The translations under genes were made by a program, and so were the position numbers. Below the pieces are notes generated by a model. It was not told the DNA's origin, did no database searches, and was given only the letters and a program-made list of their open reading frames with translations. Positions 1 through 64,000 of a stretch of 64,000 bases of DNA are shown here, one piece after another. Numbering within the stretch: the stretch's first letter is position 1; every line of letters starts with the position of its first letter. Source of the DNA: Natrinema sp. HArc-T2 (GTDB lineage Archaea; Halobacteriota; Halobacteria; Halobacteriales; Natrialbaceae); NCBI RefSeq assembly GCF_041821085.1, contig NZ_JBGUAZ010000001.1:620001-684000 (forward strand), in the 5' to 3' direction.

Positions 1-2352
1 GAAGCCCTCACGGACGAACCGCTGGCCGACGACGGCACCGAGGCTGACGACGGTTCGGATGCCGAATCGACCGCGTCAACGGTAGACGAGGGCGATACGG
101 AGACGGACGCCGAGGCCGACGACGTCGACGACGCCAGTGCGGTCTTCAACGAACTCAAAGACGAAGTCGAGATGGTCGGCTTCGACGAACTGCAGGACGA
201 ACTCGACGAACTTGAGTTCGACGAGTTCGACGACGAGGAAGAAGTCGGCATGGACGAACTCCTCGGCGAGGACGCCGACGACGAGTCGTTTCTCGAAGCC
301 GAGGGTGCATCCGAGAGCGCGGTCGACGACGTGCTGGTTGATGCAGAATCCGACGACGTCGCCGACACCGATGCCGGCGGAGCCACCGACCATTTCGATG
401 TCGATACGCTGGTCGACACCGACAGCGACGACCGTCACTCGTCGGACGAAGACGAGGCCGATCTCGAGCCGATCGACGGAGAAGACGAAGCCCCCATCGT
501 CGACGATGGGGCGACAGCGACAGCCGACACGGACGAAGCGTCGGTCGCTGACGAGACGGCCAGCGAGGCCGCTCTCGAAGACGAGCCGTCAACCGAGACG
601 ATCGGCGACGAGGAGTCGACCGACGACGGTGACGAACCAGCGGTCGCCGATGAGGCTAATGTCGACGCAGACGACACCGGTTTCGAAGCTGCTGACGGGT
701 TCGAGACTGCCACCGAGGCAGGCGACGATGACATCGACACCACCGACACTGGCTTCGAACCCGCCGACGGACTCGATCCCACCGAAGCAGACAATGACGG
801 CGACGCTGTCGCCGACGAGTCGTTCGGGACGGACATCGATGACGCGTTCGAACCAGCGGATGCAGATACCGACGCGTTCGAGCCATCGACACCTGTCGAT
901 GACACGTTCGAGTCGACGAGCGACGAGTCGGATCCGTTCGAGTCGACGACTGCATCGTTCGACGACGACGACGTGTTCGCCGGGACCGAGGCGTTCGACA
1001 GCGCCGATGCTGGATTCGACGCGACGACCGACTCGGTGACGAGCGACGACTCGAGCGCGCAGTCGACGGCGTCGTTCGGTAGCGATGCGACCGATTCGAA
1101 CGCCGGCGCGACCGATGACGGCGTTGTGCGGATCGTCGACGAACCCGACCTCGAGATTCCGGATATCGAGATCCCCGAGCGAGACGACGAGCAGGACGCA
1201 GACGACGAGGGAGACGAGATTCAGTCAGTTCGCGTCGACATCGAACAGATCGATACGCTCCTGACGCTCGTCGAAGGGCTGGTAACGAGCCGCGTTCGCC
1301 TCCGGCACGCCGCCGAGTCCGACAGCGATGACGGCGCGCTCAAGACGGAACTCGATGCGCTGTCTGATCTGACCGGCGACCTCCAGGAGACGGTGATGGA
1401 CATCCGGCTGGTCCCCCTCGAGACGGTGACGAACCGCTTGCCACGGGTCGTCCGCGACATCGCACGCGACCAGGACAAGCAGGTCGCCTTCGAGATGACC
1501 GGCGAAGATGTCGAACTCGACCGGAGTATCCTCGATCGCATCGGCGACCCGCTGATCCATCTGGTTCGCAACGCCGTCGACCACGGGATCGAATCGCCTG
1601 ACGCACGCGAGGCGGCCGGCAAACCCCCGGAAGGGGCCGTCGAGGTCCACGCCGAGCGCGAACGCGACCGCGTGACGATCACGGTCGAAGACGACGGGAG
1701 TGGCCTCGATCCCGACCGACTGCGGTCGGAAGCGGTCGACGCCGACGTGCTCACAGAAGACGAGGCAGCCGCGATGGCCGACGAGGAGGTCTACGACCTC
1801 ATCTTCCATCCCGGCCTCTCGACGGCCGACGAGGTGACCGACGTCAGCGGTCGCGGCGTCGGCATGGACGTCGTCAAGCGGACGGTCGAGGACCTCGAGG
1901 GGACGGTCTCGATCGACAGCGAGGCGGATGCGGGGACGACCGTCACGATGACGCTCCCCGTGACCGTCGCGATCGACGAGATCCTGTTCGTCGAGAGCGG
2001 CGGCGAGGAGTTCGGCGTCCCGACCAAGGCCGTTCGCGACGTCGAATCCGCCAGAGCGATCGAAACCGTCGACGGCGAGGCCGTCCTCCCCGGCGAGGTC
2101 GGCGACTACCCGGTCGTCTCGCTGGCTGACGTCCTCGAGACGCCAGAGTCCGGTGTGGACGACGAGGGGATGGTCGTCCGCATCCGTGATGAGGTCCGCG
2201 AGGTCGCCTTACACTGCGACGAGATCCGCGGCCAACAGGAGGTCGTCGTCAAGCCGTTCGAAGGCTTCATGAGCGGCGTCCCGGGGATCAGCGGTGCGAC
2301 GGTTCGGGGACGGGGAGAGGTAGTCAGTATTCTGGACGTGACGACACTATGA
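1..2352 (+). CDS. cheA: chemotaxis histidine kinase CheA (5' end missing)
   Basis: Sensor kinase of the archaellum chemotaxis system; it phosphorylates CheY and CheB in response to transducers. The frame is open from base 1, so the start and the phosphotransfer (Hpt) domain lie outside; 783 codons are visible. About the first 400 are an acidic, low-complexity linker with repeated F-E motifs. A dimerisation segment follows (about 409-493), then the kinase domain with N box LVRNAVDHGIE (about 521), DDGSGLDP (about 564) and GRGVGMDVVK (about 617), then a CheW-like domain from about 654 to the end. No classical P2 domain is evident; the linker takes its place. First visible gene of a che operon. 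Family assignment is secure. Confidence 0.95.
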   Translation, partial: EALTDEPLADDGTEADDGSDAESTASTVDEGDTETDAEADDVDDASAVFNELKDEVEMVGFDELQDELDELEFDEFDDEEEVGMDELLGEDADDESFLEAEGASESAVDDVLVDAESDDVADTDAGGATDHFDVDTLVDTDSDDRHSSDEDEADLEPIDGEDEAPIVDDGATATADTDEASVADETASEAALEDEPSTETIGDEESTDDGDEPAVADEANVDADDTGFEAADGFETATEAGDDDIDTTDTGFEPADGLDPTEADNDGDAVADESFGTDIDDAFEPADADTDAFEPSTPVDDTFESTSDESDPFESTTASFDDDDVFAGTEAFDSADAGFDATTDSVTSDDSSAQSTASFGSDATDSNAGATDDGVVRIVDEPDLEIPDIEIPERDDEQDADDEGDEIQSVRVDIEQIDTLLTLVEGLVTSRVRLRHAAESDSDDGALKTELDALSDLTGDLQETVMDIRLVPLETVTNRLPRVVRDIARDQDKQVAFEMTGEDVELDRSILDRIGDPLIHLVRNAVDHGIESPDAREAAGKPPEGAVEVHAERERDRVTITVEDDGSGLDPDRLRSEAVDADVLTEDEAAAMADEEVYDLIFHPGLSTADEVTDVSGRGVGMDVVKRTVEDLEGTVSIDSEADAGTTVTMTLPVTVAIDEILFVESGGEEFGVPTKAVRDVESARAIETVDGEAVLPGEVGDYPVVSLADVLETPESGVDDEGMVVRIRDEVREVALHCDEIRGQQEVVVKPFEGFMSGVPGISGATVRGRGEVVSILDVTTL

Positions 2353-2386
2353 ACGAACGCGAACATCCAACCCTACGGAGGAACCC

Positions 2387-2992
2387 ATGACGATGATGGT
2401 CGACATTCGAAAGCTGAGCTTCATAAACGAGATGGCGAAAGTCGGAACGAACGGCGTCGCCGACAACATGAGTAAACTGACCGGCGAGGACGCCCAGATG
2501 GAGGTGACCAAGACGAACTTCATCGACGTTGACGACATCGAGTCCCAACTCGAGGGTGGGAAACGACTCGGCGTCCGCGTCCGACTGCTCGACGAACCGC
2601 ACGGACACATCCTCATCCTCTTCCCCGAGACGAGCGCGAAGAAGATCACGGCGATCATGCTGCGTGACGTCGTCGACGATATGAACGACGTCTCCGGCAA
2701 GATGGCCAGAAGCGCCGTCGAGGAGATGGGCAACATGATGGCCAGCGGCTTCATCGACGGCTGGGCCGATGTCCTCGGTCGTGCGATCGACATCGCCGCG
2801 CCACAGCTCGTCTACGCACCCGCGGGTGACATCGTCACCCGGACAGCAAGTCTCGGCGGCGACGATCTCGCGCTGTTTTTCGATTCGGATCTGGCAGTCC
2901 CCAGCTACCAGATCGAAGCTGAGATCTACGCCTTCCCCGACTTGGAGGAATTCGTCGAAATGGTCAACGGTATCGACGTCCAAACCGCATGA
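2387..2992 (+). CDS. cheC: CheC-family chemotaxis phosphatase
   Basis: 201 residues, one CheC domain, expected to act on phosphorylated CheY and to interact with CheD. A GGAGG ribosome-binding sequence at 2377-2381 sits 5 nt before ATG 2387; in-frame ATGs at 2393 and 2396 are less well placed. Of the two pseudo-symmetric CheC active sites, the C-terminal one is intact (EEMGNMMASGF, E-x2-N), while the N-terminal one reads NEMAKVG with Lys where Asn is expected. The gene sits 34 nt after cheA and overlaps the next gene by 4 nt, so it is co-transcribed. Family secure; activity inferred from motifs. Confidence 0.9.
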   Translation: MTMMVDIRKLSFINEMAKVGTNGVADNMSKLTGEDAQMEVTKTNFIDVDDIESQLEGGKRLGVRVRLLDEPHGHILILFPETSAKKITAIMLRDVVDDMNDVSGKMARSAVEEMGNMMASGFIDGWADVLGRAIDIAAPQLVYAPAGDIVTRTASLGGDDLALFFDSDLAVPSYQIEAEIYAFPDLEEFVEMVNGIDVQTA

Positions 2993-4257
2993 AACTCGAC
3001 GTCAACGCACTTGGAACGTTCTACCGGATGGCTCGAGAGGGGGCCGGCCTCGCGGCGGGGCGGCTCACACATATGCTCGGCGTCGAAACGCAGCTGGGCG
3101 TGACCAAACTCAACTTCATGCGTGGCGAAGAGATTCGCCACGATTTCGAAGACGGGTCCGAAAAGGTCGGCGTCCGGGTCAAACTGACCGGCGCGATCGA
3201 GGGGTACTCGATCGTCGTCTTCGAGCGCGAGAGCGCACTCCGGGTCGTCGAAACGCTGCTCTCGGAAGCGGGGCCGGACGCCGATGTCGACGCCGATGTC
3301 GGCGACATCGACGAGTTCGACGAGATGACCGAAAGCGCCGCGACCGAGGTCGGCCACATCATGAACAGCGGCTTCATCGACGGCTGGGCCGACGTCCTCG
3401 AGGCGGTCATCGATGTCTCGACGCCGGAGTTCGTCGAAGGGCAGACCGCCGAGCCGTTTTTCGGCGACATCGACGAGGCACCGTCCGACGACGATCTCGC
3501 CTTGCTCTTCCAGAGCCGGATCGAGACCGTCGGCACCGAGGTCGGCTTCAACCACTACCTCTTGCCGAAACGCGAGTCGATGTCGCGGCTCCTAGAGCGG
3601 CTTCGAACCAGCGACGGGATCGAATACGACAAACTCGAAGGCTTCGACCGGATGGCCGAACGAGGGGCCGAAGAGGTCGCCGAGACCGCGACGACGCTGA
3701 CCGGGATCGACACTAGCGTCGAGATCCGTCGGCTCAACTTCGTCTCGCTCGAGGCGATCCCCGAGCAGGTAGCGAACGAGAAACTCGTTGGCGCTGCCTT
3801 CGAGTTCGACGGGATGCCGAGTGGCTATCTGCTCTTCTTGTTCGACGAGGAGTCGGCCCACGAGATCGTCGACGCGATGGTTCCCATGGAGGTCGACGAG
3901 GACGGCTTCGGCGAGATGGGGACCAGCGCGATCAAGGAACTGGGCAACATCATGGCCAGTGGCTTCCTCGACGGCTGGGCGAACGTCCTCGATACGACGA
4001 TCGACCACTCGACGCCGGAGTTCATCCACGATATCGGCGCTGCGGCTGTCGATCCCGTCATCATCCAGCTCGGCGAAAACCAGGACTTTGCGTTCGTCTT
4101 CGACACGATCGTCGTCGCCGACGGTCGCGAGTTCGACTGTCAGGTGTACGCAATCCCCGACGAGTCGGATTTAGAACGGGCACTGAACAATCTCGAGGTC
4201 GATCGGATCGAGGAGACGCCGACGACGGCGGAGTTCCAGGAAGTCGATAACACATGA
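2989..4257 (+). CDS. tandem CheC protein (two CheC domains)
   Basis: 422 residues made of two CheC domains in series, about 1-200 and 210-420, twice the usual CheC length. Domain 1 has the helix TEVGHIMNSGFIDGWADVL, where the conserved Asn of E-x2-N is His. Domain 2 has KELGNIMASGFLDGWANVL with the Asn kept. The N-terminal pseudo-sites of both halves look degenerate. This suggests only the second half keeps a full phosphatase site, the first perhaps binding CheD or other partners (inference). ATG 2989 overlaps the previous stop by 4 nt; the stop overlaps cheD by 4 nt. Such CheC fusions are known in haloarchaeal che clusters. Confidence 0.88.
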   Translation: MKLDVNALGTFYRMAREGAGLAAGRLTHMLGVETQLGVTKLNFMRGEEIRHDFEDGSEKVGVRVKLTGAIEGYSIVVFERESALRVVETLLSEAGPDADVDADVGDIDEFDEMTESAATEVGHIMNSGFIDGWADVLEAVIDVSTPEFVEGQTAEPFFGDIDEAPSDDDLALLFQSRIETVGTEVGFNHYLLPKRESMSRLLERLRTSDGIEYDKLEGFDRMAERGAEEVAETATTLTGIDTSVEIRRLNFVSLEAIPEQVANEKLVGAAFEFDGMPSGYLLFLFDEESAHEIVDAMVPMEVDEDGFGEMGTSAIKELGNIMASGFLDGWANVLDTTIDHSTPEFIHDIGAAAVDPVIIQLGENQDFAFVFDTIVVADGREFDCQVYAIPDESDLERALNNLEVDRIEETPTTAEFQEVDNT

Positions 4258-4769
4258 AGACCTACGGCACCGAACCAGGGGCACCGACGCCAGTCCAGGT
4301 CGGCATCTCGGAGCTGGCTATCAGCGACGGCGACGACACGCTCAAGTCCTACGGACTGGGGTCGTGTCTGGCGATCGCGCTCTACGATCCCAAATCGGGG
4401 ATCGGTGGCTTGGCCCACGCCATGTTACCCGACGGCGATGCCGCGGACAACAGCGACCGCAAACCCGGCAAATACGCCGATACGGCGATCCGCGCCCTGC
4501 TTCGCCGGATGGTCGAGCAGGGTGCTCACTACACCGACGTCGAGGCGAAAATCGCTGGCGGCAGCGACATGTTCGAGTTCGAGAGCTTCGGCGAGGGCGT
4601 CGGCCAGCGAAACGTCGCCGCCGCGAAAGCCGAACTCGAGAAACTCGGCGTCCCCCTCGAGGCCGAAGATACCGGCGGTGACCACGGGCGAACCGTCGAG
4701 TTCACGCCGGGAACGGGAACGCTCATCGTCAAGACCTCGAACGGCGATAACGGAGTGACGGAGCTGTGA
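4254..4769 (+). CDS. cheD: chemoreceptor glutamine deamidase CheD
   Basis: 171 residues. CheD deamidates glutamines of transducers and in Bacillus and archaea forms a complex with CheC. The catalytic pair is visible: Cys38 in GLGSC and His55 in GGLAHAML, 17 residues apart, the same spacing as Cys27/His44 of the Thermotoga enzyme. The gene overlaps the tandem CheC stop by 4 nt and the cheR start by 4 nt. Its place directly after two CheC genes supports a CheC-CheD adaptation module. Confidence 0.93.
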   Translation: MKTYGTEPGAPTPVQVGISELAISDGDDTLKSYGLGSCLAIALYDPKSGIGGLAHAMLPDGDAADNSDRKPGKYADTAIRALLRRMVEQGAHYTDVEAKIAGGSDMFEFESFGEGVGQRNVAAAKAELEKLGVPLEAEDTGGDHGRTVEFTPGTGTLIVKTSNGDNGVTEL

Positions 4770-5656
4770 TCGACGGCGCAGGTGATGCCAGTCTCGACGC
4801 CGACAGCACCGGCGACGACGGCGCGTTCACAGACATCCTCACGTTCGTCGAGGACGAACTGGCCTTCGCGACGAGCCACTACAACGACAGCTATCTCGAC
4901 CGGCGGGTGTCTTCACGGATGCGTCGCACCCAATGTGAGACCTACGAGGCATACTTCGAGAAACTGCGAGCCAATTCCGACGAACAGAAGGCATTGCTCG
5001 AGGCACTGAGCATCAACGTCACGGGCTTCTTTCGCAACCCCGATGTCTGGTCGGGCATTCGAACGATCCTCCGGCGCCTCTCCGAGACGAACGGCACCGT
5101 TCGGGTCTGGAGTGCCGCCTGTGCCGACGGTCGGGAACCGTACTCGCTGTCGATGCTCGCCCACGACGACCCCCAGATCGACGACTCGTCGATCGCGGTT
5201 CTCGGAACCGATATTAGTGAACCGGCCCTCGAGACGGCCCGCAAGGGTGTCTACGAGGAGTCCCGGACCGTCGACCTAGACGACCAACTCTCCTTTCTCG
5301 ACGACTACCATCGCTACGTCGACGTCGACGAGCGGACCTTCCGAATCAGCAACGAAATCAAACGAAACGTCCGCTTCCGCCGACACGACCTGATCAATGA
5401 CGGCCCGAAGTCGGGGTTCGACCTCGTCGTCTGTCGCAACCTGTTTATCTACATCGACAACGCGTACAAAGAATCGATGCTCGAGACGATTGCGCGCTCG
5501 CTTCGACCTGATGGCTATCTCGTCATCGGGAAAGCCGAGACGATTCCACCGACGCTCAAGTCTGCGTTTACCGTCTGTGAGGCCCGCTTGCGCATTTACC
5601 AGCGGGACGGCGAGGCGACCCACGCCGGCTGGCCCGATCACCGCTCGAATTCCTGA
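4766..5656 (+). CDS. cheR: chemotaxis protein methyltransferase CheR
   Basis: 296 residues. Transfers methyl groups from S-adenosylmethionine to transducer glutamates, opposing CheB. An N-terminal helical CheR domain is followed by a Rossmann methyltransferase domain. Visible hallmarks are NVTGFFRNP, the SAM-binding loop VWSAACADGREPYS, LGTDIS and VVCRNLFIYID. The start is GTG 4766, inside the cheD stop (GTGA overlap); it gives an acidic extension of about 20 residues before the family begins. Last gene of the che operon; 77 nt separate it from the next gene. Confidence 0.94.
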   Translation: MIDGAGDASLDADSTGDDGAFTDILTFVEDELAFATSHYNDSYLDRRVSSRMRRTQCETYEAYFEKLRANSDEQKALLEALSINVTGFFRNPDVWSGIRTILRRLSETNGTVRVWSAACADGREPYSLSMLAHDDPQIDDSSIAVLGTDISEPALETARKGVYEESRTVDLDDQLSFLDDYHRYVDVDERTFRISNEIKRNVRFRRHDLINDGPKSGFDLVVCRNLFIYIDNAYKESMLETIARSLRPDGYLVIGKAETIPPTLKSAFTVCEARLRIYQRDGEATHAGWPDHRSNS

Positions 5657-5733
5657 CGAACCCCACCGTTGTTTGTTCGGAAACTGGAAGCCAACCGGGC
5701 GTTACATGTCTGCTCACGGAATAGGTCCACCGA

Positions 5734-6912
5734 ATGCCTTCCCTCGACCTTCGCTCGTTCGTTGCCCGCGCCGCGACGCTGGTCGATTCCTCGCCGCCGG
5801 CAACTAAACAGGAAACCCGCAACTGGCTCGTCGAGCCCTTCCTCGAGACGCTTGGCTGGAGCGTTCGTGCCGACTCGTGTCTGACCGACCATGTCGTCGA
5901 CGACACCCCGCTCGAGTACGTCCTGACCGTCGAGTCCGTTCCTGCCCTGTTCGTCGCCGTCGAATCCGCCAGCGAGTCGCTCGATGGGTCGCGAGCGAAC
6001 GCCCTCCAGTCGGCGATGGCGTGGTCCGGCGTCGACCGCGCGATCTACACGAACGGTCGCAAGTACCTCCTGCTGGCCGGCTCGAGCGAGGTCGACTACT
6101 GCGCGCTCGAACTCACCGATTTCGACGCCAACCAATCGGTGATCGAACGCTACTCACGTATGGCGCTCGGCCAGCGTCTCGGACGCCACACACGGGCTCA
6201 CGTCGCCCGGCAACTCGCCGTCGAACGACCGACACTCGGCGAGTCGATCACCGACAGACTCGCCGACACCATCGACGAAAGCGACCCCTATACCGACGAA
6301 CTCGAGGCGGCAGTCGACAGCCTGCTCGATCGACTCATCGTCGCGTTCGCTGGCGAGTCCCTCGAGACAACCGAGACGACGGCAGACATCTCGATACGAT
6401 TCAGCGAGTCAGCGGGCACCGACGATAGTACGTCGGCTGTGACGGAGCCGGACGGTCGCGCGCCCCCCAACAAGCGAGCTGACGACGCGGCTCGAACAGG
6501 TGACAGTGACGACAGCGACGTATCCATCGCAGATGAGAGCGAATACGAAGCTGAGGCAGCGGCCGAAAACGGCGAATACGTCGCCCGGTTTTTCAACGAC
6601 CGTGGCTCGATCGGGGCGATCGGTCACTCGACGTCGACGGGAGCCCTCGTCGAAGCCGCCGAGTACCTCTTCGAGCATGGCCTCTCCGGCGTCGAAGTGC
6701 CCTGGTCTCCGACGGAACTCGATGAAACAGTCTTGAATGCCGACCCCGCCCACGCTGATGGCTCTCCGATGGGCGCTCCGGCACAACTCTCGAACGGTCT
6801 CTGTCTCGAAACGGTCGGTGACATCGACGACCGTGCCGCTCGAGTGGAGGCGCTGGCCGAACGGGCGGGACTGCGAGCGATGCTGACGGGTGACTGGGAC
6901 GAGAAGCAATAG
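5734..6912 (+). CDS. HsdR-N-like protein with degenerate nuclease motif
   Basis: 392 residues. The first about 170 resemble the N-terminal domain of type I restriction R subunits: the opening TRNWLVEPFLETLGW is typical. The strand pair PLEYVL then ALFVAVESAS occupies the place of the PD-(D/E)xK core, where active members have Asp and E-x-K; here these positions read Glu and E-S-A, so cleavage activity is doubtful. Residues about 190-280 are a low-complexity acidic linker. The C-terminal about 100 residues (GEYVARFFNDRGSIGAIGHS...) form another unrecognised domain. It follows cheR on the same strand and converges with the pilus operon. A binding or regulatory role is possible but not shown. 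Confidence 0.75.
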   Translation: MPSLDLRSFVARAATLVDSSPPATKQETRNWLVEPFLETLGWSVRADSCLTDHVVDDTPLEYVLTVESVPALFVAVESASESLDGSRANALQSAMAWSGVDRAIYTNGRKYLLLAGSSEVDYCALELTDFDANQSVIERYSRMALGQRLGRHTRAHVARQLAVERPTLGESITDRLADTIDESDPYTDELEAAVDSLLDRLIVAFAGESLETTETTADISIRFSESAGTDDSTSAVTEPDGRAPPNKRADDAARTGDSDDSDVSIADESEYEAEAAAENGEYVARFFNDRGSIGAIGHSTSTGALVEAAEYLFEHGLSGVEVPWSPTELDETVLNADPAHADGSPMGAPAQLSNGLCLETVGDIDDRAARVEALAERAGLRAMLTGDWDEKQ

Positions 6913-6915
6913 CGT

Positions 6916-7647
6916 TCAGTAGTCGATGTCGACCGTCACGACGGTCACGGCCACCTGATCCGCATCGCACGTCCATTCACCATCGCCGTCCTCACCGATG
7001 GAGTTCCACGCTTGGTCGTACTTCGTCGTCAAGTTGTCGACATTGACCGTCACGTTGTCGACATCGTAGACCGTTCGGTTGCGTTCGGTCCGTGTTATCG
7101 TGACACCGAGCGTGCCGTCGCTCTGTATCGAACGACTCTCTGAGTTGATTTTCACGAGCGAGACGAGCGCCGTGTCCGAGTTACACGTGAGTGCCGGTTC
7201 CTCGAGAAAGACGCTGTTGCCGCTCTCAGTGGCTCGTATCAGGCCACCGCCTTCGTATGCGATTACGCCCGACTCCGTTTCATACGTGAACGTGCCGAGA
7301 TCGTGCGACCCGTTGAGAGAGGTGCCATTGACCGTGATATTAACCATCGTCCCGCTATTGTCGGTCGTGATCGTCCCGCCCCGCAAAGAGAGTTCCCCGT
7401 ATCGTTCCGTGACCCCATCGTATCTGAGCACGTCGTCGAAGTTCGCTGCGAGTGACTGCATCGCCCGTTGGGCGTTGTGAGACTGTTCGCCCTCTTGATA
7501 CCCCTGCATCGCCATCATCCCGGTCGTCGACATCAGGATGACGGATCCGAGGATCATCGCGAAGACCAGCATGAACGCGAGTACGTCCGAGACACCACGC
7601 TCGTCGCCGTTTGGCGTCGGGTCGATACCAGCACGAGCACCCCCCAT
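6916..7647 (-). CDS. pilin-like secreted protein (DUF7289-type)
   Basis: 243 residues; last gene of the pilus operon. After a charged N terminus ending DERG comes a single hydrophobic segment, VSDVLAFMLVFAMILGSVIL, then a beta-rich, Asn- and Thr-rich extracellular part with many N-x-T/S sites. The R-G just before the hydrophobic stretch is the usual site for the prepilin peptidase PibD. Two cysteines (LTCNS, EWTCDADQ) could form a disulfide. The start overlaps the stop of the preceding gene by one base. I recall this as the haloarchaeal DUF7289 family; exact function unknown, probably a minor pilin. Confidence 0.82.
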   Translation of the reverse strand: MGGARAGIDPTPNGDERGVSDVLAFMLVFAMILGSVILMSTTGMMAMQGYQEGEQSHNAQRAMQSLAANFDDVLRYDGVTERYGELSLRGGTITTDNSGTMVNITVNGTSLNGSHDLGTFTYETESGVIAYEGGGLIRATESGNSVFLEEPALTCNSDTALVSLVKINSESRSIQSDGTLGVTITRTERNRTVYDVDNVTVNVDNLTTKYDQAWNSIGEDGDGEWTCDADQVAVTVVTVDIDY

Positions 7648-8132
7648 TAGTTTTCACCCGTGATCGTTATTTCAGTGCCGTCGTAACTGATCTCGATTCG
7701 TCCCCCGTGGACTGACTCCCCGCTATCGATGGCCGTCTCGTTCTTGATCGGCACGTATGCCTCCGCATCCGTCCCGTCAGCAGTCAGGTGGAGACAGGCG
7801 GTCGACCCGTCGAGCAGCGGAGCCTCCGCACACGTAGAACTGTCGAGCAGCGTCACGGTATACCTCGCGTTCCCGGCCTGCCGGGGTTGATCAGTTGTCA
7901 CTGTCATCTGATCGCTCGAGGCCTCGATCGCCTGATCGACGACGCCGATGTCGTGTGCGATCCGTTCACCGATCGTCTCGAGCGAGGCCTCGGTGTTGCG
8001 ATCCCGTTCCGTCTCGAGCATCGTACTGGCGCTGATCAAGAGCATGGCGACGAGGATGGTCGTGATCCCGAGCGCCAGGACGTGTGTGATACTGATCGAG
8101 ACGCCGCGCTCTCGAGTTTTCGTTTCGATCAT
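7647..8132 (-). CDS. pilin-like protein (DUF7266-type)
   Basis: 161 residues. The N terminus TRERG is followed by a hydrophobic helix (VSISITHVLALGITTILVAM) and a soluble part with two cysteines (STCAEAP, TACLHL). R-G before the helix suggests PibD processing, as in its operon neighbours. The start codon overlaps the stop of the upstream gene (ATGA). Probably a minor pilin or pseudopilin of the system encoded by the ATPase and TadC-like genes upstream; no individual function is known to me. Confidence 0.82.
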   Translation of the reverse strand: MIETKTRERGVSISITHVLALGITTILVAMLLISASTMLETERDRNTEASLETIGERIAHDIGVVDQAIEASSDQMTVTTDQPRQAGNARYTVTLLDSSTCAEAPLLDGSTACLHLTADGTDAEAYVPIKNETAIDSGESVHGGRIEISYDGTEITITGEN

Positions 8133-8542
8133 GCTGGACAGTCCTCAGTACCGTTGATCGTCAGATTTTCTTTCGTGTATGTTCCGTCGGCTGAATCGTA
8201 TTCAATTGTTATATTGAACGCACTCGAGTTTATACGGTTAGAGCTAATAGAAACGATTGAAGATTCTGAGTTAACTGTTGTATTTTGATAGGAAGTGCTG
8301 AATTTTGAGAGGTTCTTTTCACTGGCATTCCCCGGGTCTTGATCAATCAGACACCCGATACCGTGTTTGATCTCTTGTTCAGTCACGCTCGCATCGCTCA
8401 CACCCTGTCCAGTCGTGACAGACGAGAGCGTCTCGGTGTAGAGGACGCCGTTGAAAACGACGACAATCCCGAGGATAATAAATGCCAGCGAGAGCGCACC
8501 GATAAGGATCACCTGTCCGCGCGTTCGGTCGTCGCTTACCAT
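8129..8542 (-). CDS. pilin-like protein (DUF7261-type)
   Basis: 137 residues. Begins MVSDDRTRGQ, then a hydrophobic helix VILIGALSLAFIILGIVVVF, then a soluble part rich in Asn and Ser. T-R-G-Q before the helix repeats the pattern of the four sister genes. It overlaps its upstream neighbour by 7 nt and its downstream neighbour by 4 nt. The DNA of this gene is visibly richer in A and T than the rest of the operon, as often seen for exported surface proteins. Function unknown beyond likely pilus component. Confidence 0.8.
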   Translation of the reverse strand: MVSDDRTRGQVILIGALSLAFIILGIVVVFNGVLYTETLSSVTTGQGVSDASVTEQEIKHGIGCLIDQDPGNASEKNLSKFSTSYQNTTVNSESSIVSISSNRINSSAFNITIEYDSADGTYTKENLTINGTEDCPA

Positions 8543-9168
8543 ACGATCACCCTGATTTCGACCACGTTGTAAACCGGACTCTCCGTATTCTGTTCTGGAA
8601 TCACAGGATTATCAACCGCTGGGAGGCGTTCCTTAGAGCTACCCGTCGTGTTTTCTACATTATATAGCGTGACAGTATAACTCGCCGTCACGGCGCCCGA
8701 CGGCGGGCTCCCCTGATACAAGAGCGTCTTGTGATCGCGTTCGGCAGTACCGTTTTCGTAGTGTGCTTCAACGTTGTAATTCTGCCCGTTCTCAGCGAAT
8801 CGTTCTTCCAATATGTAACCAAGCGTGAAGTTGCCTTTGAAATTCTTCGCCGTGTACGTCACGTTGCCATCTACTTTTGGACCCGACGCGTTTTCGAATT
8901 CACCGTTGGTAGTGTTCCAGTGACGGATCATATGCGAGAGCCCCTCACTTTCGTTGTTCGCAGCGACGACTAACGCATCCTGGGCCTCCTGTTGGACCTG
9001 TGCCTGGACCGTCCGGTCGTTTAACCCACCCGTCGTCGGCGTGATCACTGCCGATTGGAGTGCAAACAGGACTGCCATCAGGACAACCATCGCTCCGATG
9101 AGTCCCTCGAGCGTGTAGGCCTGTCCCCGATCACCACCGGACATCGCTGTGGAGTCTGCTCGAGACAT
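8536..9168 (-). CDS. pilin-like protein (DUF7288-type)
   Basis: 210 residues. D-R-G-Q precedes the helix AYTLEGLIGAMVVLMAVLFA, followed by an extracellular domain with several N-x-S/T sequons. Same architecture as the other four small proteins of the operon. Lies 4 nt after the DUF7287-type gene and overlaps the next by 7 nt. Likely a minor pilin or pseudopilin assembled by the neighbouring ATPase and membrane platform (inference from context). Confidence 0.82.
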   Translation of the reverse strand: MSRADSTAMSGGDRGQAYTLEGLIGAMVVLMAVLFALQSAVITPTTGGLNDRTVQAQVQQEAQDALVVAANNESEGLSHMIRHWNTTNGEFENASGPKVDGNVTYTAKNFKGNFTLGYILEERFAENGQNYNVEAHYENGTAERDHKTLLYQGSPPSGAVTASYTVTLYNVENTTGSSKERLPAVDNPVIPEQNTESPVYNVVEIRVIVW

Positions 9169-9172
9169 ATGA

Positions 9173-9694
9173 TCACCATACCCTCACGATAAGTCTGCAT
9201 GCGGGATCACAGCTGCCGTGATCAGTGGTGATGATTCGGGCCGAACTGGCCGCCGACTGGTTGTCGTAGATATCGCCGCCGGACCACTCGTCTGAAGGTG
9301 TAAGGATAGTCCCATTCTCGAGACGCACGACGGTCACGTTCACATTATCCGTTTGGCGAAGCCCAAGCTCAGCTGTCAGGTCATCTTTCGTGTATGTTTT
9401 GTTGAATTCATCCGCACTGATATTGTTGGCCGTTTCCGTCGATGTATTATTGATCATGTGACTCGCGATCCGATCTGCCTGTGCCGTCTCTGCACCACTG
9501 ATTGACGAGTCAAACGGCATCATGATCGTCGGCAGAAACGAGAAGACGAACGCGATCGCCAGCAGGAAAATCCCGATTCCGACGGCGAAGTCTTGGGTGG
9601 TCTGCCCACGGTCGGTCGATCCGCTCGAGACGGTATCCGACCGCTGACGTTTCGTCTGACACCGACGCCGCTCGTTCGGTCGTTTCCACGTCAT
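9173..9694 (-). CDS. pilin-like protein (DUF7287-type)
   Basis: 173 residues with a longer basic N terminus (many Arg and Lys up to STDRGQ), then the helix TTQDFAVGIGIFLLAIAFVF and a soluble part ending ACRLIVRVW with a possible Cys pair (GSCDPAC). D-R-G-Q before the helix is a candidate PibD site. One base separates it from the stop of the TadC-like gene, so it is translated as part of that operon. First of the five pilin-like genes. Confidence 0.82.
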   Translation of the reverse strand: MTWKRPNERRRCQTKRQRSDTVSSGSTDRGQTTQDFAVGIGIFLLAIAFVFSFLPTIMMPFDSSISGAETAQADRIASHMINNTSTETANNISADEFNKTYTKDDLTAELGLRQTDNVNVTVVRLENGTILTPSDEWSGGDIYDNQSAASSARIITTDHGSCDPACRLIVRVW

Positions 9695-9695
9695 G

Positions 9696-11777
9696 TTAGG
9701 CCACCAGTGTCCAGCCGATGAGTGCGACCGAGGACAGCCCGATAACGTATTTCAACCCACTCAGCAGGTCGGCATCCCGAATGTAGCCACAGATGAATCC
9801 GGACATGATCGCCTGAAGCGTCACCGCGTGGAAGAACAACACCGACAGCATGTCGACATCGATGTTCTCGCTCAAGTTCGCTCCGCTCATCGCTCCTCCA
9901 CCCGCTCCACTGGCACTGCTCGCACCGCTCGCACTGGCTCCACCACCACCGGAATTCAGTCCGGCCATCGTGTCGATGAACTGTGTTTTGAGAATCGCAA
10001 TCACTGCCAGCACCGTCATAAATGTCATAATAATGATTACGATCTGCATGCGCGTGCGCGATTTGCGCTCGCGCTCGATGTCGTCGTGGTTCTCACTTGC
10101 ACGTGCAGCCGTCCGAAGCACGTCCGAGATCTGATTTGAAGCCTCCTGGGCCTCAGTGATGAGCCGCGTCGTCCGCGCGAGGCGTGGGATGTGATACTTG
10201 TTGTTGAACTCGATGAGCGCCTCCGTCAGGTTCATCCCGTAGTTGACCTTCGTATACATCATCTCGAACTCACGAGCGAGCTTTCCGCTCGTGGTATCTG
10301 AGACGGCCTTGAGCGACTCGAGCAGCGTCAAGCCAGTGTCGTTCGAACTCGAGAGCTTCCGCAGGTCCTCCGAGAGTTTGTTGACGACCGCGTTTCGATG
10401 GCGAACGTTCCACTCGCGAAAGATCGCAAGCGGCACCGTCGTGATATATAACGGCAAGTAGAGGTAGATGACTGTCCCCCAGATCGGTTTCTCGAGGAGC
10501 TGTCCCCACGACGTCGGTGCCGATCCGGTCACCATTGCCGTCACGACGATGAGCACCGAGATGGGGCCGGTCACGACGAGCGTGATCAATGGATGGTCAC
10601 GGAAGAAGAGGTGGGGTTTCCGCAGCACCTCGAGTGTCTCGTGGGTCCCCTCGCGGTTTTTGATCCGATCGAACACGCGGTGCTCGCCGGTGAACTGCTC
10701 GACGAGTCCGAGGCTCAACAGCCCGTCGTTTTGTCCAGTTTCGGTCCGCTGGTCGGTCGCTCCCATCGAAAGGTAGCCGTCACCGGGTTCGTCGTGTTTG
10801 ACCGTCGAGACGAGGACGAGAAAGCCGACCCCGATCATCGGAATCAGCGCGTAGACGACCATATAGAGCATCTGGTCCGTCACGCTGGCGTTCGGGATCA
10901 TCTTCATCACGACCATGATGATGATGAGCAACAGCGGGAACAGCGACAGCGTCATGTACATCTCACCGAATAGCTCGAGCGTCTCGAGGGTGAGCTCCTG
11001 TTCCTGCTTTGCCGTGCGCATGTGCTTTTCTTTCTTGTCCTCGAGGAAGCTCTCCATGTCACCACCACTGTTGACGATCGAGAGCATGTCCGTCAGGAAC
11101 TGTGAGAGGTCGTCGCTGGGCGTCTCGAGGGCCTGTTTCCGGATCGCCGTCCGGTAGTCGATGTCGAAGTACTCGGTCTCTTTGACAATGCTCTGAAACT
11201 CCTTTGCGACCTCGCCGTAGGTGTCGTCGGCCTGGGCCATCGCCTCGATGATCTCGAGTTGGTTCAGACCGCCGACCGACAGCGCATACATGAACGACAC
11301 CGAGTCGGTCAGCAGCATGTTGATCTCGCGTTTGCGGGTCGAGGCGCGCGAGTAGGGTATCGAGACCATCAAGCCGAACCCGATCGCGAATCCGATCGAA
11401 CCGAACAGTAGTCCGCTGAAGAAGACGACCGCCGGCACGCGAAGCATCTCGATGATCGTAAGCAGCAGGCCGTTGCCGACCGGCATACCGATGAGCGGTT
11501 CGTTCGAGAGGAAGCCGAGCGCGAAGAGACCGTAGCCAAGCAACAGTCCGATCAGCCAAAGGCTCAGCCCGCTGATCGTTCCGATACCAAGCGATCGAGA
11601 GAGGTACAGTTCGACCGTATCGGTCATCCGCGCCTGGGAGAGTTTCGTCTCGACGTCAGCGACGAACTCGCTGTCGTCGCTGAACAGGCGATCGTACAGC
11701 GGATAGAAGCGATCTCCCAGCGCATCGGAACTCGCCGACATCCCAGAGCCGCCACTGCTGTCGGTTTTCAAACTCAT
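9696..11777 (-). CDS. type II/IV secretion F-type membrane protein (TadC/PilC-like)
   Basis: 693 residues; the inner-membrane platform for pilus assembly. Two GspF/TadC modules are visible: one from about 60 to 320, with membrane helices around LSLWLIGLLLGYGLFALGF and LFPLLLIIIMVVMKM, the second from about 390 to the end. A Gly/Ala/Ser-rich stretch (GGGGASASGASSASGAGGG) lies near the C terminus before the last helices. ATG 11777 overlaps the ATPase stop by 4 nt. This pairing of one ATPase and one double-module TadC protein is normal for haloarchaeal type IV pili. Confidence 0.9.
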   Translation of the reverse strand: MSLKTDSSGGSGMSASSDALGDRFYPLYDRLFSDDSEFVADVETKLSQARMTDTVELYLSRSLGIGTISGLSLWLIGLLLGYGLFALGFLSNEPLIGMPVGNGLLLTIIEMLRVPAVVFFSGLLFGSIGFAIGFGLMVSIPYSRASTRKREINMLLTDSVSFMYALSVGGLNQLEIIEAMAQADDTYGEVAKEFQSIVKETEYFDIDYRTAIRKQALETPSDDLSQFLTDMLSIVNSGGDMESFLEDKKEKHMRTAKQEQELTLETLELFGEMYMTLSLFPLLLIIIMVVMKMIPNASVTDQMLYMVVYALIPMIGVGFLVLVSTVKHDEPGDGYLSMGATDQRTETGQNDGLLSLGLVEQFTGEHRVFDRIKNREGTHETLEVLRKPHLFFRDHPLITLVVTGPISVLIVVTAMVTGSAPTSWGQLLEKPIWGTVIYLYLPLYITTVPLAIFREWNVRHRNAVVNKLSEDLRKLSSSNDTGLTLLESLKAVSDTTSGKLAREFEMMYTKVNYGMNLTEALIEFNNKYHIPRLARTTRLITEAQEASNQISDVLRTAARASENHDDIERERKSRTRMQIVIIIMTFMTVLAVIAILKTQFIDTMAGLNSGGGGASASGASSASGAGGGAMSGANLSENIDVDMLSVLFFHAVTLQAIMSGFICGYIRDADLLSGLKYVIGLSSVALIGWTLVA

Positions 11778-14700
11778 GCGTCTCCGTCCTCGTCGGTGTC
11801 GTCGTCAGTCTCGTCTTCGGGCTCGAAGATCCCCGTGTTGCTGTCGGCCAGTGCGTCGTCGGTGTCCGTGCTGTCGTCTTTGAAAATCGATCCGTCGTCG
11901 CTCGTCTCGCTGCTGTCGAACAGCGACCCGTCGTCGCCGTCGTCTGTATCTGCCTCGCCATCGCTGAAGATCGAATCAGTCTCGTCGCCGAATATCGACG
12001 TGTTATCGTCTCCGTCGGCATCAACTGGTGTCGACCGGTCGGCTGACGTATCAGCCTCAGCTGACCGTGTCCCACCGGCAGGGTCCGTTGAGTCAGCCGC
12101 GTCCGCCTGACCCCTGGGCGGATCCGACGTGTCGCCCTCGATGTCAATCGTCGGTGACTCCGGCTCGGGTTCCGTCGTCTCGTCCCCATCCATCGCCGGT
12201 TCGTCGGTGATGTCGATCGTCGGTGGCTTCGGTTCGGCCTCATCGCTCGAGGCCGCATCCGACTCGTCGTTGTGCTGTGTGCCGGAGTCGCTGTCCGAAC
12301 CCTCATCGGACGACTCCGGATCGAAGATCGAATCGAGATCGTCCTCCGGAAACATCGACTCGAATCCGGAGGCGTTCGCGTGACCAGCCGCCTCTTCGCT
12401 GTCGCTTGCTTGATCGCCGTCCGTGTCGTCGAGTTCGTCTATCGTCTCACCCATGTCGTCGAACAGTCCGACCAGATCCTCGCCGTCGGCGTCGCCAGTG
12501 TCATCTTCCGGAGAGGTTGTCGACTCGGGTTGTGCCTCGTCGGTTTCGTCGGTCGGTTCCGCGGACTGACTCGCAGCAGTCGAGCCTTCGACCGACATCG
12601 GTTGGCTCTCGTCGGTTGGCAGTTCCGTCTCGACGCCACGGTCGCTGTCAGTCGCCTCGAGAGCTGTCTCTGGCGATGCAGGTGACTCGCTGTTCGAGTC
12701 GGTAGCCGGTTCGGCTTCATCGGCGATTGGTGCCGGCTCGAGTGCGCTTGGGCCATCGTCGGCTTCGGCGGCAGTTTCAGCGCCGGCTGCATCGGCTGTC
12801 GAATCAGCAGTGGCCGCCGTATCGTCGTTGCGCTCTTCGTCGGATCCGATGGCGAACCCGGTGTCTTCGCTGAGCCACGCCGGTTCGTCGCCGATGCCCT
12901 CGTCACCGACGGCGAACGCTGTCGAGTCATCGCCGAGTTCCCACTCGTCCTCGTCGACGTCGTCGTCGACGGCACCGGCGAAGTCGAACTCGTCGATGTC
13001 AGCGCGATCGACATCGATGGAACTCTCTTCCTCAACGTCGCCGAGTGCGCTCGCGAGACCGCTTGGTACCTGTCCCCGGTACTCCTCGAACAGCGACTCC
13101 TCGGCCCGCTCTAAGATGTCCATCGAGAGGTTGTACGTCTCGTTCGTCGCCTCCGGACGTGGGACGAGCTCTTCTTTCTCCTGATCGACGTCGATCAGAA
13201 CGCTTTCCATCTCACGGAGGTCCTCGAGACTGTCCTCGAGTTGGCCGTTCGCGATCAGTGTGAGAATGGTGTCGGGATCGTTGATGAACGCTTGCACTGT
13301 CGCGGCGACCTGCGCGTACGTGTTCAGCCCGTTCTTGATGAGATACGCGAGGATGACCTCTCGTTTGAACAGTTCCTCCTTGAGTTTCTCGTTGCTCCAG
13401 CCGCGGTCGAACTGGATCTCCTCTAAGGTGTTCGAGTCCCCCATCTTGAGGTACTCGTCGGTCTCGGCTTGCCACTGGTAGACGTCCTGAACGTTGATCT
13501 CGTCGTGTTCGGCATCGTAGTGGTTGATCTCGGTCAGTGACTTGTTCCGGCGGACCTTTCGGCCCTGCACCCGCGTCTGAGTCTGGATGGAGACCAGATC
13601 CAGCGCGGTGAACATCGTCTTCGAGACGTTGATCGGGTCCGTCGTGAACCGCTTGAGGACTTCGTCGACGGAGTCGGCGTGGAACGTCGTGTAGGTGGTG
13701 TGACCCGTCGACATGACCTGGAACAGCGTCCGACCTTCCTCACCACGGATCTCACCCATGACGATGTAGTCGGGGCGCTGTCGCAGTGCGGCTTCCAGCA
13801 GGTCGAACTCGTCGACGTCACCCTGCTCGTCGTCGGCAAACGAGGGTCGAGTGACGCTTGCGATCCAATTTCGCTGGGGGAGTTCGACCTCGCGGGTGTC
13901 CTCGATCGAGACGATCTTCGCACTCGAGGGAATAAACAGCGACACCGCGTTTAGCGAGGTCGTCTTCCCGGACGCAGTACCGCCGGCGAAGATCAGGCTC
14001 TTGTGATTTTCGATGGCGAGCCACAGAAACGCCATCTCGTCCAGACTGAAGGTGTTCCAGTTGATGAGGTCGATCGGAGTAAACGGAACGTCCTTGAACT
14101 GTCGGATGGTGTAGTTGGTCCCGTGGTCGGAGACTTCCTTGCCAAGCGTTAGCTGGGCACGCGAGCCGTCAGGCAGCGTTGCGTCGACCTGCGGAAGCCG
14201 CTTGCTGATCCCCTTTCCGGAGCGCTGGGCGAGTTTGACGACGAAGTCGTCGAGTTCGTCTTCGCCGTGGTAGACGTTCGAGATGATCTGTTCGTACTCG
14301 GAGTGATAGACGAACACCGGCGAGTTGTAGCCGTCGACGGAGATGTCCTCGACGTTGATGTCGTGTTTGATGCCGTCGATGCGCTCGTAGCCGATGAAGT
14401 CGCGTTTGAGCAAATAAAGTAGCTTCTCAACCTGATACTCGCTTAGCGTGTCCGGATCGTCCGCGAGAATCGCTGGCTCGGGGCGTACCTCGATCCCCTC
14501 GAGCTGACGCGGGCCATCTTCGGCGTCAGCCTCGTCGTCCTCATCGTCGAGCAGTCCCTGCAGCGTCTCGAGAATTCCTTTCGACGTGTCATCCGATGTG
14601 GCCTCGAAGAGATCGTATCGCTCGAGAAGGCGTCGGGCTTCGTCCTCTATAACCGTTCGTCGGCCATCCTCCGTGGCTTTCTCCTTGATGCCCTCTTCGG

Positions 14701-15631
14701 CGTACTTGATCGCCGTCCTGAGCTTGCCCGAGAGGAACTCCTTAAGTTCCTCCTCGATCTCGTTCTGGTACGGCTCGACCATGTAGTACTTCTTTTCGTT
14801 CTCTTTCTCCGAATGGAAGATCACGACGAAAGCATAGGGTTTGTTCACCCAGTAGCGCTCGACCTCGCGAAAGTGGGTCTTTTTCTCCATCGGGACGGCC
14901 TTCTCGAGGTCGTAGCGGTTCGAGACAGTGGTGTTGTCCGCAGCCGTCGAGAAGAACTCGTCCTCGTCGATGTCTTCTTGGATGTTGACCGTCCGCTCTT
15001 CGACGATGTCGTCGAGCTCGAGGGCGGCGTCGTTTCCGGCTGCAAGCCGTTGCTCGAGCGTGTCGGGATCGAAGCCGAGTGACTCCTCCTTGTCGTGGCG
15101 AACGATGTGGCCGTTGCTATCGCGTGGACGACTCCCGTCGTCGTTGTAGTAGTATTCCCACTTGTAGTGTTCCCACGTCCAGGTGTCCTTGACGACCGGC
15201 GTCGTCTCTGGATCGACGTACTCGAGGAAGCTGTCCCAGAGCGTGTCCGCGTTGTCGCCGGCGATCGGCACGACGTGGTCTGCGAGGTCGTCCGGATGAT
15301 GGCCCAGATACGTTTCCGGATCGAACTCGACTTGGTTCCAGTCGTCTCTGCTGGGAACCGTCGTCTCGATTTCCTCGTCGGTATCGAGCCCGAGCTGGTC
15401 GTCCGCATCGGCTGGTTCGGGCTCGTCCGGATAGAGGACGGATACCTCGTCACCATACCCGTACTCGTTCATGAACTCCTCCCACGTGTACTCCCCGACA
15501 CGGACGGCCGAGTTCGTGCTCGGCCCTGCTTCGTGGGATTGTGCTTCTTCCGACGCAGAATCGGACGCCTCCCCCTCAGAAAAGTCCCCGGCATCCGATT
15601 GGTCGGCTTCGTCAATAGCCATTACATTCAT
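11774..15631 (-). CDS. type II/IV secretion system ATPase with long acidic tail
   Basis: 1285 residues, far longer than most PilB/TadA-type ATPases. An acidic N-terminal part is followed by the secretion ATPase core with Walker A GGTASGKTT (about residue 548), Walker B region YIVMGEIRGEEG and a His box MSTGHTTYTTFHADS. From about residue 875 to the end the chain is a highly acidic, Ser/Thr/Asp/Glu-rich tail with at least eight short [SG]-[ILM]-F-containing motifs. I chose ATG 15631 because GAGGGGTGA lies 8-10 nt upstream; ATG 15622 is also possible. It powers polymerisation of the pilins encoded downstream. First gene of the operon. Confidence 0.9.
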   Translation of the reverse strand: MNVMAIDEADQSDAGDFSEGEASDSASEEAQSHEAGPSTNSAVRVGEYTWEEFMNEYGYGDEVSVLYPDEPEPADADDQLGLDTDEEIETTVPSRDDWNQVEFDPETYLGHHPDDLADHVVPIAGDNADTLWDSFLEYVDPETTPVVKDTWTWEHYKWEYYYNDDGSRPRDSNGHIVRHDKEESLGFDPDTLEQRLAAGNDAALELDDIVEERTVNIQEDIDEDEFFSTAADNTTVSNRYDLEKAVPMEKKTHFREVERYWVNKPYAFVVIFHSEKENEKKYYMVEPYQNEIEEELKEFLSGKLRTAIKYAEEGIKEKATEDGRRTVIEDEARRLLERYDLFEATSDDTSKGILETLQGLLDDEDDEADAEDGPRQLEGIEVRPEPAILADDPDTLSEYQVEKLLYLLKRDFIGYERIDGIKHDINVEDISVDGYNSPVFVYHSEYEQIISNVYHGEDELDDFVVKLAQRSGKGISKRLPQVDATLPDGSRAQLTLGKEVSDHGTNYTIRQFKDVPFTPIDLINWNTFSLDEMAFLWLAIENHKSLIFAGGTASGKTTSLNAVSLFIPSSAKIVSIEDTREVELPQRNWIASVTRPSFADDEQGDVDEFDLLEAALRQRPDYIVMGEIRGEEGRTLFQVMSTGHTTYTTFHADSVDEVLKRFTTDPINVSKTMFTALDLVSIQTQTRVQGRKVRRNKSLTEINHYDAEHDEINVQDVYQWQAETDEYLKMGDSNTLEEIQFDRGWSNEKLKEELFKREVILAYLIKNGLNTYAQVAATVQAFINDPDTILTLIANGQLEDSLEDLREMESVLIDVDQEKEELVPRPEATNETYNLSMDILERAEESLFEEYRGQVPSGLASALGDVEEESSIDVDRADIDEFDFAGAVDDDVDEDEWELGDDSTAFAVGDEGIGDEPAWLSEDTGFAIGSDEERNDDTAATADSTADAAGAETAAEADDGPSALEPAPIADEAEPATDSNSESPASPETALEATDSDRGVETELPTDESQPMSVEGSTAASQSAEPTDETDEAQPESTTSPEDDTGDADGEDLVGLFDDMGETIDELDDTDGDQASDSEEAAGHANASGFESMFPEDDLDSIFDPESSDEGSDSDSGTQHNDESDAASSDEAEPKPPTIDITDEPAMDGDETTEPEPESPTIDIEGDTSDPPRGQADAADSTDPAGGTRSAEADTSADRSTPVDADGDDNTSIFGDETDSIFSDGEADTDDGDDGSLFDSSETSDDGSIFKDDSTDTDDALADSNTGIFEPEDETDDDTDEDGDA

Positions 15632-15872
15632 ACTGAAGTTCACCCCTCAAAAAATTCATCCGCCCATTACCATTTCTGATAATTTTCTCCGACTGTTTTT
15701 GACTGACCGGCCCCTGCTTGCTGGCAATCTCTTCAATTCATAAGTCTGACTCTTCGTCTCATCGCGGCCCGGTCGGTTTGATGACCACTGGTACTGTCCC
15801 ACGGTATCCATTCTCATTGGAACGATCGTCTAGCAGCAACTTCGCTTCGAACCGACGGGATCGTGGTGGTTT

Positions 15873-15969
15873 CAGACGGGCTGCTGTTCCGCTGGCCCGA
15901 CCCGAACGCAGGCGGTCACGGGCACACCGGATCCACTGCAGGCAGCCGTCTGACGGCGGTCCGTCTCAG
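15873..15969. repeat. dispersed palindromic repeat, copy 1 (diverged)
   Basis: Begins CAGACGGGCTGCTGTTCC and ends GACGGCGGTCCGTCTCAG. The outer arms match those of the copies at 16693, 48724 and 51440, but the inner arms pair poorly here. Intergenic, upstream of the tRNA-Arg region. Confidence 0.6.
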
Positions 15970-16061
15970 TTCGAGGAGGGCAACTGGGCAGCAATTACGG
16001 TGAGACACACTCGAGAGACCGTAGGCGTAGCGGCCCGCTCGCCACTATGTGGCTCGCTGCA

Positions 16062-16092
16062 CGGGCGCGACGGGATTCGAACCGTAATCAGA
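16062..16092 (-). repeat. tRNA-Arg 3'-end fragment (T arm plus acceptor strand)
   Basis: On the minus strand this stretch reads TCTGATTACGG, TTCGAATCCCG, TCGCGCCCG. It aligns with the last 32 nt of the intact tRNA-Arg about 80 nt away (TCTGATC, T arm with TTCGAAT, acceptor CACGCCC) with a few mismatches and one gap. No anticodon arm or 5' half accompanies it. It looks like a partial tRNA duplicate, such as a recombination or integration scar. Confidence 0.55.
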
Positions 16093-16171
16093 CGTGCTCG
16101 CGATGCTGCGCGCGCCTGGTAGGGTTTCGAATCTCCGTGCTCGTCCGCTCCTCACGTCCGTTCGTCGCGGA

Positions 16172-16244
16172 CGGGCGTGGCGGGATTCGAACCCACGATC
16201 AGAAGGTTAGGAACCTCCTGCCCTCTCCGCTAGGCCACACGCCC
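16172..16244 (-). tRNA. tRNA-Arg (anticodon CCT)
   Basis: Cloverleaf on the minus strand: acceptor GGGCGTG/CACGCCC (7 bp), D stem GCC/GGC, anticodon stem GGAGG/CCTTC (one G-U) with loop TTCCTAA, giving anticodon CCT for AGG codons. The variable loop is short and the T arm is GTGGG-TTCGAAT-CCCGC. Discriminator base G. No intron and no encoded CCA. It lies between the pilus operon and tatA. Confidence 0.93.
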
Positions 16245-16260
16245 CGGCGTAAAAGAATCG

Positions 16261-16560
16261 TCAGTTGGGTTCTGTCTCGACGTCCGTCTCTTCCTCGCTG
16301 GTTACCGGCTCCGTGTCGACGAACTCGTCGTCGTCACCGCCAGCACTCTCGTCGTAGTCTCCGGACTCGCGCATTTCCTCGAGTTCCGATTCGACCTTTT
16401 CGCGCCCTTTCTGGAATTCACCCATGGCTTCACCGGTCGACCGTGCCAGCTTCGGGATCTTGTTGGCTCCGAACAGCAAGATGGCAAGGAGCAGGATGAC
16501 GCCCAGCTCCATCGGCCCGAATCCGCCGGGGATGAACAGCGGTGTTAGTTCGGCTTGCAT
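16261..16560 (-). CDS. tatA: Sec-independent translocase subunit TatA
   Basis: 99 residues. Forms the twin-arginine translocation pore; haloarchaea export most secretory proteins by Tat. N-terminal hydrophobic helix (FGPMELGVILLLAILLFGA) with the typical F-G motif, then the amphipathic helix NKIPKLARSTGEAMGEFQKG and an acidic C-terminal tail. ATG 16560 (MQAELTPLF) is chosen over an upstream in-frame start because a TATA-like TTATAA lies about 30 nt before it and homologues begin this way. Stands alone, with no tatC in the window. Confidence 0.93.
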   Translation of the reverse strand: MQAELTPLFIPGGFGPMELGVILLLAILLFGANKIPKLARSTGEAMGEFQKGREKVESELEEMRESGDYDESAGGDDDEFVDTEPVTSEEETDVETEPN

Positions 16561-16587
16561 TTCTACGCACAGCTTGTCCACTGGCAA

Positions 16588-16593
16588 TTATAA
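16588..16593 (-). promoter_or_regulatory. TATA box of tatA
   Basis: TTATAA (minus-strand reading) about 30 nt upstream of the tatA ATG, predicting a very short leader. Confidence 0.5.
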
Positions 16594-16692
16594 CCTTTTT
16601 GGACCACTTAGGTAATCAAGCGGCCACGACAGTCCGTCTACGAACGAGATTCGCCGAAAAATGAATCGACACAGCTCGAGTATACTCTCGTC

Positions 16693-16780
16693 TCATACGG
16701 TCTGCTGTCACGATGTCCCGGTGGGACCGCAGTGCGGGCCGCGGTCCCACCGGCACTGACTGACAGGAGTCCGTATCAGC
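16693..16780. repeat. dispersed palindromic repeat, copy 2
   Basis: Outer arms ATACGGTCTGCTGTCA (16695-16710) and TGACAGGAGTCCGTAT (16761-16776) are inverted with 14 of 16 positions paired. An inner perfect inverted repeat CCGGTGGGACCGC/GCGGTCCCACCGG surrounds a short loop. The whole forms one long hairpin between tatA and the peroxiredoxin gene. Confidence 0.8.
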
Positions 16781-16860
16781 GACGGGACCGCTGACTGCCG
16801 TCCGTCGAAACCGTTCCGCGAACGAAACTGTCTTTCCCGCGTGGTTGCAACGGACTGACG

Positions 16861-17340
16861 ATGGTAACGACCGGAGACGCCGCACCCGATTTCACCGCAC
16901 CGCTTGCGAACGGCGACATCGAGGAGTTCACCCTCTCGGAACGGCTGGAAGACGACGCGCCGATCGTCCTGGCTTTCTTCCCCGGCGCGTTCACGAGTGT
17001 TTGTACGACCGAGATGTGTACGTTCCAGGATCGGCTGGCCACCTTCAACGACCTCGACGCCAGCGTCTACGGTGTCAGCCGGGACTCGCCGTTTACGCTC
17101 AACGAGTTCCGTGCACAGAACGACCTCGAGTTCGGCCTGCTCAGCGACTACAACAAGGAGGTCGTCGACGACTACGACATCGAGATGGACTTCGCCGATC
17201 TGGGCGTCTACGGCGTCGCCAAGCGCTCGGTGTTCGTCGTCGACGGCGACGGCGAGGTCGTCTACTCGTGGGTTAGCGACGACCCCGGCGTCGAGCCCGA
17301 CTACGACGAGGTCGAGGCAGCAGTCGAGAACTGCTCCTAA
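16861..17340 (+). CDS. peroxiredoxin (AhpE/BCP-like thiol peroxidase)
   Basis: 159 residues, cytoplasmic, reduces hydrogen and organic peroxides. Thioredoxin fold with the motif FFPGAFTSVCTTEMC: Cys48 is the peroxidatic cysteine with the expected Pro41 and Thr45, and Cys53 is a possible resolving cysteine. A second segment, FGLLSDYNKEVV, is also typical. Monocistronic by appearance, preceded by repeat copy 2 and followed by a T run at 17379-17384. The class (AhpE versus BCP) is not certain. Confidence 0.92.
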   Translation: MVTTGDAAPDFTAPLANGDIEEFTLSERLEDDAPIVLAFFPGAFTSVCTTEMCTFQDRLATFNDLDASVYGVSRDSPFTLNEFRAQNDLEFGLLSDYNKEVVDDYDIEMDFADLGVYGVAKRSVFVVDGDGEVVYSWVSDDPGVEPDYDEVEAAVENCS

Positions 17341-17378
17341 CGACCACCTGCGGACCAGCCTGCCACCCGTCGCAGAAC

Positions 17379-17386
17379 TTTTTTAG
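17379..17386 (+). promoter_or_regulatory. T-rich site: peroxiredoxin terminator and/or HD-gene TATA
   Basis: A six-T run followed by AG lies 39 nt after the peroxiredoxin stop and 25 nt before the next ATG. Archaeal transcription ends at T runs, yet the spacing also fits a TATA box for a leaderless mRNA of the HD gene. The two roles cannot be separated by eye. Confidence 0.4.
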
Positions 17387-17406
17387 TCCGCACCCGAGAG
17401 ATCAGT

Positions 17407-18222
17407 ATGAGCGATTCTGCCGCCGACGAGGATTCCCGCCGTGTTTACTCTCCCGACGACGACCACGCGTTCCCCGATGAGAAGCTCAACCGAGTCCTCG
17501 AGTACATCAAGGCCGACGAAGAGATCGCAGCGTACCTCGAGGCACAGAACATCAACGCGGTCGATCGGATGCGATACAACGACCACGGGACGAAACACAT
17601 CGAGATCGTCCGCAACCGGGCGCTGTGTCTGTACGACCTGCTCAAGGTCGGCAACGTCGATTTCAACGGGGCTCGCCAGCAGGGACTGGCCGAGGAAGAC
17701 GAATCTGTCATCATCGCGCTCGCGGCGACGCTCCACGATGTCGGCCACGTCGTCCACCGCGACAGCCACGCCTACTACTCGATCCCGCTGGCGGCAGACA
17801 TCCTCGAGCGGGTCCTCCCCGAATTCTACGATGTCGCCGAGACCGTCCGAATGAAAGGCGAAATCCTCCACGCCATTCTCTGCCATCACACCGCCGAGAC
17901 GCCGCTGACGACCGAAGCCGGCGTTATTCGCGTCGCCGACGCCCTCGATATGGAACACGGTCGCTCTCGCATTCCCTACGAGTCCGGCGGTCGTGGGATC
18001 AACACCCTCTCGAGTCAGGCGATCAGTCGCGTGTCGCTCCAGCAGGGCGATACGACGCCCGTCATGGTCGAGATCGAGATGACCAACGCCGCCGGCGTCT
18101 ATCAGGTCGACAACCTACTCAAAGCCAAACTGAAAGATTCCGGCCTCGCAGATCAGATCCGGATCGTCGCCGTCAACACGAACGAAAATCGCGAGCAGTT
18201 GGTCGAACGGATCGAGCTCTAG
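17407..18222 (+). CDS. HD-domain phosphohydrolase
   Basis: 271 residues. Metal-dependent phosphohydrolase fold: His60 and His64 in NDHGTKHIEIV, the His110-Asp111 doublet in AATLHDVGHVVH, the pair His160-His161 and Asp178 in RVADALDMEHGRS. The C-terminal about 70 residues (VSLQQGDTTPVMVEIEMTN...) form an extra beta-rich domain. Substrate unknown; relatives act on nucleotides or cyclic nucleotides. No operon partner. Confidence 0.88.
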   Translation: MSDSAADEDSRRVYSPDDDHAFPDEKLNRVLEYIKADEEIAAYLEAQNINAVDRMRYNDHGTKHIEIVRNRALCLYDLLKVGNVDFNGARQQGLAEEDESVIIALAATLHDVGHVVHRDSHAYYSIPLAADILERVLPEFYDVAETVRMKGEILHAILCHHTAETPLTTEAGVIRVADALDMEHGRSRIPYESGGRGINTLSSQAISRVSLQQGDTTPVMVEIEMTNAAGVYQVDNLLKAKLKDSGLADQIRIVAVNTNENREQLVERIEL

Positions 18223-18285
18223 CGGACTCGAATTCGGCTCGATGAACCGCTACACTGACTTACAGCCAGCCGTATAGGAAACGCA

Positions 18286-18480
18286 ATGTCGACGCAGCTT
18301 ACGGTTTTGGCGCTTCTGACCGGGTTGGTCACCGGTGGACTGTTTCGATTTCTCAATATCCCGATCCCTGCACCGCCGGAGCTTCCCGGTCTCATGGGTA
18401 TCGTCGGGATCTATCTCGGATACAGGGTGGTCGAGTATTTCGGCGTCGGTGTCGATCTCCTCGAGACGCTCGGCCTGTAG
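18286..18480 (+). CDS. XapX-domain small membrane protein
   Basis: 64 residues with two membrane helices. The central PIPAPPELPGLMGIVGIYLGY is the XapX signature (P-x-P-A-P-P, G-x2-G-I-x-G). The family is widespread and uncharacterised; in E. coli xapX lies in the xanthosine uptake region. Its own short transcription unit here, converging with the next small gene. Confidence 0.85.
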   Translation: MSTQLTVLALLTGLVTGGLFRFLNIPIPAPPELPGLMGIVGIYLGYRVVEYFGVGVDLLETLGL

Positions 18481-18495
18481 CTCCAGAAGGCCCGG

Positions 18496-18687
18496 TTACG
18501 CTGACCGGACGCTCACCGAGAGCCGCATCGCAGCCCAGATCAACAACAGAATCGCCGCGGGTGCGAACACAGTGGCGACGAACGGCAGCAGGGTCGGTGG
18601 GAGGTAGCTATAGAGGAGAACGCCAGTCCCGACGAGCAACAAGACGAGAACCACGGGGGCTCGCCGGTCGGTTCGATCGTCGTCCAT
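18496..18687 (-). CDS. hypothetical two-helix membrane protein
   Basis: 63 residues: a short acidic N terminus (MDDDRTDRR) and two hydrophobic helices (VVLVLLLVGTGVLLYSYL and LPFVATVFAPAAILLLIWAA). No family recognised. Codon use and membrane topology look genuine, and it begins with ATG at 18687. It is convergent with the XapX gene, 15 nt apart. Confidence 0.6.
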   Translation of the reverse strand: MDDDRTDRRAPVVLVLLLVGTGVLLYSYLPPTLLPFVATVFAPAAILLLIWAAMRLSVSVRSA

Positions 18688-18771
18688 AGCGAGGACATGG
18701 TACGACGGACCTATAAACCGTTCTACTCGAGGCGTCGATCGCGCTGAAAAATCGGAATCTGAATCGCGAGG

Positions 18772-20610
18772 TTAGTAGCTTCGCACTTTCGGCTCGTAGG
18801 TCTTGTTCTCTCCCTCGAGGATGACCGGGCGATAGAAGATCGAGGGTTTGCCGTCGTCCCAGGAGACGAGCGTGTGTTTGAGCCACTCCTCGTCTTTGCG
18901 TTCCTGGTGTTCCTTGCGCCAGTGAGCGCCACGGAACTCGTCACGGACGAGCGCACCGAGTGCGATCGTCTCGGCGACGTCGATCAGGTTCCGTGTTTCG
19001 ATGGTCTGCTGGAGGTCCGTGTTGAACGTCCGCGACGGGTCGTCGACGTAGACGTCCTGATACTCTTGGCGGCACTCGCGGATGATCTCCAGCGCCTTCT
19101 TGACGCCCTCCTCGGTCCGGAAGACGTTGACGTAGTCGGTCATCGCCTGCTGGAGCTTCGCGCGGATCTCGGAGTGTTGGATGCCGTCGTCTTTGTCCAT
19201 CAGTCCGTCGACGCGCTCGCGGGCCGTCTCGACGTGTCGCTCGAGGACGCCCTCTGCATCGACGGAGACACCGCCGTCGGCGGCGACGCCGCCGCTCGTC
19301 TCGAGTCCCGCTGCGCCGGGGGCAACCGGGAACTCGGTGTCGGTTTCGTCCTCGACGTCGTCGCCGTAGCCGGTCTTGATCTCGGCCTCGCCGAGGTCGC
19401 CGCCGGCAGCGTGGTAGCCAGCGCGCCGACCGAAGACGATCAGTTCCGGCAGGGCGTTGCCGCCCAGTCGGTTGCCGCCGTGGACGGAGACACAGGCACA
19501 CTCACCGGCAGCGTAGAGGCCATCGATACAGGTCTGGCCGTTCTCGTTGACCTCGATGCCGCCCATCGCGTAGTGCTGGCCGGGTTTGACCGGCATCGGC
19601 TCGATGAGACCGTCGACACCCTCGAAGTCCTCCGCGAGGTGCAGAATGTTCTCGAGGCGGTCCATGATGCGCTCTTCGCCGAGGTGGCGCATGTCGAGGT
19701 GGACGTACTCGTCGTCGACGCCACGGCCCTCGTTGACCTCCGTGAGCTCTGCTCGAGCGACGACGTCGCGGCTGGCGAGTTCGCCGGAGTTGTTCGCGTA
19801 GCCGTGCTCGAACATGAAGCGTTCGCCCTCGTTGTTGTAGAGGATGCCACCTTCGCCACGGACACCCTCGGAGATGAGGACACCCGTCGACGGCAGCGAC
19901 GTCGGGTGGAACTGGATGAACTCCATGTCCTCGAGGGGGACGCCCGCACGATAGGCCATCGCCTGTCCGTCGCCGGTACAGGAGACGGCGTTGGTCGTGT
20001 GGTCGAACGCCTGGCCGGGGCCACCGGTCGCGAGGACGACGCCCTCGTTGGCCTTGAAGCCCTCAATCGTACCGGATTGAACGTCGTAGGCGACGACGCC
20101 GTGACACTCGCGGTCGTTGGGGTCGTCTTCGTCGGTCGTCGCCAGATCCATGACGTACCACTCGTCGTAGACCTGAATGCCGCGTTTGACGACCTGTTCG
20201 TACATCGTGTGCAGCAGGTGATGGCCGGTCTCGGCACCAGCGTAGGTCGTCCGCGGGTACGAGAGGCCACCGAACGGTCGCTGTGAGACAGTGCCGTCTT
20301 CCTCGCGGGAGAACGGCATCCCCCAGTGCTCGAGGTTGATGGTCTCTTCGGGGGCGTCCTGGGCGAGGGTCTCGACCGCCGGCGCGTCGCCGAGGTAGTC
20401 CGACCCCTTCATCGTGTCGTAGGCGTGGAGTTCCCAGTCGTCGCCTTCCTGTAAGGCGGCGTTGATGCCACCTTCCGCAGCGCCAGTGTGGCTGCGGACG
20501 GGGTGGAGCTTCGTGACCATCGCCACGTCGGCTCCCGCTTCGTGCGCTGCGACCGCGGCTCGGAGGCCGGCACCGCCGGCGCCGACCACGATAACGTCGT
20601 GTTCGTACAT
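18772..20610 (-). CDS. sdhA: succinate dehydrogenase flavoprotein subunit
   Basis: 612 residues. Oxidises succinate to fumarate in the TCA cycle, feeding electrons to SdhB. FAD-binding motif VVGAGGAGL near residue 8; His41 in RSHTGAAEGGIN is the position that carries covalent FAD; the substrate region has HGGNRLGGNALPEL. I start it at ATG 20610 (MYEHDVIVVG), 2 nt after the sdhB stop; the longer frame upstream lies within sdhB. Last gene of sdhCDBA. Confidence 0.96.
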   Translation of the reverse strand: MYEHDVIVVGAGGAGLRAAVAAHEAGADVAMVTKLHPVRSHTGAAEGGINAALQEGDDWELHAYDTMKGSDYLGDAPAVETLAQDAPEETINLEHWGMPFSREEDGTVSQRPFGGLSYPRTTYAGAETGHHLLHTMYEQVVKRGIQVYDEWYVMDLATTDEDDPNDRECHGVVAYDVQSGTIEGFKANEGVVLATGGPGQAFDHTTNAVSCTGDGQAMAYRAGVPLEDMEFIQFHPTSLPSTGVLISEGVRGEGGILYNNEGERFMFEHGYANNSGELASRDVVARAELTEVNEGRGVDDEYVHLDMRHLGEERIMDRLENILHLAEDFEGVDGLIEPMPVKPGQHYAMGGIEVNENGQTCIDGLYAAGECACVSVHGGNRLGGNALPELIVFGRRAGYHAAGGDLGEAEIKTGYGDDVEDETDTEFPVAPGAAGLETSGGVAADGGVSVDAEGVLERHVETARERVDGLMDKDDGIQHSEIRAKLQQAMTDYVNVFRTEEGVKKALEIIRECRQEYQDVYVDDPSRTFNTDLQQTIETRNLIDVAETIALGALVRDEFRGAHWRKEHQERKDEEWLKHTLVSWDDGKPSIFYRPVILEGENKTYEPKVRSY

Positions 20611-20612
20611 GA

Positions 20613-21485
20613 TTACCAGAACTTCAGGTTTTTCTTGACTGCTTCCCGCTTGAGCTCCTGAATGTGCTCGGTGAGCGGAATGTCTTTCGGACACACTTCG
20701 GTACAGGAGAACTGGGTCTGGCACCGCCAGACGCCGTGTTCCTGTTCTAAGATGCGGAGTCGGTGTTCTTTGATATCCGCTTCCTCGCGGTCGTCCATCG
20801 CGAACTTGTAGGCCTTGTTGATCGCCGCAGGGCCAAGATACTCGTTGTCGCCGGCTGCGATGTTACACGAGGACATACAGGATGCACACCAGATACAGCG
20901 CGTGGACATCTTGACCTTCTCGCGGTTTTCACGCGACTGGCGCTGTTCTTCGAGTTCGCTCGCGTCGGGCGTGTCTTCGCTCTTGAAGTACGGCTCGACG
21001 GCGTGCATCTGGTCGTAGAAGTGGTCCATATCGACGACCAGGTCCTTGACGACCTCCTGATGTGGCAGCGGCTCGATGCGGATCGGCTGCTCTAAGTCGG
21101 AGATCTGGGTCTTACAGCCCAGTCGCTGCTTGCCGTTGACGAAGAAGGCGTCGGAACCACAGACCGCCTGCCGACAGGAGTGTCGGAACGTCAGCGACGA
21201 ATCGTACTCGTCGCGGGCGTACATGACCGCGTCGAGGACGGTCATCCCCTTCTCGAAGGGAACGTGGAAGTCGTCGAATCGGGGTTCCTGTTTTGCCGCG
21301 ACCTCGGGGTCGTAGCGGAACACCTTGATGTGGACCGTCTCTCCATCGATTTCGGCCTGGCTTTCGTCACGCTCGTCGACCATGCCGCCGCCTTTTTGCT
21401 TCTCGGCTGCCGGAGACTCCGCGCCTTTCATCTCCGGGTCTTCCGGTGCTTCTTGCGTGTCGGGTTCGGCTTGTTGCGTGCTCAT
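20613..21485 (-). CDS. sdhB: succinate dehydrogenase iron-sulfur subunit
   Basis: 290 residues. Carries electrons from FAD to the membrane anchor. The [2Fe-2S] site reads CRQAVCGSDAF then C after NGKQRLG, with Asp in place of the third Cys as in E. coli SdhB. The C-terminal part has CIWCASCMSSC and CQTQFSCTEVCP for the [4Fe-4S] and [3Fe-4S] clusters. An acidic N-terminal extension of about 45 residues before the ferredoxin fold is typical of haloarchaea. One base separates it from sdhD. Confidence 0.96.
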   Translation of the reverse strand: MSTQQAEPDTQEAPEDPEMKGAESPAAEKQKGGGMVDERDESQAEIDGETVHIKVFRYDPEVAAKQEPRFDDFHVPFEKGMTVLDAVMYARDEYDSSLTFRHSCRQAVCGSDAFFVNGKQRLGCKTQISDLEQPIRIEPLPHQEVVKDLVVDMDHFYDQMHAVEPYFKSEDTPDASELEEQRQSRENREKVKMSTRCIWCASCMSSCNIAAGDNEYLGPAAINKAYKFAMDDREEADIKEHRLRILEQEHGVWRCQTQFSCTEVCPKDIPLTEHIQELKREAVKKNLKFW

Positions 21486-21486
21486 G

Positions 21487-21852
21487 TTAGATCATTTCCC
21501 CCATCACGAGTGCGACGTAGGTCCCCTGTGCGACGAGTGCGAGCCCGGCAAGGGTCAGCACCGCCAGGATGACCTTCTTCTGGGTGCCCTTGAGGCCCTG
21601 GTTGACCAGCGCGTTGTAGACGCCGTTGACGCCGTGGAACGCGGCGGTGACCAGGAACAGGACCATCGTCAGGAGGTAGCCGATGTTCTCCATTCGGGCC
21701 TGAGTACCCATGAAGGTTACCTCGTACGCGTGGTTGACGAAGTGCAGAAGGAAGAAGTGGAAGGCGAGGACGACGACGAGAAACGCCGCCGTGATTCGCT
21801 GGAAGAACCAGCCGGTCCCGCCGGGCGTAAACGAGGAGTATCGTTCTGCCAT
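21487..21852 (-). CDS. sdhD: succinate dehydrogenase membrane anchor SdhD
   Basis: 121 residues, three membrane helices (from about AAFLVVVLAFHFFLLHF, YLLTMVLFLVTAAFH and VILAVLTLAGLALVAQGTYV). Contains FHGVNGVYNAL, the counterpart of the H-x2-N-G motif of anchor subunits. Overlaps the sdhC stop by one base. Anchors the complex and helps form the quinone site. Confidence 0.9.
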   Translation of the reverse strand: MAERYSSFTPGGTGWFFQRITAAFLVVVLAFHFFLLHFVNHAYEVTFMGTQARMENIGYLLTMVLFLVTAAFHGVNGVYNALVNQGLKGTQKKVILAVLTLAGLALVAQGTYVALVMGEMI

Positions 21853-22277
21853 TAGAGACTCACCCCCGTCAGGAAGGTCGGGACGCTGGCGACGGTGATC
21901 GCACCCGTCAGCACCAACGAGGCGTAGAAACTCTTGTCCTGTGCCTCGAGTCCGACGCCCAGATCGACCATCAGCAGGCGGAGGCCGTTCAAGATGTGGA
22001 AGACGGCCACCGCGAGCAGGCCGATCTCGAGCAGCCGGATGAGGAACAGGCTCTCGAGTCCCTGCAGCGTCGTGGTGTAGACGTCCGTTTCGCTCATGAT
22101 TGCCGCTTCGTTACCGGCTGCGCCGAGAGAAGTGCTCAGCACGGAAATGTGGGTAAACAGGTAGCCGATCAGGATCCATCCGGTGAACTTGTGGAAGATC
22201 CATGCCCACATCCCGGCCGAGAACTCCTTCCAGCGCCCGAAGTCCTCGACGAGACCGCGATTGTAAGACTGACTCAT
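21852..22277 (-). CDS. sdhC: succinate dehydrogenase cytochrome b subunit SdhC
   Basis: 141 residues from ATG 22277 ([14 protein letters not shown]); an upstream in-frame start adding 20 residues is possible but adds no family sequence. Three membrane helices. His94 in [16 protein letters not shown] is the heme b ligand position, and [15 protein letters not shown] is characteristic of the first helix. First gene of the operon sdhC-D-B-A; an AT-rich AGATAAAAGTAAC at about 22315-22327 may be its promoter. Confidence 0.9.
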
Positions 22278-22470
22278 ACGCTCATGTGGTCCGTTAGACC
22301 GCGGGGGTATAGAAGTTACTTTTATCTTGTCAGCCACCGCCTCAGTGCATCACTGACGTGACAGAACTGAAACTCGTTTTTGACTGGTCACCGAATCGGT
22401 TCGGGTCAGTACGACCGCCGCGTTACCCGTGGTGTGTGTGAGCGCTGTCCCAAAGCGCTCAGCCGCGATC

Positions 22471-23553
22471 TCAGAGTTCCGACCGAGACCGCTCGGTCGT
22501 CCGCTCTCGCTCGAGCGCGGTGAGCGTATCCGGCGAGAGGCCGACCAGATGGCAGAGCGGATTCCCCGGGTAGACGACGGGGTTCTCGAGGACGCCGACG
22601 ATGAGGCCGGTAAACGGCGCTTCGACGGTGACGATGTCTTCTTCTTCTTTGAACGGGTTGGTGATGGCACAGATCACTTCGCCTTCCTCGACGAGCGCAC
22701 CGCGACCGCGTTTCATGTCGACGATACCGCCGGCGTCGGCGCGGAGCCAGGTCTTCTCGTCGTCGGTGTCGATGACGGTCCGCCAGCCGGGCCAGTGGAC
22801 CGACGACTCCCGGTGGAGGCCGAACTCGGCGAGCACGCTCGCGACGCCGGTGAGCGCGCGATCGATCAGCCGGCGCTGGAAGCGGTGGGCTTCGCCCATC
22901 TCGACGGTGATCGTGGGGATACCGGCTTCGCTGGCTTCGCGGCGCAGCGTTCCGGACGGGCCCTCGCCCGCGATGATAACGTTCGAACTGAACGCGTTGG
23001 CGAGTCTGGAAACGTCCGGTCGCTCCATGTTGCCCCGAACGTGGAGCATGTTCGTCCGCCCGCGTGTCGACGTGTGGAAGTCGACGCCGAGGTCACAGGG
23101 TTCGATGAAGTTCGTGAAGATCTGGTGGGCCATCCGTCTGGCGCTGGTCGACCCCTCGCGGCCGGGGAACGACCGGTTTAAGTCCCGGTCGTAGATCGGC
23201 AGATACCGTTCCTGTGCGATGAAGCCGGGGACGTTCATCACGGGCAGACAGACCAGCGTCCCGTGGAGGATCGAGTGATCCCAGTCGTGGGCGACCTCGC
23301 GGACGACTTCGATGCCGTTGAGTTCGTCGCCGTGGGCCGCCGCCGAGAGAAAGACCGTCGGCCCTGGGTGTTCGCCGTTGATCACCGTGACGGGAATCCT
23401 GACCGGATCCCCGAGATACGTTTCGCTGATCCCATACCGGATGTTCGCCGACTCGCCGGGATCGACGCGCCCGCCGTTGTACGTAAACGGCTCGTTCGTC
23501 ACGTCGGTTTCGTGTCCGTCGTCGGGCGGTTCGGTCGCCGTATCGTCGCTCAT
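22471..23553 (-). CDS. succinylglutamate desuccinylase/aspartoacylase family deacylase
   Basis: 360 residues. M14-type zinc deacylase. Zinc ligands His74 and Glu77 in SAAAHGDELNGIEV, a further His in GVDFHTSTRGRTN, and a catalytic Glu in ITVEMGEAHRFQ. The C-terminal about 100 residues form the beta domain (GGIVDMKRGRGALVEEGEVI). The true substrate is unknown; no arginine or aspartate catabolic genes lie nearby. Stands alone between sdhC and the GNAT gene. Confidence 0.9.
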   Translation of the reverse strand: MSDDTATEPPDDGHETDVTNEPFTYNGGRVDPGESANIRYGISETYLGDPVRIPVTVINGEHPGPTVFLSAAAHGDELNGIEVVREVAHDWDHSILHGTLVCLPVMNVPGFIAQERYLPIYDRDLNRSFPGREGSTSARRMAHQIFTNFIEPCDLGVDFHTSTRGRTNMLHVRGNMERPDVSRLANAFSSNVIIAGEGPSGTLRREASEAGIPTITVEMGEAHRFQRRLIDRALTGVASVLAEFGLHRESSVHWPGWRTVIDTDDEKTWLRADAGGIVDMKRGRGALVEEGEVICAITNPFKEEEDIVTVEAPFTGLIVGVLENPVVYPGNPLCHLVGLSPDTLTALERERTTERSRSEL

Positions 23554-23760
23554 AGAAAGTTCTCCGGGGGCATCACCGTGAATCTTCCCCCTTGGCTATC
23601 GCTCGAGGAGACTGTGTATCGTCTCTGAAAGTCGTCGTTGACTGGTTCTCGGGCCGTTTCGTGTCACTTTCGCGGCGAACGCCGAGTTCGTTCGAACAAC
23701 GGATAGCAGAATCTGGGGTTGTGGGCATACGTTTTGTATCATGCCGTGCTATGGTCACCC

Positions 23761-24516
23761 ATGGAAATTCGAGAGGCGACCGAATCGGATGCCGAAGCGA
23801 TTCGCACCATCGCACACGACTCGCTCAACTCTACGTACACGGCGTTTCTCGCCGAAGAGACGATCGACGATGCGATCGAGCAATGGTACGGTAATTCGTT
23901 CGTCGACGATCTCGACGACGACCGCGTGGTCTTTCTGGTCGTCGAAGACGATGACGACGAGATCGTCGCCTTCTCCCAGAGCGAACTGATCGGCCAACAG
24001 ACACACACCGGCCATCTCCTCTGGTTGCACGTCCATCCCGACCACCGTGACGGCGGTACCGGCGTCCGACTCCTCGTTCGAACCCGCGAGACGCTGCTCG
24101 AGAAGGGCGCCGACGAGATCCAGTGTTTCGTGCTCGAGGACAACGAGGTCGGCAACGAGTTCTACCGCACTCACGGCTTCGAGCAGGCCGGCCAGCGCGA
24201 GATCGAGATCGGCTCGGAGACGTTCACGGAGAACGTCTACGTCGAAAGCGACCTCGAGGGCGACGGCGAGTGGGGTGCGATCGACGAGGTCACGGTCGAC
24301 GGTGAGACGGTCTACGTGAGCTACGGTGAAGCGGCCCGTGGTTCGAAGGCACCGTTTTACACGGCCTACCGGACCGAAGACCGGGACGAACGCTACGCCT
24401 GGCTCTGTGGGAACTGTGACTCGATCGATAACGCGATGGACGCGATGGGACGGATCGAGTGTAACAACTGCGGGAACCGGCGGAAAGCGACCCGGTGGGA
24501 CTCCGCACACCTCTAG
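23761..24516 (+). CDS. GNAT acetyltransferase with C-terminal zinc ribbon
   Basis: 252 residues from ATG 23761 (MEIREATESDAEAIRT, the classical GNAT opening); a longer upstream frame has no GNAT similarity. Acetyl-CoA site region around LHVHPDHRDGGTGVRLL. After about residue 150 a second domain follows and ends in a zinc ribbon, CGNC then CNNC 28 residues later, ending RRKATRWDSAHL. This two-domain form is known in haloarchaea (I recall DUF5816). The acceptor substrate is unknown. Confidence 0.88.
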   Translation: MEIREATESDAEAIRTIAHDSLNSTYTAFLAEETIDDAIEQWYGNSFVDDLDDDRVVFLVVEDDDDEIVAFSQSELIGQQTHTGHLLWLHVHPDHRDGGTGVRLLVRTRETLLEKGADEIQCFVLEDNEVGNEFYRTHGFEQAGQREIEIGSETFTENVYVESDLEGDGEWGAIDEVTVDGETVYVSYGEAARGSKAPFYTAYRTEDRDERYAWLCGNCDSIDNAMDAMGRIECNNCGNRRKATRWDSAHL

Positions 24517-24842
24517 ACAACGTCGAATTCGGTTCTCACCGTCGTTCGTGCGATGGCTACTCGGTGCCGTGACCGACCGTAACGAGTGTCTATCCGGTCC
24601 GTACGGTTGCCTTTCAGCTGTTTGAATCGCGTTACCACCTGCTTCGCTCTCAATCGGTTCGGAAGGCGGCCTGGGACGGATTCCGTGCCGAAACACCAAC
24701 TGTCACTGCTGTTGTGATGACTGCCTGCCGTCTGTTGTCCCCGCATTACAATTGGTCGACCCGTCGATGCGAGGTGTACGTGGGTCACTCTCGGCTGCAC
24801 CGCCGGATGACTATGGGTGTCTCGTCGGGGTGAGTACGTCGA
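24517..24842. other. 326-nt gap, nothing recognised
   Basis: Between the GNAT and flippase genes. No credible reading frame, no tRNA, no repeat copy. Presumably holds the flippase promoter, but no clear TATA box stands out. Confidence 0.5.
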
Positions 24843-26312
24843 ATGAACAGGGAAGATCACATCGTTCACGGCTTCAAGGCAACGCTCGTTGCGCGCGCGG
24901 TCTACATGCTTTCAAGCGCGCTTCTAATGTTCGTACTGGCGCGGTTCCTCCTCGATCCGAACGGATACGGCACGCTGTACTGGGCGATCGGGGTGCTGGC
25001 CATTATCCAGCTCTTTGCCGATCTCGGTCTCTCGCGATCCGTCGCTCGGTATCTCTCCGAGTATCGCGAGACGGATCCGGGACAGGTGCCGTATCTCCTC
25101 AAGACGACGGTCGCGGCTAAACTCGTCTTGATCACGTTCATCGCGTACGTGCTGTTGCTCTACCACGAGTGGATCGCGACCGCGCTCGGCGAACCGGAGG
25201 CGATCCCCTTTCTCGCCGCGGGCGTCCTCTATCTCGTCGCTTTTTCGTTTAGTACCTTCTCGCAAGTGGCGTTTCAGGGCTTCAACCACCTCGGCTACAG
25301 CGCCATCGTGCAGGCGATCAGCGGCGCGGGACGGCTGATATTTGCTGTCGCGTTCGTCCTCGCTGGCCTCGGCGCGCTCGGTGCGTTTTTCGGATACATC
25401 GTCGGCTACGCACTCGCCGGCGTCATCGGCATTGGGATCCTCTACTACGGGTTCTACAGACAGTACGATCCAGCCGACGAGTACGAGGAGGGGCTCTCGA
25501 GACGGCTGCTCGAGTACAGCGTGCCGCTGACAGCAACCCAGAGTGCGAACGTCATCGACAAGCAGATCGACATCGTCCTGGTCGGACTCTTCCTCAACCC
25601 GGCTGCAGTCGCGTTCTACACACTTGCAAAGCAAATTTCGGATTTCGTCCTCGCACCCGCCGCGTCGCTTGGCTTTACCATCTCGCCGAACTTCGGCGAA
25701 CAGAAGGCCGCGGGCGAACTCGAGAAGGCCAGACGGATCTACGAGACCTCGCTGACGAACGTGTTGTTGCTCTACATTCCGGCAGCGGTCGGGCTCGCGA
25801 TCGTCGCGGGGCCGTTCCTGACAATGGTCTTCGGGACCGATTACGCGGCGGCGGTGCCGGTGTTGCAGGTGCTTGCAGGCTTCGTCGTGTTGCAGGCGAT
25901 CACGAACCTGACCAGTGACAGTTTGGATTATCTGGGGCGTGCTCGAGCGCGTGCCATCGCCAAAGGCGCAACGGCGGTCGCTAATTTCGGGCTGAACATC
26001 CTGTTGATTCCGTGGATCGGCGTCGTCGGTGCGGCGATCGCGACGGTCGCGACACATACGGTGTACGTGGCGGTGAACCTCTATGTCGTCCACACCGAAC
26101 TCGATTTGAACGTCGTCCGGCTTGCCCGCACGACGGGCCTGATCTGTGCGATTACTGGCGTGATGGCGGTCGCCGTCTTGCTCGTGACGCCGCTTGTCTC
26201 GAGTCTGTTCATGTTGGGTGGTGCGATCGCCATCGGTGCGATCACCTGGGCGCTGCTCGCGGTGGTCAGCGGGCTGGTCGATCCGGGACAGGTGCGGTCA
26301 GTGATTAGTTAA
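24843..26312 (+). CDS. polysaccharide/lipid-linked oligosaccharide flippase
   Basis: 489 residues, about 12-14 membrane helices spread along the chain; Wzx/MVF-type oligosaccharide flippase superfamily. The N terminus (HGFKATLVARAVYMLSSALL) and the loop QVAFQGFNHLGYSAIVQA are typical. In haloarchaea such proteins (AglR-like) are tied to moving dolichol-linked glycans for N-glycosylation of S-layer and pilin proteins, but no glycosyltransferase lies beside it here, so the cargo is open. Confidence 0.9.
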   Translation: MNREDHIVHGFKATLVARAVYMLSSALLMFVLARFLLDPNGYGTLYWAIGVLAIIQLFADLGLSRSVARYLSEYRETDPGQVPYLLKTTVAAKLVLITFIAYVLLLYHEWIATALGEPEAIPFLAAGVLYLVAFSFSTFSQVAFQGFNHLGYSAIVQAISGAGRLIFAVAFVLAGLGALGAFFGYIVGYALAGVIGIGILYYGFYRQYDPADEYEEGLSRRLLEYSVPLTATQSANVIDKQIDIVLVGLFLNPAAVAFYTLAKQISDFVLAPAASLGFTISPNFGEQKAAGELEKARRIYETSLTNVLLLYIPAAVGLAIVAGPFLTMVFGTDYAAAVPVLQVLAGFVVLQAITNLTSDSLDYLGRARARAIAKGATAVANFGLNILLIPWIGVVGAAIATVATHTVYVAVNLYVVHTELDLNVVRLARTTGLICAITGVMAVAVLLVTPLVSSLFMLGGAIAIGAITWALLAVVSGLVDPGQVRSVIS

Positions 26313-26367
26313 TAGTCATGTCTGCTACGATAGCGCGTGGCCCTGTGTGAGTCGCCTGAACTGCCAA

Positions 26368-26375
26368 TACTTATC
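26368..26375 (+). promoter_or_regulatory. TATA-like box of the ATP-grasp gene
   Basis: TACTTATC centred 27 nt upstream of ATG 26399, the spacing of a leaderless haloarchaeal transcript. Confidence 0.45.
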
Positions 26376-26398
26376 CGACGGGTGGGAGTCTAGCCTGT

Positions 26399-27742
26399 AT
26401 GACCGGTGCAGATCCCGTAACTGTCGGGGTATTGAGTCTTCATACGAGCAAGGAAACGAAAGCAATTCTCAACGCCGTCGAGGATCTCGGACACGACACT
26501 GAGTGGCTTCGCGCGGAAAACACGTCGATCAGCGTCACCGACGGCAGTCCCGTTCTCGATCCCGAGGTCGACGTGATCGCAAACCGGATGTTGCTCTCGA
26601 ATACCGAACAGCCCGCCGAGGAACTGGGTCTCGCGAACACGTTCTCCCAGCTGGTGCCGACGCTCAACGAGCCGGATTCGGTGCTGACCGCGATCCACAA
26701 GCTCTCGACGGCGACCGCACTCGCGGGGAACGACGTCCGGACGCCCGATGTCACACTTGCGCTAAGCGGCGATCAATTGAATGCCGCACGGAGTCGGTAC
26801 GGTGAGGAGGCGGTCTACAAGACGGCGATCGGCACCCACGGCGGCGGGACGTGGAAGGTCGGCCCCGACGATCCGATCAATGCCAAGGTCGGCAACCGGT
26901 ATGCGTTCCTGCAGGAACTGGTCGATCAGGAAGACGTCCGCCACCGCGATCTGCGCGTCTACGTCGTCGGCGGCGAGGTCGTCGCCGCGATGTATCGCTA
27001 CGCGCCGGACAACGATTGGCGAACCAACGTCGCACTCGGCGGCTCCGTCGAAAACGCGACCGACGACCTCCCCGAGGAGGCTGCCGAGATGGCCCAGCGC
27101 GCAGCTGACATCGTCGATCTCGACTACGCCGGTGTCGACCTCGTCGAGGGCGACGACGGCTGGTACGTCCTCGAGGTAAACCCCACCGCCGGCTTCAAGG
27201 GGCTCTACGAGGCGACACAGGTCAGCCCCGCACCCTACATCGCCAAACTGGCGATCGAACGTGCCGGCGGCGAGGTCGACGACGGTCGCGTGCGAGACCT
27301 CTCGAACGTTCTCGACGACTCCCGGCCGACGGCCCAGCCGACGGAAGCGATCGCACAGGACACCGAACCAGCCGTGATCGGCTACACCGAGGAGGTCGTC
27401 CTCTCTGGCACGAGCGGGTCGAAATCGGTACTGGCCAAATCCGACACCGGCGCGACGCGGACGAGCATCGACACGAGCCTCGCCGCCGACATCGGTGCCG
27501 GACCGATCAAATCCATCACCCGGATCCGCTCCGGCAGCAGCAAGCAGGCCAAGAGCCGACCGGTTGTCGACGTCGTCGTCGGCGTCGGCGGTAACCAACA
27601 CACCGTCACGGCAAGCGTCGAGGATCGCGGTCACATGGACTATCCCGTCCTGCTTGGTCGAGATATCCTCGAAAACTATCAAGTAGATGTTAGCCGACGC
27701 ATCGACAGCGACGTGGCCGATACCCCCGAAGAAGAAGAGTAA
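26399..27742 (+). CDS. RimK-type ATP-grasp ligase fused to retropepsin-like domain
   Basis: 447 residues. Residues 1 to about 290 are an ATP-grasp carboxylate-amine ligase: the glycine-rich loop IGTHGGGTWKVG binds phosphate and VLEVNPTAGFKGL carries the Glu and Asn metal ligands. Residues about 320-430 match the RimK-associated putative ATP-dependent zinc protease family, now seen as retropepsin-like: AKSDTGATRTSIDTS supplies the D-T-G-A motif. In many bacteria the two are separate neighbouring genes. Substrate unknown; a peptide-tail or osmolyte-related role is conjecture. Confidence 0.88.
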   Translation: MTGADPVTVGVLSLHTSKETKAILNAVEDLGHDTEWLRAENTSISVTDGSPVLDPEVDVIANRMLLSNTEQPAEELGLANTFSQLVPTLNEPDSVLTAIHKLSTATALAGNDVRTPDVTLALSGDQLNAARSRYGEEAVYKTAIGTHGGGTWKVGPDDPINAKVGNRYAFLQELVDQEDVRHRDLRVYVVGGEVVAAMYRYAPDNDWRTNVALGGSVENATDDLPEEAAEMAQRAADIVDLDYAGVDLVEGDDGWYVLEVNPTAGFKGLYEATQVSPAPYIAKLAIERAGGEVDDGRVRDLSNVLDDSRPTAQPTEAIAQDTEPAVIGYTEEVVLSGTSGSKSVLAKSDTGATRTSIDTSLAADIGAGPIKSITRIRSGSSKQAKSRPVVDVVVGVGGNQHTVTASVEDRGHMDYPVLLGRDILENYQVDVSRRIDSDVADTPEEEE

Positions 27743-30358
<2,616 letters not shown>

Positions 30359-30441
30359 CCGAGCCGCAGCGATCGTCCGGCGGACGGTTGCAGTGACGGT
30401 GGCCGTTCCGCGGCGGGATCGCTATCCGTCGTCCGTGCCGG

Positions 30442-31743
30442 TCACTCGCTGTGGATAACGACTTCGTCGTCCGTGATCTCTTTTATCCGTGACGCGTCGA
30501 CTGGATAGTCCTCGTCACCGTGACCGCCCCAGTCGAGGCGCGCTTTGAGTCGGTCCGTGAGACCTGGTTCCGGGTCGACGTACGCCGTCTGCCCTTCGAC
30601 CTCGGCGACCATGCCGATCTGTTGCCCCGAATCGTCGATCACGTCTTTGCCCTGCTCGTCCTGTGAGAGCGAGATCGACGCCGGTTCGCTTGCCTCGTCC
30701 GCCGTTCCCGTGTCGGTTCCGGCGTCGACCGTTGGGCCGGTAGATTCGGCCTCCATTCCGCCGGCCGGTTCGGCCTCGACCCCGCCGACTTCCATCTCGC
30801 CGTACTCCTCGACCTCGATGATCTCGCCTTCGATCACCTCGCTGGCGACAACCTCGGACTCGAGCAGTTCAGTCTCCTCGAGCGTGTATCGCATCTGTAC
30901 CTGCTCGTCCAGTTCCTCTTCGACCGTGCGGCGCTCGATCAGTTCGCTTCGGACCGTGTCACCCTCGGTCCGCTGGCTCTGGATCACTTCCCGTTCGATC
31001 ACTTGATCGGTCGTCACGTCCGAGCGGACGACGTCGCTCTCGAGGATTGATCGCTGGACGCTCTCGAGTTCGATGTCCGTCTCGACCGCCTCGATCTCGT
31101 CGTGCTCGAGTTCCTCGTCCTGTTCGATATCGACGTCGACGACGCGGCTCTCGACGATGTAGCGTTCGATCTCCTCGATGGTTTCGAGGTAAGTCTCGTC
31201 GACGATCAGCTCGATGACGTCGTCGTCGATGAACTCGGTCTCGACGATCTCGCGACCGAGCAGCTCGGAGTCGACGATCTCCCGCTCGACCAGTTCGGTG
31301 TCGACCACTTCGCTCTCGATCGTGTCCCGTTCGACGATCTCCTGTTCGATTACCTGCGTCTCGACGATTTCGGTCGTCACCGTCTCGCCGCGTCGGAGCG
31401 AGTCCTCGAATTCGTCCCGGCCCAGATCGGCCCGCTCGAACGCCTGCTCGCGCTCGACGATCTCGAAAAAGCCCAGCCCCTCGCCGGCCGGTTCCTCCTC
31501 GTGATAGACGAACACGAGGTCCTCATCATCCAACGTGTTGCTGAACTCGTCCCACGAGTGCTCCTCGTGGTCCTCTCCGAGTTCGTCACGGCGGGCAAAC
31601 GAGTAGCCGTGGCCCTCGCGGTCCCGAACCGAAACCGGAACAGCATCGCGGGCCTCGGCCCACTCTCTGACCCGCTCGGAATCGGTTGTCATGTGTCGTT
31701 GTTCGGCCGTATCTGTCTCGGTCGAAGATGTGTCGTCTACCAT
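30442..31743 (-). CDS. pentad-repeat protein with C-terminal PRC-barrel-like domain
   Basis: 433 residues from the first ATG (31743); ATG 31692 (MTTDSERVREW) is an alternative. Residues 1 to about 120 form an acidic globular domain (GHGYSFARRDELGED). Residues about 124-313 are a five-residue repeat, consensus [STRQ]-[ED]-[VIL]-[VIL]-[ED], about 38 consecutive units, for example TEIVE TQVIE QEIVE. After a Gly/Glu-rich linker the last about 75 residues (GKDVIDDSGQQIGMVAEVEG) resemble a PRC-barrel. No signal peptide or membrane segment. I know of no characterised homologue; a beta-solenoid or elongated scaffold is likely. Divergent from the glycosylase gene. Confidence 0.8.
   Translation of the reverse strand: MVDDTSSTETDTAEQRHMTTDSERVREWAEARDAVPVSVRDREGHGYSFARRDELGEDHEEHSWDEFSNTLDDEDLVFVYHEEEPAGEGLGFFEIVEREQAFERADLGRDEFEDSLRRGETVTTEIVETQVIEQEIVERDTIESEVVDTELVEREIVDSELLGREIVETEFIDDDVIELIVDETYLETIEEIERYIVESRVVDVDIEQDEELEHDEIEAVETDIELESVQRSILESDVVRSDVTTDQVIEREVIQSQRTEGDTVRSELIERRTVEEELDEQVQMRYTLEETELLESEVVASEVIEGEIIEVEEYGEMEVGGVEAEPAGGMEAESTGPTVDAGTDTGTADEASEPASISLSQDEQGKDVIDDSGQQIGMVAEVEGQTAYVDPEPGLTDRLKARLDWGGHGDEDYPVDASRIKEITDDEVVIHSE
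30805..31374 (-). repeat. 15-nt period tandem repeat coding pentads
   Basis: Inside the preceding gene, DNA repeats with a 15-base period (units such as TCGACGATCTCG followed by varied codons on the plus strand), diverged between units, coding about 38 five-residue repeats. Confidence 0.75.
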
Positions 31744-32010
31744 CTCTTTTGGCGATGGAACCAACCTGTACTTCAGTCATCAGGGTCATCCCATCAATTT
31801 ACTGTCTCGTTTCTCGGGACCCCTTTCACGGCCTGAATTGTCGGGTGTGTAATAGCGTATTATCGGATCAGTCCAGTAATATCGACCGTATTCTTCAGAG
31901 GATAAGGTCTAATTATGGTTGTCTTGCCCACCAACCGTGTCTTCTCTATGTCAGTTATTAGTCAGTCGGGCAACACGCTTTTGCTCGCTCGAGCCTACCA
32001 CCCAGCGACG

Positions 32011-32622
32011 ATGGCCGACACCGACGCTGCTGCTCGTGACATCCCTGTGTCCGTTCTTCGGGACGACCCCGTAATGGCCGACGTGATTGATCGTCGCGAG
32101 CCACATCCGCTCGAGCCGGTAGAAAACGAGTTCGAACGCCTCTGCGTCTCGATTATCAACCAGCAGCTTTCGACGGCCAGCGCCGCGGCCGTCCGTGAGC
32201 GTGTCTTCGACGCCCTCGACGGGGTCGTCACTCCAGAGTCAGTACTCAGCGCGTCTCGAGACGCGCTCCGCGAGGCCGGCCTCTCGCGGACGAAAGTCGA
32301 CTACGTTGGCAACGCCGCTCGCACGTTTCGAGAGCGCGACCTTACACGTGCCGGACTCGTCGACCACACCAACGAGGAAGTGATCGCCGAACTCACCGAG
32401 GTCACAGGGATCGGCGAGTGGACCGCCAATATGTACTTGATTTTCGTCCTGCAGCGACCCGATGTCTTACCGCTCGGTGACCTCGCAATTCGACGGGGGA
32501 TCGAGGGGTTATACAACGACGGTGCGGAGTTGACGCGAGCCGAGATGCGTGAAATAGCCGAGCCGTGGCGACCCTATCGGAGCACCGCGACGCGGTACAT
32601 CTGGGCCGAGTACGAGGCCTGA
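32011..32622 (+). CDS. DNA-3-methyladenine glycosylase (AlkA-like, HhH-GPD)
   Basis: 203 residues from ATG 32011 (MADTDAAARDIP); the frame extends 32 codons upstream but without family sequence. Excises alkylated bases in base-excision repair. Helix-hairpin-helix LTEVTGIGEWTANMYL is followed by LQRPDVLPLGDLAIRRGI, whose Asp in LGDLA is the catalytic position. FERLCVSIINQQLSTASAAAV is the helical start of the family. Single gene, divergent from the pentad-repeat gene. Confidence 0.9.
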   Translation: MADTDAAARDIPVSVLRDDPVMADVIDRREPHPLEPVENEFERLCVSIINQQLSTASAAAVRERVFDALDGVVTPESVLSASRDALREAGLSRTKVDYVGNAARTFRERDLTRAGLVDHTNEEVIAELTEVTGIGEWTANMYLIFVLQRPDVLPLGDLAIRRGIEGLYNDGAELTRAEMREIAEPWRPYRSTATRYIWAEYEA

Positions 32623-32673
32623 CGGCGGTCCGGACGACCACGTCCTCCGGTCGGACTGCTCGTCTCGAGTCGC

Positions 32674-34539
32674 TCACTCGAGGTGGTGATAGTCGAGTTC
32701 GTATCCTTCCTTGAGGGCCTCGCGGACCGGCTCGCTCGGTTCGGCGACCCCTCGGCGTTGGATCGAGAGCCCGCTCTCGTCGGCGACGACGATGAGGTTC
32801 TGTCGCCAGTCCGGAACCGTCTCTGGGCAATCGGTCCGGTAGTGTGCGCCGCGGGACTCGGTTCGCTCGAGGGCCGTGCGGAGCAACACCTCGGCGACGA
32901 TGAGGCTCATCGAGAGATCGACGGCGTACTCGAACGACCGGGAGGTGCGGTCGCCGTCGACCCGAAGGTCGGTCGTTCGGGCGCGCAGGTCCGCGAGTCG
33001 GTCCAGTCCCTCGCGCAGACCCGCCTCGTCGCGGAGGATGCCGGCGTGATTCCACAGTATCTCACCGAGGTCCTCGAGCAGCGTCTCGGGCGTGACGTCA
33101 CCGTCCGAGGCGGTCAGATCCGCGAGCGCGGCAAACTCGCGTTCGGCCAGGGCTCGCTGGCCGTCGGTGATCGAGGGGGCGTGGTCGTCCGCAGTGATCT
33201 GCTCGCTGACGTGCTCGCCCACGAGTTTGCCGATCGTGACGGTTTCGGCCAGCGAGTTGCCGCCGAGGCGGTTTGCCCCGTGGACGCCCGCGACGGCCTC
33301 ACCGACGGCGTACAGTCCGTCGACGCCGGTCTCACCCGTTTGGAAGTCGATGTCGACACCACCCATCGTGTAGTGGGCCGTCGGCCCGACTTCCATCGGT
33401 TCTTCGGTGATATCGACGCCGAGGTCCCCGAATCGTTCGACCATCGTCGGCAGTCGCTCGCTGATGTACTCGGGATCACGATGGGAGATATCGAGATAGA
33501 CGCCACCGTGTTCGGTCCCCCGCCCCTCGCGGACCTCCTGGGCGATCGCTCGTGCGACCACGTCTCTGGCGTCGAGTTCCATCTGGTCCGGCGAGTACTG
33601 TTCCATGAAGCGCTCGCCCTCGTTGTTGTAGAGTCGGCCACCTTCCCCGCGGACGGCCTCCGTCACGAGTCGACCGTCCCACTCGTCGCCGTAGCGTTCC
33701 CCGACCATCCCAGTGGGATGGAACTGGACGAACTCGGTGTCGAGGAGTCGGGCGCCCGCCTCGAGCGCCAGCGCTTGGGCGTCTCCGTTGTTCTCGTCGT
33801 CTCTCGAGGAGTGGCGTCGATAGGCCGCCGAGAAGCCACCCGCCGCCAGCACGACGTGGTTCGTCCGGAACAGCAGTCCCTCGCCGGTCTCCATGTCGAA
33901 CCCGACCGCGCCGTCGACGCGGGTGCCATTCGAGAGCAGCCGCGTGATCATCACGTTCTCGCGGTAGGGAATCTCGAGGCTCTGTGCCCGGTCGATCAGC
34001 GTCTCGAGCATGACTTCGCCCGTTCGATCGCCGACGAAACAGGTCCGGCGGTACGACTGCGCGCCGAAGTAGCGCTGATTGATCTTTCCGTCGTCGGTTC
34101 GGGCGAACGACATCCCCCACTCGTCGAGTTCCCGGATCCGGTCGGGCATGTGTTTGGCCGTCAACTCGACGGCTGCCGGGTCGTTCAGGTGGTGCCCTTC
34201 GTTCAACGTGTCCGCTGCGTGGATCGGCCAGTCGTCCTCGGGATCGAGCGAGCCGAGTGCGGCGTTGATCCCGCCGGCTGCCCACGTCGTGTGAGCGTCG
34301 CCGTAGTCTCGCTTGCCGACGACGAGCGGCTCGAGACCCGATTCGGCCAGTTCGATGGCGACTCGAGCCCCGGCAGCACCCGCCCCGATGACGAGCACCG
34401 GTGTCGTGACGACGTCGTACGCGTCCTCGCGGTCACGACCATCGGCTTCGTCCCCGCCCTGCGTCGGCAGCCGTCCGTCGACGCCACCGGCATCGCCGGT
34501 CGTCGGTACACCCTGGTCAGCAGGCGGTATTTTTGTCAT
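32674..34539 (-). CDS. orphan SdhA/FrdA/NadB-family flavoprotein
   Basis: 621 residues from ATG 34539. FAD motif VLVIGAGAAGARVA near residue 45; the region AHTTWAAGGINAALG keeps the His-Thr pair of SdhA/FrdA, where FAD attaches covalently, whereas aspartate oxidases lack that His. HGANRLGGNSLAE and EGGRLYNNEGERFM are also present. The C-terminal helical domain ends YELDYHHLE. No iron-sulfur or anchor subunit and no nadA/nadC nearby. It could be a soluble fumarate reductase or an L-aspartate oxidase-like enzyme; the first fits the His better. Confidence 0.85.
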   Translation of the reverse strand: MTKIPPADQGVPTTGDAGGVDGRLPTQGGDEADGRDREDAYDVVTTPVLVIGAGAAGARVAIELAESGLEPLVVGKRDYGDAHTTWAAGGINAALGSLDPEDDWPIHAADTLNEGHHLNDPAAVELTAKHMPDRIRELDEWGMSFARTDDGKINQRYFGAQSYRRTCFVGDRTGEVMLETLIDRAQSLEIPYRENVMITRLLSNGTRVDGAVGFDMETGEGLLFRTNHVVLAAGGFSAAYRRHSSRDDENNGDAQALALEAGARLLDTEFVQFHPTGMVGERYGDEWDGRLVTEAVRGEGGRLYNNEGERFMEQYSPDQMELDARDVVARAIAQEVREGRGTEHGGVYLDISHRDPEYISERLPTMVERFGDLGVDITEEPMEVGPTAHYTMGGVDIDFQTGETGVDGLYAVGEAVAGVHGANRLGGNSLAETVTIGKLVGEHVSEQITADDHAPSITDGQRALAEREFAALADLTASDGDVTPETLLEDLGEILWNHAGILRDEAGLREGLDRLADLRARTTDLRVDGDRTSRSFEYAVDLSMSLIVAEVLLRTALERTESRGAHYRTDCPETVPDWRQNLIVVADESGLSIQRRGVAEPSEPVREALKEGYELDYHHLE

Positions 34540-34733
34540 CAAAACAAGATATGGGCTGGTCGAATATAGCTCGCACACCAAACTACGCAACCAGACGAAA
34601 ACGGGTAGAACGAGCCCACATTCACGGATTGAGTACGCACTGTGATCGAGGCGCTCCAGGCAGGTATGGCCGATCAGGTGGTGGCGTGGTTCGACGCGTC
34701 ACCGTCACCGAGCGATCGTGACAGCAGACCGGC

Positions 34734-37298
34734 TTACTCCTCGAGCTGGGGCCGGTCGACGTCTTCCGGCAGATCCGGTTCGACGTTCGCGAGCCGCATC
34801 GCATTGCCGGTCACGCCGAGGCTCATTCCCATGTCACCGATGACGACCGCGTGGATCACCGTCACGATGCCGATTGGCGCGCCGGCGGCCAGAACTGCCT
34901 TCACGGCCAGGCTCGCCCAGATGTTCTGGCGGATGACGCCGTTTGCCGTGTTCGAGAGCCGATAGAGGTACGGCAGCCGCGTCAGATCGTCACCCATCAG
35001 CGCCACGTCGGCCGTCTCGAGGGCCGTGTCGGTTCCCGCCGCACCCATCGCGATGCCGACGCTCGCGGTGGCGAGCGCGGGCGCGTCGTTGATCCCGTCG
35101 CCGATCATGGCGACGTGACTGCCTGTATCGTCGCTGTCGCCGTTGCCCTCCGCCTCGAGTCGTCGGATCCACTCGAGTTTCTCGTCGGGGAGCAACTCGG
35201 CGTGGTACTCGTCGATGCCGACCTCCTCGGCGATCGCGCGAGCGGTGCCCTCGTTGTCGCCGGTGAGCATCACGACGCGGACACCGTGTTCCTGCAGTCG
35301 CGAGACGGCCCACGCGGCTTCGGGCCGCACCCGGTCCGCGACGGCGACGACACCCAGCGGGCCGTCCTCGGTGCCGACGACCACGACAGTCTTGCCCTCG
35401 GCCTCGAGTTCGGGAACGACGTCGCGCAACACGTCGAGACAGCCCTCGCGGTCGCAGTCGGGTCGCGAGCCAGCCTCGAGCGCCGTCCCGCCGTCGGTCG
35501 TGATGTGGGCGTGCTCTAAGTCAGCCAGTCCCTCGAACAGCCCGGGTTTGCCGACGAAGTGGGTCTCTTCGTCGATCTCGGCGCGGATCCCTTTCCCGGT
35601 CAGGGCTTCGAAGTTCGAGACGGCTGGCTCGTCGGGGTCGACTCCCTGCTCTTTGGCGTAGCCGACGATCGCTCGCGCGAGCGGGTGTTCGCTCCGGCGT
35701 TCGGCTGCGCTCGCCCGGCGGAGCACGTCTTCCTCGTCGGCGCCCTCGAGCGGGATCACGTCCGTCACCGACAGGTCGCCGGTGGTGAGCGTTCCCGTTT
35801 TGTCGACTGCGAGGACCTCGCTCTCGGCGACCGACTCGAGGTAGCGCCCGCCCTTGATCAGGACGCCGTTGCGCGCGGCGCTGGTGATCCCCGAGACGAC
35901 GCTGACTGGCGTCGAGATGACGAACGCGCAGGGACAGGCGATGACCAGCAGCGTCAGCCCGCGCAGGAACCAAGTGTTCCACGACGCGCCGACCACCAGC
36001 GGCGGGCCGGCGGCGACCGCGATCGCGAGCGCAACGACGATCGGCGTGTAAACGCTCGCGAAGCGGTCGACGAACTGTTCGCGCTTGGTCTGCTCGCGCT
36101 CGGCGTCCTCGACGAGTTCGACGATCCGGGCGATCGTCGAGTCGCCCGCCGCGTGCTCGACATCGACCTCGAGATAGCCCGACTCCGCGATGGTGCCGGC
36201 GAAGACCTCGTCGCCCGCCGTCTTGTCTGCGGGAACGCTCTCGCCCGTGATCGGAGACTCGTCGACCGCGCTCTCGCCCTCGAGCACGGTGCCGTCGGCG
36301 GGGATCTTCTCGCCCGGTCGGACGACAACGCGGTCGCCGACCGCGAGGTCGTCGGCGGGGATCGTCTCCTCGGAGCCGTCCTCGCGTTTGACGGTCGCGG
36401 TGTCCGGCGAGAGGTCCATCAGTTCCCGCAGCGAGTCCCGTGCGCGATCCATCGAGTACGTCTCGAGCAACTCGGCAATGTTGAACAGGACGGCGAGCAT
36501 GGCTCCCTCGAAGGGATGGTGGGCCGCGACCGCGGCGATGATGCCGACGGTCATCAGGAAGTCGATATCGAGGCTTCGGTTGCGCGCAGAGTAGTAGCCG
36601 TTCCGGAAGATCGGTATACCGGCGACGGTCGCGGTCGCGATAAAGAGCAGCGTCGAGAGCTGGTAGCTCCGGCCCGCAACTGCGAACAGGGTCGGATCGA
36701 GCCCGGAGAGGACGAACTCGAGGGCCATCCCGACGGCCACGACGACGGCACCGACGCCCGTGATGGCAGCCCGTCGACTCTTCCAGACCGGCTCGGCGTC
36801 CGCCATCGGCTCGCCGTCGCTGTCGAGCGGCGTCGCGTCGTAGCCGGCAGACTCGATCGCGTCGGTGATCGACTCGGGGTCTGTCCCCTCCTCGACTCCG
36901 ACGGTCACGCGGCCCGACGTGGGTCGGGTCTCGATCTCGCCGACGCCGTCGGTCCCCTCGAGAGCGGTCTCGACTTTGGTCGCACACGAGGCACAGTCCA
37001 TGTCGGGGACCGACACGGTCAGCTCGTCGGCGCTGCGGCTGCCGTCGCCGACGATCTCGTAGCCAGCCGCCCGAACCCGCTCGCGGATCTCGCCGTCGCT
37101 CGTTTCTGTCGGATCGTATGCGACGACGAGCCGACCGCTGGTCACGCGTGCGTCCAGCTCGTCGATCCCCTCGAGCCGGTCGACGCTATTGGTCACCTTG
37201 CCGGCACACGACGAACAGTCCATCTCCGGGACGCGAAGCTCGAGGGTGCGCCTCGAAGCCGGCTCCGCGCCCGCATCCGGCGGCGAATCGTCACTCAT
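34734..37298 (-). CDS. heavy-metal P-type ATPase, Zn/Cd type
   Basis: 854 residues from ATG 37298. Exports soft metal ions. Two N-terminal HMA domains: MDCSSC (Cys28, Cys31) and MDCASC (Cys102, Cys105). The membrane core has IACPCAF followed by VISTPVSVVSGI, phosphorylation motif DKTGTLTTGD, SEHPLARAI and GDGINDAPAL. The last helix has HAVVIGDMGMSLGVTGNA, whose Asp matches the Zn-ligand Asp of ZntA-type (P1B-2) pumps. So Zn2+/Cd2+/Pb2+ is more likely than copper. Divergent from a small CxxC protein, with a Cys-rich regulator just beyond. Confidence 0.92.
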   Translation of the reverse strand: MSDDSPPDAGAEPASRRTLELRVPEMDCSSCAGKVTNSVDRLEGIDELDARVTSGRLVVAYDPTETSDGEIRERVRAAGYEIVGDGSRSADELTVSVPDMDCASCATKVETALEGTDGVGEIETRPTSGRVTVGVEEGTDPESITDAIESAGYDATPLDSDGEPMADAEPVWKSRRAAITGVGAVVVAVGMALEFVLSGLDPTLFAVAGRSYQLSTLLFIATATVAGIPIFRNGYYSARNRSLDIDFLMTVGIIAAVAAHHPFEGAMLAVLFNIAELLETYSMDRARDSLRELMDLSPDTATVKREDGSEETIPADDLAVGDRVVVRPGEKIPADGTVLEGESAVDESPITGESVPADKTAGDEVFAGTIAESGYLEVDVEHAAGDSTIARIVELVEDAEREQTKREQFVDRFASVYTPIVVALAIAVAAGPPLVVGASWNTWFLRGLTLLVIACPCAFVISTPVSVVSGITSAARNGVLIKGGRYLESVAESEVLAVDKTGTLTTGDLSVTDVIPLEGADEEDVLRRASAAERRSEHPLARAIVGYAKEQGVDPDEPAVSNFEALTGKGIRAEIDEETHFVGKPGLFEGLADLEHAHITTDGGTALEAGSRPDCDREGCLDVLRDVVPELEAEGKTVVVVGTEDGPLGVVAVADRVRPEAAWAVSRLQEHGVRVVMLTGDNEGTARAIAEEVGIDEYHAELLPDEKLEWIRRLEAEGNGDSDDTGSHVAMIGDGINDAPALATASVGIAMGAAGTDTALETADVALMGDDLTRLPYLYRLSNTANGVIRQNIWASLAVKAVLAAGAPIGIVTVIHAVVIGDMGMSLGVTGNAMRLANVEPDLPEDVDRPQLEE

Positions 37299-37450
37299 TA
37301 CCTGCGTGTACTCACTCGTCACGCATACGGGTTATTCGGCGTGCGCCAACTCTGCTGCCGGCTGGGGTAGCGTGGCCGCTGTCGCGTTCTGCTCCCTGCC
37401 GTTAGGAATACGGCTCTTTATTGGATGCGTCTGATTAGCGACGGGCACTA

Positions 37451-37822
37451 ATGTTTGCGAATATCGACCTTGGGCCGCAGTGTCCCGTTTGTAAGTCTGA
37501 AATGTGGGAGTTCACTACTGCGACGGACTTTATGGGGGTCGACAACGAGCAACTGGCAGCGGATGTGACTGCCGAGGCGGAATGCTTCGATTGTGACTCG
37601 CTATTTGAAGTGTCGGTCGCAGCCGACGAAGAGGGCTGCCTACAGACATCTGACGGCGAGTCAGTGAGTCCACCACAGGGGTTCGGGTGGGGAACAGTGC
37701 GATCGCAGATCATCGCCACACACGTCCTCCACGTGTGGGGCGATATCAACGACAGTTTCGGCGACCAGTATTGCCAAACGTACGACTTTCAGGACATCCG
37801 GATCATCGAAGACAATTCCTGA
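37451..37822 (+). CDS. hypothetical protein with two CxxC knuckles
   Basis: 123 residues, acidic. CPVC near the N terminus and CFDC about 35 residues later could bind one zinc. The rest (GFGWGTVRSQIIATHVLHVWGD) is unrecognised. Divergent from the P-type ATPase by 152 nt and convergent with the HTH_10 regulator. A metal-linked role is a guess from position. Confidence 0.7.
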   Translation: MFANIDLGPQCPVCKSEMWEFTTATDFMGVDNEQLAADVTAEAECFDCDSLFEVSVAADEEGCLQTSDGESVSPPQGFGWGTVRSQIIATHVLHVWGDINDSFGDQYCQTYDFQDIRIIEDNS

Positions 37823-37925
37823 CCCTCTCGAGGTGCGTTTCTCACGACTGTGCGTTTGGCTTGATTCAGCAGTAGATCGTCGCGGAGTCGTCCGAACGCC
37901 GAGCAACCAGTCACACTCGAAGCGA

Positions 37926-38678
37926 TCACCGACCGACTGCGAGCGTCTCGTCCCACTCGAGCGAGTCGTCGGCGACGAACGCGGTCGCGAGGCTCGCCTC
38001 GGCCCGCCGGAGCCGGTAGGAGAGCGTCGACCGCGGCACGTCCAGTTTCTCTGCGAGTTCCGAGAGGTCGGTTCGGCGGGGTGTCTCGTAGTAGCCGTAT
38101 TCGACAGCGGCCTGCAGCGCCGCCCGCTGTTCGGCTGGCAGCGACGCGTCCGCGTCGTCTTCCTCGCGACCCGGGTCGAGATCGGTCAACCGCAACATCT
38201 CCATACCGGCACACTCGCCGACTTCGTCACCGAGCGCGTCGAAGAAGTCACCGACTGGCGCGTCGCTCCCGAGGACGATCCGCCAGCGATAGCGCCGGCC
38301 CTCCCGGTAGGTCTCGAAGAGCAGCCCCTCGCCGAGATACTCGAGCGCGAGATGGGGGACCGACGTACAGATGTCGGTGCGATCCCAGTAGGTGTAGACG
38401 ACGAGCTCGTCGCTCGAGCGATCGAGCAGTTGCGTCTCGCAGTCGGCCCCACAGTCGTCCCGAACCAGACAGTCCGCACAGTAGGTCGGCTCGCGGTAGG
38501 CCGCCTCGAGGGCCTCGATGCCCGCTTGCGTGCCGGTCGCGTGATCGACCCGCCAGAGGCTCTCGGGCGTGACGTGACACGCGAGCGACCGCACCGTCGT
38601 CTCCGGGTTTGCTTCGAGGACGTCCGCCACCGGGTTCGTGCCGGGATCGTACTCGAGGGCGAAGACGAACTCTCTCAT
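37926..38678 (-). CDS. HTH_10 (Bat-type) transcription regulator with Cys cluster
   Basis: 250 residues. The C-terminal DNA-binding domain is HTH_10: TDLSELAEKLDVPRSTLSYR followed by LRRAEASL. The N-terminal part contains C-x2-C-x5-C-x3-C (YCADCLVRDDCGADC, about residues 66-80), a plausible metal or redox site, in a domain related to the haloarchaeal bacterio-opsin activator family. It lies 628 nt beyond the P-type ATPase start with one small gene between, so control of metal export is a reasonable inference, not shown. Confidence 0.85.
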   Translation of the reverse strand: MREFVFALEYDPGTNPVADVLEANPETTVRSLACHVTPESLWRVDHATGTQAGIEALEAAYREPTYCADCLVRDDCGADCETQLLDRSSDELVVYTYWDRTDICTSVPHLALEYLGEGLLFETYREGRRYRWRIVLGSDAPVGDFFDALGDEVGECAGMEMLRLTDLDPGREEDDADASLPAEQRAALQAAVEYGYYETPRRTDLSELAEKLDVPRSTLSYRLRRAEASLATAFVADDSLEWDETLAVGR

Positions 38679-38771
38679 TGCACTGCACTAGGGGCCGACG
38701 TGACAAAGGGCTGCTGGCGAGGGATGGCAGTGGCTGAGAGCGCGGCTCGAGCGACGTGGGCCGGTCCGATT

Positions 38772-39914
38772 TTACTCGAGTAGCTCCCGCGCGATGATGT
38801 TCTTCTGGATCTCGGTGGTGCCCTCGTAGATCTGGGTGATCTTCGAGTCGCGGTAGAATCGTTCGACGGGGAAGTCGTTGACGTAGCCGGCCCCACCGTG
38901 GATCTGGACGGCCTCGTCGGCGACGTCGACGGCGATGCGGGAGGCGTACTCCTTGGCCATCGAGGCGAGCTTGGTGATGTCGTTGCCCTGGTCGACGTTC
39001 CAGGCGGCCTTGTACGTCAGGTTGCGCGCGGCTTCGGTCTGCGTGGCCATGTCGGCGAGTTTGTGCTGGATGGCCTGGAACTCCGAGATCGACTTGCCGA
39101 ACTGCTCGCGGTCCTGAGCGTACTCGAGGGATGCCTCGAGCGCCCCCTTCGCGATGCCGAGTCCCTGTGCGGCGACGCCGGTGCGGGTCTCGTCGAAAAA
39201 GTACATCTGCTGCATGAAGGCGGCGTCGCGGGTGCCGATGAGGTTTTCTTCGGGGACGCGGACGTCGTCGAGGATGAGTTCGGCGGTATCGGAGGCGCGA
39301 ATGCCCATCTTGCCGGTAATCTTGTCGGCGGAAAAGCCGTCGCGGTCGGCTTCGACGACGAGTTGGCTGAACCCGTTGTAGCGACCCTCGGCGTCGGGGT
39401 TGGTCTCACAGAGGACGACGAAGAAGTCGCCGACGGAGCCGTTGGTGATCCACATCTTGTTCCCGTTGATCACCCACTCGTCGCCGTCCTTCTCGGCGCG
39501 GGTCGACACCGAGGACACGTCCGAACCGGTGTCGGGTTCCGAAATCGCCGCGCCGGAGATCTTCTCGCCTGCTGCGACTGGCTCCAAGAACCGTTCTTTC
39601 TGGTCTTCGGTCCCGAACTCACGGATGGCCTCGGTCCCGAAGGAACTAGCCGTAATCGAGAGCGCGATGCCCGGGTCGTGGGCGAACAACTCTTCGATGA
39701 TGAGCACCGACTCGAGCATCGAGTAGCCAGCGCCGCCGTATTCCATGGGGATCGAGGCACCGACTAGCCCCATCTCGGCGGCTTTATCGACGATCTCGTG
39801 TGGGAACGCCTCCTCAGTGTCGTACTGCTCGGCGTTGGGGACGATCTCGTTCTCGGCGAAGCGGCGGACTTCGTCGCGGATCTGCTGGTGTTCTTCGGTG
39901 AGCCCGAATTCCAT
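38772..39914 (-). CDS. acyl-CoA dehydrogenase
   Basis: 380 residues from ATG 39914 ([16 protein letters not shown]); the upstream extension is shadow sequence. Oxidises acyl-CoA to trans-2-enoyl-CoA with [17 protein letters not shown] and [11 protein letters not shown] are FAD/substrate signatures; catalytic Glu in [10 protein letters not shown]. Divergently transcribed from the HAD-hydratase fusion across 115 nt, so the two likely share control of beta-oxidation. Confidence 0.94.
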
Positions 39915-39974
39915 GGCAACGTGTTGCAAACGGAGGGGTAAAGAGCTTTGTAACCCGTAGTAAACGCAAACATA

Positions 39975-39982
39975 GTTTATAT
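39975..39982 (+). promoter_or_regulatory. TATA box of the HAD-enoyl hydratase gene
   Basis: GTTTATAT about 50 nt before ATG 40030 in the divergent promoter, predicting a leader of about 25 nt. Confidence 0.5.
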
Positions 39983-40029
39983 CTTCTGTGAGGGAAACGT
40001 TGAAACACCTCCACATAGGACGTTTGGGC

Positions 40030-42018
40030 ATGGAACTCGAGGATATCAACACTATCGCAGTTCTGGGAGCCGGAAACATGGGCCACGGCATCACCGAGGT
40101 CGCCGCCATCGCAGGCTACGACGTGCGGATGCGCGACATCAACGACGAGTTCGTCCAGAACGGCTACGAGCAGCTCGAGTGGTCGCTGGGCAAGCTCGCC
40201 GAAAACGACCAGCTCACCGAAGAAGAGGCCGACGCAGCCCTAGAGCGCGTCACGCCGCTGGTCGACATGGAGGAAGCTGTCGCCGACGCCGACGTCGTCA
40301 TCGAGGCCGTCCCCGAACAGATGGAGATCAAAACGGACGTATACACCGACCTCGAGGCGGTCGCTCCCGATCGGACGATCTTCGCGACGAACACCTCGAG
40401 TCTCTCGATTACGGACCTCTCGGAGGTCACCGACCGGCCCGAGCAGTTCTGTGGGATGCACTTTTTCAATCCGCCGATCCGGATGGATCTCGTCGAGGTC
40501 ATCTCCGGGGCACACACTGCGGACGAGACGCTCGACGTCGTCGAGGCCCTCGCCGAAGACTTCGGAAAGACCCCCGTACGCGTCCGGAAGGACGTTCCCG
40601 GGTTCATCGTCAACCGGATTCTCGTGCCCCTGATGAACGAGGCCGCGTGGCTGGTCGAGGACGACGTCGCCACGATCGAAGAAGTCGACGCGACGACGAA
40701 GTTCGACATCGGGCTGCCGATGGGGAGTTTCGAACTCGCCGACTACGTCGGTATCGACGTCGGCTACCACGTCCTCGAGTACATGCACGAAGTCGCGGGC
40801 GAGCGCTACGAACCGTGCCCGCTGCTGGAAGCGAAAGTCGACGACGAGGCGTTCGGACAGAAGTCTGGCGTGGGCTTCTACGACTACGAGGACGGCGACG
40901 GCGCGGACGTTCCGATGGACGATGAGCTGTTCAACGAGACCGTCAAGGAGCGCCTGCTCGCCGTCGTCGCGAACGAAGTCGCCTATCTCGTCGGTGCGGA
41001 CGTCGCGTCGCCCACGGAGATCGACACCGCGGTCAAACTCGGTGGCCGCTGGCCGAAAGGGCCCGCGAAGTTCGCCGACGAGTACGGCGTCGACGCGCTC
41101 GCCGACGCACTCGAGGACGCTTACGAGGAAACCGACCACCCACGATACGAGCCCGTCGACCACCTCGCCACCGTCGCCGAAGCGGGTGGCTTCTACGACG
41201 ACGCGGGCGCGGGCGAACCGGACGGAACGCCGGCGTTCGACACGCTCGAGCTGACCTACCCCAGAGAACGGGTCGCACAGATCGAACTCGACCGACCCCA
41301 GCAGATGAACTCCATCAGCCTCGAGCTGATCGAGGAACTCGACACCGCGCTCGATCACATCGAGGACGACGACAGCGTTCGCGCACTTCTGCTGACGGGG
41401 GCCGGCTCGAAGGCGTTCTCCGCGGGCGCGGACTTCATGAGCATCGCCGGCGGGGGAATCGACCCCTACAACATCGTCGAGCTCTCGAAGTACGGTCAGG
41501 AGACGTTCGGTCGCCTCGAAGAGATCGAGATTCCGACTATCGCCGCCATCGACGGCTACTGTCTCGGCGGCGGAATGGAACTCGTGACGTGTGCCGACAT
41601 CCGGCTCGCGACCACGCGCTCGGAGTTCGGCCAGCCCGAGTTCGATCTCGGCTTGCTCCCTGGCTGGGGTGGTACCCAACGGCTCCAGCGCATCGTCGGC
41701 ATGGGCCGTGCAAAGGAGATCATCTTCACTGCAGAGCGGTTCCCCGCCGAGGAGATGGCCGAGTTCGGCTTCGTCAACGAAGTCGTCGACCCCGGCGAGT
41801 TCGAAACGACCGCACACGACTATGCCGAGAAGCTCGCTGGTGGCCCACCGCTCGCGATGCGCTATACGAAACGCGCGATGCACAAGGGCTGGGACAACCA
41901 CGAGGCCGGGCTCGAGATCGAATCGATGGGCTTCGGACACGTCGTCAACTCCGAGGACGTTCACGAGGGAATCAACGCCTTCTTCGGCGACGGCGACCCC
42001 GAGTTTGAGGGTAAGTAA
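40030..42018 (+). CDS. 3-hydroxyacyl-CoA dehydrogenase/enoyl-CoA hydratase fusion
   Basis: 662 residues. Catalyses two steps of beta-oxidation. Residues 1 to about 390: NAD-binding [11 protein letters not shown], active-site [17 protein letters not shown], then the C-terminal HAD domain including a duplicated half. Residues about 400-662: crotonase domain with oxyanion loop [14 protein letters not shown] and both catalytic Glu residues ([11 protein letters not shown] and [19 protein letters not shown]). The order HAD-then-hydratase is the reverse of bacterial FadB and is usual in archaea. ATG 40030 starts the Rossmann domain directly. Partner of the divergent acyl-CoA dehydrogenase. Confidence 0.95.
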
Positions 42019-42184
42019 CGTCGATGCTGGTGGTCATCGTCGGATGTTGAGACTACCAGCGCCTGTACCGGTCAATTCCGATCCGGCGTGACCTGCCACT
42101 CACGGCGGTCGGATCGTTTAAGCAGCCGTGAAAGTGGTCGCGAGATTTATCACCCAGAGGTACCATTGGTGACGCGTGGCTGTA

Positions 42185-42217
42185 ATGGATGAAAAGAACG
42201 GAGGGGGTTTCCAATGA
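42185..42217 (+). other. possible ten-codon leader ORF before the HalX gene
   Basis: ATG 42185 opens MDEKNGGGFQ and its TGA overlaps the regulator ATG (ATGA). The ribosome-binding GGAGG for the regulator lies within it. Translational coupling is possible; chance is equally possible. Confidence 0.3.
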
Positions 42218-42786
42218 CTGACGGGACTGAGGTGCTCGTCGTCGACGACGAGTCTCGTTTGGCCGACCTGTTCGCCGCCTGGCTCGAACAGGACTGGGCG
42301 GTCGAGACGGCCTACGATGGCGAGGAAGCACTCGCGAAGATGGCAGGCACCGTCGAAATCGTCCTGCTCGACCGGCGGATGCCCGGACTCTCCGGCGACG
42401 AAGTCCTCGAGCAAATCCGCGACCAGGGATACGATTCGCGGGTCGTCATGGTAACGGCGGTCGATCCGGACTTCGATATCATCGAAATGGGCTTCGACGA
42501 CTATCTCGTCAAGCCGGTCTCGAAAGACGAACTCCTCGAGATGGTCGACGACGTCGTCGGTCGCTCGGACTACGAGGCGGATATTCAGGAGTACTACGCA
42601 CTCGTCTCGAAGAAAGCGCTGCTGGAGTCGGAAAAAACGGACCGCGAACTCGCGACCAACGCGGAGTACCAAGATCTCTGTGACCGCGTCGACGACCTCA
42701 AAGGTCGCGTCGACGAAACGGTCGCCGAGATGACCACGCACGACGAGTTCGTCGGCGCGTTTCAGGACCTCCAGTCCGACGAGTAG
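42214..42786 (+). CDS. HalX-domain response regulator
   Basis: 190 residues. A CheY-like receiver (acidic pair Asp11-Asp12, phospho-acceptor Asp53 in VLLDRRMPG, Thr81, Lys100 in YLVKPVSK) followed by a helical HalX domain (about 125-185), found in haloarchaea. No DNA-binding domain is recognisable. A strong GGAGG precedes the start by about 9 nt. No histidine kinase is adjacent, so the partner kinase is elsewhere. Confidence 0.93.
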   Translation: MTDGTEVLVVDDESRLADLFAAWLEQDWAVETAYDGEEALAKMAGTVEIVLLDRRMPGLSGDEVLEQIRDQGYDSRVVMVTAVDPDFDIIEMGFDDYLVKPVSKDELLEMVDDVVGRSDYEADIQEYYALVSKKALLESEKTDRELATNAEYQDLCDRVDDLKGRVDETVAEMTTHDEFVGAFQDLQSDE

Positions 42787-42929
42787 CCGTCAGTTTCGAA
42801 CTCGAACCCGGCCCCACCGTCCCCACCGTCCCCGCTTTCGGCTGCGGTGCCCGCCTATCCGTCTCCGGGAGCCACTGCTCTCCGGATCCAGAACACCATC
42901 TCCACCGCCGGAAGTGCGAGTACGACCGA

Positions 42930-44081
42930 TCAGGGCTGCTGTCGGTAGATCAGGTTGCGCTGGATTTCGTTTGCGCCCTCGTAGATGACCGGGACCCGCG
43001 CGTCGCGGTAGACGCGGGCGATCCGCCGCTCGTCCAAGATGGAGCGCCCGCCGTGGAACTGCATGGCCTGCTCGGCGACATCGACGGTCGTTTCGGTCGT
43101 TTTCGTCTTTGCCATCGCCGCCCAGTAGCCCGCATCGTCCCTGTTCGCGACGTTCTCGCAGGCATGCCAGGTGAGCGTTCGGGCGCTCTCGAACTCGAGG
43201 AGCATATCCGCGAGGCCGTGCTGGACCGACTGGAAGTCACTGATCGTCCGACCGAACTCCTCGCGGTCGTGGGTAAACTCCCAGGCCTCCTCGATGGCGG
43301 CTGCGGCGAGGCCGAGCCCGTGGCCGGCGACGGCGATGCGACCGTGATTGAAAAAGTCCGCGAGCAGCATGAAGCCGGCACCCTCCGCACCGATCAGGTT
43401 GTCCGCTGGAATCCGGCAGTCGTCGAACTCGATGTGGGCCTGCTTGGAGGCGCGCATGGCCATCTTTTCAGGGATGTGCTCGGCATCGTAGCCGTCCGTG
43501 TCGGTCGGGACGATAAACAGCGAGTGGTTCCCATAGGGGTTGTCCTCGTTGTTGCCGGTACGGGCATAGACGGTGATCCAGTCCGCCTCGACGCCGTTGC
43601 CGACCCAGTACTTCTCACCGTTGATGACGTATTCGTCGCCGTCCCGTTCTGCCCGCGTCTGCATCCCCGCGAGATCACTCCCAGTTTCAGGCTCCGAGAC
43701 TGCCAGTCCCGAGCGCTGCTCCCCCTCCGCGACCGGTCGAATGTACTCCTCGCACTGCTCGTCGGTGCCGTGCTCGTAGGTAATCTCACAGCCGAAACTC
43801 GCCAACTGCAGCGTCAGCGCGATTCCCGCGTCGGCCCGGTAGAACTCCTCCGTGAGCGCGAGCAACTGCGCCAGATCGAATCCGCGCCCGCCCCACTCCT
43901 CGGGAATGTCCTGTGCCACGAGGCCGGCGTCCCGACCCGCCTCGAGGATCTCCTCAGGATAGTTGCCGGCCTGAAAGTACTCCTGGGCGTTCGGTTCGAT
44001 GTGGTCGCGTGCGAACTCGCGGGCTTCGGCTTTGATCTCGCGTGCGTGGTCCGGGACGAGCTGCTCATCGAGTAGGTCCAT
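42930..44081 (-). CDS. acyl-CoA dehydrogenase (second)
   Basis: 383 residues from ATG 44081 (MDLLDEQLVPDHARE). Signatures LAVSEPETGSDLAG, GEKYWVGNGVEADWI and VIYEGANEIQRN, with the catalytic-region Glu. Clearly a paralogue of the gene at 38772 but diverged, so a different chain length or branched substrate is likely. Possibly co-transcribed with the cupin gene 83 nt upstream. Confidence 0.93.
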   Translation of the reverse strand: MDLLDEQLVPDHAREIKAEAREFARDHIEPNAQEYFQAGNYPEEILEAGRDAGLVAQDIPEEWGGRGFDLAQLLALTEEFYRADAGIALTLQLASFGCEITYEHGTDEQCEEYIRPVAEGEQRSGLAVSEPETGSDLAGMQTRAERDGDEYVINGEKYWVGNGVEADWITVYARTGNNEDNPYGNHSLFIVPTDTDGYDAEHIPEKMAMRASKQAHIEFDDCRIPADNLIGAEGAGFMLLADFFNHGRIAVAGHGLGLAAAAIEEAWEFTHDREEFGRTISDFQSVQHGLADMLLEFESARTLTWHACENVANRDDAGYWAAMAKTKTTETTVDVAEQAMQFHGGRSILDERRIARVYRDARVPVIYEGANEIQRNLIYRQQP

Positions 44082-44164
44082 GTCGTGTTGAATGACACCA
44101 CGGTGCAAATAGCCGGCGGCGAACAGTGCAATCCGTCTCAGTCACTGCCAACGGGACAGTACCG

Positions 44165-44542
44165 CTAGCCGGCGAACCCCGATAGGAGCCACTCGTCGTC
44201 GGCTCCCTCGTCGTCCGCGATACTCGGGGCGCTGACGAGCACGAACGCGCTCTCGCGGTCGCCGTTTCGGATCTGGCGCGTCGATTCGGGCGGGATCCAG
44301 AGCGCGTCGCCGGCCTCCATATCGACCGGGTCGTCGTCGACGACGACCGTCGCCGACCCCTCGATGAGCACGTAGATTTCCTCGTGGTCGTTGGTCGTGT
44401 GGTCGTGGGGTTTGCTCTTCCAGTCCGGATCACAGCGAGCGATCGTTACCCCGACCTGCTCGGTCTCGAGTGGGTCGCTGAGAAAGTGCATCGCGCTCGA
44501 AACCTGCTCGACATCCTCGTAGTTGACCTTCCGGTATGTCAT
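44165..44542 (-). CDS. cupin-domain protein
   Basis: 125 residues, single small beta-barrel. Metal ligands in PHDHTTNDHEEIYVLIEG (two or three His and a Glu) and a second-motif region MEAGDALWIPPES. Function unknown; small cupins act as isomerases, dioxygenases or sensors. Upstream of the acyl-CoA dehydrogenase on the same strand. Confidence 0.88.
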   Translation of the reverse strand: MTYRKVNYEDVEQVSSAMHFLSDPLETEQVGVTIARCDPDWKSKPHDHTTNDHEEIYVLIEGSATVVVDDDPVDMEAGDALWIPPESTRQIRNGDRESAFVLVSAPSIADDEGADDEWLLSGFAG

Positions 44543-44673
44543 ATGCCCTCATTCGAGAGGGCGACAGTAAAACTATACTGTCGGAGACCAGTCCGTGAGG
44601 ATCCGATCGCGTTTCCTCTGCGATCCGTGTGCGTCCCGTAGTGTCCGGCAGTATACGCGTTCAGTGCACGGCG

Positions 44674-45099
44674 CTACTCCTGTGTGAGCGGGTCGAAGCT
44701 GTCGACCGGGATGACCGAGTAGTCGACGGTCAGCGCGTCTTTGGTCGCCCGGATCTTCCCGACGAACGCCGAAATGTCCTCGAGTTCGCCCTCGAGGACG
44801 AACAGTTCCATACAGTAGTGATTGCCGACGTGGCTGTGGAAGTTCGACGCGACGAGGTCCTCGTGTTCGTGGCGCAGATGCATCATCCGCTCTTCGACGC
44901 TCGTCGTCTCGTAATCGAACAACACGGTGACGATCCCCATCAGATCGCGGTCCTCGAGTCGGGTGTCTTCGAACTCGCCCAGCAGGTTCCGCGAGGCTTC
45001 CCTGACGACTTCGCTCCGACCGGTGTAGCCGTGCTCGTCGGCGAACTGATCGAGTCGTTCTAAGAGTTCGTCCGGCATCGAGACGCTGACGACTGCCAT
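44674..45099 (-). CDS. nikR: nickel-responsive regulator NikR
   Basis: 141 residues from ATG 45099 ([16 protein letters not shown]). N-terminal ribbon-helix-helix (about 1-45) and C-terminal ACT-like domain. All four nickel ligands of E. coli NikR (His76, His87, His89, Cys95) are matched with the same spacings: H-E-H-E-D, then FHSH, then C in [18 protein letters not shown]-like box 27 nt upstream suggests a leaderless mRNA. No nickel transporter or nickel enzyme lies in the window, so its targets are elsewhere. Confidence 0.9.
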
Positions 45100-45122
45100 A
45101 TAATAAACTGTCCGCCATGATC

Positions 45123-45128
45123 TATTAA
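45123..45128 (-). promoter_or_regulatory. TATA-like box of nikR
   Basis: TTAATA on the minus strand, centred about 27 nt before the nikR ATG, in an AT-rich stretch. Confidence 0.5.
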
Positions 45129-45180
45129 GGATTATCATCACGGAATAGGTCAATACTGCTGACTCGAGCTGACAATCGTC

Positions 45181-45951
45181 CTACACGTGGTCTGCAGGAA
45201 GCAGCTCCTCGAACTCCTGTTCTGCGAGCCACTCACAGAGCTGTACGAGCTGATCGCTCGCTGCCTCGAACAGCTGTGCGCCTTTTTCCGCCGTCGCGTC
45301 CGTCTGATCGCCGAACACGCCGTTGTCGCTGTTGTCGATCGCATCGTAGAACGTTTGCGAGCCGTGTTTGACCGTTCCGGCGTCCTCGACGCTCGGGATG
45401 CCGGTGTCCCGGGCTTCCTCGAGGCGGTCGTCGTGGACTAGCTCCGGCTCGAGGTACTTGATCATCGCCGTCTCTTTCGGTCCGCCGTGGGGTCCGTTCT
45501 GGTCGAAGCAGTCGTCGACCAACTCCGGAATCGACTCGTCCCACATCCACTCGATCGCGTAAGCGACCTCCTCTTGACGAAGGCGTGCGCCGACCTCTCG
45601 GAGATGCTGGACGTTGCCGCCGTGGGCGTTGACGTAGATCACGCGGTCGATCCCGTGGGTGGTGAGGTTTCGCGTCAGCGACTCCATGTACTGACGAAAC
45701 GCCGGCGGGTCGACCCACATCGTTCCGTGGAACTGCCGGTGGTGGCCGCTGACGCCGACGTTGATCGTCGGCGTACAGAGATACCCCGTCCGGTCGGCGA
45801 CCTCCCGGGCGAACGCTTCCGCGATCAGGTGGTCGGTTGCCTCCGGCAGATGCGGGCCGTGCTGTTCGGTCGAGCCGAGCGGCACGAGCGCGAGCGATTC
45901 CGATTCGAAATACGTCTCGAGGTCCGGCCACGCTTCGTCGGCGAGATACAT
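45181..45951 (-). CDS. creatininase-family amidohydrolase
   Basis: 256 residues. Zinc/iron amidohydrolase fold: LGSTEQHGPHLPEATD, YVNAHGGNVQHL and NGPHGGPKETA carry the metal-binding Glu, His and Asp residues. In archaea one family member, ArfB, deformylates the GTP-derived pyrimidine in riboflavin and F420 synthesis; a GTP cyclohydrolase III (ArfA) gene is in this window at 56185 but about 10 kb away, so this may be ArfB or a catabolic paralogue. Upstream of nikR on the same strand. Confidence 0.85.
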   Translation of the reverse strand: MYLADEAWPDLETYFESESLALVPLGSTEQHGPHLPEATDHLIAEAFAREVADRTGYLCTPTINVGVSGHHRQFHGTMWVDPPAFRQYMESLTRNLTTHGIDRVIYVNAHGGNVQHLREVGARLRQEEVAYAIEWMWDESIPELVDDCFDQNGPHGGPKETAMIKYLEPELVHDDRLEEARDTGIPSVEDAGTVKHGSQTFYDAIDNSDNGVFGDQTDATAEKGAQLFEAASDQLVQLCEWLAEQEFEELLPADHV

Positions 45952-46707
45952 ACGTACTCTCTCGTGTGTGGAGCATCAATAGCGTAGTGTGAAAGACCAG
46001 CACATGAACGCACGTTGCCCGGAAACGAGAAAGAGCGCCGAGAGTAGCGTCGAAGCGACGGCTGGCCGAACCGAGGAACCAACACGTGGAAACCCGTCGC
46101 TGACGAGGTTCGTCGGTAATTCCATATTACCGAAATCGGCGTCCTAGCGTGAAAGAACGAGCGTGCTATCGGTCCCGTTCCGCCGACATCGTTGATTTTC
46201 CAGCAGTATAGGGTGTTTATTCAATTTATTTGGTTAGGTACTATACGAACCCTCATCCAGGTTGCCGATTCATGACGGGATCGAACTCGGGCGAATCGAC
46301 GTGCCGTGATCCGTGTCTCGAGTCCGGAACGCCAGTGTGCGATCGCGGTCGTCCCCATCTGCTCGACACACGACCGATCGCGCTCTATGCGTGAAATCGG
46401 ACACGTTCGGTCGCCCGATGAGGGAGAGACGTTTCAGTCACGATCGGTCAGTTTCTCCCCATGCTCTCGACTCGGTCACAACACGTGTTTATCGCCTGCC
46501 TGCGTGCGAATCGCTTCGTGATCGATTACACTCGTTGCTGGGGGTCAGACCCGAACCCGTATCGATACGTCACGGTACGGCGAGCGCGCAATTCGCCGTA
46601 ACACACACTTCAATCATTGCGACCGCGTGGAACGTGACTTGTTAGTTTCACTACTGATTGATAGGCACTCAATTACAAAAGACGGGCGGACCGACGAGAG
46701 TTAGTAC
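45952..46707. other. 756-nt non-coding region with a short perfect palindrome
   Basis: No frame here has haloarchaeal coding character (open frames are short and rich in Ser, Arg and Cys). It contains an inverted repeat CGGTAAT-TCCAT-ATTACCG at 46114-46132, and an AT-rich tract with TATTCAATTTATTTGG near 46215-46235. It separates the creatininase gene from the divergent membrane-protein gene. Confidence 0.5.
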
Positions 46708-47520
46708 ATGGTACTCCGATATCCCGCTCAAGCACAGGTTCCCGAGTGGTTACAAGACCCGATCGCGGAGCTCGTCACGTTCCTTCCACGTCTCGTTGGC
46801 GCGCTGGTGATCCTCGCCATCGGCTGGATCGTCGGCCGAGTGGCCGCGGGCGCCGTCCGCCGGCTCGCCGATGGCGTCGAACTCGACCGAATGGTCCTCG
46901 AGACGCCGCTCGGACGCATCCTCGGCGGCACAGAACAAGCCGTCTCGAGTGCGTTCGGGACGCTGGCGAAGTGGTTCGTCTACGCGCTTGCGATTCTCGC
47001 GGCTGCGAACGCGCTCGCGATCGCGACGCTGTCGGAGTGGATCTCGACGGCGGTGTCGTACCTGCCGGCTTTCATCGCCGGGCTGGCGGTCATCGTCCTC
47101 GGATTCGTCGTCGCGGACTTCATCGGCGATGCCATCGAACGGACCCGCGCGGCGACCCAGACGGCCTACACCACCTGGTTCGCCACCGGTGCGCGGATGT
47201 TCCTTTACTTCACGGCCATCGTCATCGGTCTCGATACGATGGGAATCGACGTGGGCATCCTCTACGTGTTCGCGCGAGCGCTCGCGTGGGGGCTCGGCGC
47301 GGCCATTGCCATCGGCGCTGGCGTCGCGTTCGGCTGGGGCGGCAAGGACTACGTCGCCGACAACATCGACCGCTGGATGAGTCGGACGAGCGAGGTCGCA
47401 CCCGGCGAAAGCGAGTCCGCCGGGAGCCAGTCTCGCGCCGGCGACCGAACCGGCAGCAGTCCGAGCACCGATCGCGAACCGGGATCCGAGCCCGGTCCCG
47501 GACCGACCGACGACGACTAA
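46708..47520 (+). CDS. mechanosensitive-channel-like membrane protein
   Basis: 270 residues with about four membrane helices (LPRLVGALVILAIGWIVGRV, KWFVYALAILAAANALA, LPAFIAGLAVIVLGFVVADF, LGAAIAIGAGVAFGWGGKDY). The repeated pattern of a helix ending in a basic turn matches the conserved TM-helix repeat linked to MscS channels, but the MscS beta domain is absent. The C-terminal about 45 residues are disordered, Ser/Gly/Pro/Asp-rich. Osmotic function is an inference. Confidence 0.82.
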   Translation: MVLRYPAQAQVPEWLQDPIAELVTFLPRLVGALVILAIGWIVGRVAAGAVRRLADGVELDRMVLETPLGRILGGTEQAVSSAFGTLAKWFVYALAILAAANALAIATLSEWISTAVSYLPAFIAGLAVIVLGFVVADFIGDAIERTRAATQTAYTTWFATGARMFLYFTAIVIGLDTMGIDVGILYVFARALAWGLGAAIAIGAGVAFGWGGKDYVADNIDRWMSRTSEVAPGESESAGSQSRAGDRTGSSPSTDREPGSEPGPGPTDDD

Positions 47521-47602
47521 CCGCACGGCCCGCCTGTGGTCGCTCTCGACACGACGCGGCACCTGGTGAGGCCAGCTACACGCTCGACCGGGGCGGCGAC
47601 GC

Positions 47603-48133
47603 TCAGTCGGCTTCAATCTCGCTCGTGGCTCGAGCCGCCGGATCGTCGGCCTCGTCGCGCGGAAAGAGTGGCTTGACCGGCACGATCACGTGGGCGCGGA
47701 CGAGGTTCCCGTCGTTCAGTCGCCATTTCCTGAGATGCACGATCGAGCGGGAGCCGCTGTAGCCGTCCTCGATCCGCTCGCAGACCGCATCGAACGCCGC
47801 CTCGTCGAACAGGTCGTCCGAGACGTGATCAGTCACGATCGCGACACTCCCGCGCCGAGCGTAGACATCGAGGCGCCCTTCGAATACGTGCTCGACGTCC
47901 TCGATCCAGCCGTGGATCTCTCCGACCGTCGGCCGATCCGGTGCCGTCGGAAAGGTGATCGATGCCTGATACTGGTCGGGACGTTCCCGGACGTGTCGCT
48001 GCCAGAGTCGCCCTAGATGCTGTACGACTCCGGGTCCGGGCACCCGCGACGCGATATCGGTCGCTCGGCCGACCGCAGACGACACGCGCCGTCGAAGGTA
48101 GGTGATGGGATCGGCTCGATCGCGTTCCCTCAT
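47603..48133 (-). CDS. hypothetical protein
   Basis: 176 residues, begins with ATG 48133. A basic helical N terminus, then an alpha/beta part (YQASITFPTAPDRPTVGEIH, GRLDVYARRGSVAIVTDHVS) and a C-terminal acidic tail. No signal peptide, membrane helix or known motif. Codon use and composition look like a real haloarchaeal gene. Convergent with the membrane protein, divergent from the next gene. Confidence 0.65.
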   Translation of the reverse strand: MRERDRADPITYLRRRVSSAVGRATDIASRVPGPGVVQHLGRLWQRHVRERPDQYQASITFPTAPDRPTVGEIHGWIEDVEHVFEGRLDVYARRGSVAIVTDHVSDDLFDEAAFDAVCERIEDGYSGSRSIVHLRKWRLNDGNLVRAHVIVPVKPLFPRDEADDPAARATSEIEAD

Positions 48134-48272
48134 TCGTTCTCACCTTCGAGTTGCGGGCATCGGTAATACGTCCTTTGTTGTCGAAAACGATAGTTCAACA
48201 AGAAAGTCACGCGAGCGTGTGTATTGTCGCTTCGCGAGGGTTTTGTACAATCCGTTACTACCGCGGGACAGC

Positions 48273-48725
48273 ATGCATCGAACAGGGCACACCCACTCGG
48301 TTTCCCGCCTCGTCGGATCCGTCGGGATCGTCGCCATCGGCGTCGCGGGTAACACTGGCTTTGACACCCCGCTCCGAACGATTCCAGCCCTCCTCTTGAT
48401 CGCACTTGGTGTCGCTGGCGTCACGAGCACTGCACGGGAAGCTGGAACGGCACGGCTCCGATGGATGGCGAAACGATGGTGGGTGCTTGCCTTCGCGACC
48501 TTCCTCCCCTATGCGCTGGCGACTGCTCCCGACAGCGAAGCGGCGGCCGCCGTCGGTGACGCGTTCGCCGGCCCGGTCGCGGGGCTCGTCCTCGAGTCGG
48601 TCGCCGGTGCGATGGCCCTCTGTGCCGTGTCGATGTCGGTCCTGTACGCCTTCGCCCGGTACGGGATCCATCCGGGACGGCCAACGCCCGAAGAGCGCGT
48701 CCTCGCCGACGGCGGCGACGATTGA
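48273..48725 (+). CDS. four-helix membrane protein, paralogue 1
   Basis: 150 residues from ATG 48273. Membrane segments LVGSVGIVAIGVAGN, IPALLLIALGVAGVTS, WWVLAFATFLPYALA and GLVLESVAGAMALCAVSMSVLY. The end, FARYGIHPGRPTPEERVLADGG, resembles the end of the next plus-strand gene (FREYGSPAPADEQVLDSDAS), so the two look like diverged tandem copies. Function unknown. Confidence 0.72.
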   Translation: MHRTGHTHSVSRLVGSVGIVAIGVAGNTGFDTPLRTIPALLLIALGVAGVTSTAREAGTARLRWMAKRWWVLAFATFLPYALATAPDSEAAAAVGDAFAGPVAGLVLESVAGAMALCAVSMSVLYAFARYGIHPGRPTPEERVLADGGDD

Positions 48726-48810
48726 GACGGTCTGCTGTCCTGATGTCCCGGCGCACCCGTAGGACGGGTGGCGGGTGCGCCGGAACCCACTGACAGGGGT
48801 CCGTATGAGC
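48724..48810. repeat. dispersed palindromic repeat, copy 3
   Basis: Same outer arms as copy 2: GAGACGGTCTGCTGTCC at the left and ACTGACAGGGGTCCGTATG at the right. The inner arms CCGGCGCACCCG and CGGGTGCGCCGG are perfectly complementary but differ from those of copy 2. Begins within the stop codon of the preceding gene. Confidence 0.8.
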
Positions 48811-48839
48811 TGTCGACCGGTTCCCGAAATCCCATGGCA

Positions 48840-48966
48840 GGTCGCGGGTGCGCCAGCACTGACTGCTATAGTAGCCACTGAAAGTCAATGTACACCTGAT
48901 CGCACGAGGGTTGTGCGATCGGTGTGTAAATCGTTTCAGTTGTTACTATAGAGGTCCGTACGAGCA
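48840..48966. repeat. partial repeat copy interrupted by another palindrome
   Basis: Right-arm sequence CGCGGGTGCGCCAGCACTGA (48844-48863) matches the right half of copies 2 and 3 up to CACTGACTG, and AGGTCCGTACGAG continues it after 48951. Between the two lies the separate palindromic element described next. Confidence 0.6.
48866..48951. mobile_element. 86-bp palindromic MITE-like element
   Basis: Ends in CTATAG on both sides. Left arm CTATAGTAGCCACTGAAA and right arm (inverted) CTATAGTAACAACTGAAA match at 16 of 18 positions; inner GATCGCAC and GTGCGATC pair perfectly around a short loop. It carries no gene. No clear target duplication. The form is that of a non-autonomous element inside an older repeat. 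Confidence 0.6.
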
Positions 48967-48992
48967 CGCATCGGCTGCAGTCAGCCAACAGC

Positions 48993-48999
48993 TATATAT
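48993..48999 (+). promoter_or_regulatory. TATA box of membrane protein paralogue 2
   Basis: TATATAT about 32 nt before the GTG start at 49028; supports that start over longer open frame upstream, which runs into the repeat element. Confidence 0.5.
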
Positions 49000-49027
49000 T
49001 CCGGCACCGACTCAACCCGGCAAAGCG

Positions 49028-49477
49028 GTGCACGACGTGATTCCGACACTACCCGATTCGGATCGAACCCTGCTCGCCGCCTCGCTCGCCTGTTTCGCCG
49101 TCGCCGGCGTCGCGACCACCGCCACCGACGGCGTCGAACTAACGATCGGAGCGACTGCGCTCGCCATCGTCGGCGTCTACGGCGTCGCTCGCTACGCCCA
49201 GTCGGTCACACGACGGACGCTCGCACATACAGCACTGGGCCTGTGGCTGTCGTTCATCGGAATCGCCGGCACACACGCCGTCGGCCTCGAGACAATCGGC
49301 ACCGTCGCGCCTGGACCTGCCGCGGTGACGGTCGTCGCGCTCACCGCGGTTACGTGGGCGACGCTGCTCGCTGCCGCCGGCGCAACGATCTTTCTCGGCT
49401 TTCGAGAGTACGGCTCGCCGGCCCCGGCGGACGAACAGGTTCTCGACAGCGACGCCTCTGATTACTCGACGCGGTAA
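49028..49477 (+). CDS. four-helix membrane protein, paralogue 2
   Basis: 149 residues from GTG 49028, chosen by the TATA box 32 nt upstream; GTG 49037 is an alternative. Four hydrophobic segments (LLAASLACFAVAGVA, LTIGATALAIVGVYGVA, LGLWLSFIGIAGTH, VVALTAVTWATLLAAAGATI). The tail resembles that of the gene at 48273, so a tandem duplication is likely, with repeat elements in between. The end overlaps the convergent methyltransferase by 16 nt. Function unknown. Confidence 0.7.
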   Translation: MHDVIPTLPDSDRTLLAASLACFAVAGVATTATDGVELTIGATALAIVGVYGVARYAQSVTRRTLAHTALGLWLSFIGIAGTHAVGLETIGTVAPGPAAVTVVALTAVTWATLLAAAGATIFLGFREYGSPAPADEQVLDSDASDYSTR

Positions 49478-50130
49478 CTCACCGCGATCCCTTCACCAAG
49501 CGGGAGAATCATCGTCTCGAACGCCGGATCGGTCCGGACCGTCTCGAGGTACTCGATAATTCCCTGCGTGTGTTCGTTCGTCTCCGCAGGTGGGGCCCCG
49601 TCGGCCCACTCGAGCAGGTCGTCGAAGTCGATAACCCCAGCCGTGATCGCGTTGTCGGCGATGACGACGCCGCCGACCGGAACTGTCGCACGGACGGCCT
49701 CGAACGCATCGGCGTACTTGTGCTTCTGGTGGTCGATCAACACCACGTCGAACGGCCCGTCGTAGCGGTCGATCGCCACCATCGCGTCGCCGTGTTCGTA
49801 TCGTGCGATCGCGTCGTAGCCGCCCGCGGCCATGTACTCGCGGGCGAGCTCGAGTTCGTCCGCGTCGACTTCGGTGAGGACGATCTCGCCGTCGTCGGGG
49901 AGGGCCTCGGCAAGCCAGTAGGCTGAGTAGCCGTATCCAGAGCCGAACTCGAAGACCCGCTCAGCGCCGTTCAGTCGGGCGACGAACCGAAGGAACGCGC
50001 CGACCTCGGGGCCGACATGGGGAAAGCCCTCCGCGGCGGCGTATTCGTCCATCTCGCGTAGCGTCTCGTCGGGGTCCGGGCCGACCGCGCGAACGAAGCG
50101 GGCGATGTCGTCGGTGAGAACGTCGGTCAT
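49462..50130 (-). CDS. O-methyltransferase (family 3)
   Basis: 222 residues from ATG 50130 (MTDVLTDDIARFVRAV). SAM-dependent methyltransferase of the caffeoyl-CoA/catechol type: VFEFGSGYGYSAYWLAEAL binds SAM, ivLTEVDADELELA is motif II, and FDVVLIDHQKHKYADAF and VIADNAITAG complete the core. The substrate is unknown. Convergent with the membrane protein and divergent from the dUTPase-like gene. Confidence 0.9.
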   Translation of the reverse strand: MTDVLTDDIARFVRAVGPDPDETLREMDEYAAAEGFPHVGPEVGAFLRFVARLNGAERVFEFGSGYGYSAYWLAEALPDDGEIVLTEVDADELELAREYMAAGGYDAIARYEHGDAMVAIDRYDGPFDVVLIDHQKHKYADAFEAVRATVPVGGVVIADNAITAGVIDFDDLLEWADGAPPAETNEHTQGIIEYLETVRTDPAFETMILPLGEGIAVSYRVE

Positions 50131-50311
50131 ACGCGAGCATACTGGCAGCCAGCACAAAGACACTGCCGGACACACGGGCAAACACTGCTCGCGCGCGAGC
50201 CGCCGTCGCGATTCTTTCGCTATCCCATCACACTGCCGTCTGCCTGCTCGCCGCGGGTTCGTGGGAGCGACAGTATCCTTTTTGCCACTCGAAATCATCC
50301 TTTCGACCGAC

Positions 50312-50752
50312 ATGTCTGCCGACCATACCCTCGCCGAGTCAGTCGATAATCTGGTGTACGAACCCGTACAGGTCCACGAGCACGGCATCGACCTGACGGT
50401 CGCCGCCGTCTACGAAGTCGCCGCTCCCGGCAGCATCGACTTCGGCGGCGACGAACTCGCAGACGCCGACCTCGAGCCGGTGCCAACCGAGCTCGCGGCG
50501 CCCGACGACGAGTACGGCTGGTGGGACCTCGAGGGTGGCCAGTACGTCATTCAGCACAACGAGTTCCTGACGGGGCTCGAGCACCCCGTCCAGCTCCAGC
50601 CGCGCAACGAACTGCTGGCCCGTGGCGGGTCCCATCCCTCGATGCTGGTTCGCGACCACCTCCCGTTGATGCCGCTGTCGGTCGCCGACGGCGGTCTTCG
50701 GCTCAAGGAGAACGCGCGAGTATCGACGGTTACAACGTTCGGTGACAGCTAA
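50312..50752 (+). CDS. dUTPase/dCTP deaminase-family protein
   Basis: 146 residues. Short version of the trimeric dUTPase fold: HGIDLTVAAVYEV near the N terminus, QHNEFLTGLEHPVQLQPRNE in the middle, and SMLVRDHLPLMPLSV. Expected to keep dUTP low or make dUMP from dCTP. The Ser-Arg and C-terminal motifs of classical dUTPase are not all evident, so the exact reaction is uncertain. ATG 50312. Confidence 0.75.
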   Translation: MSADHTLAESVDNLVYEPVQVHEHGIDLTVAAVYEVAAPGSIDFGGDELADADLEPVPTELAAPDDEYGWWDLEGGQYVIQHNEFLTGLEHPVQLQPRNELLARGGSHPSMLVRDHLPLMPLSVADGGLRLKENARVSTVTTFGDS

Positions 50753-50812
50753 TCGCCGAATATCGTTGTCCAACAGCGTATTTACCGTCTGACTCCCTAG
50801 CCCGCGGTAGTG

Positions 50813-51439
50813 ATGTATCAGGACATCCTCGTTCCGACGGACGGGAGCGACGGGACCCGGCAGTCGCTCACGCACGGACTCACGCTCGCGGAGCGATTCG
50901 ATGCGACGATCCACGCACTGTCGGTCGTCCCCGAGGGGCCACTGGGGACGCTCCAGTCCGACGAGGGACACCGCGTCGCGGAGCGAGCAGTCGAGCGCGT
51001 CGAGGTCGAAGCGACACGCGAGGGGGTCGACGTCGTGACGGCGGTCGAACAGGGTGTGCCACACGAGGTGATCCTCGCGTACGCCGATGACCACGATATC
51101 GACATGATTATTATGGGGACACAGGGCCGAACCGGGCTCGATCGGGTGCTCGTCGGCAGCGTCGCCGAACGGGTCGTCAGGATGGCCGACATCCCGGTCG
51201 TCACCGTCCGGCTGAACGACGAGATTCGGATCGAGGACGCCGACGAGGCCGCCCGAATCGCGCGCAAAGCCGTCGAAGCGGAGGGGTACGACGACATCAC
51301 TGTCAGCGACGATCCACACCGAACCAGCGCCTCCTGGATCGTTCCCCTCGAAACCGGTGGCGGGTCGCTCCACGTCCACGTCGACGCCGTGACGAGCGAG
51401 GCTCGAGTCGTGAGTTGTTCACACGAGAGTCGCCACTGA
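50813..51439 (+). CDS. universal stress protein (UspA) with C-terminal extension
   Basis: 208 residues. Residues 1-140 are a Usp domain: DILVPTDGSDG at the N terminus and the ATP-binding GTQGRTGLDRVLVGSVAERV (G-x2-G-x9-G-S). About 65 further residues (VEAEGYDDITVSDDPHRTSA and GGGSLHVHVDAVTSEARV) form an added small beta-rich domain. ATG 50813; a GTG directly upstream adds one residue. Role in stress is inferred from family. Confidence 0.92.
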   Translation: MYQDILVPTDGSDGTRQSLTHGLTLAERFDATIHALSVVPEGPLGTLQSDEGHRVAERAVERVEVEATREGVDVVTAVEQGVPHEVILAYADDHDIDMIIMGTQGRTGLDRVLVGSVAERVVRMADIPVVTVRLNDEIRIEDADEAARIARKAVEAEGYDDITVSDDPHRTSASWIVPLETGGGSLHVHVDAVTSEARVVSCSHESRH

Positions 51440-51523
51440 AACCGGCTGCTGTTCCGCGATCTTGGAGGGGTCACACCGCGGTCGCAGCCCCGCCGGCACC
51501 TACTGACAGGCGTCCGTCTCAGT
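51440..51523. repeat. dispersed palindromic repeat, copy 4
   Basis: Left CCGGCTGCTGTTCCGCGATC, right ACTGACAGGCGTCCGTCTCA. The outer arms match copies 1-3; inner arm pairing is partial. Lies between two convergent genes and overlaps the HTTM stop codon. Confidence 0.7.
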
Positions 51524-53084
51524 CTTGAACGAACTCGCCGTCGCAGCGGTATTCTTGTAATTTGATACTGTTTATCGGCTCGCTCTCGTTGTACGGCTCC
51601 GAGTACTGTGCCATGTAGTAGAGCTCGAGCCGCTCGAGGTCGGTCTCGTGCGCACCGTTCCAGCGGTCACACAGGTGGTTCGCTAGATACGACCGGTGGT
51701 TCTCGTTGTCGCCCCCCCAGACGTTCGCGAGGTATTTCCGCCAGCGAGTGGTCGGGTACACGTCCTCGTGACTCGCTGGTGGACCCCAGTTGAGCTCGGA
51801 TCGATGGAGGGCATCCACCTCGGAGCCGTTCTCGAGTTCGGCTGGTGCGAGGAACCAGCCGTCGGTTCCGAGCGGTTCCGGAGCGAACATCTTCCAGGAT
51901 TGTTCGGTTGCCGTCGCCTCGAGTGCTTCCTCGCCGGGTTCGGGCACGTCGGTGTAGCCGACCGCCTGTGCGTTCGAGAGGACCACGAGAACGAGAAAGA
52001 GCCAGGGGAGCACCGTCGAAAACAGCGCGCGTCCGCGAGCGACCCCGACAGTGAGAAGTTGCTGTGGCGCTGGCGCGGCGGTCGGAACGTCGCCGATCGT
52101 CGGTCCCTCGGGGAGCGTGGTTCGGAGTCGAGACATCGCGCCGCGTAGCGGTCCGACGAGGCCGGCTCGGGTCGCCAGCGCGGTCACGCTGTCCCAGACG
52201 AACGGCGGGTAAAACGGGACGAGTGCAGTGACGACGACCAGCGGAAAGATCCCGATTCGCATCGTCACGAGCATGCCAAGATGCATGCCGGCGTACGCCA
52301 TCGCGAGTGCCATTCGCAGCCGACCGGTGAGGAGGATCAACAGTGGTGAACTGAGCAAGAGCGCCGCCCACAGGTACGTCATCAGTTGCAGTAGCTCGGA
52401 GTGCCCAGCGAGGACATCGCCGAGCAGGTACGTGAACTGATAGTCGAGACTGAAGACGTAGACGACTGCCTCCCCGTTGAACCACATCTCGCCTCGACTC
52501 TTGTGGATCGCGTTCACGACGTACATGGCAACGACCTGGAGCAACAGTGCCATCGTCGCCACGTTCGAGACGGTCGCTCGCGACTCGTCAGCGTGGCGAG
52601 CGTCGACGGCCCACCGCTTACCCAGCGGCAGGAACATCGCCCAGAACAACAGGACGCGAAGCAACACGTCCCCTCCGTTGAGAACCATTGGATTCCGGAC
52701 GTGTAGTGAGACGAGCAACAGCCACGAACAGACCGTCGCGAACCGGGTTCGATACCCGACGGTCATCGCGACCGCAAAGACGGCGGCGACGACGAACAAC
52801 AGCGCGATCGCCCACGTCTCGCCTGAGATCGCGTGCAGCGAGTACACGTTCGAATAGTCCGAGAACAGGGCCGCTCGTGGGAGCACCCCTGAGTCCGTGT
52901 AGAACGCCTCGAGATTCCGCGACCGGAGTACGAGATCGGTGAGCAACAGGAGCCCGAGCGCGATCCGAAATGCAGCCAGCGCTCGTGTGTCGATCGCGAA
53001 TCGATTCGCAATCCCAGCCGAGAGTCGATCAACGGCACCCGAAAGCCGGCGGCGTACGTCAGTTGAAGAGCTTCGTTCTTGCAT
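51519..53084 (-). CDS. HTTM-domain (gamma-carboxylase-like) membrane protein
   Basis: 521 residues. Multi-helix N-terminal two-thirds belong to the HTTM superfamily related to vitamin K-dependent gamma-carboxylase: ALAAFRIALGLLLLTDLVLR at the first helix, KSRGEMWFNGEAVVY in a conserved loop. The C-terminal about 150 residues are soluble. In many haloarchaea such genes sit next to a DCC-family thioredoxin-like gene; here that neighbour (53237) is broken. Activity unknown. Confidence 0.88.
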   Translation of the reverse strand: MQERSSSTDVRRRLSGAVDRLSAGIANRFAIDTRALAAFRIALGLLLLTDLVLRSRNLEAFYTDSGVLPRAALFSDYSNVYSLHAISGETWAIALLFVVAAVFAVAMTVGYRTRFATVCSWLLLVSLHVRNPMVLNGGDVLLRVLLFWAMFLPLGKRWAVDARHADESRATVSNVATMALLLQVVAMYVVNAIHKSRGEMWFNGEAVVYVFSLDYQFTYLLGDVLAGHSELLQLMTYLWAALLLSSPLLILLTGRLRMALAMAYAGMHLGMLVTMRIGIFPLVVVTALVPFYPPFVWDSVTALATRAGLVGPLRGAMSRLRTTLPEGPTIGDVPTAAPAPQQLLTVGVARGRALFSTVLPWLFLVLVVLSNAQAVGYTDVPEPGEEALEATATEQSWKMFAPEPLGTDGWFLAPAELENGSEVDALHRSELNWGPPASHEDVYPTTRWRKYLANVWGGDNENHRSYLANHLCDRWNGAHETDLERLELYYMAQYSEPYNESEPINSIKLQEYRCDGEFVQD

Positions 53085-53236
53085 CGTCTGGACTAGATAT
53101 TCGGTGTCCCGACCAGATCGGCATAAGCTTGGTGTATGGTGAAATTCACCTTTGACCTACCAACCATCTCAGGTCCCAACGCGCGGTGATTGGACGGTGC
53201 CCTGAACGACGATCACTCCGTGCCGAGAGTCGTTCG

Positions 53237-53424
53237 ATGAGTACCGTGATTCCGGACGAGGATCCGGTCGTCCTGTTCGATGGGGTCTGTCCCCGCTGTA
53301 CTTGCCTCGTCCAGTTTATCATGCCTCGAGATCCGGACTGGAAATCCACTTCGCGTCCCTCCAGTCCGATACCGGGCAGGAACTGCTCGCCGCGCACGAC
53401 CCCCCGATGGACCCCCTCGAGTAG
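53237..53424 (+). pseudogene. DCC-family thiol-disulfide oxidoreductase, frameshifted
   Basis: Starts MSTVIPDEDPVVLFDGVCPR with the D-G-x-C-x2-C motif and continues VQFIMPRDPDW as in intact DCC (DUF393) proteins, then loses the frame near 53345. The continuation HFASLQSDTGQELLAAHD is readable in another frame, ending at a TAG at 53422. Intact members are about 130-150 residues, so the 3' half is lost. Divergent from the HTTM gene, its usual partner. Confidence 0.75.
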
Positions 53425-53596
53425 ATCTGGACCGATGTCTCTGCTCCGACAGTGATGGTCCGACGGTCACGACTGGGGGACAAATCCGTTCGTGGAGGGA
53501 CAAACAGGGATGGCGTAGCTGGCGCTCATGGATCCGGTCACACCAGCTACGCTAGAACGAAGATTCCGCTCGCTCACGTTCGTTCGCGAGTAGAAA

Positions 53597-53670
53597 AGCC
53601 AGGGCGGGGATTTGAACCCCGGAAGTCTCGATTACAAGTCGAGTGCATGAACCGCCCATGCTCCCCTGGC
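53597..53670 (-). tRNA. tRNA-Thr (anticodon TGT)
   Basis: Minus-strand cloverleaf: acceptor GCCAGGG/CCCTGGC, D arm GCAT/ATGC, anticodon stem CTCGA/TCGAG with loop CTTGTAA giving TGT, T arm CGGGG-TTCAAAT-CCCCG, discriminator T. No intron and no encoded CCA. Confidence 0.93.
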
Positions 53671-53682
53671 GCTGGCTGTTGA

Positions 53683-54198
53683 TTAGCCGTCCTCCTTTGA
53701 ATGTGTATCGTTTTCGTCCCGGTTTTCGAGCGACCGTGACATCGTTACCCGGAACTCGTCGTACCCCTCGCGACGATAGAACCGACGGGCAGCCTCGTTG
53801 TCGGCCATCACCTCGAGCAACACCTCGTCGGCACCGCGCTCGGCGGTCGCTTCCTCGGCAGCCTCGAGCAACGCGGCCCCGATCCCGCGGTCGCGGAAGG
53901 CGGGTTCGACGTAGATGTTCGAGAGCAGCCCGCGGGTGCTGTCGAGTTCGAGGGAGCCACGCTCGAGCGTGACCGAGGCGAAACCGACGATCTCGCCTGC
54001 AAGCCGGGCGACGAGGAGGCCGTCGTTGATCTGGTAGGCCGCAAGCGTCTCGCGCATGGTGTCGCGGTTCGAATCGGCGCGGACGGCCGAGTCGTGGCGG
54101 CGCTGGTCGCGGGCGAGTTGGACCCACAGGTCGGTGACCGTCTCGAGATCGTCTCGCGTGGCGAGTTCAATCGTCGGCTGCGGGTTGTTCGGGGGCAT
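53683..54198 (-). CDS. GNAT-family N-acetyltransferase
   Basis: 171 residues. IELATRDDLETVTDLW at the start, acetyl-CoA loop FRDRGIGAALLEAAEE (R-x2-G-x-G/A pattern) and DNEAARRFYRREGYDEF near the end are classical. ATG 54198 lies inside the 3' end of pgk (32-nt overlap), so it is coupled to pgk. Resembles RimI-like acetylases in length; the substrate is unknown. Confidence 0.9.
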   Translation of the reverse strand: MPPNNPQPTIELATRDDLETVTDLWVQLARDQRRHDSAVRADSNRDTMRETLAAYQINDGLLVARLAGEIVGFASVTLERGSLELDSTRGLLSNIYVEPAFRDRGIGAALLEAAEEATAERGADEVLLEVMADNEAARRFYRREGYDEFRVTMSRSLENRDENDTHSKEDG

Positions 54199-55390
54199 TC
54201 TCGAGTGCGGTCACGGCGGGGAGCGGTTCGGCGGTGAGCATCCGCAGGGCAGCGCCGCCGCCGGTGCTGACGTGGGAGAAGCCCTCGACACCGAGTTGGC
54301 GCAGGGCGGAGGCGGTGTCGCCGCCGCCGACGATACTCATGGGTCGGTCCGTGGCGGCACCGAACAGCTGTCTGGTGCCCGTCTCGAAGCACTCGTCCTC
54401 GAAGACGCCGGCGGGGCCGTTGAGGATCACCGTCTCCGCGTCCGCGAGGATGCGCTGGTAGTACTCGAGCGTCGACGAGCCGATGTCCATAGCGGCCTCG
54501 CCGTCTCCTGGCGGCAAGGCGTTGATCCCGAGTTCGTGGCGCTGGCCGTCGCGGGCGACGGCGACGTCTCGCGGGAGGGCGATCCGATCGCCGTAGGCAT
54601 CGAGCAAGTCGGCGGCGCGATCGATCTCGTCCCAGTAGCCCTGGTCGTAGATGAAATCGGAACTGGCGTCGCCCAGATCAACGCCGTCGGCGATGAGGAA
54701 GACGTTGCCGACGACGCCCGCGGTGAGGACGTGATCGGCCAGTCCTTTCTCGAGGACGGACCAGGCAACGTCGATCGAGTCGGGTACTTTCGCCCCGCCG
54801 AGGACGTAGACGCGGGGTTCGGGCGTCTCTTCGATCGAGCCGAGCACGTCGAGTTCGGACTCCATGACACGGCCCGCATAGCCCGGCAGGACGGTCGGAA
54901 GACCGACAAGCGAAGGCTGTGAGCGATGGGCCGCCGCGAAGGCGTCGTTGACGTAGGCATCGAGAACCGGCTCGAGGCCCTGCACGAGGTGGGTTCGGGC
55001 AGCGCGCTCGGGGTCGAACTCCATGTACTCCTCGCTGTAGAAACGGGTGTTCTCGAGGACGACGCAGTCGCCGTCGTCGAGGTCCCTGACGGCCTCGCGA
55101 GCGGCGTCGGTAAACGTTGCATCCACGTAGTCGACGGACTGGCCGAGCAGTTCCGAGAGGCGATCGGCGTGGGGCTCGAGCGTGACGAACTCGTCGCCGC
55201 CGGGTCGACCCTGATGGGCGAGGACGGCGACCCGACCGCCACGCGCAACGAGTTCCGAGAGCGTATCGACGTGTGCGCGCAGTCGGGCGTCGTCTGCGAG
55301 CGTGCCATCGTCGTCGATCGGACTATTGACGTCGACGCGAACACCGACGGTAGTCCCTTCGACGTCCAGGTCGTCGAGGGTCGCGATCAT
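54167..55390 (-). CDS. pgk: phosphoglycerate kinase
   Basis: 407 residues from ATG 55390 (MIATLDDLDVEG). Glycolytic/gluconeogenic ATP-linked interconversion of 1,3-bisphosphoglycerate and 3-phosphoglycerate. VGVRVDVNSPID is the N-terminal substrate loop, LAHQGRPGGDEF a second signature, VILNGPAGVFEDE and GGGDTASAL the nucleotide site of the C-terminal domain. Haloarchaeal form with small indels. Followed by an overlapping GNAT gene. Confidence 0.96.
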   Translation of the reverse strand: MIATLDDLDVEGTTVGVRVDVNSPIDDDGTLADDARLRAHVDTLSELVARGGRVAVLAHQGRPGGDEFVTLEPHADRLSELLGQSVDYVDATFTDAAREAVRDLDDGDCVVLENTRFYSEEYMEFDPERAARTHLVQGLEPVLDAYVNDAFAAAHRSQPSLVGLPTVLPGYAGRVMESELDVLGSIEETPEPRVYVLGGAKVPDSIDVAWSVLEKGLADHVLTAGVVGNVFLIADGVDLGDASSDFIYDQGYWDEIDRAADLLDAYGDRIALPRDVAVARDGQRHELGINALPPGDGEAAMDIGSSTLEYYQRILADAETVILNGPAGVFEDECFETGTRQLFGAATDRPMSIVGGGDTASALRQLGVEGFSHVSTGGGAALRMLTAEPLPAVTALENAPEQPAADD

Positions 55391-55491
55391 TATCGACCCC
55401 TCCACCGCGGCCCCCGAAAGGTCTTTCTATCGGAGAGATAGGGGCGGTATATGCTGGCACCACACACGATACGATCGGAGTCGCTCCCGAC

Positions 55492-56100
55492 TCACACCGA
55501 TCGGCAGTCCGCACAGACCAGCTGCCCGTTTGCGTCCCACAGCGACTCCGCGAGCGAGCCACAGGCCTCACAGACGCCCTGGGTCGTGTACTCGTCGCCA
55601 CCGTTGGGGAGCAACTGCGTCTCGCCTTCCACGGTCGACCGGGTTGCCGTGGGCTCGGCGGACTGACGGTCGCGGTCGATCGGCGGCTCGCTCGAGCGAG
55701 GAGGCGTCATCGTCGCCTGGAAGGAACTCGCGGCAGCGATAACGTCGCGCTGGGTGACGACCCCGGCAACGCCGTCGTCGCCCTCGACGACGACGTTGCG
55801 GATGTTCTGGCGAGCCATCGTCGTCGCGACATCGGTGAGCGACCGGTCGAGCCCCACCGTGACGACCGGCGTCGTCATGGCGGCTTCGACGGTCAGCGCG
55901 GCCGGATCGTGCTCGTCCGCGACGAGTTCGAGGACGTCCCACTCGGTCAGAACCCCGACCGGCTCCGGCCCGCGAACGACCAGCGCGCAACTCGTCTGCT
56001 CGTCACGCATGAGCCCCACGACGTCGAGAACGGTATCGGACTCACTGACGCCAACGTAGTCGGTCGTCATCACGTCTCTGACGGACAGTTCCGATTCCAT
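55492..56100 (-). CDS. two-CBS protein with C-terminal zinc ribbon
   Basis: 202 residues. Two CBS motifs (about 5-60 and 70-125: VRDVMTTDYVGVSESDTVLD and VEAAMTTPVVTVGLDRSLTD), which usually bind adenine nucleotides. After a 40-residue linker a zinc ribbon follows: CEAC and CADC 17 residues apart. It is a likely regulatory module whose partner is unknown. Single gene upstream of pgk. Confidence 0.92.
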   Translation of the reverse strand: MESELSVRDVMTTDYVGVSESDTVLDVVGLMRDEQTSCALVVRGPEPVGVLTEWDVLELVADEHDPAALTVEAAMTTPVVTVGLDRSLTDVATTMARQNIRNVVVEGDDGVAGVVTQRDVIAAASSFQATMTPPRSSEPPIDRDRQSAEPTATRSTVEGETQLLPNGGDEYTTQGVCEACGSLAESLWDANGQLVCADCRSV

Positions 56101-56184
56101 ATGCGAATGATTCGCACGAACGGGCTAAAAGCTACCTCCGGCACACTTAAGCAAGACGGCACCGAAGTTCGGTAATTCCGCTAC

Positions 56185-56955
56185 TTAGGCCGTCTCCCAC
56201 TCGAGCTCGACTCTGGTTCCGTCAGCTCGGCAGGTCTCGAGGGCGTGTTTGGCGGCAAAGCCAGCCTCGTGGGCGCTTTTCCCACGACCGACACCGACCT
56301 GCATCTCGACGTCGACGGCGTCCTCGACGTGTGTGAGTGCCTCCTCGTAGTCACTCGTCTCGAGATCGGGACAGATGACGATGACGTTGTCACCGCCGAC
56401 GAAAAACGAGAGGCTATCGTGGGCATATCGCATGTGACGCATGAGTTCGGCGTACCCCTGCTCGATCTCGATGAACGTGTCGAAGGCGTTGAGTTCGTCC
56501 GTGTAGTTGCCGGTGGCGTTGATCACGTCGAAGTGAGCGATCTGGATGTCGTCGTCGGTCCGGTAGGCGTCGTCGATGGTCCGGCCCTCGAGACACTCGC
56601 GGCGGTGTTTGTCCTGTGCGCTGCCGGCGTCCTGTAAGCGTTCGGTCGCGTCGGCCAGCGCTTGCACGGGGTTGGTGCCGGTCGCGACGCCGAGACTGAG
56701 CGTCACGGGATAGCGGTTACCGACCGACTCCTGGAGGAGGGCGTGGTCCTCGAGGTCGAGCCCGTTCGTGACGGCGATCATATTGTCGAAGCGAGTAAAG
56801 AAGGTGTAGCCGCCGCGGTTCCCGACGAACTGGGAGATGTCCGCGTACAGCCGGGACTGCATGGTCTGGAGGTCGGCCTCCCGGCGCGGTTCAGGGGTCA
56901 CCGTCCACGGCCCGTAGTTGTCGATCTGGACGAGCGTTACCTGCGTATTAGTCAC
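56185..56955 (-). CDS. arfA: GTP cyclohydrolase III (ArfA)
   Basis: 256 residues; GTG start at 56955 (MTNTQVTLVQIDNYGPWT). Archaeal enzyme that opens GTP to the formylamino pyrimidine used for riboflavin and coenzyme F420. VQIDNYGPWTVTPEPRREAD is characteristic; GGYTFFTRFDNMIAVTNG and SFFVGGDNVIVICPD are the two palm-like metal/substrate sites. The next step (ArfB, creatininase family) might be the gene at 45181. Confidence 0.93.
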   Translation of the reverse strand: MTNTQVTLVQIDNYGPWTVTPEPRREADLQTMQSRLYADISQFVGNRGGYTFFTRFDNMIAVTNGLDLEDHALLQESVGNRYPVTLSLGVATGTNPVQALADATERLQDAGSAQDKHRRECLEGRTIDDAYRTDDDIQIAHFDVINATGNYTDELNAFDTFIEIEQGYAELMRHMRYAHDSLSFFVGGDNVIVICPDLETSDYEEALTHVEDAVDVEMQVGVGRGKSAHEAGFAAKHALETCRADGTRVELEWETA

Positions 56956-57030
56956 TGTGGCCGATTCTTTCGAACGGCGTCGTATAAGTGATACGCAATC
57001 CAGTTTCGTGATGCGCCGCGAGAACCAGTT

Positions 57031-57363
57031 CTATGCGGGAACCTTCTCGGGATCTTTGCCCTGCGGATGGTACTTCCAGAAGTTGCCGGCGCGCATGGCC
57101 GCACCGATAGCCTTGTGCATGTCGAGGATCGTCTCGAACTCGTCGATGTCCTCGTCGACGTAGTCGAAGATGTCGCTCATGGCGACGATCGTCTCGTGGT
57201 TGACTCGAATCGGGTAGTTACCGTACTCGTCGACGAACTCGGTGCGGTCGAGCGGGAAGTCCTCCTCCTCGTCGACTTTGTCCGCGATGATTCGCATGTC
57301 GAACTTGCGCATCCCCTCGCTGCCTTCCTCTCCGTCGGGGTCGACTGGCCAATCGTTGCTCAT
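57031..57363 (-). CDS. small conserved haloarchaeal protein (DUF5785-type)
   Basis: 110 residues from ATG 57363 (MSNDWPVDPDGEEG). Very acidic, with MRKFDMRIIADKVDEEEDFP and YPIRVNHETIVAMSDIFDYV, ending PEKVPA. I recall it as DUF5785, found across haloarchaea; no function known. Lies 75 nt upstream of arfA on the same strand, so co-transcription is possible. Confidence 0.8.
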   Translation of the reverse strand: MSNDWPVDPDGEEGSEGMRKFDMRIIADKVDEEEDFPLDRTEFVDEYGNYPIRVNHETIVAMSDIFDYVDEDIDEFETILDMHKAIGAAMRAGNFWKYHPQGKDPEKVPA

Positions 57364-57729
57364 ACTCCGACGTGTGCAGGGGACCCGCAAAAGGATTACT
57401 CCTTGCCGCTGTCACCTCGCTTGCGGGAGATGCGCTCGAGATCGGCCAGTTCGAGCCGTTTGCTGCTGTCGGCGACAGTCATCGCTCGTTTCGCTCTTGA
57501 TCTGTCCGTGTGTGGCGAGCCAGTCGCGTTCGTTACCGCTACCGGTCTCAGGACCTCGTCGGCCCAGTTCCTGCAACTGCTCAGCGACGATCGGTTCGGT
57601 CGATAACGGGAGGCAGGCCTGACGGTATCATCGTCCGAATAGCTGAGAGACGAGAGAGAAGAATGTCCGTAGCGACCGAACAGATACGAACTCGCTCGAA
57701 CCGGAGACAGTAAATGGGCGTCGTGTCGG
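57364..57729. other. 366-nt gap with one tiny candidate gene
   Basis: Only a 28-codon minus-strand frame at 57396-57482 looks at all plausible (listed next). Longer open frames here have non-coding composition. Confidence 0.4.
57396..57482 (-). CDS. candidate 28-residue microprotein
   Basis: ATG 57482 to TAA 57396; highly charged helix, opening MTVADSSKRLELADLERISR. The codon choice is haloarchaeal in style. It lies 32 nt upstream of the DUF5785-type gene on the same strand. Only comparison across genomes could confirm it. Confidence 0.3.
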   Translation of the reverse strand: MTVADSSKRLELADLERISRKRGDSGKE

Positions 57730-58905
57730 TTAGTCGTCGGCCGTTTCTGTGTCCGCTTTCTCACCCAGCACTTCCTCGCGATGCTCGTCGAGCAGCGGCG
57801 CGCGACCGCGAGGCTTGGGGTTGGTCTCGGTCATCTTGATCGGGTTGCCCGCGATCTCGACGTCCGTGTCGGCACCAGGCTGTTCGACCGGCACGAGCAT
57901 GTCTCGCGTGTGGACGTGCGGGTCGTCGAAGATCTCCTCGGTGGTCTGGACCGGCGCGGCGGGCACACGACCCTCGAGTTTGTCGACGAGTTCGTCGTTG
58001 GTCTGTGCGCGAGTCCACTCGGCGATCTCCTCGCGCAGTGCGTCGCGGTGCTCTAAGCGCTCGGGCGTCGTGGGGTAGTCCTCGGCGAGATCCTCGCGAT
58101 CCATCACGTCGCACAGTTCCGCCCAGTGGTTGTTGTTGAACGCGGCGATGACGGCGTAGCCGTCGTCGGTCTCGAAGGCGTTGTAGGGGAACAGCGTCGG
58201 GTGGGAGTTACCCCGGCGGGTGGGGGCGTCGCCGGTGTACGACTGCTGGTAGATGGCCCGCTCGGTGAAGCTGATCATCGAGTCGTACATGCCGGTGTCG
58301 ACGTACTGGCCTTCGCCGGTCTGTTCGCGGTGGTTGACCGCAGCCAGAATGCCGATACAGTTCAGCGTCGCGGTAAAGAGGTCGCCGACGCCGGGGCCGG
58401 TCTTCGTCGGCGGGCCGTCGGGCTGGCCGGTGGTCTCCATGACGCCACCGAGCGCCTGCGCGATGAGGTCGAAAGAGGGCTGGCCCTGCCGATCAGTTTC
58501 GCCCGTGCGCGGGTCACCGAACCCACGGATCGAGGAGTAGATGATGTCCTCGTTGTACTCTGTGAGCGTCTCGTAGCCCAGGCCGTACTTCTCCATCGTA
58601 CCCGAGCGGTAGTTCTCGACGACGATGTCGGCTTCCTCGACCAGCGAGAGGAAGTCCTCGCGATCCTCTTCCTCGCGGAAGTTCAGCTCAATGCTCTTCT
58701 TGCCGCGATTGACGCTCTGGAAGTAGCCACCGTAGGCCTCCTCCTCGGAGTCGTCGACGAACGGCGGGTTCGACCGGATCATGTCACCGCCGGGACGTTC
58801 GATCTTGACGACATCCGCACCGAGGTCCGCGAGTAGCATCGTGCAGTACGGCCCAGCCAGCACCTGGGTCAGATCTAGCACGCGAAGGTTGGAAAGTGCT
58901 CCCAT
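57730..58905 (-). CDS. mct: succinyl-CoA:mesaconate CoA-transferase
   Basis: 391 residues from ATG 58905 (MGALSNLRVLDLTQVLAGPY, the family III CoA-transferase opening). Activates mesaconate to mesaconyl-CoA in the methylaspartate cycle. The catalytic Asp is Asp146 in GQPSFDLIAQALGG. The link to mesaconate rests on its position divergent from mamA-mamB-mal-mch; the family alone also includes other acids. Confidence 0.9.
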   Translation of the reverse strand: MGALSNLRVLDLTQVLAGPYCTMLLADLGADVVKIERPGGDMIRSNPPFVDDSEEEAYGGYFQSVNRGKKSIELNFREEEDREDFLSLVEEADIVVENYRSGTMEKYGLGYETLTEYNEDIIYSSIRGFGDPRTGETDRQGQPSFDLIAQALGGVMETTGQPDGPPTKTGPGVGDLFTATLNCIGILAAVNHREQTGEGQYVDTGMYDSMISFTERAIYQQSYTGDAPTRRGNSHPTLFPYNAFETDDGYAVIAAFNNNHWAELCDVMDREDLAEDYPTTPERLEHRDALREEIAEWTRAQTNDELVDKLEGRVPAAPVQTTEEIFDDPHVHTRDMLVPVEQPGADTDVEIAGNPIKMTETNPKPRGRAPLLDEHREEVLGEKADTETADD

Positions 58906-59048
58906 GTCTGTACGCCCTCTTACGAAACCATCCCCAAAACCCTTACCATCGATCATGAAGTTGAAACCATGTGCCACGACCAGTGCGAACACTCACCATT
59001 GGGACACTCATAGGATGTTTAAAGAATATTATCATGGAAGATCATTAA

Positions 59049-59056
59049 GTTTATAC
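59049..59056 (+). promoter_or_regulatory. TATA box of the mam operon
   Basis: GTTTATAC centred about 31 nt before ATG 59083 and only 16 nt before ATG 59068, so the mRNA should start after 59068. This favours 59083 as the real start of mamA. Confidence 0.6.
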
Positions 59057-59082
59057 CCGAGTTCCTCATGGTTCTCAATACG

Positions 59083-59523
59083 ATGTCCCAAACGGTCGTC
59101 CTCGGCGTGATTGGCTCCGATGCCCACGTCGTTGGCATCACAATCTTAGAGCAAGCCTTCAGCGCAGCCGGCTTTGATGTCGTGAACCTCGGCGTCCAGA
59201 CCTCCCAGGAGGAGTTCGCCGAAGCCGCGGTAGCCCACGACGCACAGGCTGTACTCGTTTCCTCGCTCTACGGCCACGCCGAGCAGGACTGCCAGGGATT
59301 CCATACCGTCCTCGACGAGGCGGGCGTCGATGCCGTCAGCTACATCGGCGGCAACCTCGCTGTCGGACAGGACGACTTCGAGCAAACCCGGAAGACGTTC
59401 CGGGAGCTCGGCTTCGATCGCGTCTTCGACTCCGAAACCGACCCCGAAGACGCGATTGCTGCGCTGCGCGAAGACCTCGAGATCACTCCGACTGAGTCGG
59501 AACGCGCAACTATTAGTTCTTAG
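59083..59523 (+). CDS. mamA: glutamate mutase small (cobalamin-binding) subunit
   Basis: 146 residues. With MamB it converts L-glutamate to (2S,3S)-3-methylaspartate by a B12 radical mechanism. Cobalamin motif D-x-H-x2-G (Asp13, His15, Gly18) in IGSDAHVVGITI, plus SSLYGHAEQD and YIGGNL. Start chosen by TATA spacing and because homologues begin here. First gene of the operon mamA-mamB-mal-mch-citE; 8 nt to mamB. Confidence 0.95.
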   Translation: MSQTVVLGVIGSDAHVVGITILEQAFSAAGFDVVNLGVQTSQEEFAEAAVAHDAQAVLVSSLYGHAEQDCQGFHTVLDEAGVDAVSYIGGNLAVGQDDFEQTRKTFRELGFDRVFDSETDPEDAIAALREDLEITPTESERATISS

Positions 59524-59531
59524 ATGTCTAG

Positions 59532-60971
59532 ATGATACGAGACGAACGCATACCATCCGACGAGCTACAGCGTATCGACGAAGAGATTCGGTCGAACTGG
59601 CCGACGGGGGCAGACGTCGACTTCGAAGAAGCGATCGAGTACCACGAATCGCTCCCCGAACACAAGCGATTCGCCGACGTCCTCGAGTCGGCGGACAAGC
59701 CGCTACTCCAGCCCCGAGCCGGTGTGCCCCGGCTCGACGACCAGATCGAACTCCTCGAATACCTTCATCAAGAGGGCCAGGCCGATCTGCTGCCGACCAC
59801 CATCGACTCGTACACGCGTGACAACGAGTACGAGAAGGCCCAGCAGGGCTTAGAAAAAGCCCGCGAAACCGGCGACGACACCCTGAACGGCTTCCCAGCC
59901 GTCAACCACGGCGTCGAGGGCTGCCGGAAACTGATCGACGCGATCGACGCGCCGATCGAGGTCCGTCACGGCACGCCGGACGCCCGGCTGCTCGCGGCGA
60001 TCACCTTCGCCGGCGGCTTCCAGAGCTTCGAGGGGGGCCCGATCTCTTACAACATTCCGTACACCAAACGCCACGGGCTCGAGGAGACCATCAAGCGGTG
60101 GCAGTTCGTCGACCGCCTTGCGGGAGCGTACACCGAACGTGGCATCCGCATCAACCGCGAGCCGTTCGGCCCGTTGACCGGCACGCTGGTGCCGCCGTCG
60201 ATCGCGATCGCGATCGGGATCGTCGAGGGGCAGCTAGCGGCGACCCAGGGCGTCCGGTCGATCACGCTCGGCTACGGACAGGTCGGCAACGTCGTGCAAG
60301 ACGTCGCCGCCCTGCAGGCGCTTCGGAAACTCGCGAACGAGTACCTGCCAGACGAGGTCGTCGTCACCACCGTCTTCCACGAGTGGATGGGCGGGTTCCC
60401 GCCGGACGAGGCCCGCGCGAACGGCGTCATCAGCCTCGGCGGGATGACCGCTGCCATCGCCCAGCCCGATAAGGTCATCACCAAGTCGCCCCAGGAGTTC
60501 CAGGGGGTCCCGACCAAGGAGGCGAACGCCTCGGGCCTGCGCACCACGCGCCAGGTCATCGACATGGCCATCGAGCAGAAGATCGACATCGACGGCATCG
60601 AGGAGGAACAGGAACTCATCGAGCGCGAAACCCGCTGTCTGATGGATACGATCTTCGAACACGGCGACGGCGACGTCGTCCAGGGGACGCTCAAGGCATT
60701 CGACTCCGGGGCACTCGACGTGCCCTTCGCCCCCAGCGACAGTGCGAAAGGGGCCGTGCTCCCGGCTCGAGACGACGACGGTCGCGTCCGCATCTTCGAG
60801 TGGGCCGACCTCGCGATGGACGACGATATCAAAGAGATTCACAAAGCGCGACTGTCCCAGCGTGCCGACACCGAGGGGCGCAAACAGTCGTTCCGGATGG
60901 TTGCAGACGACGTCGACGCGATCAGCGACGGCAAACTCATCGGTCGCCCCCAGGGCGACGTGAAACTATGA
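59532..60971 (+). CDS. mamB: glutamate mutase large (epsilon) subunit
   Basis: 479 residues, catalytic TIM-barrel subunit. VRHGTPDARLLAAITFAGG, ESFEGGPISYNIPYTKR-type segment (FQSFEGGPISYNIPYTK), RINREPFGPLTGTLVPPS and MGGFPPDEARANGV are characteristic of GlmE. The stop overlaps the mal start (ATGA), so the two are translationally coupled. In the methylaspartate cycle it starts the rearrangement of the glutamate skeleton. Confidence 0.96.
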   Translation: MIRDERIPSDELQRIDEEIRSNWPTGADVDFEEAIEYHESLPEHKRFADVLESADKPLLQPRAGVPRLDDQIELLEYLHQEGQADLLPTTIDSYTRDNEYEKAQQGLEKARETGDDTLNGFPAVNHGVEGCRKLIDAIDAPIEVRHGTPDARLLAAITFAGGFQSFEGGPISYNIPYTKRHGLEETIKRWQFVDRLAGAYTERGIRINREPFGPLTGTLVPPSIAIAIGIVEGQLAATQGVRSITLGYGQVGNVVQDVAALQALRKLANEYLPDEVVVTTVFHEWMGGFPPDEARANGVISLGGMTAAIAQPDKVITKSPQEFQGVPTKEANASGLRTTRQVIDMAIEQKIDIDGIEEEQELIERETRCLMDTIFEHGDGDVVQGTLKAFDSGALDVPFAPSDSAKGAVLPARDDDGRVRIFEWADLAMDDDIKEIHKARLSQRADTEGRKQSFRMVADDVDAISDGKLIGRPQGDVKL

Positions 60972-62242
60972 ATATTACAGGCATATACGCAACGCCCGGC
61001 TACTCCGGGTTCTTCTTCGACGACCAGCGCGCGATCAAGCAGGGAGCAGAGCACGACGGCTTCACCTACGAGGGTGAGCCGGTCACCGACGGCTTCGACG
61101 AGATTCGCCAGGCCGGCGAGTCGATCATCGTCGACGTCGAACTCGAAGACGGGACCGTCGCTCGCGGCGACTGTGCTGCGGTCCAGTACTCCGGTGCCGG
61201 CGGGCGCGACCCGCTATTCAAGGCCGAGGAGTACGCCCCCGTCATCGAGGGCCCCGTCGCCGCCGAACTCGAGGGCCGCGATGCGACTGACTTCCTCGAC
61301 AACGCCGAGTTGCTCGAAGAGATGGAAGTCGACGGCGACCGCCTGCACACGGCGATCCGCTACGGCGTCTCACAGGCGCTACTCGGCGCAGCCGCCGAAG
61401 CCGAGAACACGACGAAGACGGACGTCATGGCCGACGCGCTGGGCACCGAGCCCGCGACGGAGCCGGTCCCCGTGTTCGGTCAATCCGGCGACGACCGCTA
61501 CACCAACACCGAGAAGATGTTCATCAAGGGCGTGCCGGTCTTGCCCCACGCGCTCATCAATAGCGTCGAGAAGATCGGCGAGAACGGCGAAACGCTGCTC
61601 GAGTACGTCGAGTGGCTCGTCGAGCGCTCGCAGGAGCTGGGTCCAGAAGACTACGATCCGCGCTTCCATATCGACGTCTACGGGATGATCGGCGAGATAT
61701 TCGGCGCGCCGTACGACCGCGATGAAGTGGTCGACTACTTCGCGGCGCTCGAGGAAGCCGCCGCACCGTACCCGATCCAGATCGAGGGGCCGATGGACGT
61801 CGGCAACCGCGCCGATCAGATCGATGCGATGGTCGAACTCCGCGAAGGGCTTGCCGAGGCCAATGTCGACGTCGACATCGTCGCCGACGAGTGGTGTAAC
61901 ACGTTCGAGGACGTGCAGGCGTTCGTCGACGCCGGCGCGGCCGACCTCGTGCAGGTGAAGACACCCGACCTCGGTGGCATCCACCGTAGCGGACAGGCGG
62001 TTCGCTACTGCGAGGGCACCGACACGCGGGCCTACCTCGGTGGGACCTGCAACGAGACGGAAACCTCCGCGCGTGCCTGCGCCCACGTCGCGCTCGCGAC
62101 GAACGCCGCGCAGGTGCTCGCAAAGCCCGGTATGGGCTTCGACGAGGGGTACATGATCGTCGAAAACGAGATGCGACGAACGATCGCGCGACGAGCACGC
62201 AACCAGCCACAACAGACTGACGAGGTGACTGCAGATGACTGA
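60968..62242 (+). CDS. mal: methylaspartate ammonia-lyase
   Basis: 424 residues, enolase superfamily. Eliminates ammonia from 3-methylaspartate to give mesaconate. FHIDVYGMIG carries the catalytic His and a metal Asp, IEGPMD and VADEWCNT the other metal ligands, and VQVKTPDLGGIH the catalytic Lys. ATG 60968 overlaps mamB by 4 nt; a much longer upstream frame lies within mamB. The end overlaps mch by 8 nt. Confidence 0.96.
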   Translation: MNITGIYATPGYSGFFFDDQRAIKQGAEHDGFTYEGEPVTDGFDEIRQAGESIIVDVELEDGTVARGDCAAVQYSGAGGRDPLFKAEEYAPVIEGPVAAELEGRDATDFLDNAELLEEMEVDGDRLHTAIRYGVSQALLGAAAEAENTTKTDVMADALGTEPATEPVPVFGQSGDDRYTNTEKMFIKGVPVLPHALINSVEKIGENGETLLEYVEWLVERSQELGPEDYDPRFHIDVYGMIGEIFGAPYDRDEVVDYFAALEEAAAPYPIQIEGPMDVGNRADQIDAMVELREGLAEANVDVDIVADEWCNTFEDVQAFVDAGAADLVQVKTPDLGGIHRSGQAVRYCEGTDTRAYLGGTCNETETSARACAHVALATNAAQVLAKPGMGFDEGYMIVENEMRRTIARRARNQPQQTDEVTADD

Positions 62243-63299
62243 TTGGACTGATCCCGACACGTTCGCACAGGCACTCGAGCAAGTCGAGACTAAAGAGAAG
62301 GGCAACTGCTTCGAGGACTTCGAAGAAGGCGACATCATCGAGCACGACCCCGGCCTGACGCTCACCCAGTTCGGCAACGAACAGTGGATGGGCCAGACGC
62401 TCAACCACGACCCCGCCTACTGGCGCACCGACGCCGCCGAAGCACGGGGCTTCGAGGAGCCGCCGGTCCACCCCGACTACCTGACCGCCGCGACGCTCGG
62501 TATCACCGTCGAGGACCTCAGTGAGAAAGGCGGCTACTTCCTCGGTCGCACCGACGTTCGCTTCCCCAACGCGCCGGTCTACACGGGAACCGAACTCCAC
62601 GTCGAGAGCGAGGTCGTCAACCGCGCCACCTCGAGTTCCCGACCCGAGTACGGCATCGTCTCCTGGCGCACTCGCGGCAAAGACGCCGAAACCGGCGAGG
62701 TGCTGTGTTCCTACGAGCGTACGAACATGATCCCGCGTCGCGAACCCGTCGCCACCGACGGGAGCGGTGCCGCCGCTGCCGAGGAGGAAGACGACGGACC
62801 CGAACTCCCCGACGAGTTCATTACCCCTGAAGGTGGCTACTTCGAGGACTTCGTCGCCGCACTCGAGGACGCCGACGACGAAAACGCCGCCGTCGCCTAC
62901 CGCCACGAACGCGGTCGCACGCAGGACGACGTGACCGTCGCCTCGCTGCCGCTGGCGACGCTCAACACGGCCAAACAGCACCACAACGTCGACGTGATGT
63001 CCGACTCGCCGTCCGGCGACATCGTCACCTACGGCGACGTGACCCGCTCGACGGCGCTCGGCCACGCCCGCTCCGACGAGCAGACCTGGCGCGAGGTCGG
63101 CTTCGACGACGAATCGTTCCACACGTTCGTCGCCGTCGGCGACACCGTCTACGCCTTTACGCGCGTCATCGAGGCCGAAGACGACGCCTCGAGCGACGAG
63201 GCCGGCATCGTCACCTTCGAACACATCGCGTTCAATCAGGACGACGAACCTGTCTATTCGGGGACACGAACCGCCGAGATTCGAAAGCGTTCTAACTAA
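62235..63299 (+). CDS. mch: mesaconyl-CoA hydratase
   Basis: 354 residues, two MaoC-like hot-dog domains. Hydrates mesaconyl-CoA to beta-methylmalyl-CoA. GNCFEDFEEGDIIEHDPGLT opens the first domain, with VHPDYLTAATLG; the second has GGYFEDFVAALEDADDEN and TYGDVTRSTALGHARSD. Overlaps mal by 8 nt and is followed after 32 nt by the lyase. Confidence 0.94.
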   Translation: MTDWTDPDTFAQALEQVETKEKGNCFEDFEEGDIIEHDPGLTLTQFGNEQWMGQTLNHDPAYWRTDAAEARGFEEPPVHPDYLTAATLGITVEDLSEKGGYFLGRTDVRFPNAPVYTGTELHVESEVVNRATSSSRPEYGIVSWRTRGKDAETGEVLCSYERTNMIPRREPVATDGSGAAAAEEEDDGPELPDEFITPEGGYFEDFVAALEDADDENAAVAYRHERGRTQDDVTVASLPLATLNTAKQHHNVDVMSDSPSGDIVTYGDVTRSTALGHARSDEQTWREVGFDDESFHTFVAVGDTVYAFTRVIEAEDDASSDEAGIVTFEHIAFNQDDEPVYSGTRTAEIRKRSN

Positions 63300-63331
63300 C
63301 ACGATCGAACATCATAAACGAATTCAGACAC

Positions 63332-64000
63332 ATGACTGACGACATTCGACTCTGCCGTACGTTCCAGACTGCACCGGCCGCCGTTCCGAAAGACGACTCC
63401 GCGAAGTATCTGCGCTCGGGCCTCGAGGCCGAGGGCTTCCAGGCCCCCGACTGGCTCGTCCCCGACATGGAAGACGGCACCGCGCCGAACATGAAAGACG
63501 AGGGCCTCGAGAACACGATCGATCTCGTCCCCGACTATGACTTCCCTGGCGAGATCTGGCCCCGCGTCGAGTGGAGCTACGAGGACGCCTCCTTCCGCGA
63601 CCGCGGTCGCGAACAGATCGACCAGCTCGTGGGCGAGATCGGTGACGAAATCGAAGGCGTCGTCGTCCCCAAAGTCGGTCGCGTCGAGGACGTCAAACGC
63701 GCCGCCGAAGCCGTCGCGGAAGCAGAGGCCGAACACGGCTACGCCGACGGCTCGATCAAACTCTCGATCATCGTCGAGACCGGTCGCGCCCGCTCGGATC
63801 TCCGCGAAATCTCGAAATTCGGCGAGGAGTCCCGACTGACCGCGCTCGTCTTCGGTCCCGTCGACTACGCCGCCGAACTCGGTGCGCGAGACCTCGGCGA
63901 CGGTCGCCCGCGCTGGGACGGCCTGCTCGAGGCCCTCTCGAACGAAGCCAGCGCCGCCGACCTGCTCTGTATTGGCGGTCCCTTCGACGACCTGTTCAAG
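63332..64000 (+). CDS. citE: CitE-type beta-methylmalyl-CoA lyase (3' end missing)
   Basis: 223 codons are visible and the frame is still open at the window end. Expected to split beta-methylmalyl-CoA into propionyl-CoA and glyoxylate. ATG 63332 begins MTDDIRLCRTFQTAPAAV; PDMEDGTAPNMKDEG, VVVPKVGRVEDVKRA and SIIVETGRARSDL are the aldol-lyase (citrate lyase beta) core motifs with the metal and CoA-contact residues. Fifth gene of the methylaspartate operon. Confidence 0.93.
   Translation, partial: MTDDIRLCRTFQTAPAAVPKDDSAKYLRSGLEAEGFQAPDWLVPDMEDGTAPNMKDEGLENTIDLVPDYDFPGEIWPRVEWSYEDASFRDRGREQIDQLVGEIGDEIEGVVVPKVGRVEDVKRAAEAVAEAEAEHGYADGSIKLSIIVETGRARSDLREISKFGEESRLTALVFGPVDYAAELGARDLGDGRPRWDGLLEALSNEASAADLLCIGGPFDDLFK

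Follow-up and report, generated by a model that had tools for sequence, protein, structure and literature searches.

The question raised by this locus is what kind of protein carries the long series of acidic five-residue repeats encoded in the window (the whole stretch of 64,000 nucleotides analysed), and whether, as an earlier note had suggested, it represents a new solenoid class or an extreme variant of the pentapeptide repeats. The gene had been correctly placed at 30442-31743, but is read from the minus strand (31743-30442), where the ORF is intact; the plus-strand frame is interrupted by stops. It starts with ATG (MVDDTSS...) at a position common to the homologues and encodes 433 aa with a pI of 4.05, and the repeat domain is present in only one copy in the host genome. 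The limits proposed for the repeat, 30805-31374, translate to residues 313-124 of the protein and bound the repeat region well. The features of the gene and the two neighbouring genes are as follows.

30442-31743, minus strand: whole gene, 433 aa (intact ORF, shared start)
31444-31701, minus strand: N-terminal domain, residues 15-100, alpha/beta (tblastn matches; in 133/133 homologues)
31210-31389, minus strand: unbroken run of 12 pentads, residues 119-178 (register analysis)
31231-31341, minus strand: predicted strand A of hairpin 1, residues 135-171 (AlphaFold)
31219-31230, minus strand: predicted turn of hairpin 1, residues 172-175 (AlphaFold and insertion site)
31120-31218, minus strand: predicted strand B of hairpin 1, residues 176-208 (AlphaFold)
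30958-31119, minus strand: linker with two predicted short helices, residues 209-262 (AlphaFold; holds most small indels)
30883-30957, minus strand: predicted strand C of hairpin 2, residues 263-287 (AlphaFold, indel map)
30805-30870, minus strand: predicted strand D of hairpin 2, residues 292-313 (AlphaFold, indel map)
30673-30804, minus strand: acidic low-complexity linker, residues 314-357 (low model confidence; length varies)
30445-30672, minus strand: PRC-barrel-like C-terminal domain, residues 358-433 (sub-cut-off Pfam match and RimM fold match)
28217-30358, plus strand: catalase-peroxidase KatG, convergent neighbour kept in Natrialbaceae
31915-32622, plus strand: HhH-GPD DNA glycosylase, neighbour on the other side kept in Natrialbaceae, orientation varies

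When the gene was compared with its relatives, most substitutions were at third positions of the minus-strand codons, in the repeat as well as elsewhere. Hence, the gene is real and under selection and, as judged from these comparisons, purifying selection is acting at the level of the protein. An antisense ORF at 31102-31836 (plus strand, 244 aa) runs over the repeat; it is rich in D and L, has a period of five and looks like a pentapeptide-repeat protein. It was rejected as a gene, having no Pfam match and with the coding substitution pattern on the minus strand, and is likely to be a mirror of the sense codons by which automatic annotation could be misled.

The consensus [STRQ]-[ED]-[VIL]-[VIL]-[ED] was confirmed in the protein, and the pentad common to the 133 homologues reads [TRS]-[ED]-[VITL]-[VI]-[ED]. 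The periodicity is real: the autocorrelation of V/I/L/M at lag 5 over residues 116-315 is 0.44 (z = 6.3; maximum among 50,000 shuffles 0.35), and peaks at lag 5 and lag 10 are kept in homologues down to approximately 30 % identity. A Fourier test was weaker because of register shifts, the observed value lying slightly under the top of 20,000 shuffles. However, the number, exactness and continuity of the repeats had been overstated. Instead of approximately 38 exact and continuous repeats, the only unbroken run in a single register is formed by the 12 pentads of residues 119-178 (GETVT, TEIVE, TQVIE, QEIVE, RDTIE, SEVVD, TELVE, REIVD, SELLG, REIVE, TEFID and DDVIE). The figure of 38 is wrong because the register is lost after residue 178, beyond which the sequence consists of stretches without repeats and of shorter blocks set in different registers (approximately residues 194-208, 237-262 and 263-313), and the total, counted by hand, is about 25 pentads. 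The period of 15 claimed for the DNA is seen in the first block, where identity at lags of 15, 30 and 45 is 0.58, 0.59 and 0.56, respectively, against approximately 0.3-0.4 at other in-frame lags, but TRF reported only weak arrays, with a period of 30.

The description of the protein as acidic and salt-adapted was borne out, as the repeat region includes 34.5 % D/E and only 7.5 % K/R, in keeping with the low pI of the protein, together with 32.5 % V/I/L. Proline is absent from the repeat region and cysteine from the whole protein. The hydrophobic moment of the pentad blocks is maximal at 72 degrees per residue, i.e. at a period of five, and the idea of a 5/2 twisted strand was dropped because the maximum is not at 144 degrees. 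A coiled coil was also rejected, as the repeat blocks include neither predicted helix nor a periodicity of 3.5 or 3.6 residues.

All of the 133 distinct homologues are haloarchaeal, and the order N-terminal domain, repeat region, PRC-like domain is fixed, with the N-terminal domain in 133/133 and the C-terminal domain, and thus the full three-part set, in 132/133. Whole-genome searches showed relatives to be present in 117 of the 392 genomes sampled from the order (~30 %), and the full-length profile matched 105 of 292 genomes of the class, though some of these matches are to the C-terminal domain alone. A scan of the genomes of 84,980 species found 34 loci, all haloarchaeal, though it ran on one peptide pattern and distant relatives may therefore exist elsewhere. 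The nearest named relatives are in Haloterrigena sp. H1 and Natrinema species, and family members were labelled hypothetical only, wherever annotation was seen. The full-length gene was not found in six genomes of the same genus in which katG is present, and hence is dispensable within the genus. Sequence searches of the repeat against Pfam, NCBIfam and PDB chains found no significant match, so that by these searches the protein belongs neither to the pentapeptide-repeat family nor to any described repeat family, and literature searches found nothing on this protein family. On these sequence comparisons, it is best described as a real, new haloarchaeal protein family with one module of a known type at its end.

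The fold of the repeat region was predicted twice with AlphaFold, using 18 relatives in the alignment in run 1 and, in run 2, only the repeat region together with a diverse set of 38 relatives. Strands were predicted at residues 134-173, 176-208, 263-289 and 292-308 in run 1 and at 135-171, 176-208, 263-287 and 292-313 in run 2, with a turn near residues 172-176 common to both. In run 2 the block-mean pLDDT exceeds 90 around residues 154-183 and 274-283; overall confidence is moderate (pTM 0.54, mean pLDDT 69.8), and AlphaFold may over-extend beta structure where a sequence is repetitive. In place of the solenoid that had been proposed, both runs thus gave unbroken strands, approximately 20-40 residues in length, that are linked by single turns into long hairpins.

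Covariation was examined in a sample of ~65 effective sequences. Among 341 antiparallel bands the top one (z 4.0) is centred on a residue sum of 575, where hairpin 2 predicts 579, though several unexplained bands score nearly as high, and the band at sums 343-346 for hairpin 1 (347 expected) is near the top but not unique. AlphaFold and covariation are not independent because AlphaFold used part of the same sequences. Direct-coupling analysis of the 133 sequences was dominated by noise, and simple mutual information gave only weak signals.

The placement of insertions, which is independent of the structure program though the sequences are shared with it, points the same way. The earlier note had suggested looking for relatives with varied repeat numbers, but array length is constant in the 133 homologues, with no whole pentad gained or lost in strands A-D, and length varies instead by insertion where the hairpin is predicted to turn. 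Insertion cases numbered 93, of which 88 are in predicted loops (72 sites) and five within strands (122 sites), and 64 are at residue 175, which coincides with the predicted turn of hairpin 1. Insertions at this residue are found in 64/133 homologues and reach 79 aa, nearly all of the long ones being there, and small indels are mostly confined to the linker at residues 209-262.

A beta-solenoid of either hand with sides of five residues, resembling the pentapeptide repeats but built from an acidic x-E-V-V-E unit, would account for the exact period of five across 60 residues and for the moment maximum at 72 degrees, and a modest covariation signal at a spacing of 15 (z 2.4) was seen, though only with a reduced alphabet. 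With full residues there is none at spacings of 15 or 20, and neither the unbroken predicted strands with their single turns nor the fixed number of units in the 133 homologues is what a solenoid would lead one to expect. The adjacent hydrophobic residues (i, i+1) also misfit the inward i-2/i pattern, and PF00805 and PF13599 found no match in the protein or in the 18 and 38 family members scanned (0/56 member scans). We therefore regard a solenoid as unlikely and, on the models, a hairpin fold as considerably the likelier of the two.

The reading that we favour, and hold to be somewhat more probable than its converse given the predicted models, is that a beta-hairpin domain of a new, haloarchaeal type makes up the repeat region and serves as a rigid acidic spacer between the N-terminal domain and the PRC-like module. 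The region would consist of two long antiparallel hairpins with strands of approximately 37 and 33 residues and 25 and 22 residues, in which the x-E-V-V-E pentad would place valine/isoleucine pairs into the strands with acidic residues beside them, and these acidic flanks would keep the long sheet soluble at high intracellular salt. The resulting ribbon may hold the N-terminal domain and the C-terminal interaction module, the whole protein acting as a cytosolic adaptor or scaffold. A bolder version is more tentative and would not surprise us if wrong: an undescribed architecture would have evolved in haloarchaea, an acidic antiparallel beta-ribbon patterned in pentads and serving as a salt-stable substitute for the coiled-coil spacer, its longest strands having 37 residues and exceeding 10 nm when fully stretched, and its tip in some lineages carrying a CxxC redox or metal site.

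The two flanking domains differ in how far relatives could be traced. The N-terminal domain has no Pfam match, but tblastn matched it to small stand-alone proteins on Rhizobium/Sinorhizobium and haloarchaeal plasmids (E 5e-9 to 2e-7, 33-43 % identity), and one rhizobial copy lies near an isoaspartate methyltransferase gene. The C-terminal PRC-barrel named in the earlier note found weak but concordant support in a Pfam PF05239 match that falls below the cut-off (14.6 bits against 21.2; E 0.034) and a match to the RimM structure 2f1l (prob 0.82, with a low TM over the whole query). Weak PF05239 matches were seen in 2/18 family members, and the block-mean pLDDT of this domain in run 1 is mostly 74-90. 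Similar PRC-like C-terminal domains occur at many other haloarchaeal loci in varied contexts, apparently forming a sub-threshold PRC family. No signal peptide was apparent on inspection by eye. From the three-part architecture we infer an adaptor or spacer role.

A further hint at function is found in a subgroup. In 22/133 homologues a CxxC, usually REC-x-x-C, aligns at positions 166-169, in the strand immediately before the hairpin-1 turn and thus at the predicted tip, in proteins that are otherwise cysteine-poor; other homologues have a single cysteine at position 169, and the HArc-T2 protein lacks the motif. Two paralogues of the repeat protein are present in each of five genomes, several pairs consisting of one with the CxxC tip and one without, and in some Halorussus-type genomes a CxxC paralogue and a cysteine-free paralogue occur together. 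The motif suggests a redox or metal site in the CxxC-bearing subgroup.

Within Natrialbaceae, the gene almost always converges on katG and adjoins the HhH-GPD DNA glycosylase gene, but outside this family no neighbour is conserved past single genera. KatG was found in all of the near-complete genomes tested, Natrinema genomes without the repeat-protein gene among them, and as it is near universal its co-occurrence is uninformative. Hence, with katG also in gene-less Natrinema and the neighbourhood unconserved outside Natrialbaceae, the link to oxidative or general stress is weak and should be taken as a hint only. Also in the window, a RimK-like ATP-grasp domain is fused to a C-terminal putative zinc/aspartyl protease-like domain at 26399-27742 (plus strand; PF08443 and PF05618).

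Bacterial DUF2382 proteins such as YsnF/AvaK have a PRC-barrel alongside a charged, beta-rich region and are associated with stress, and the haloarchaeal protein could be a diverged counterpart that shares their fold and general stress role. The PRC-like partner of like kind, the charged strand-rich sequence and the stress-type neighbouring genes would all fit, but PF09557 matched 0/38 repeat-domain homologues (E≤5) and 0/18 full-length proteins (E≤1), and was absent from the 61 and 295 archaeal genomes searched while two control genomes were positive. The domain order and the consensus also differ, and we consider this relationship doubtful. Very improbable is the proposal that the region is an acidic low-complexity, largely disordered, salt-dependent tether whose beta prediction is an artefact of V/I content: the composition is of low complexity and the pLDDT of model 1 is below 50 across part of residues 105-133, but G119, E128, E133, S144, E198 and S199 are conserved at ≥95 % in the homologue alignment, V/I/L make up nearly a third of the region, the core pLDDT exceeds 90, and the dominance of third-position substitutions indicates purifying selection on the protein. 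Neither of the outcomes that the earlier note had listed as contrary to its reading was found, there being no match to a known repeat family and no confident prediction of coiled coil or disorder.

A Foldseek search of the models against the PDB and viral structures found nothing at E <0.001; the top matches, gasdermin, MAC/perforin and BPI/TULIP (all E >0.005, TM ≤0.24 for the repeat model), share only long antiparallel strands, a generic likeness that does not imply homology. The small rhizobial hypothetical proteins (e.g. WP_064806504.1) align to the N-terminal domain over approximately 85 residues at 35-38 % identity and stand alone, without repeat or PRC-like parts. The likeness to PRC-barrel proteins (PF05239; RimM) is limited to the C-terminal ~75 residues and does not extend to the repeat, and the YsnF/AvaK proteins (PF09557) are set apart by the Pfam-model searches together with domain order and consensus.

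The pentapeptide-repeat proteins share with this family a period of five with hydrophobic positions and beta structure. They are defined by at least eight contiguous five-residue repeats and form a right-handed quadrilateral beta-helix with four repeats per coil (PMC8145042). The 12 contiguous pentads here are enough in number for that definition, but the consensus is another, an adjacent hydrophobic pair replacing AXLXX or A[DN]LXX, and in place of a four-sided coil the moderate-confidence model predicts antiparallel hairpins, with a fixed number of units and no i/i+20 covariation. The family should therefore not be filed under pentapeptide repeats, as consensus, Pfam match and predicted fold all differ. 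If the hairpin reading is true, a protein present in ~30 % of the sampled genomes of the order, and labelled hypothetical wherever annotation was seen, would gain a name and a testable fold, and its pentads would represent a second period-five sequence code, one that gives very long soluble beta-ribbons in near-saturated salt and is distinct from the pentapeptide-repeat solenoid.
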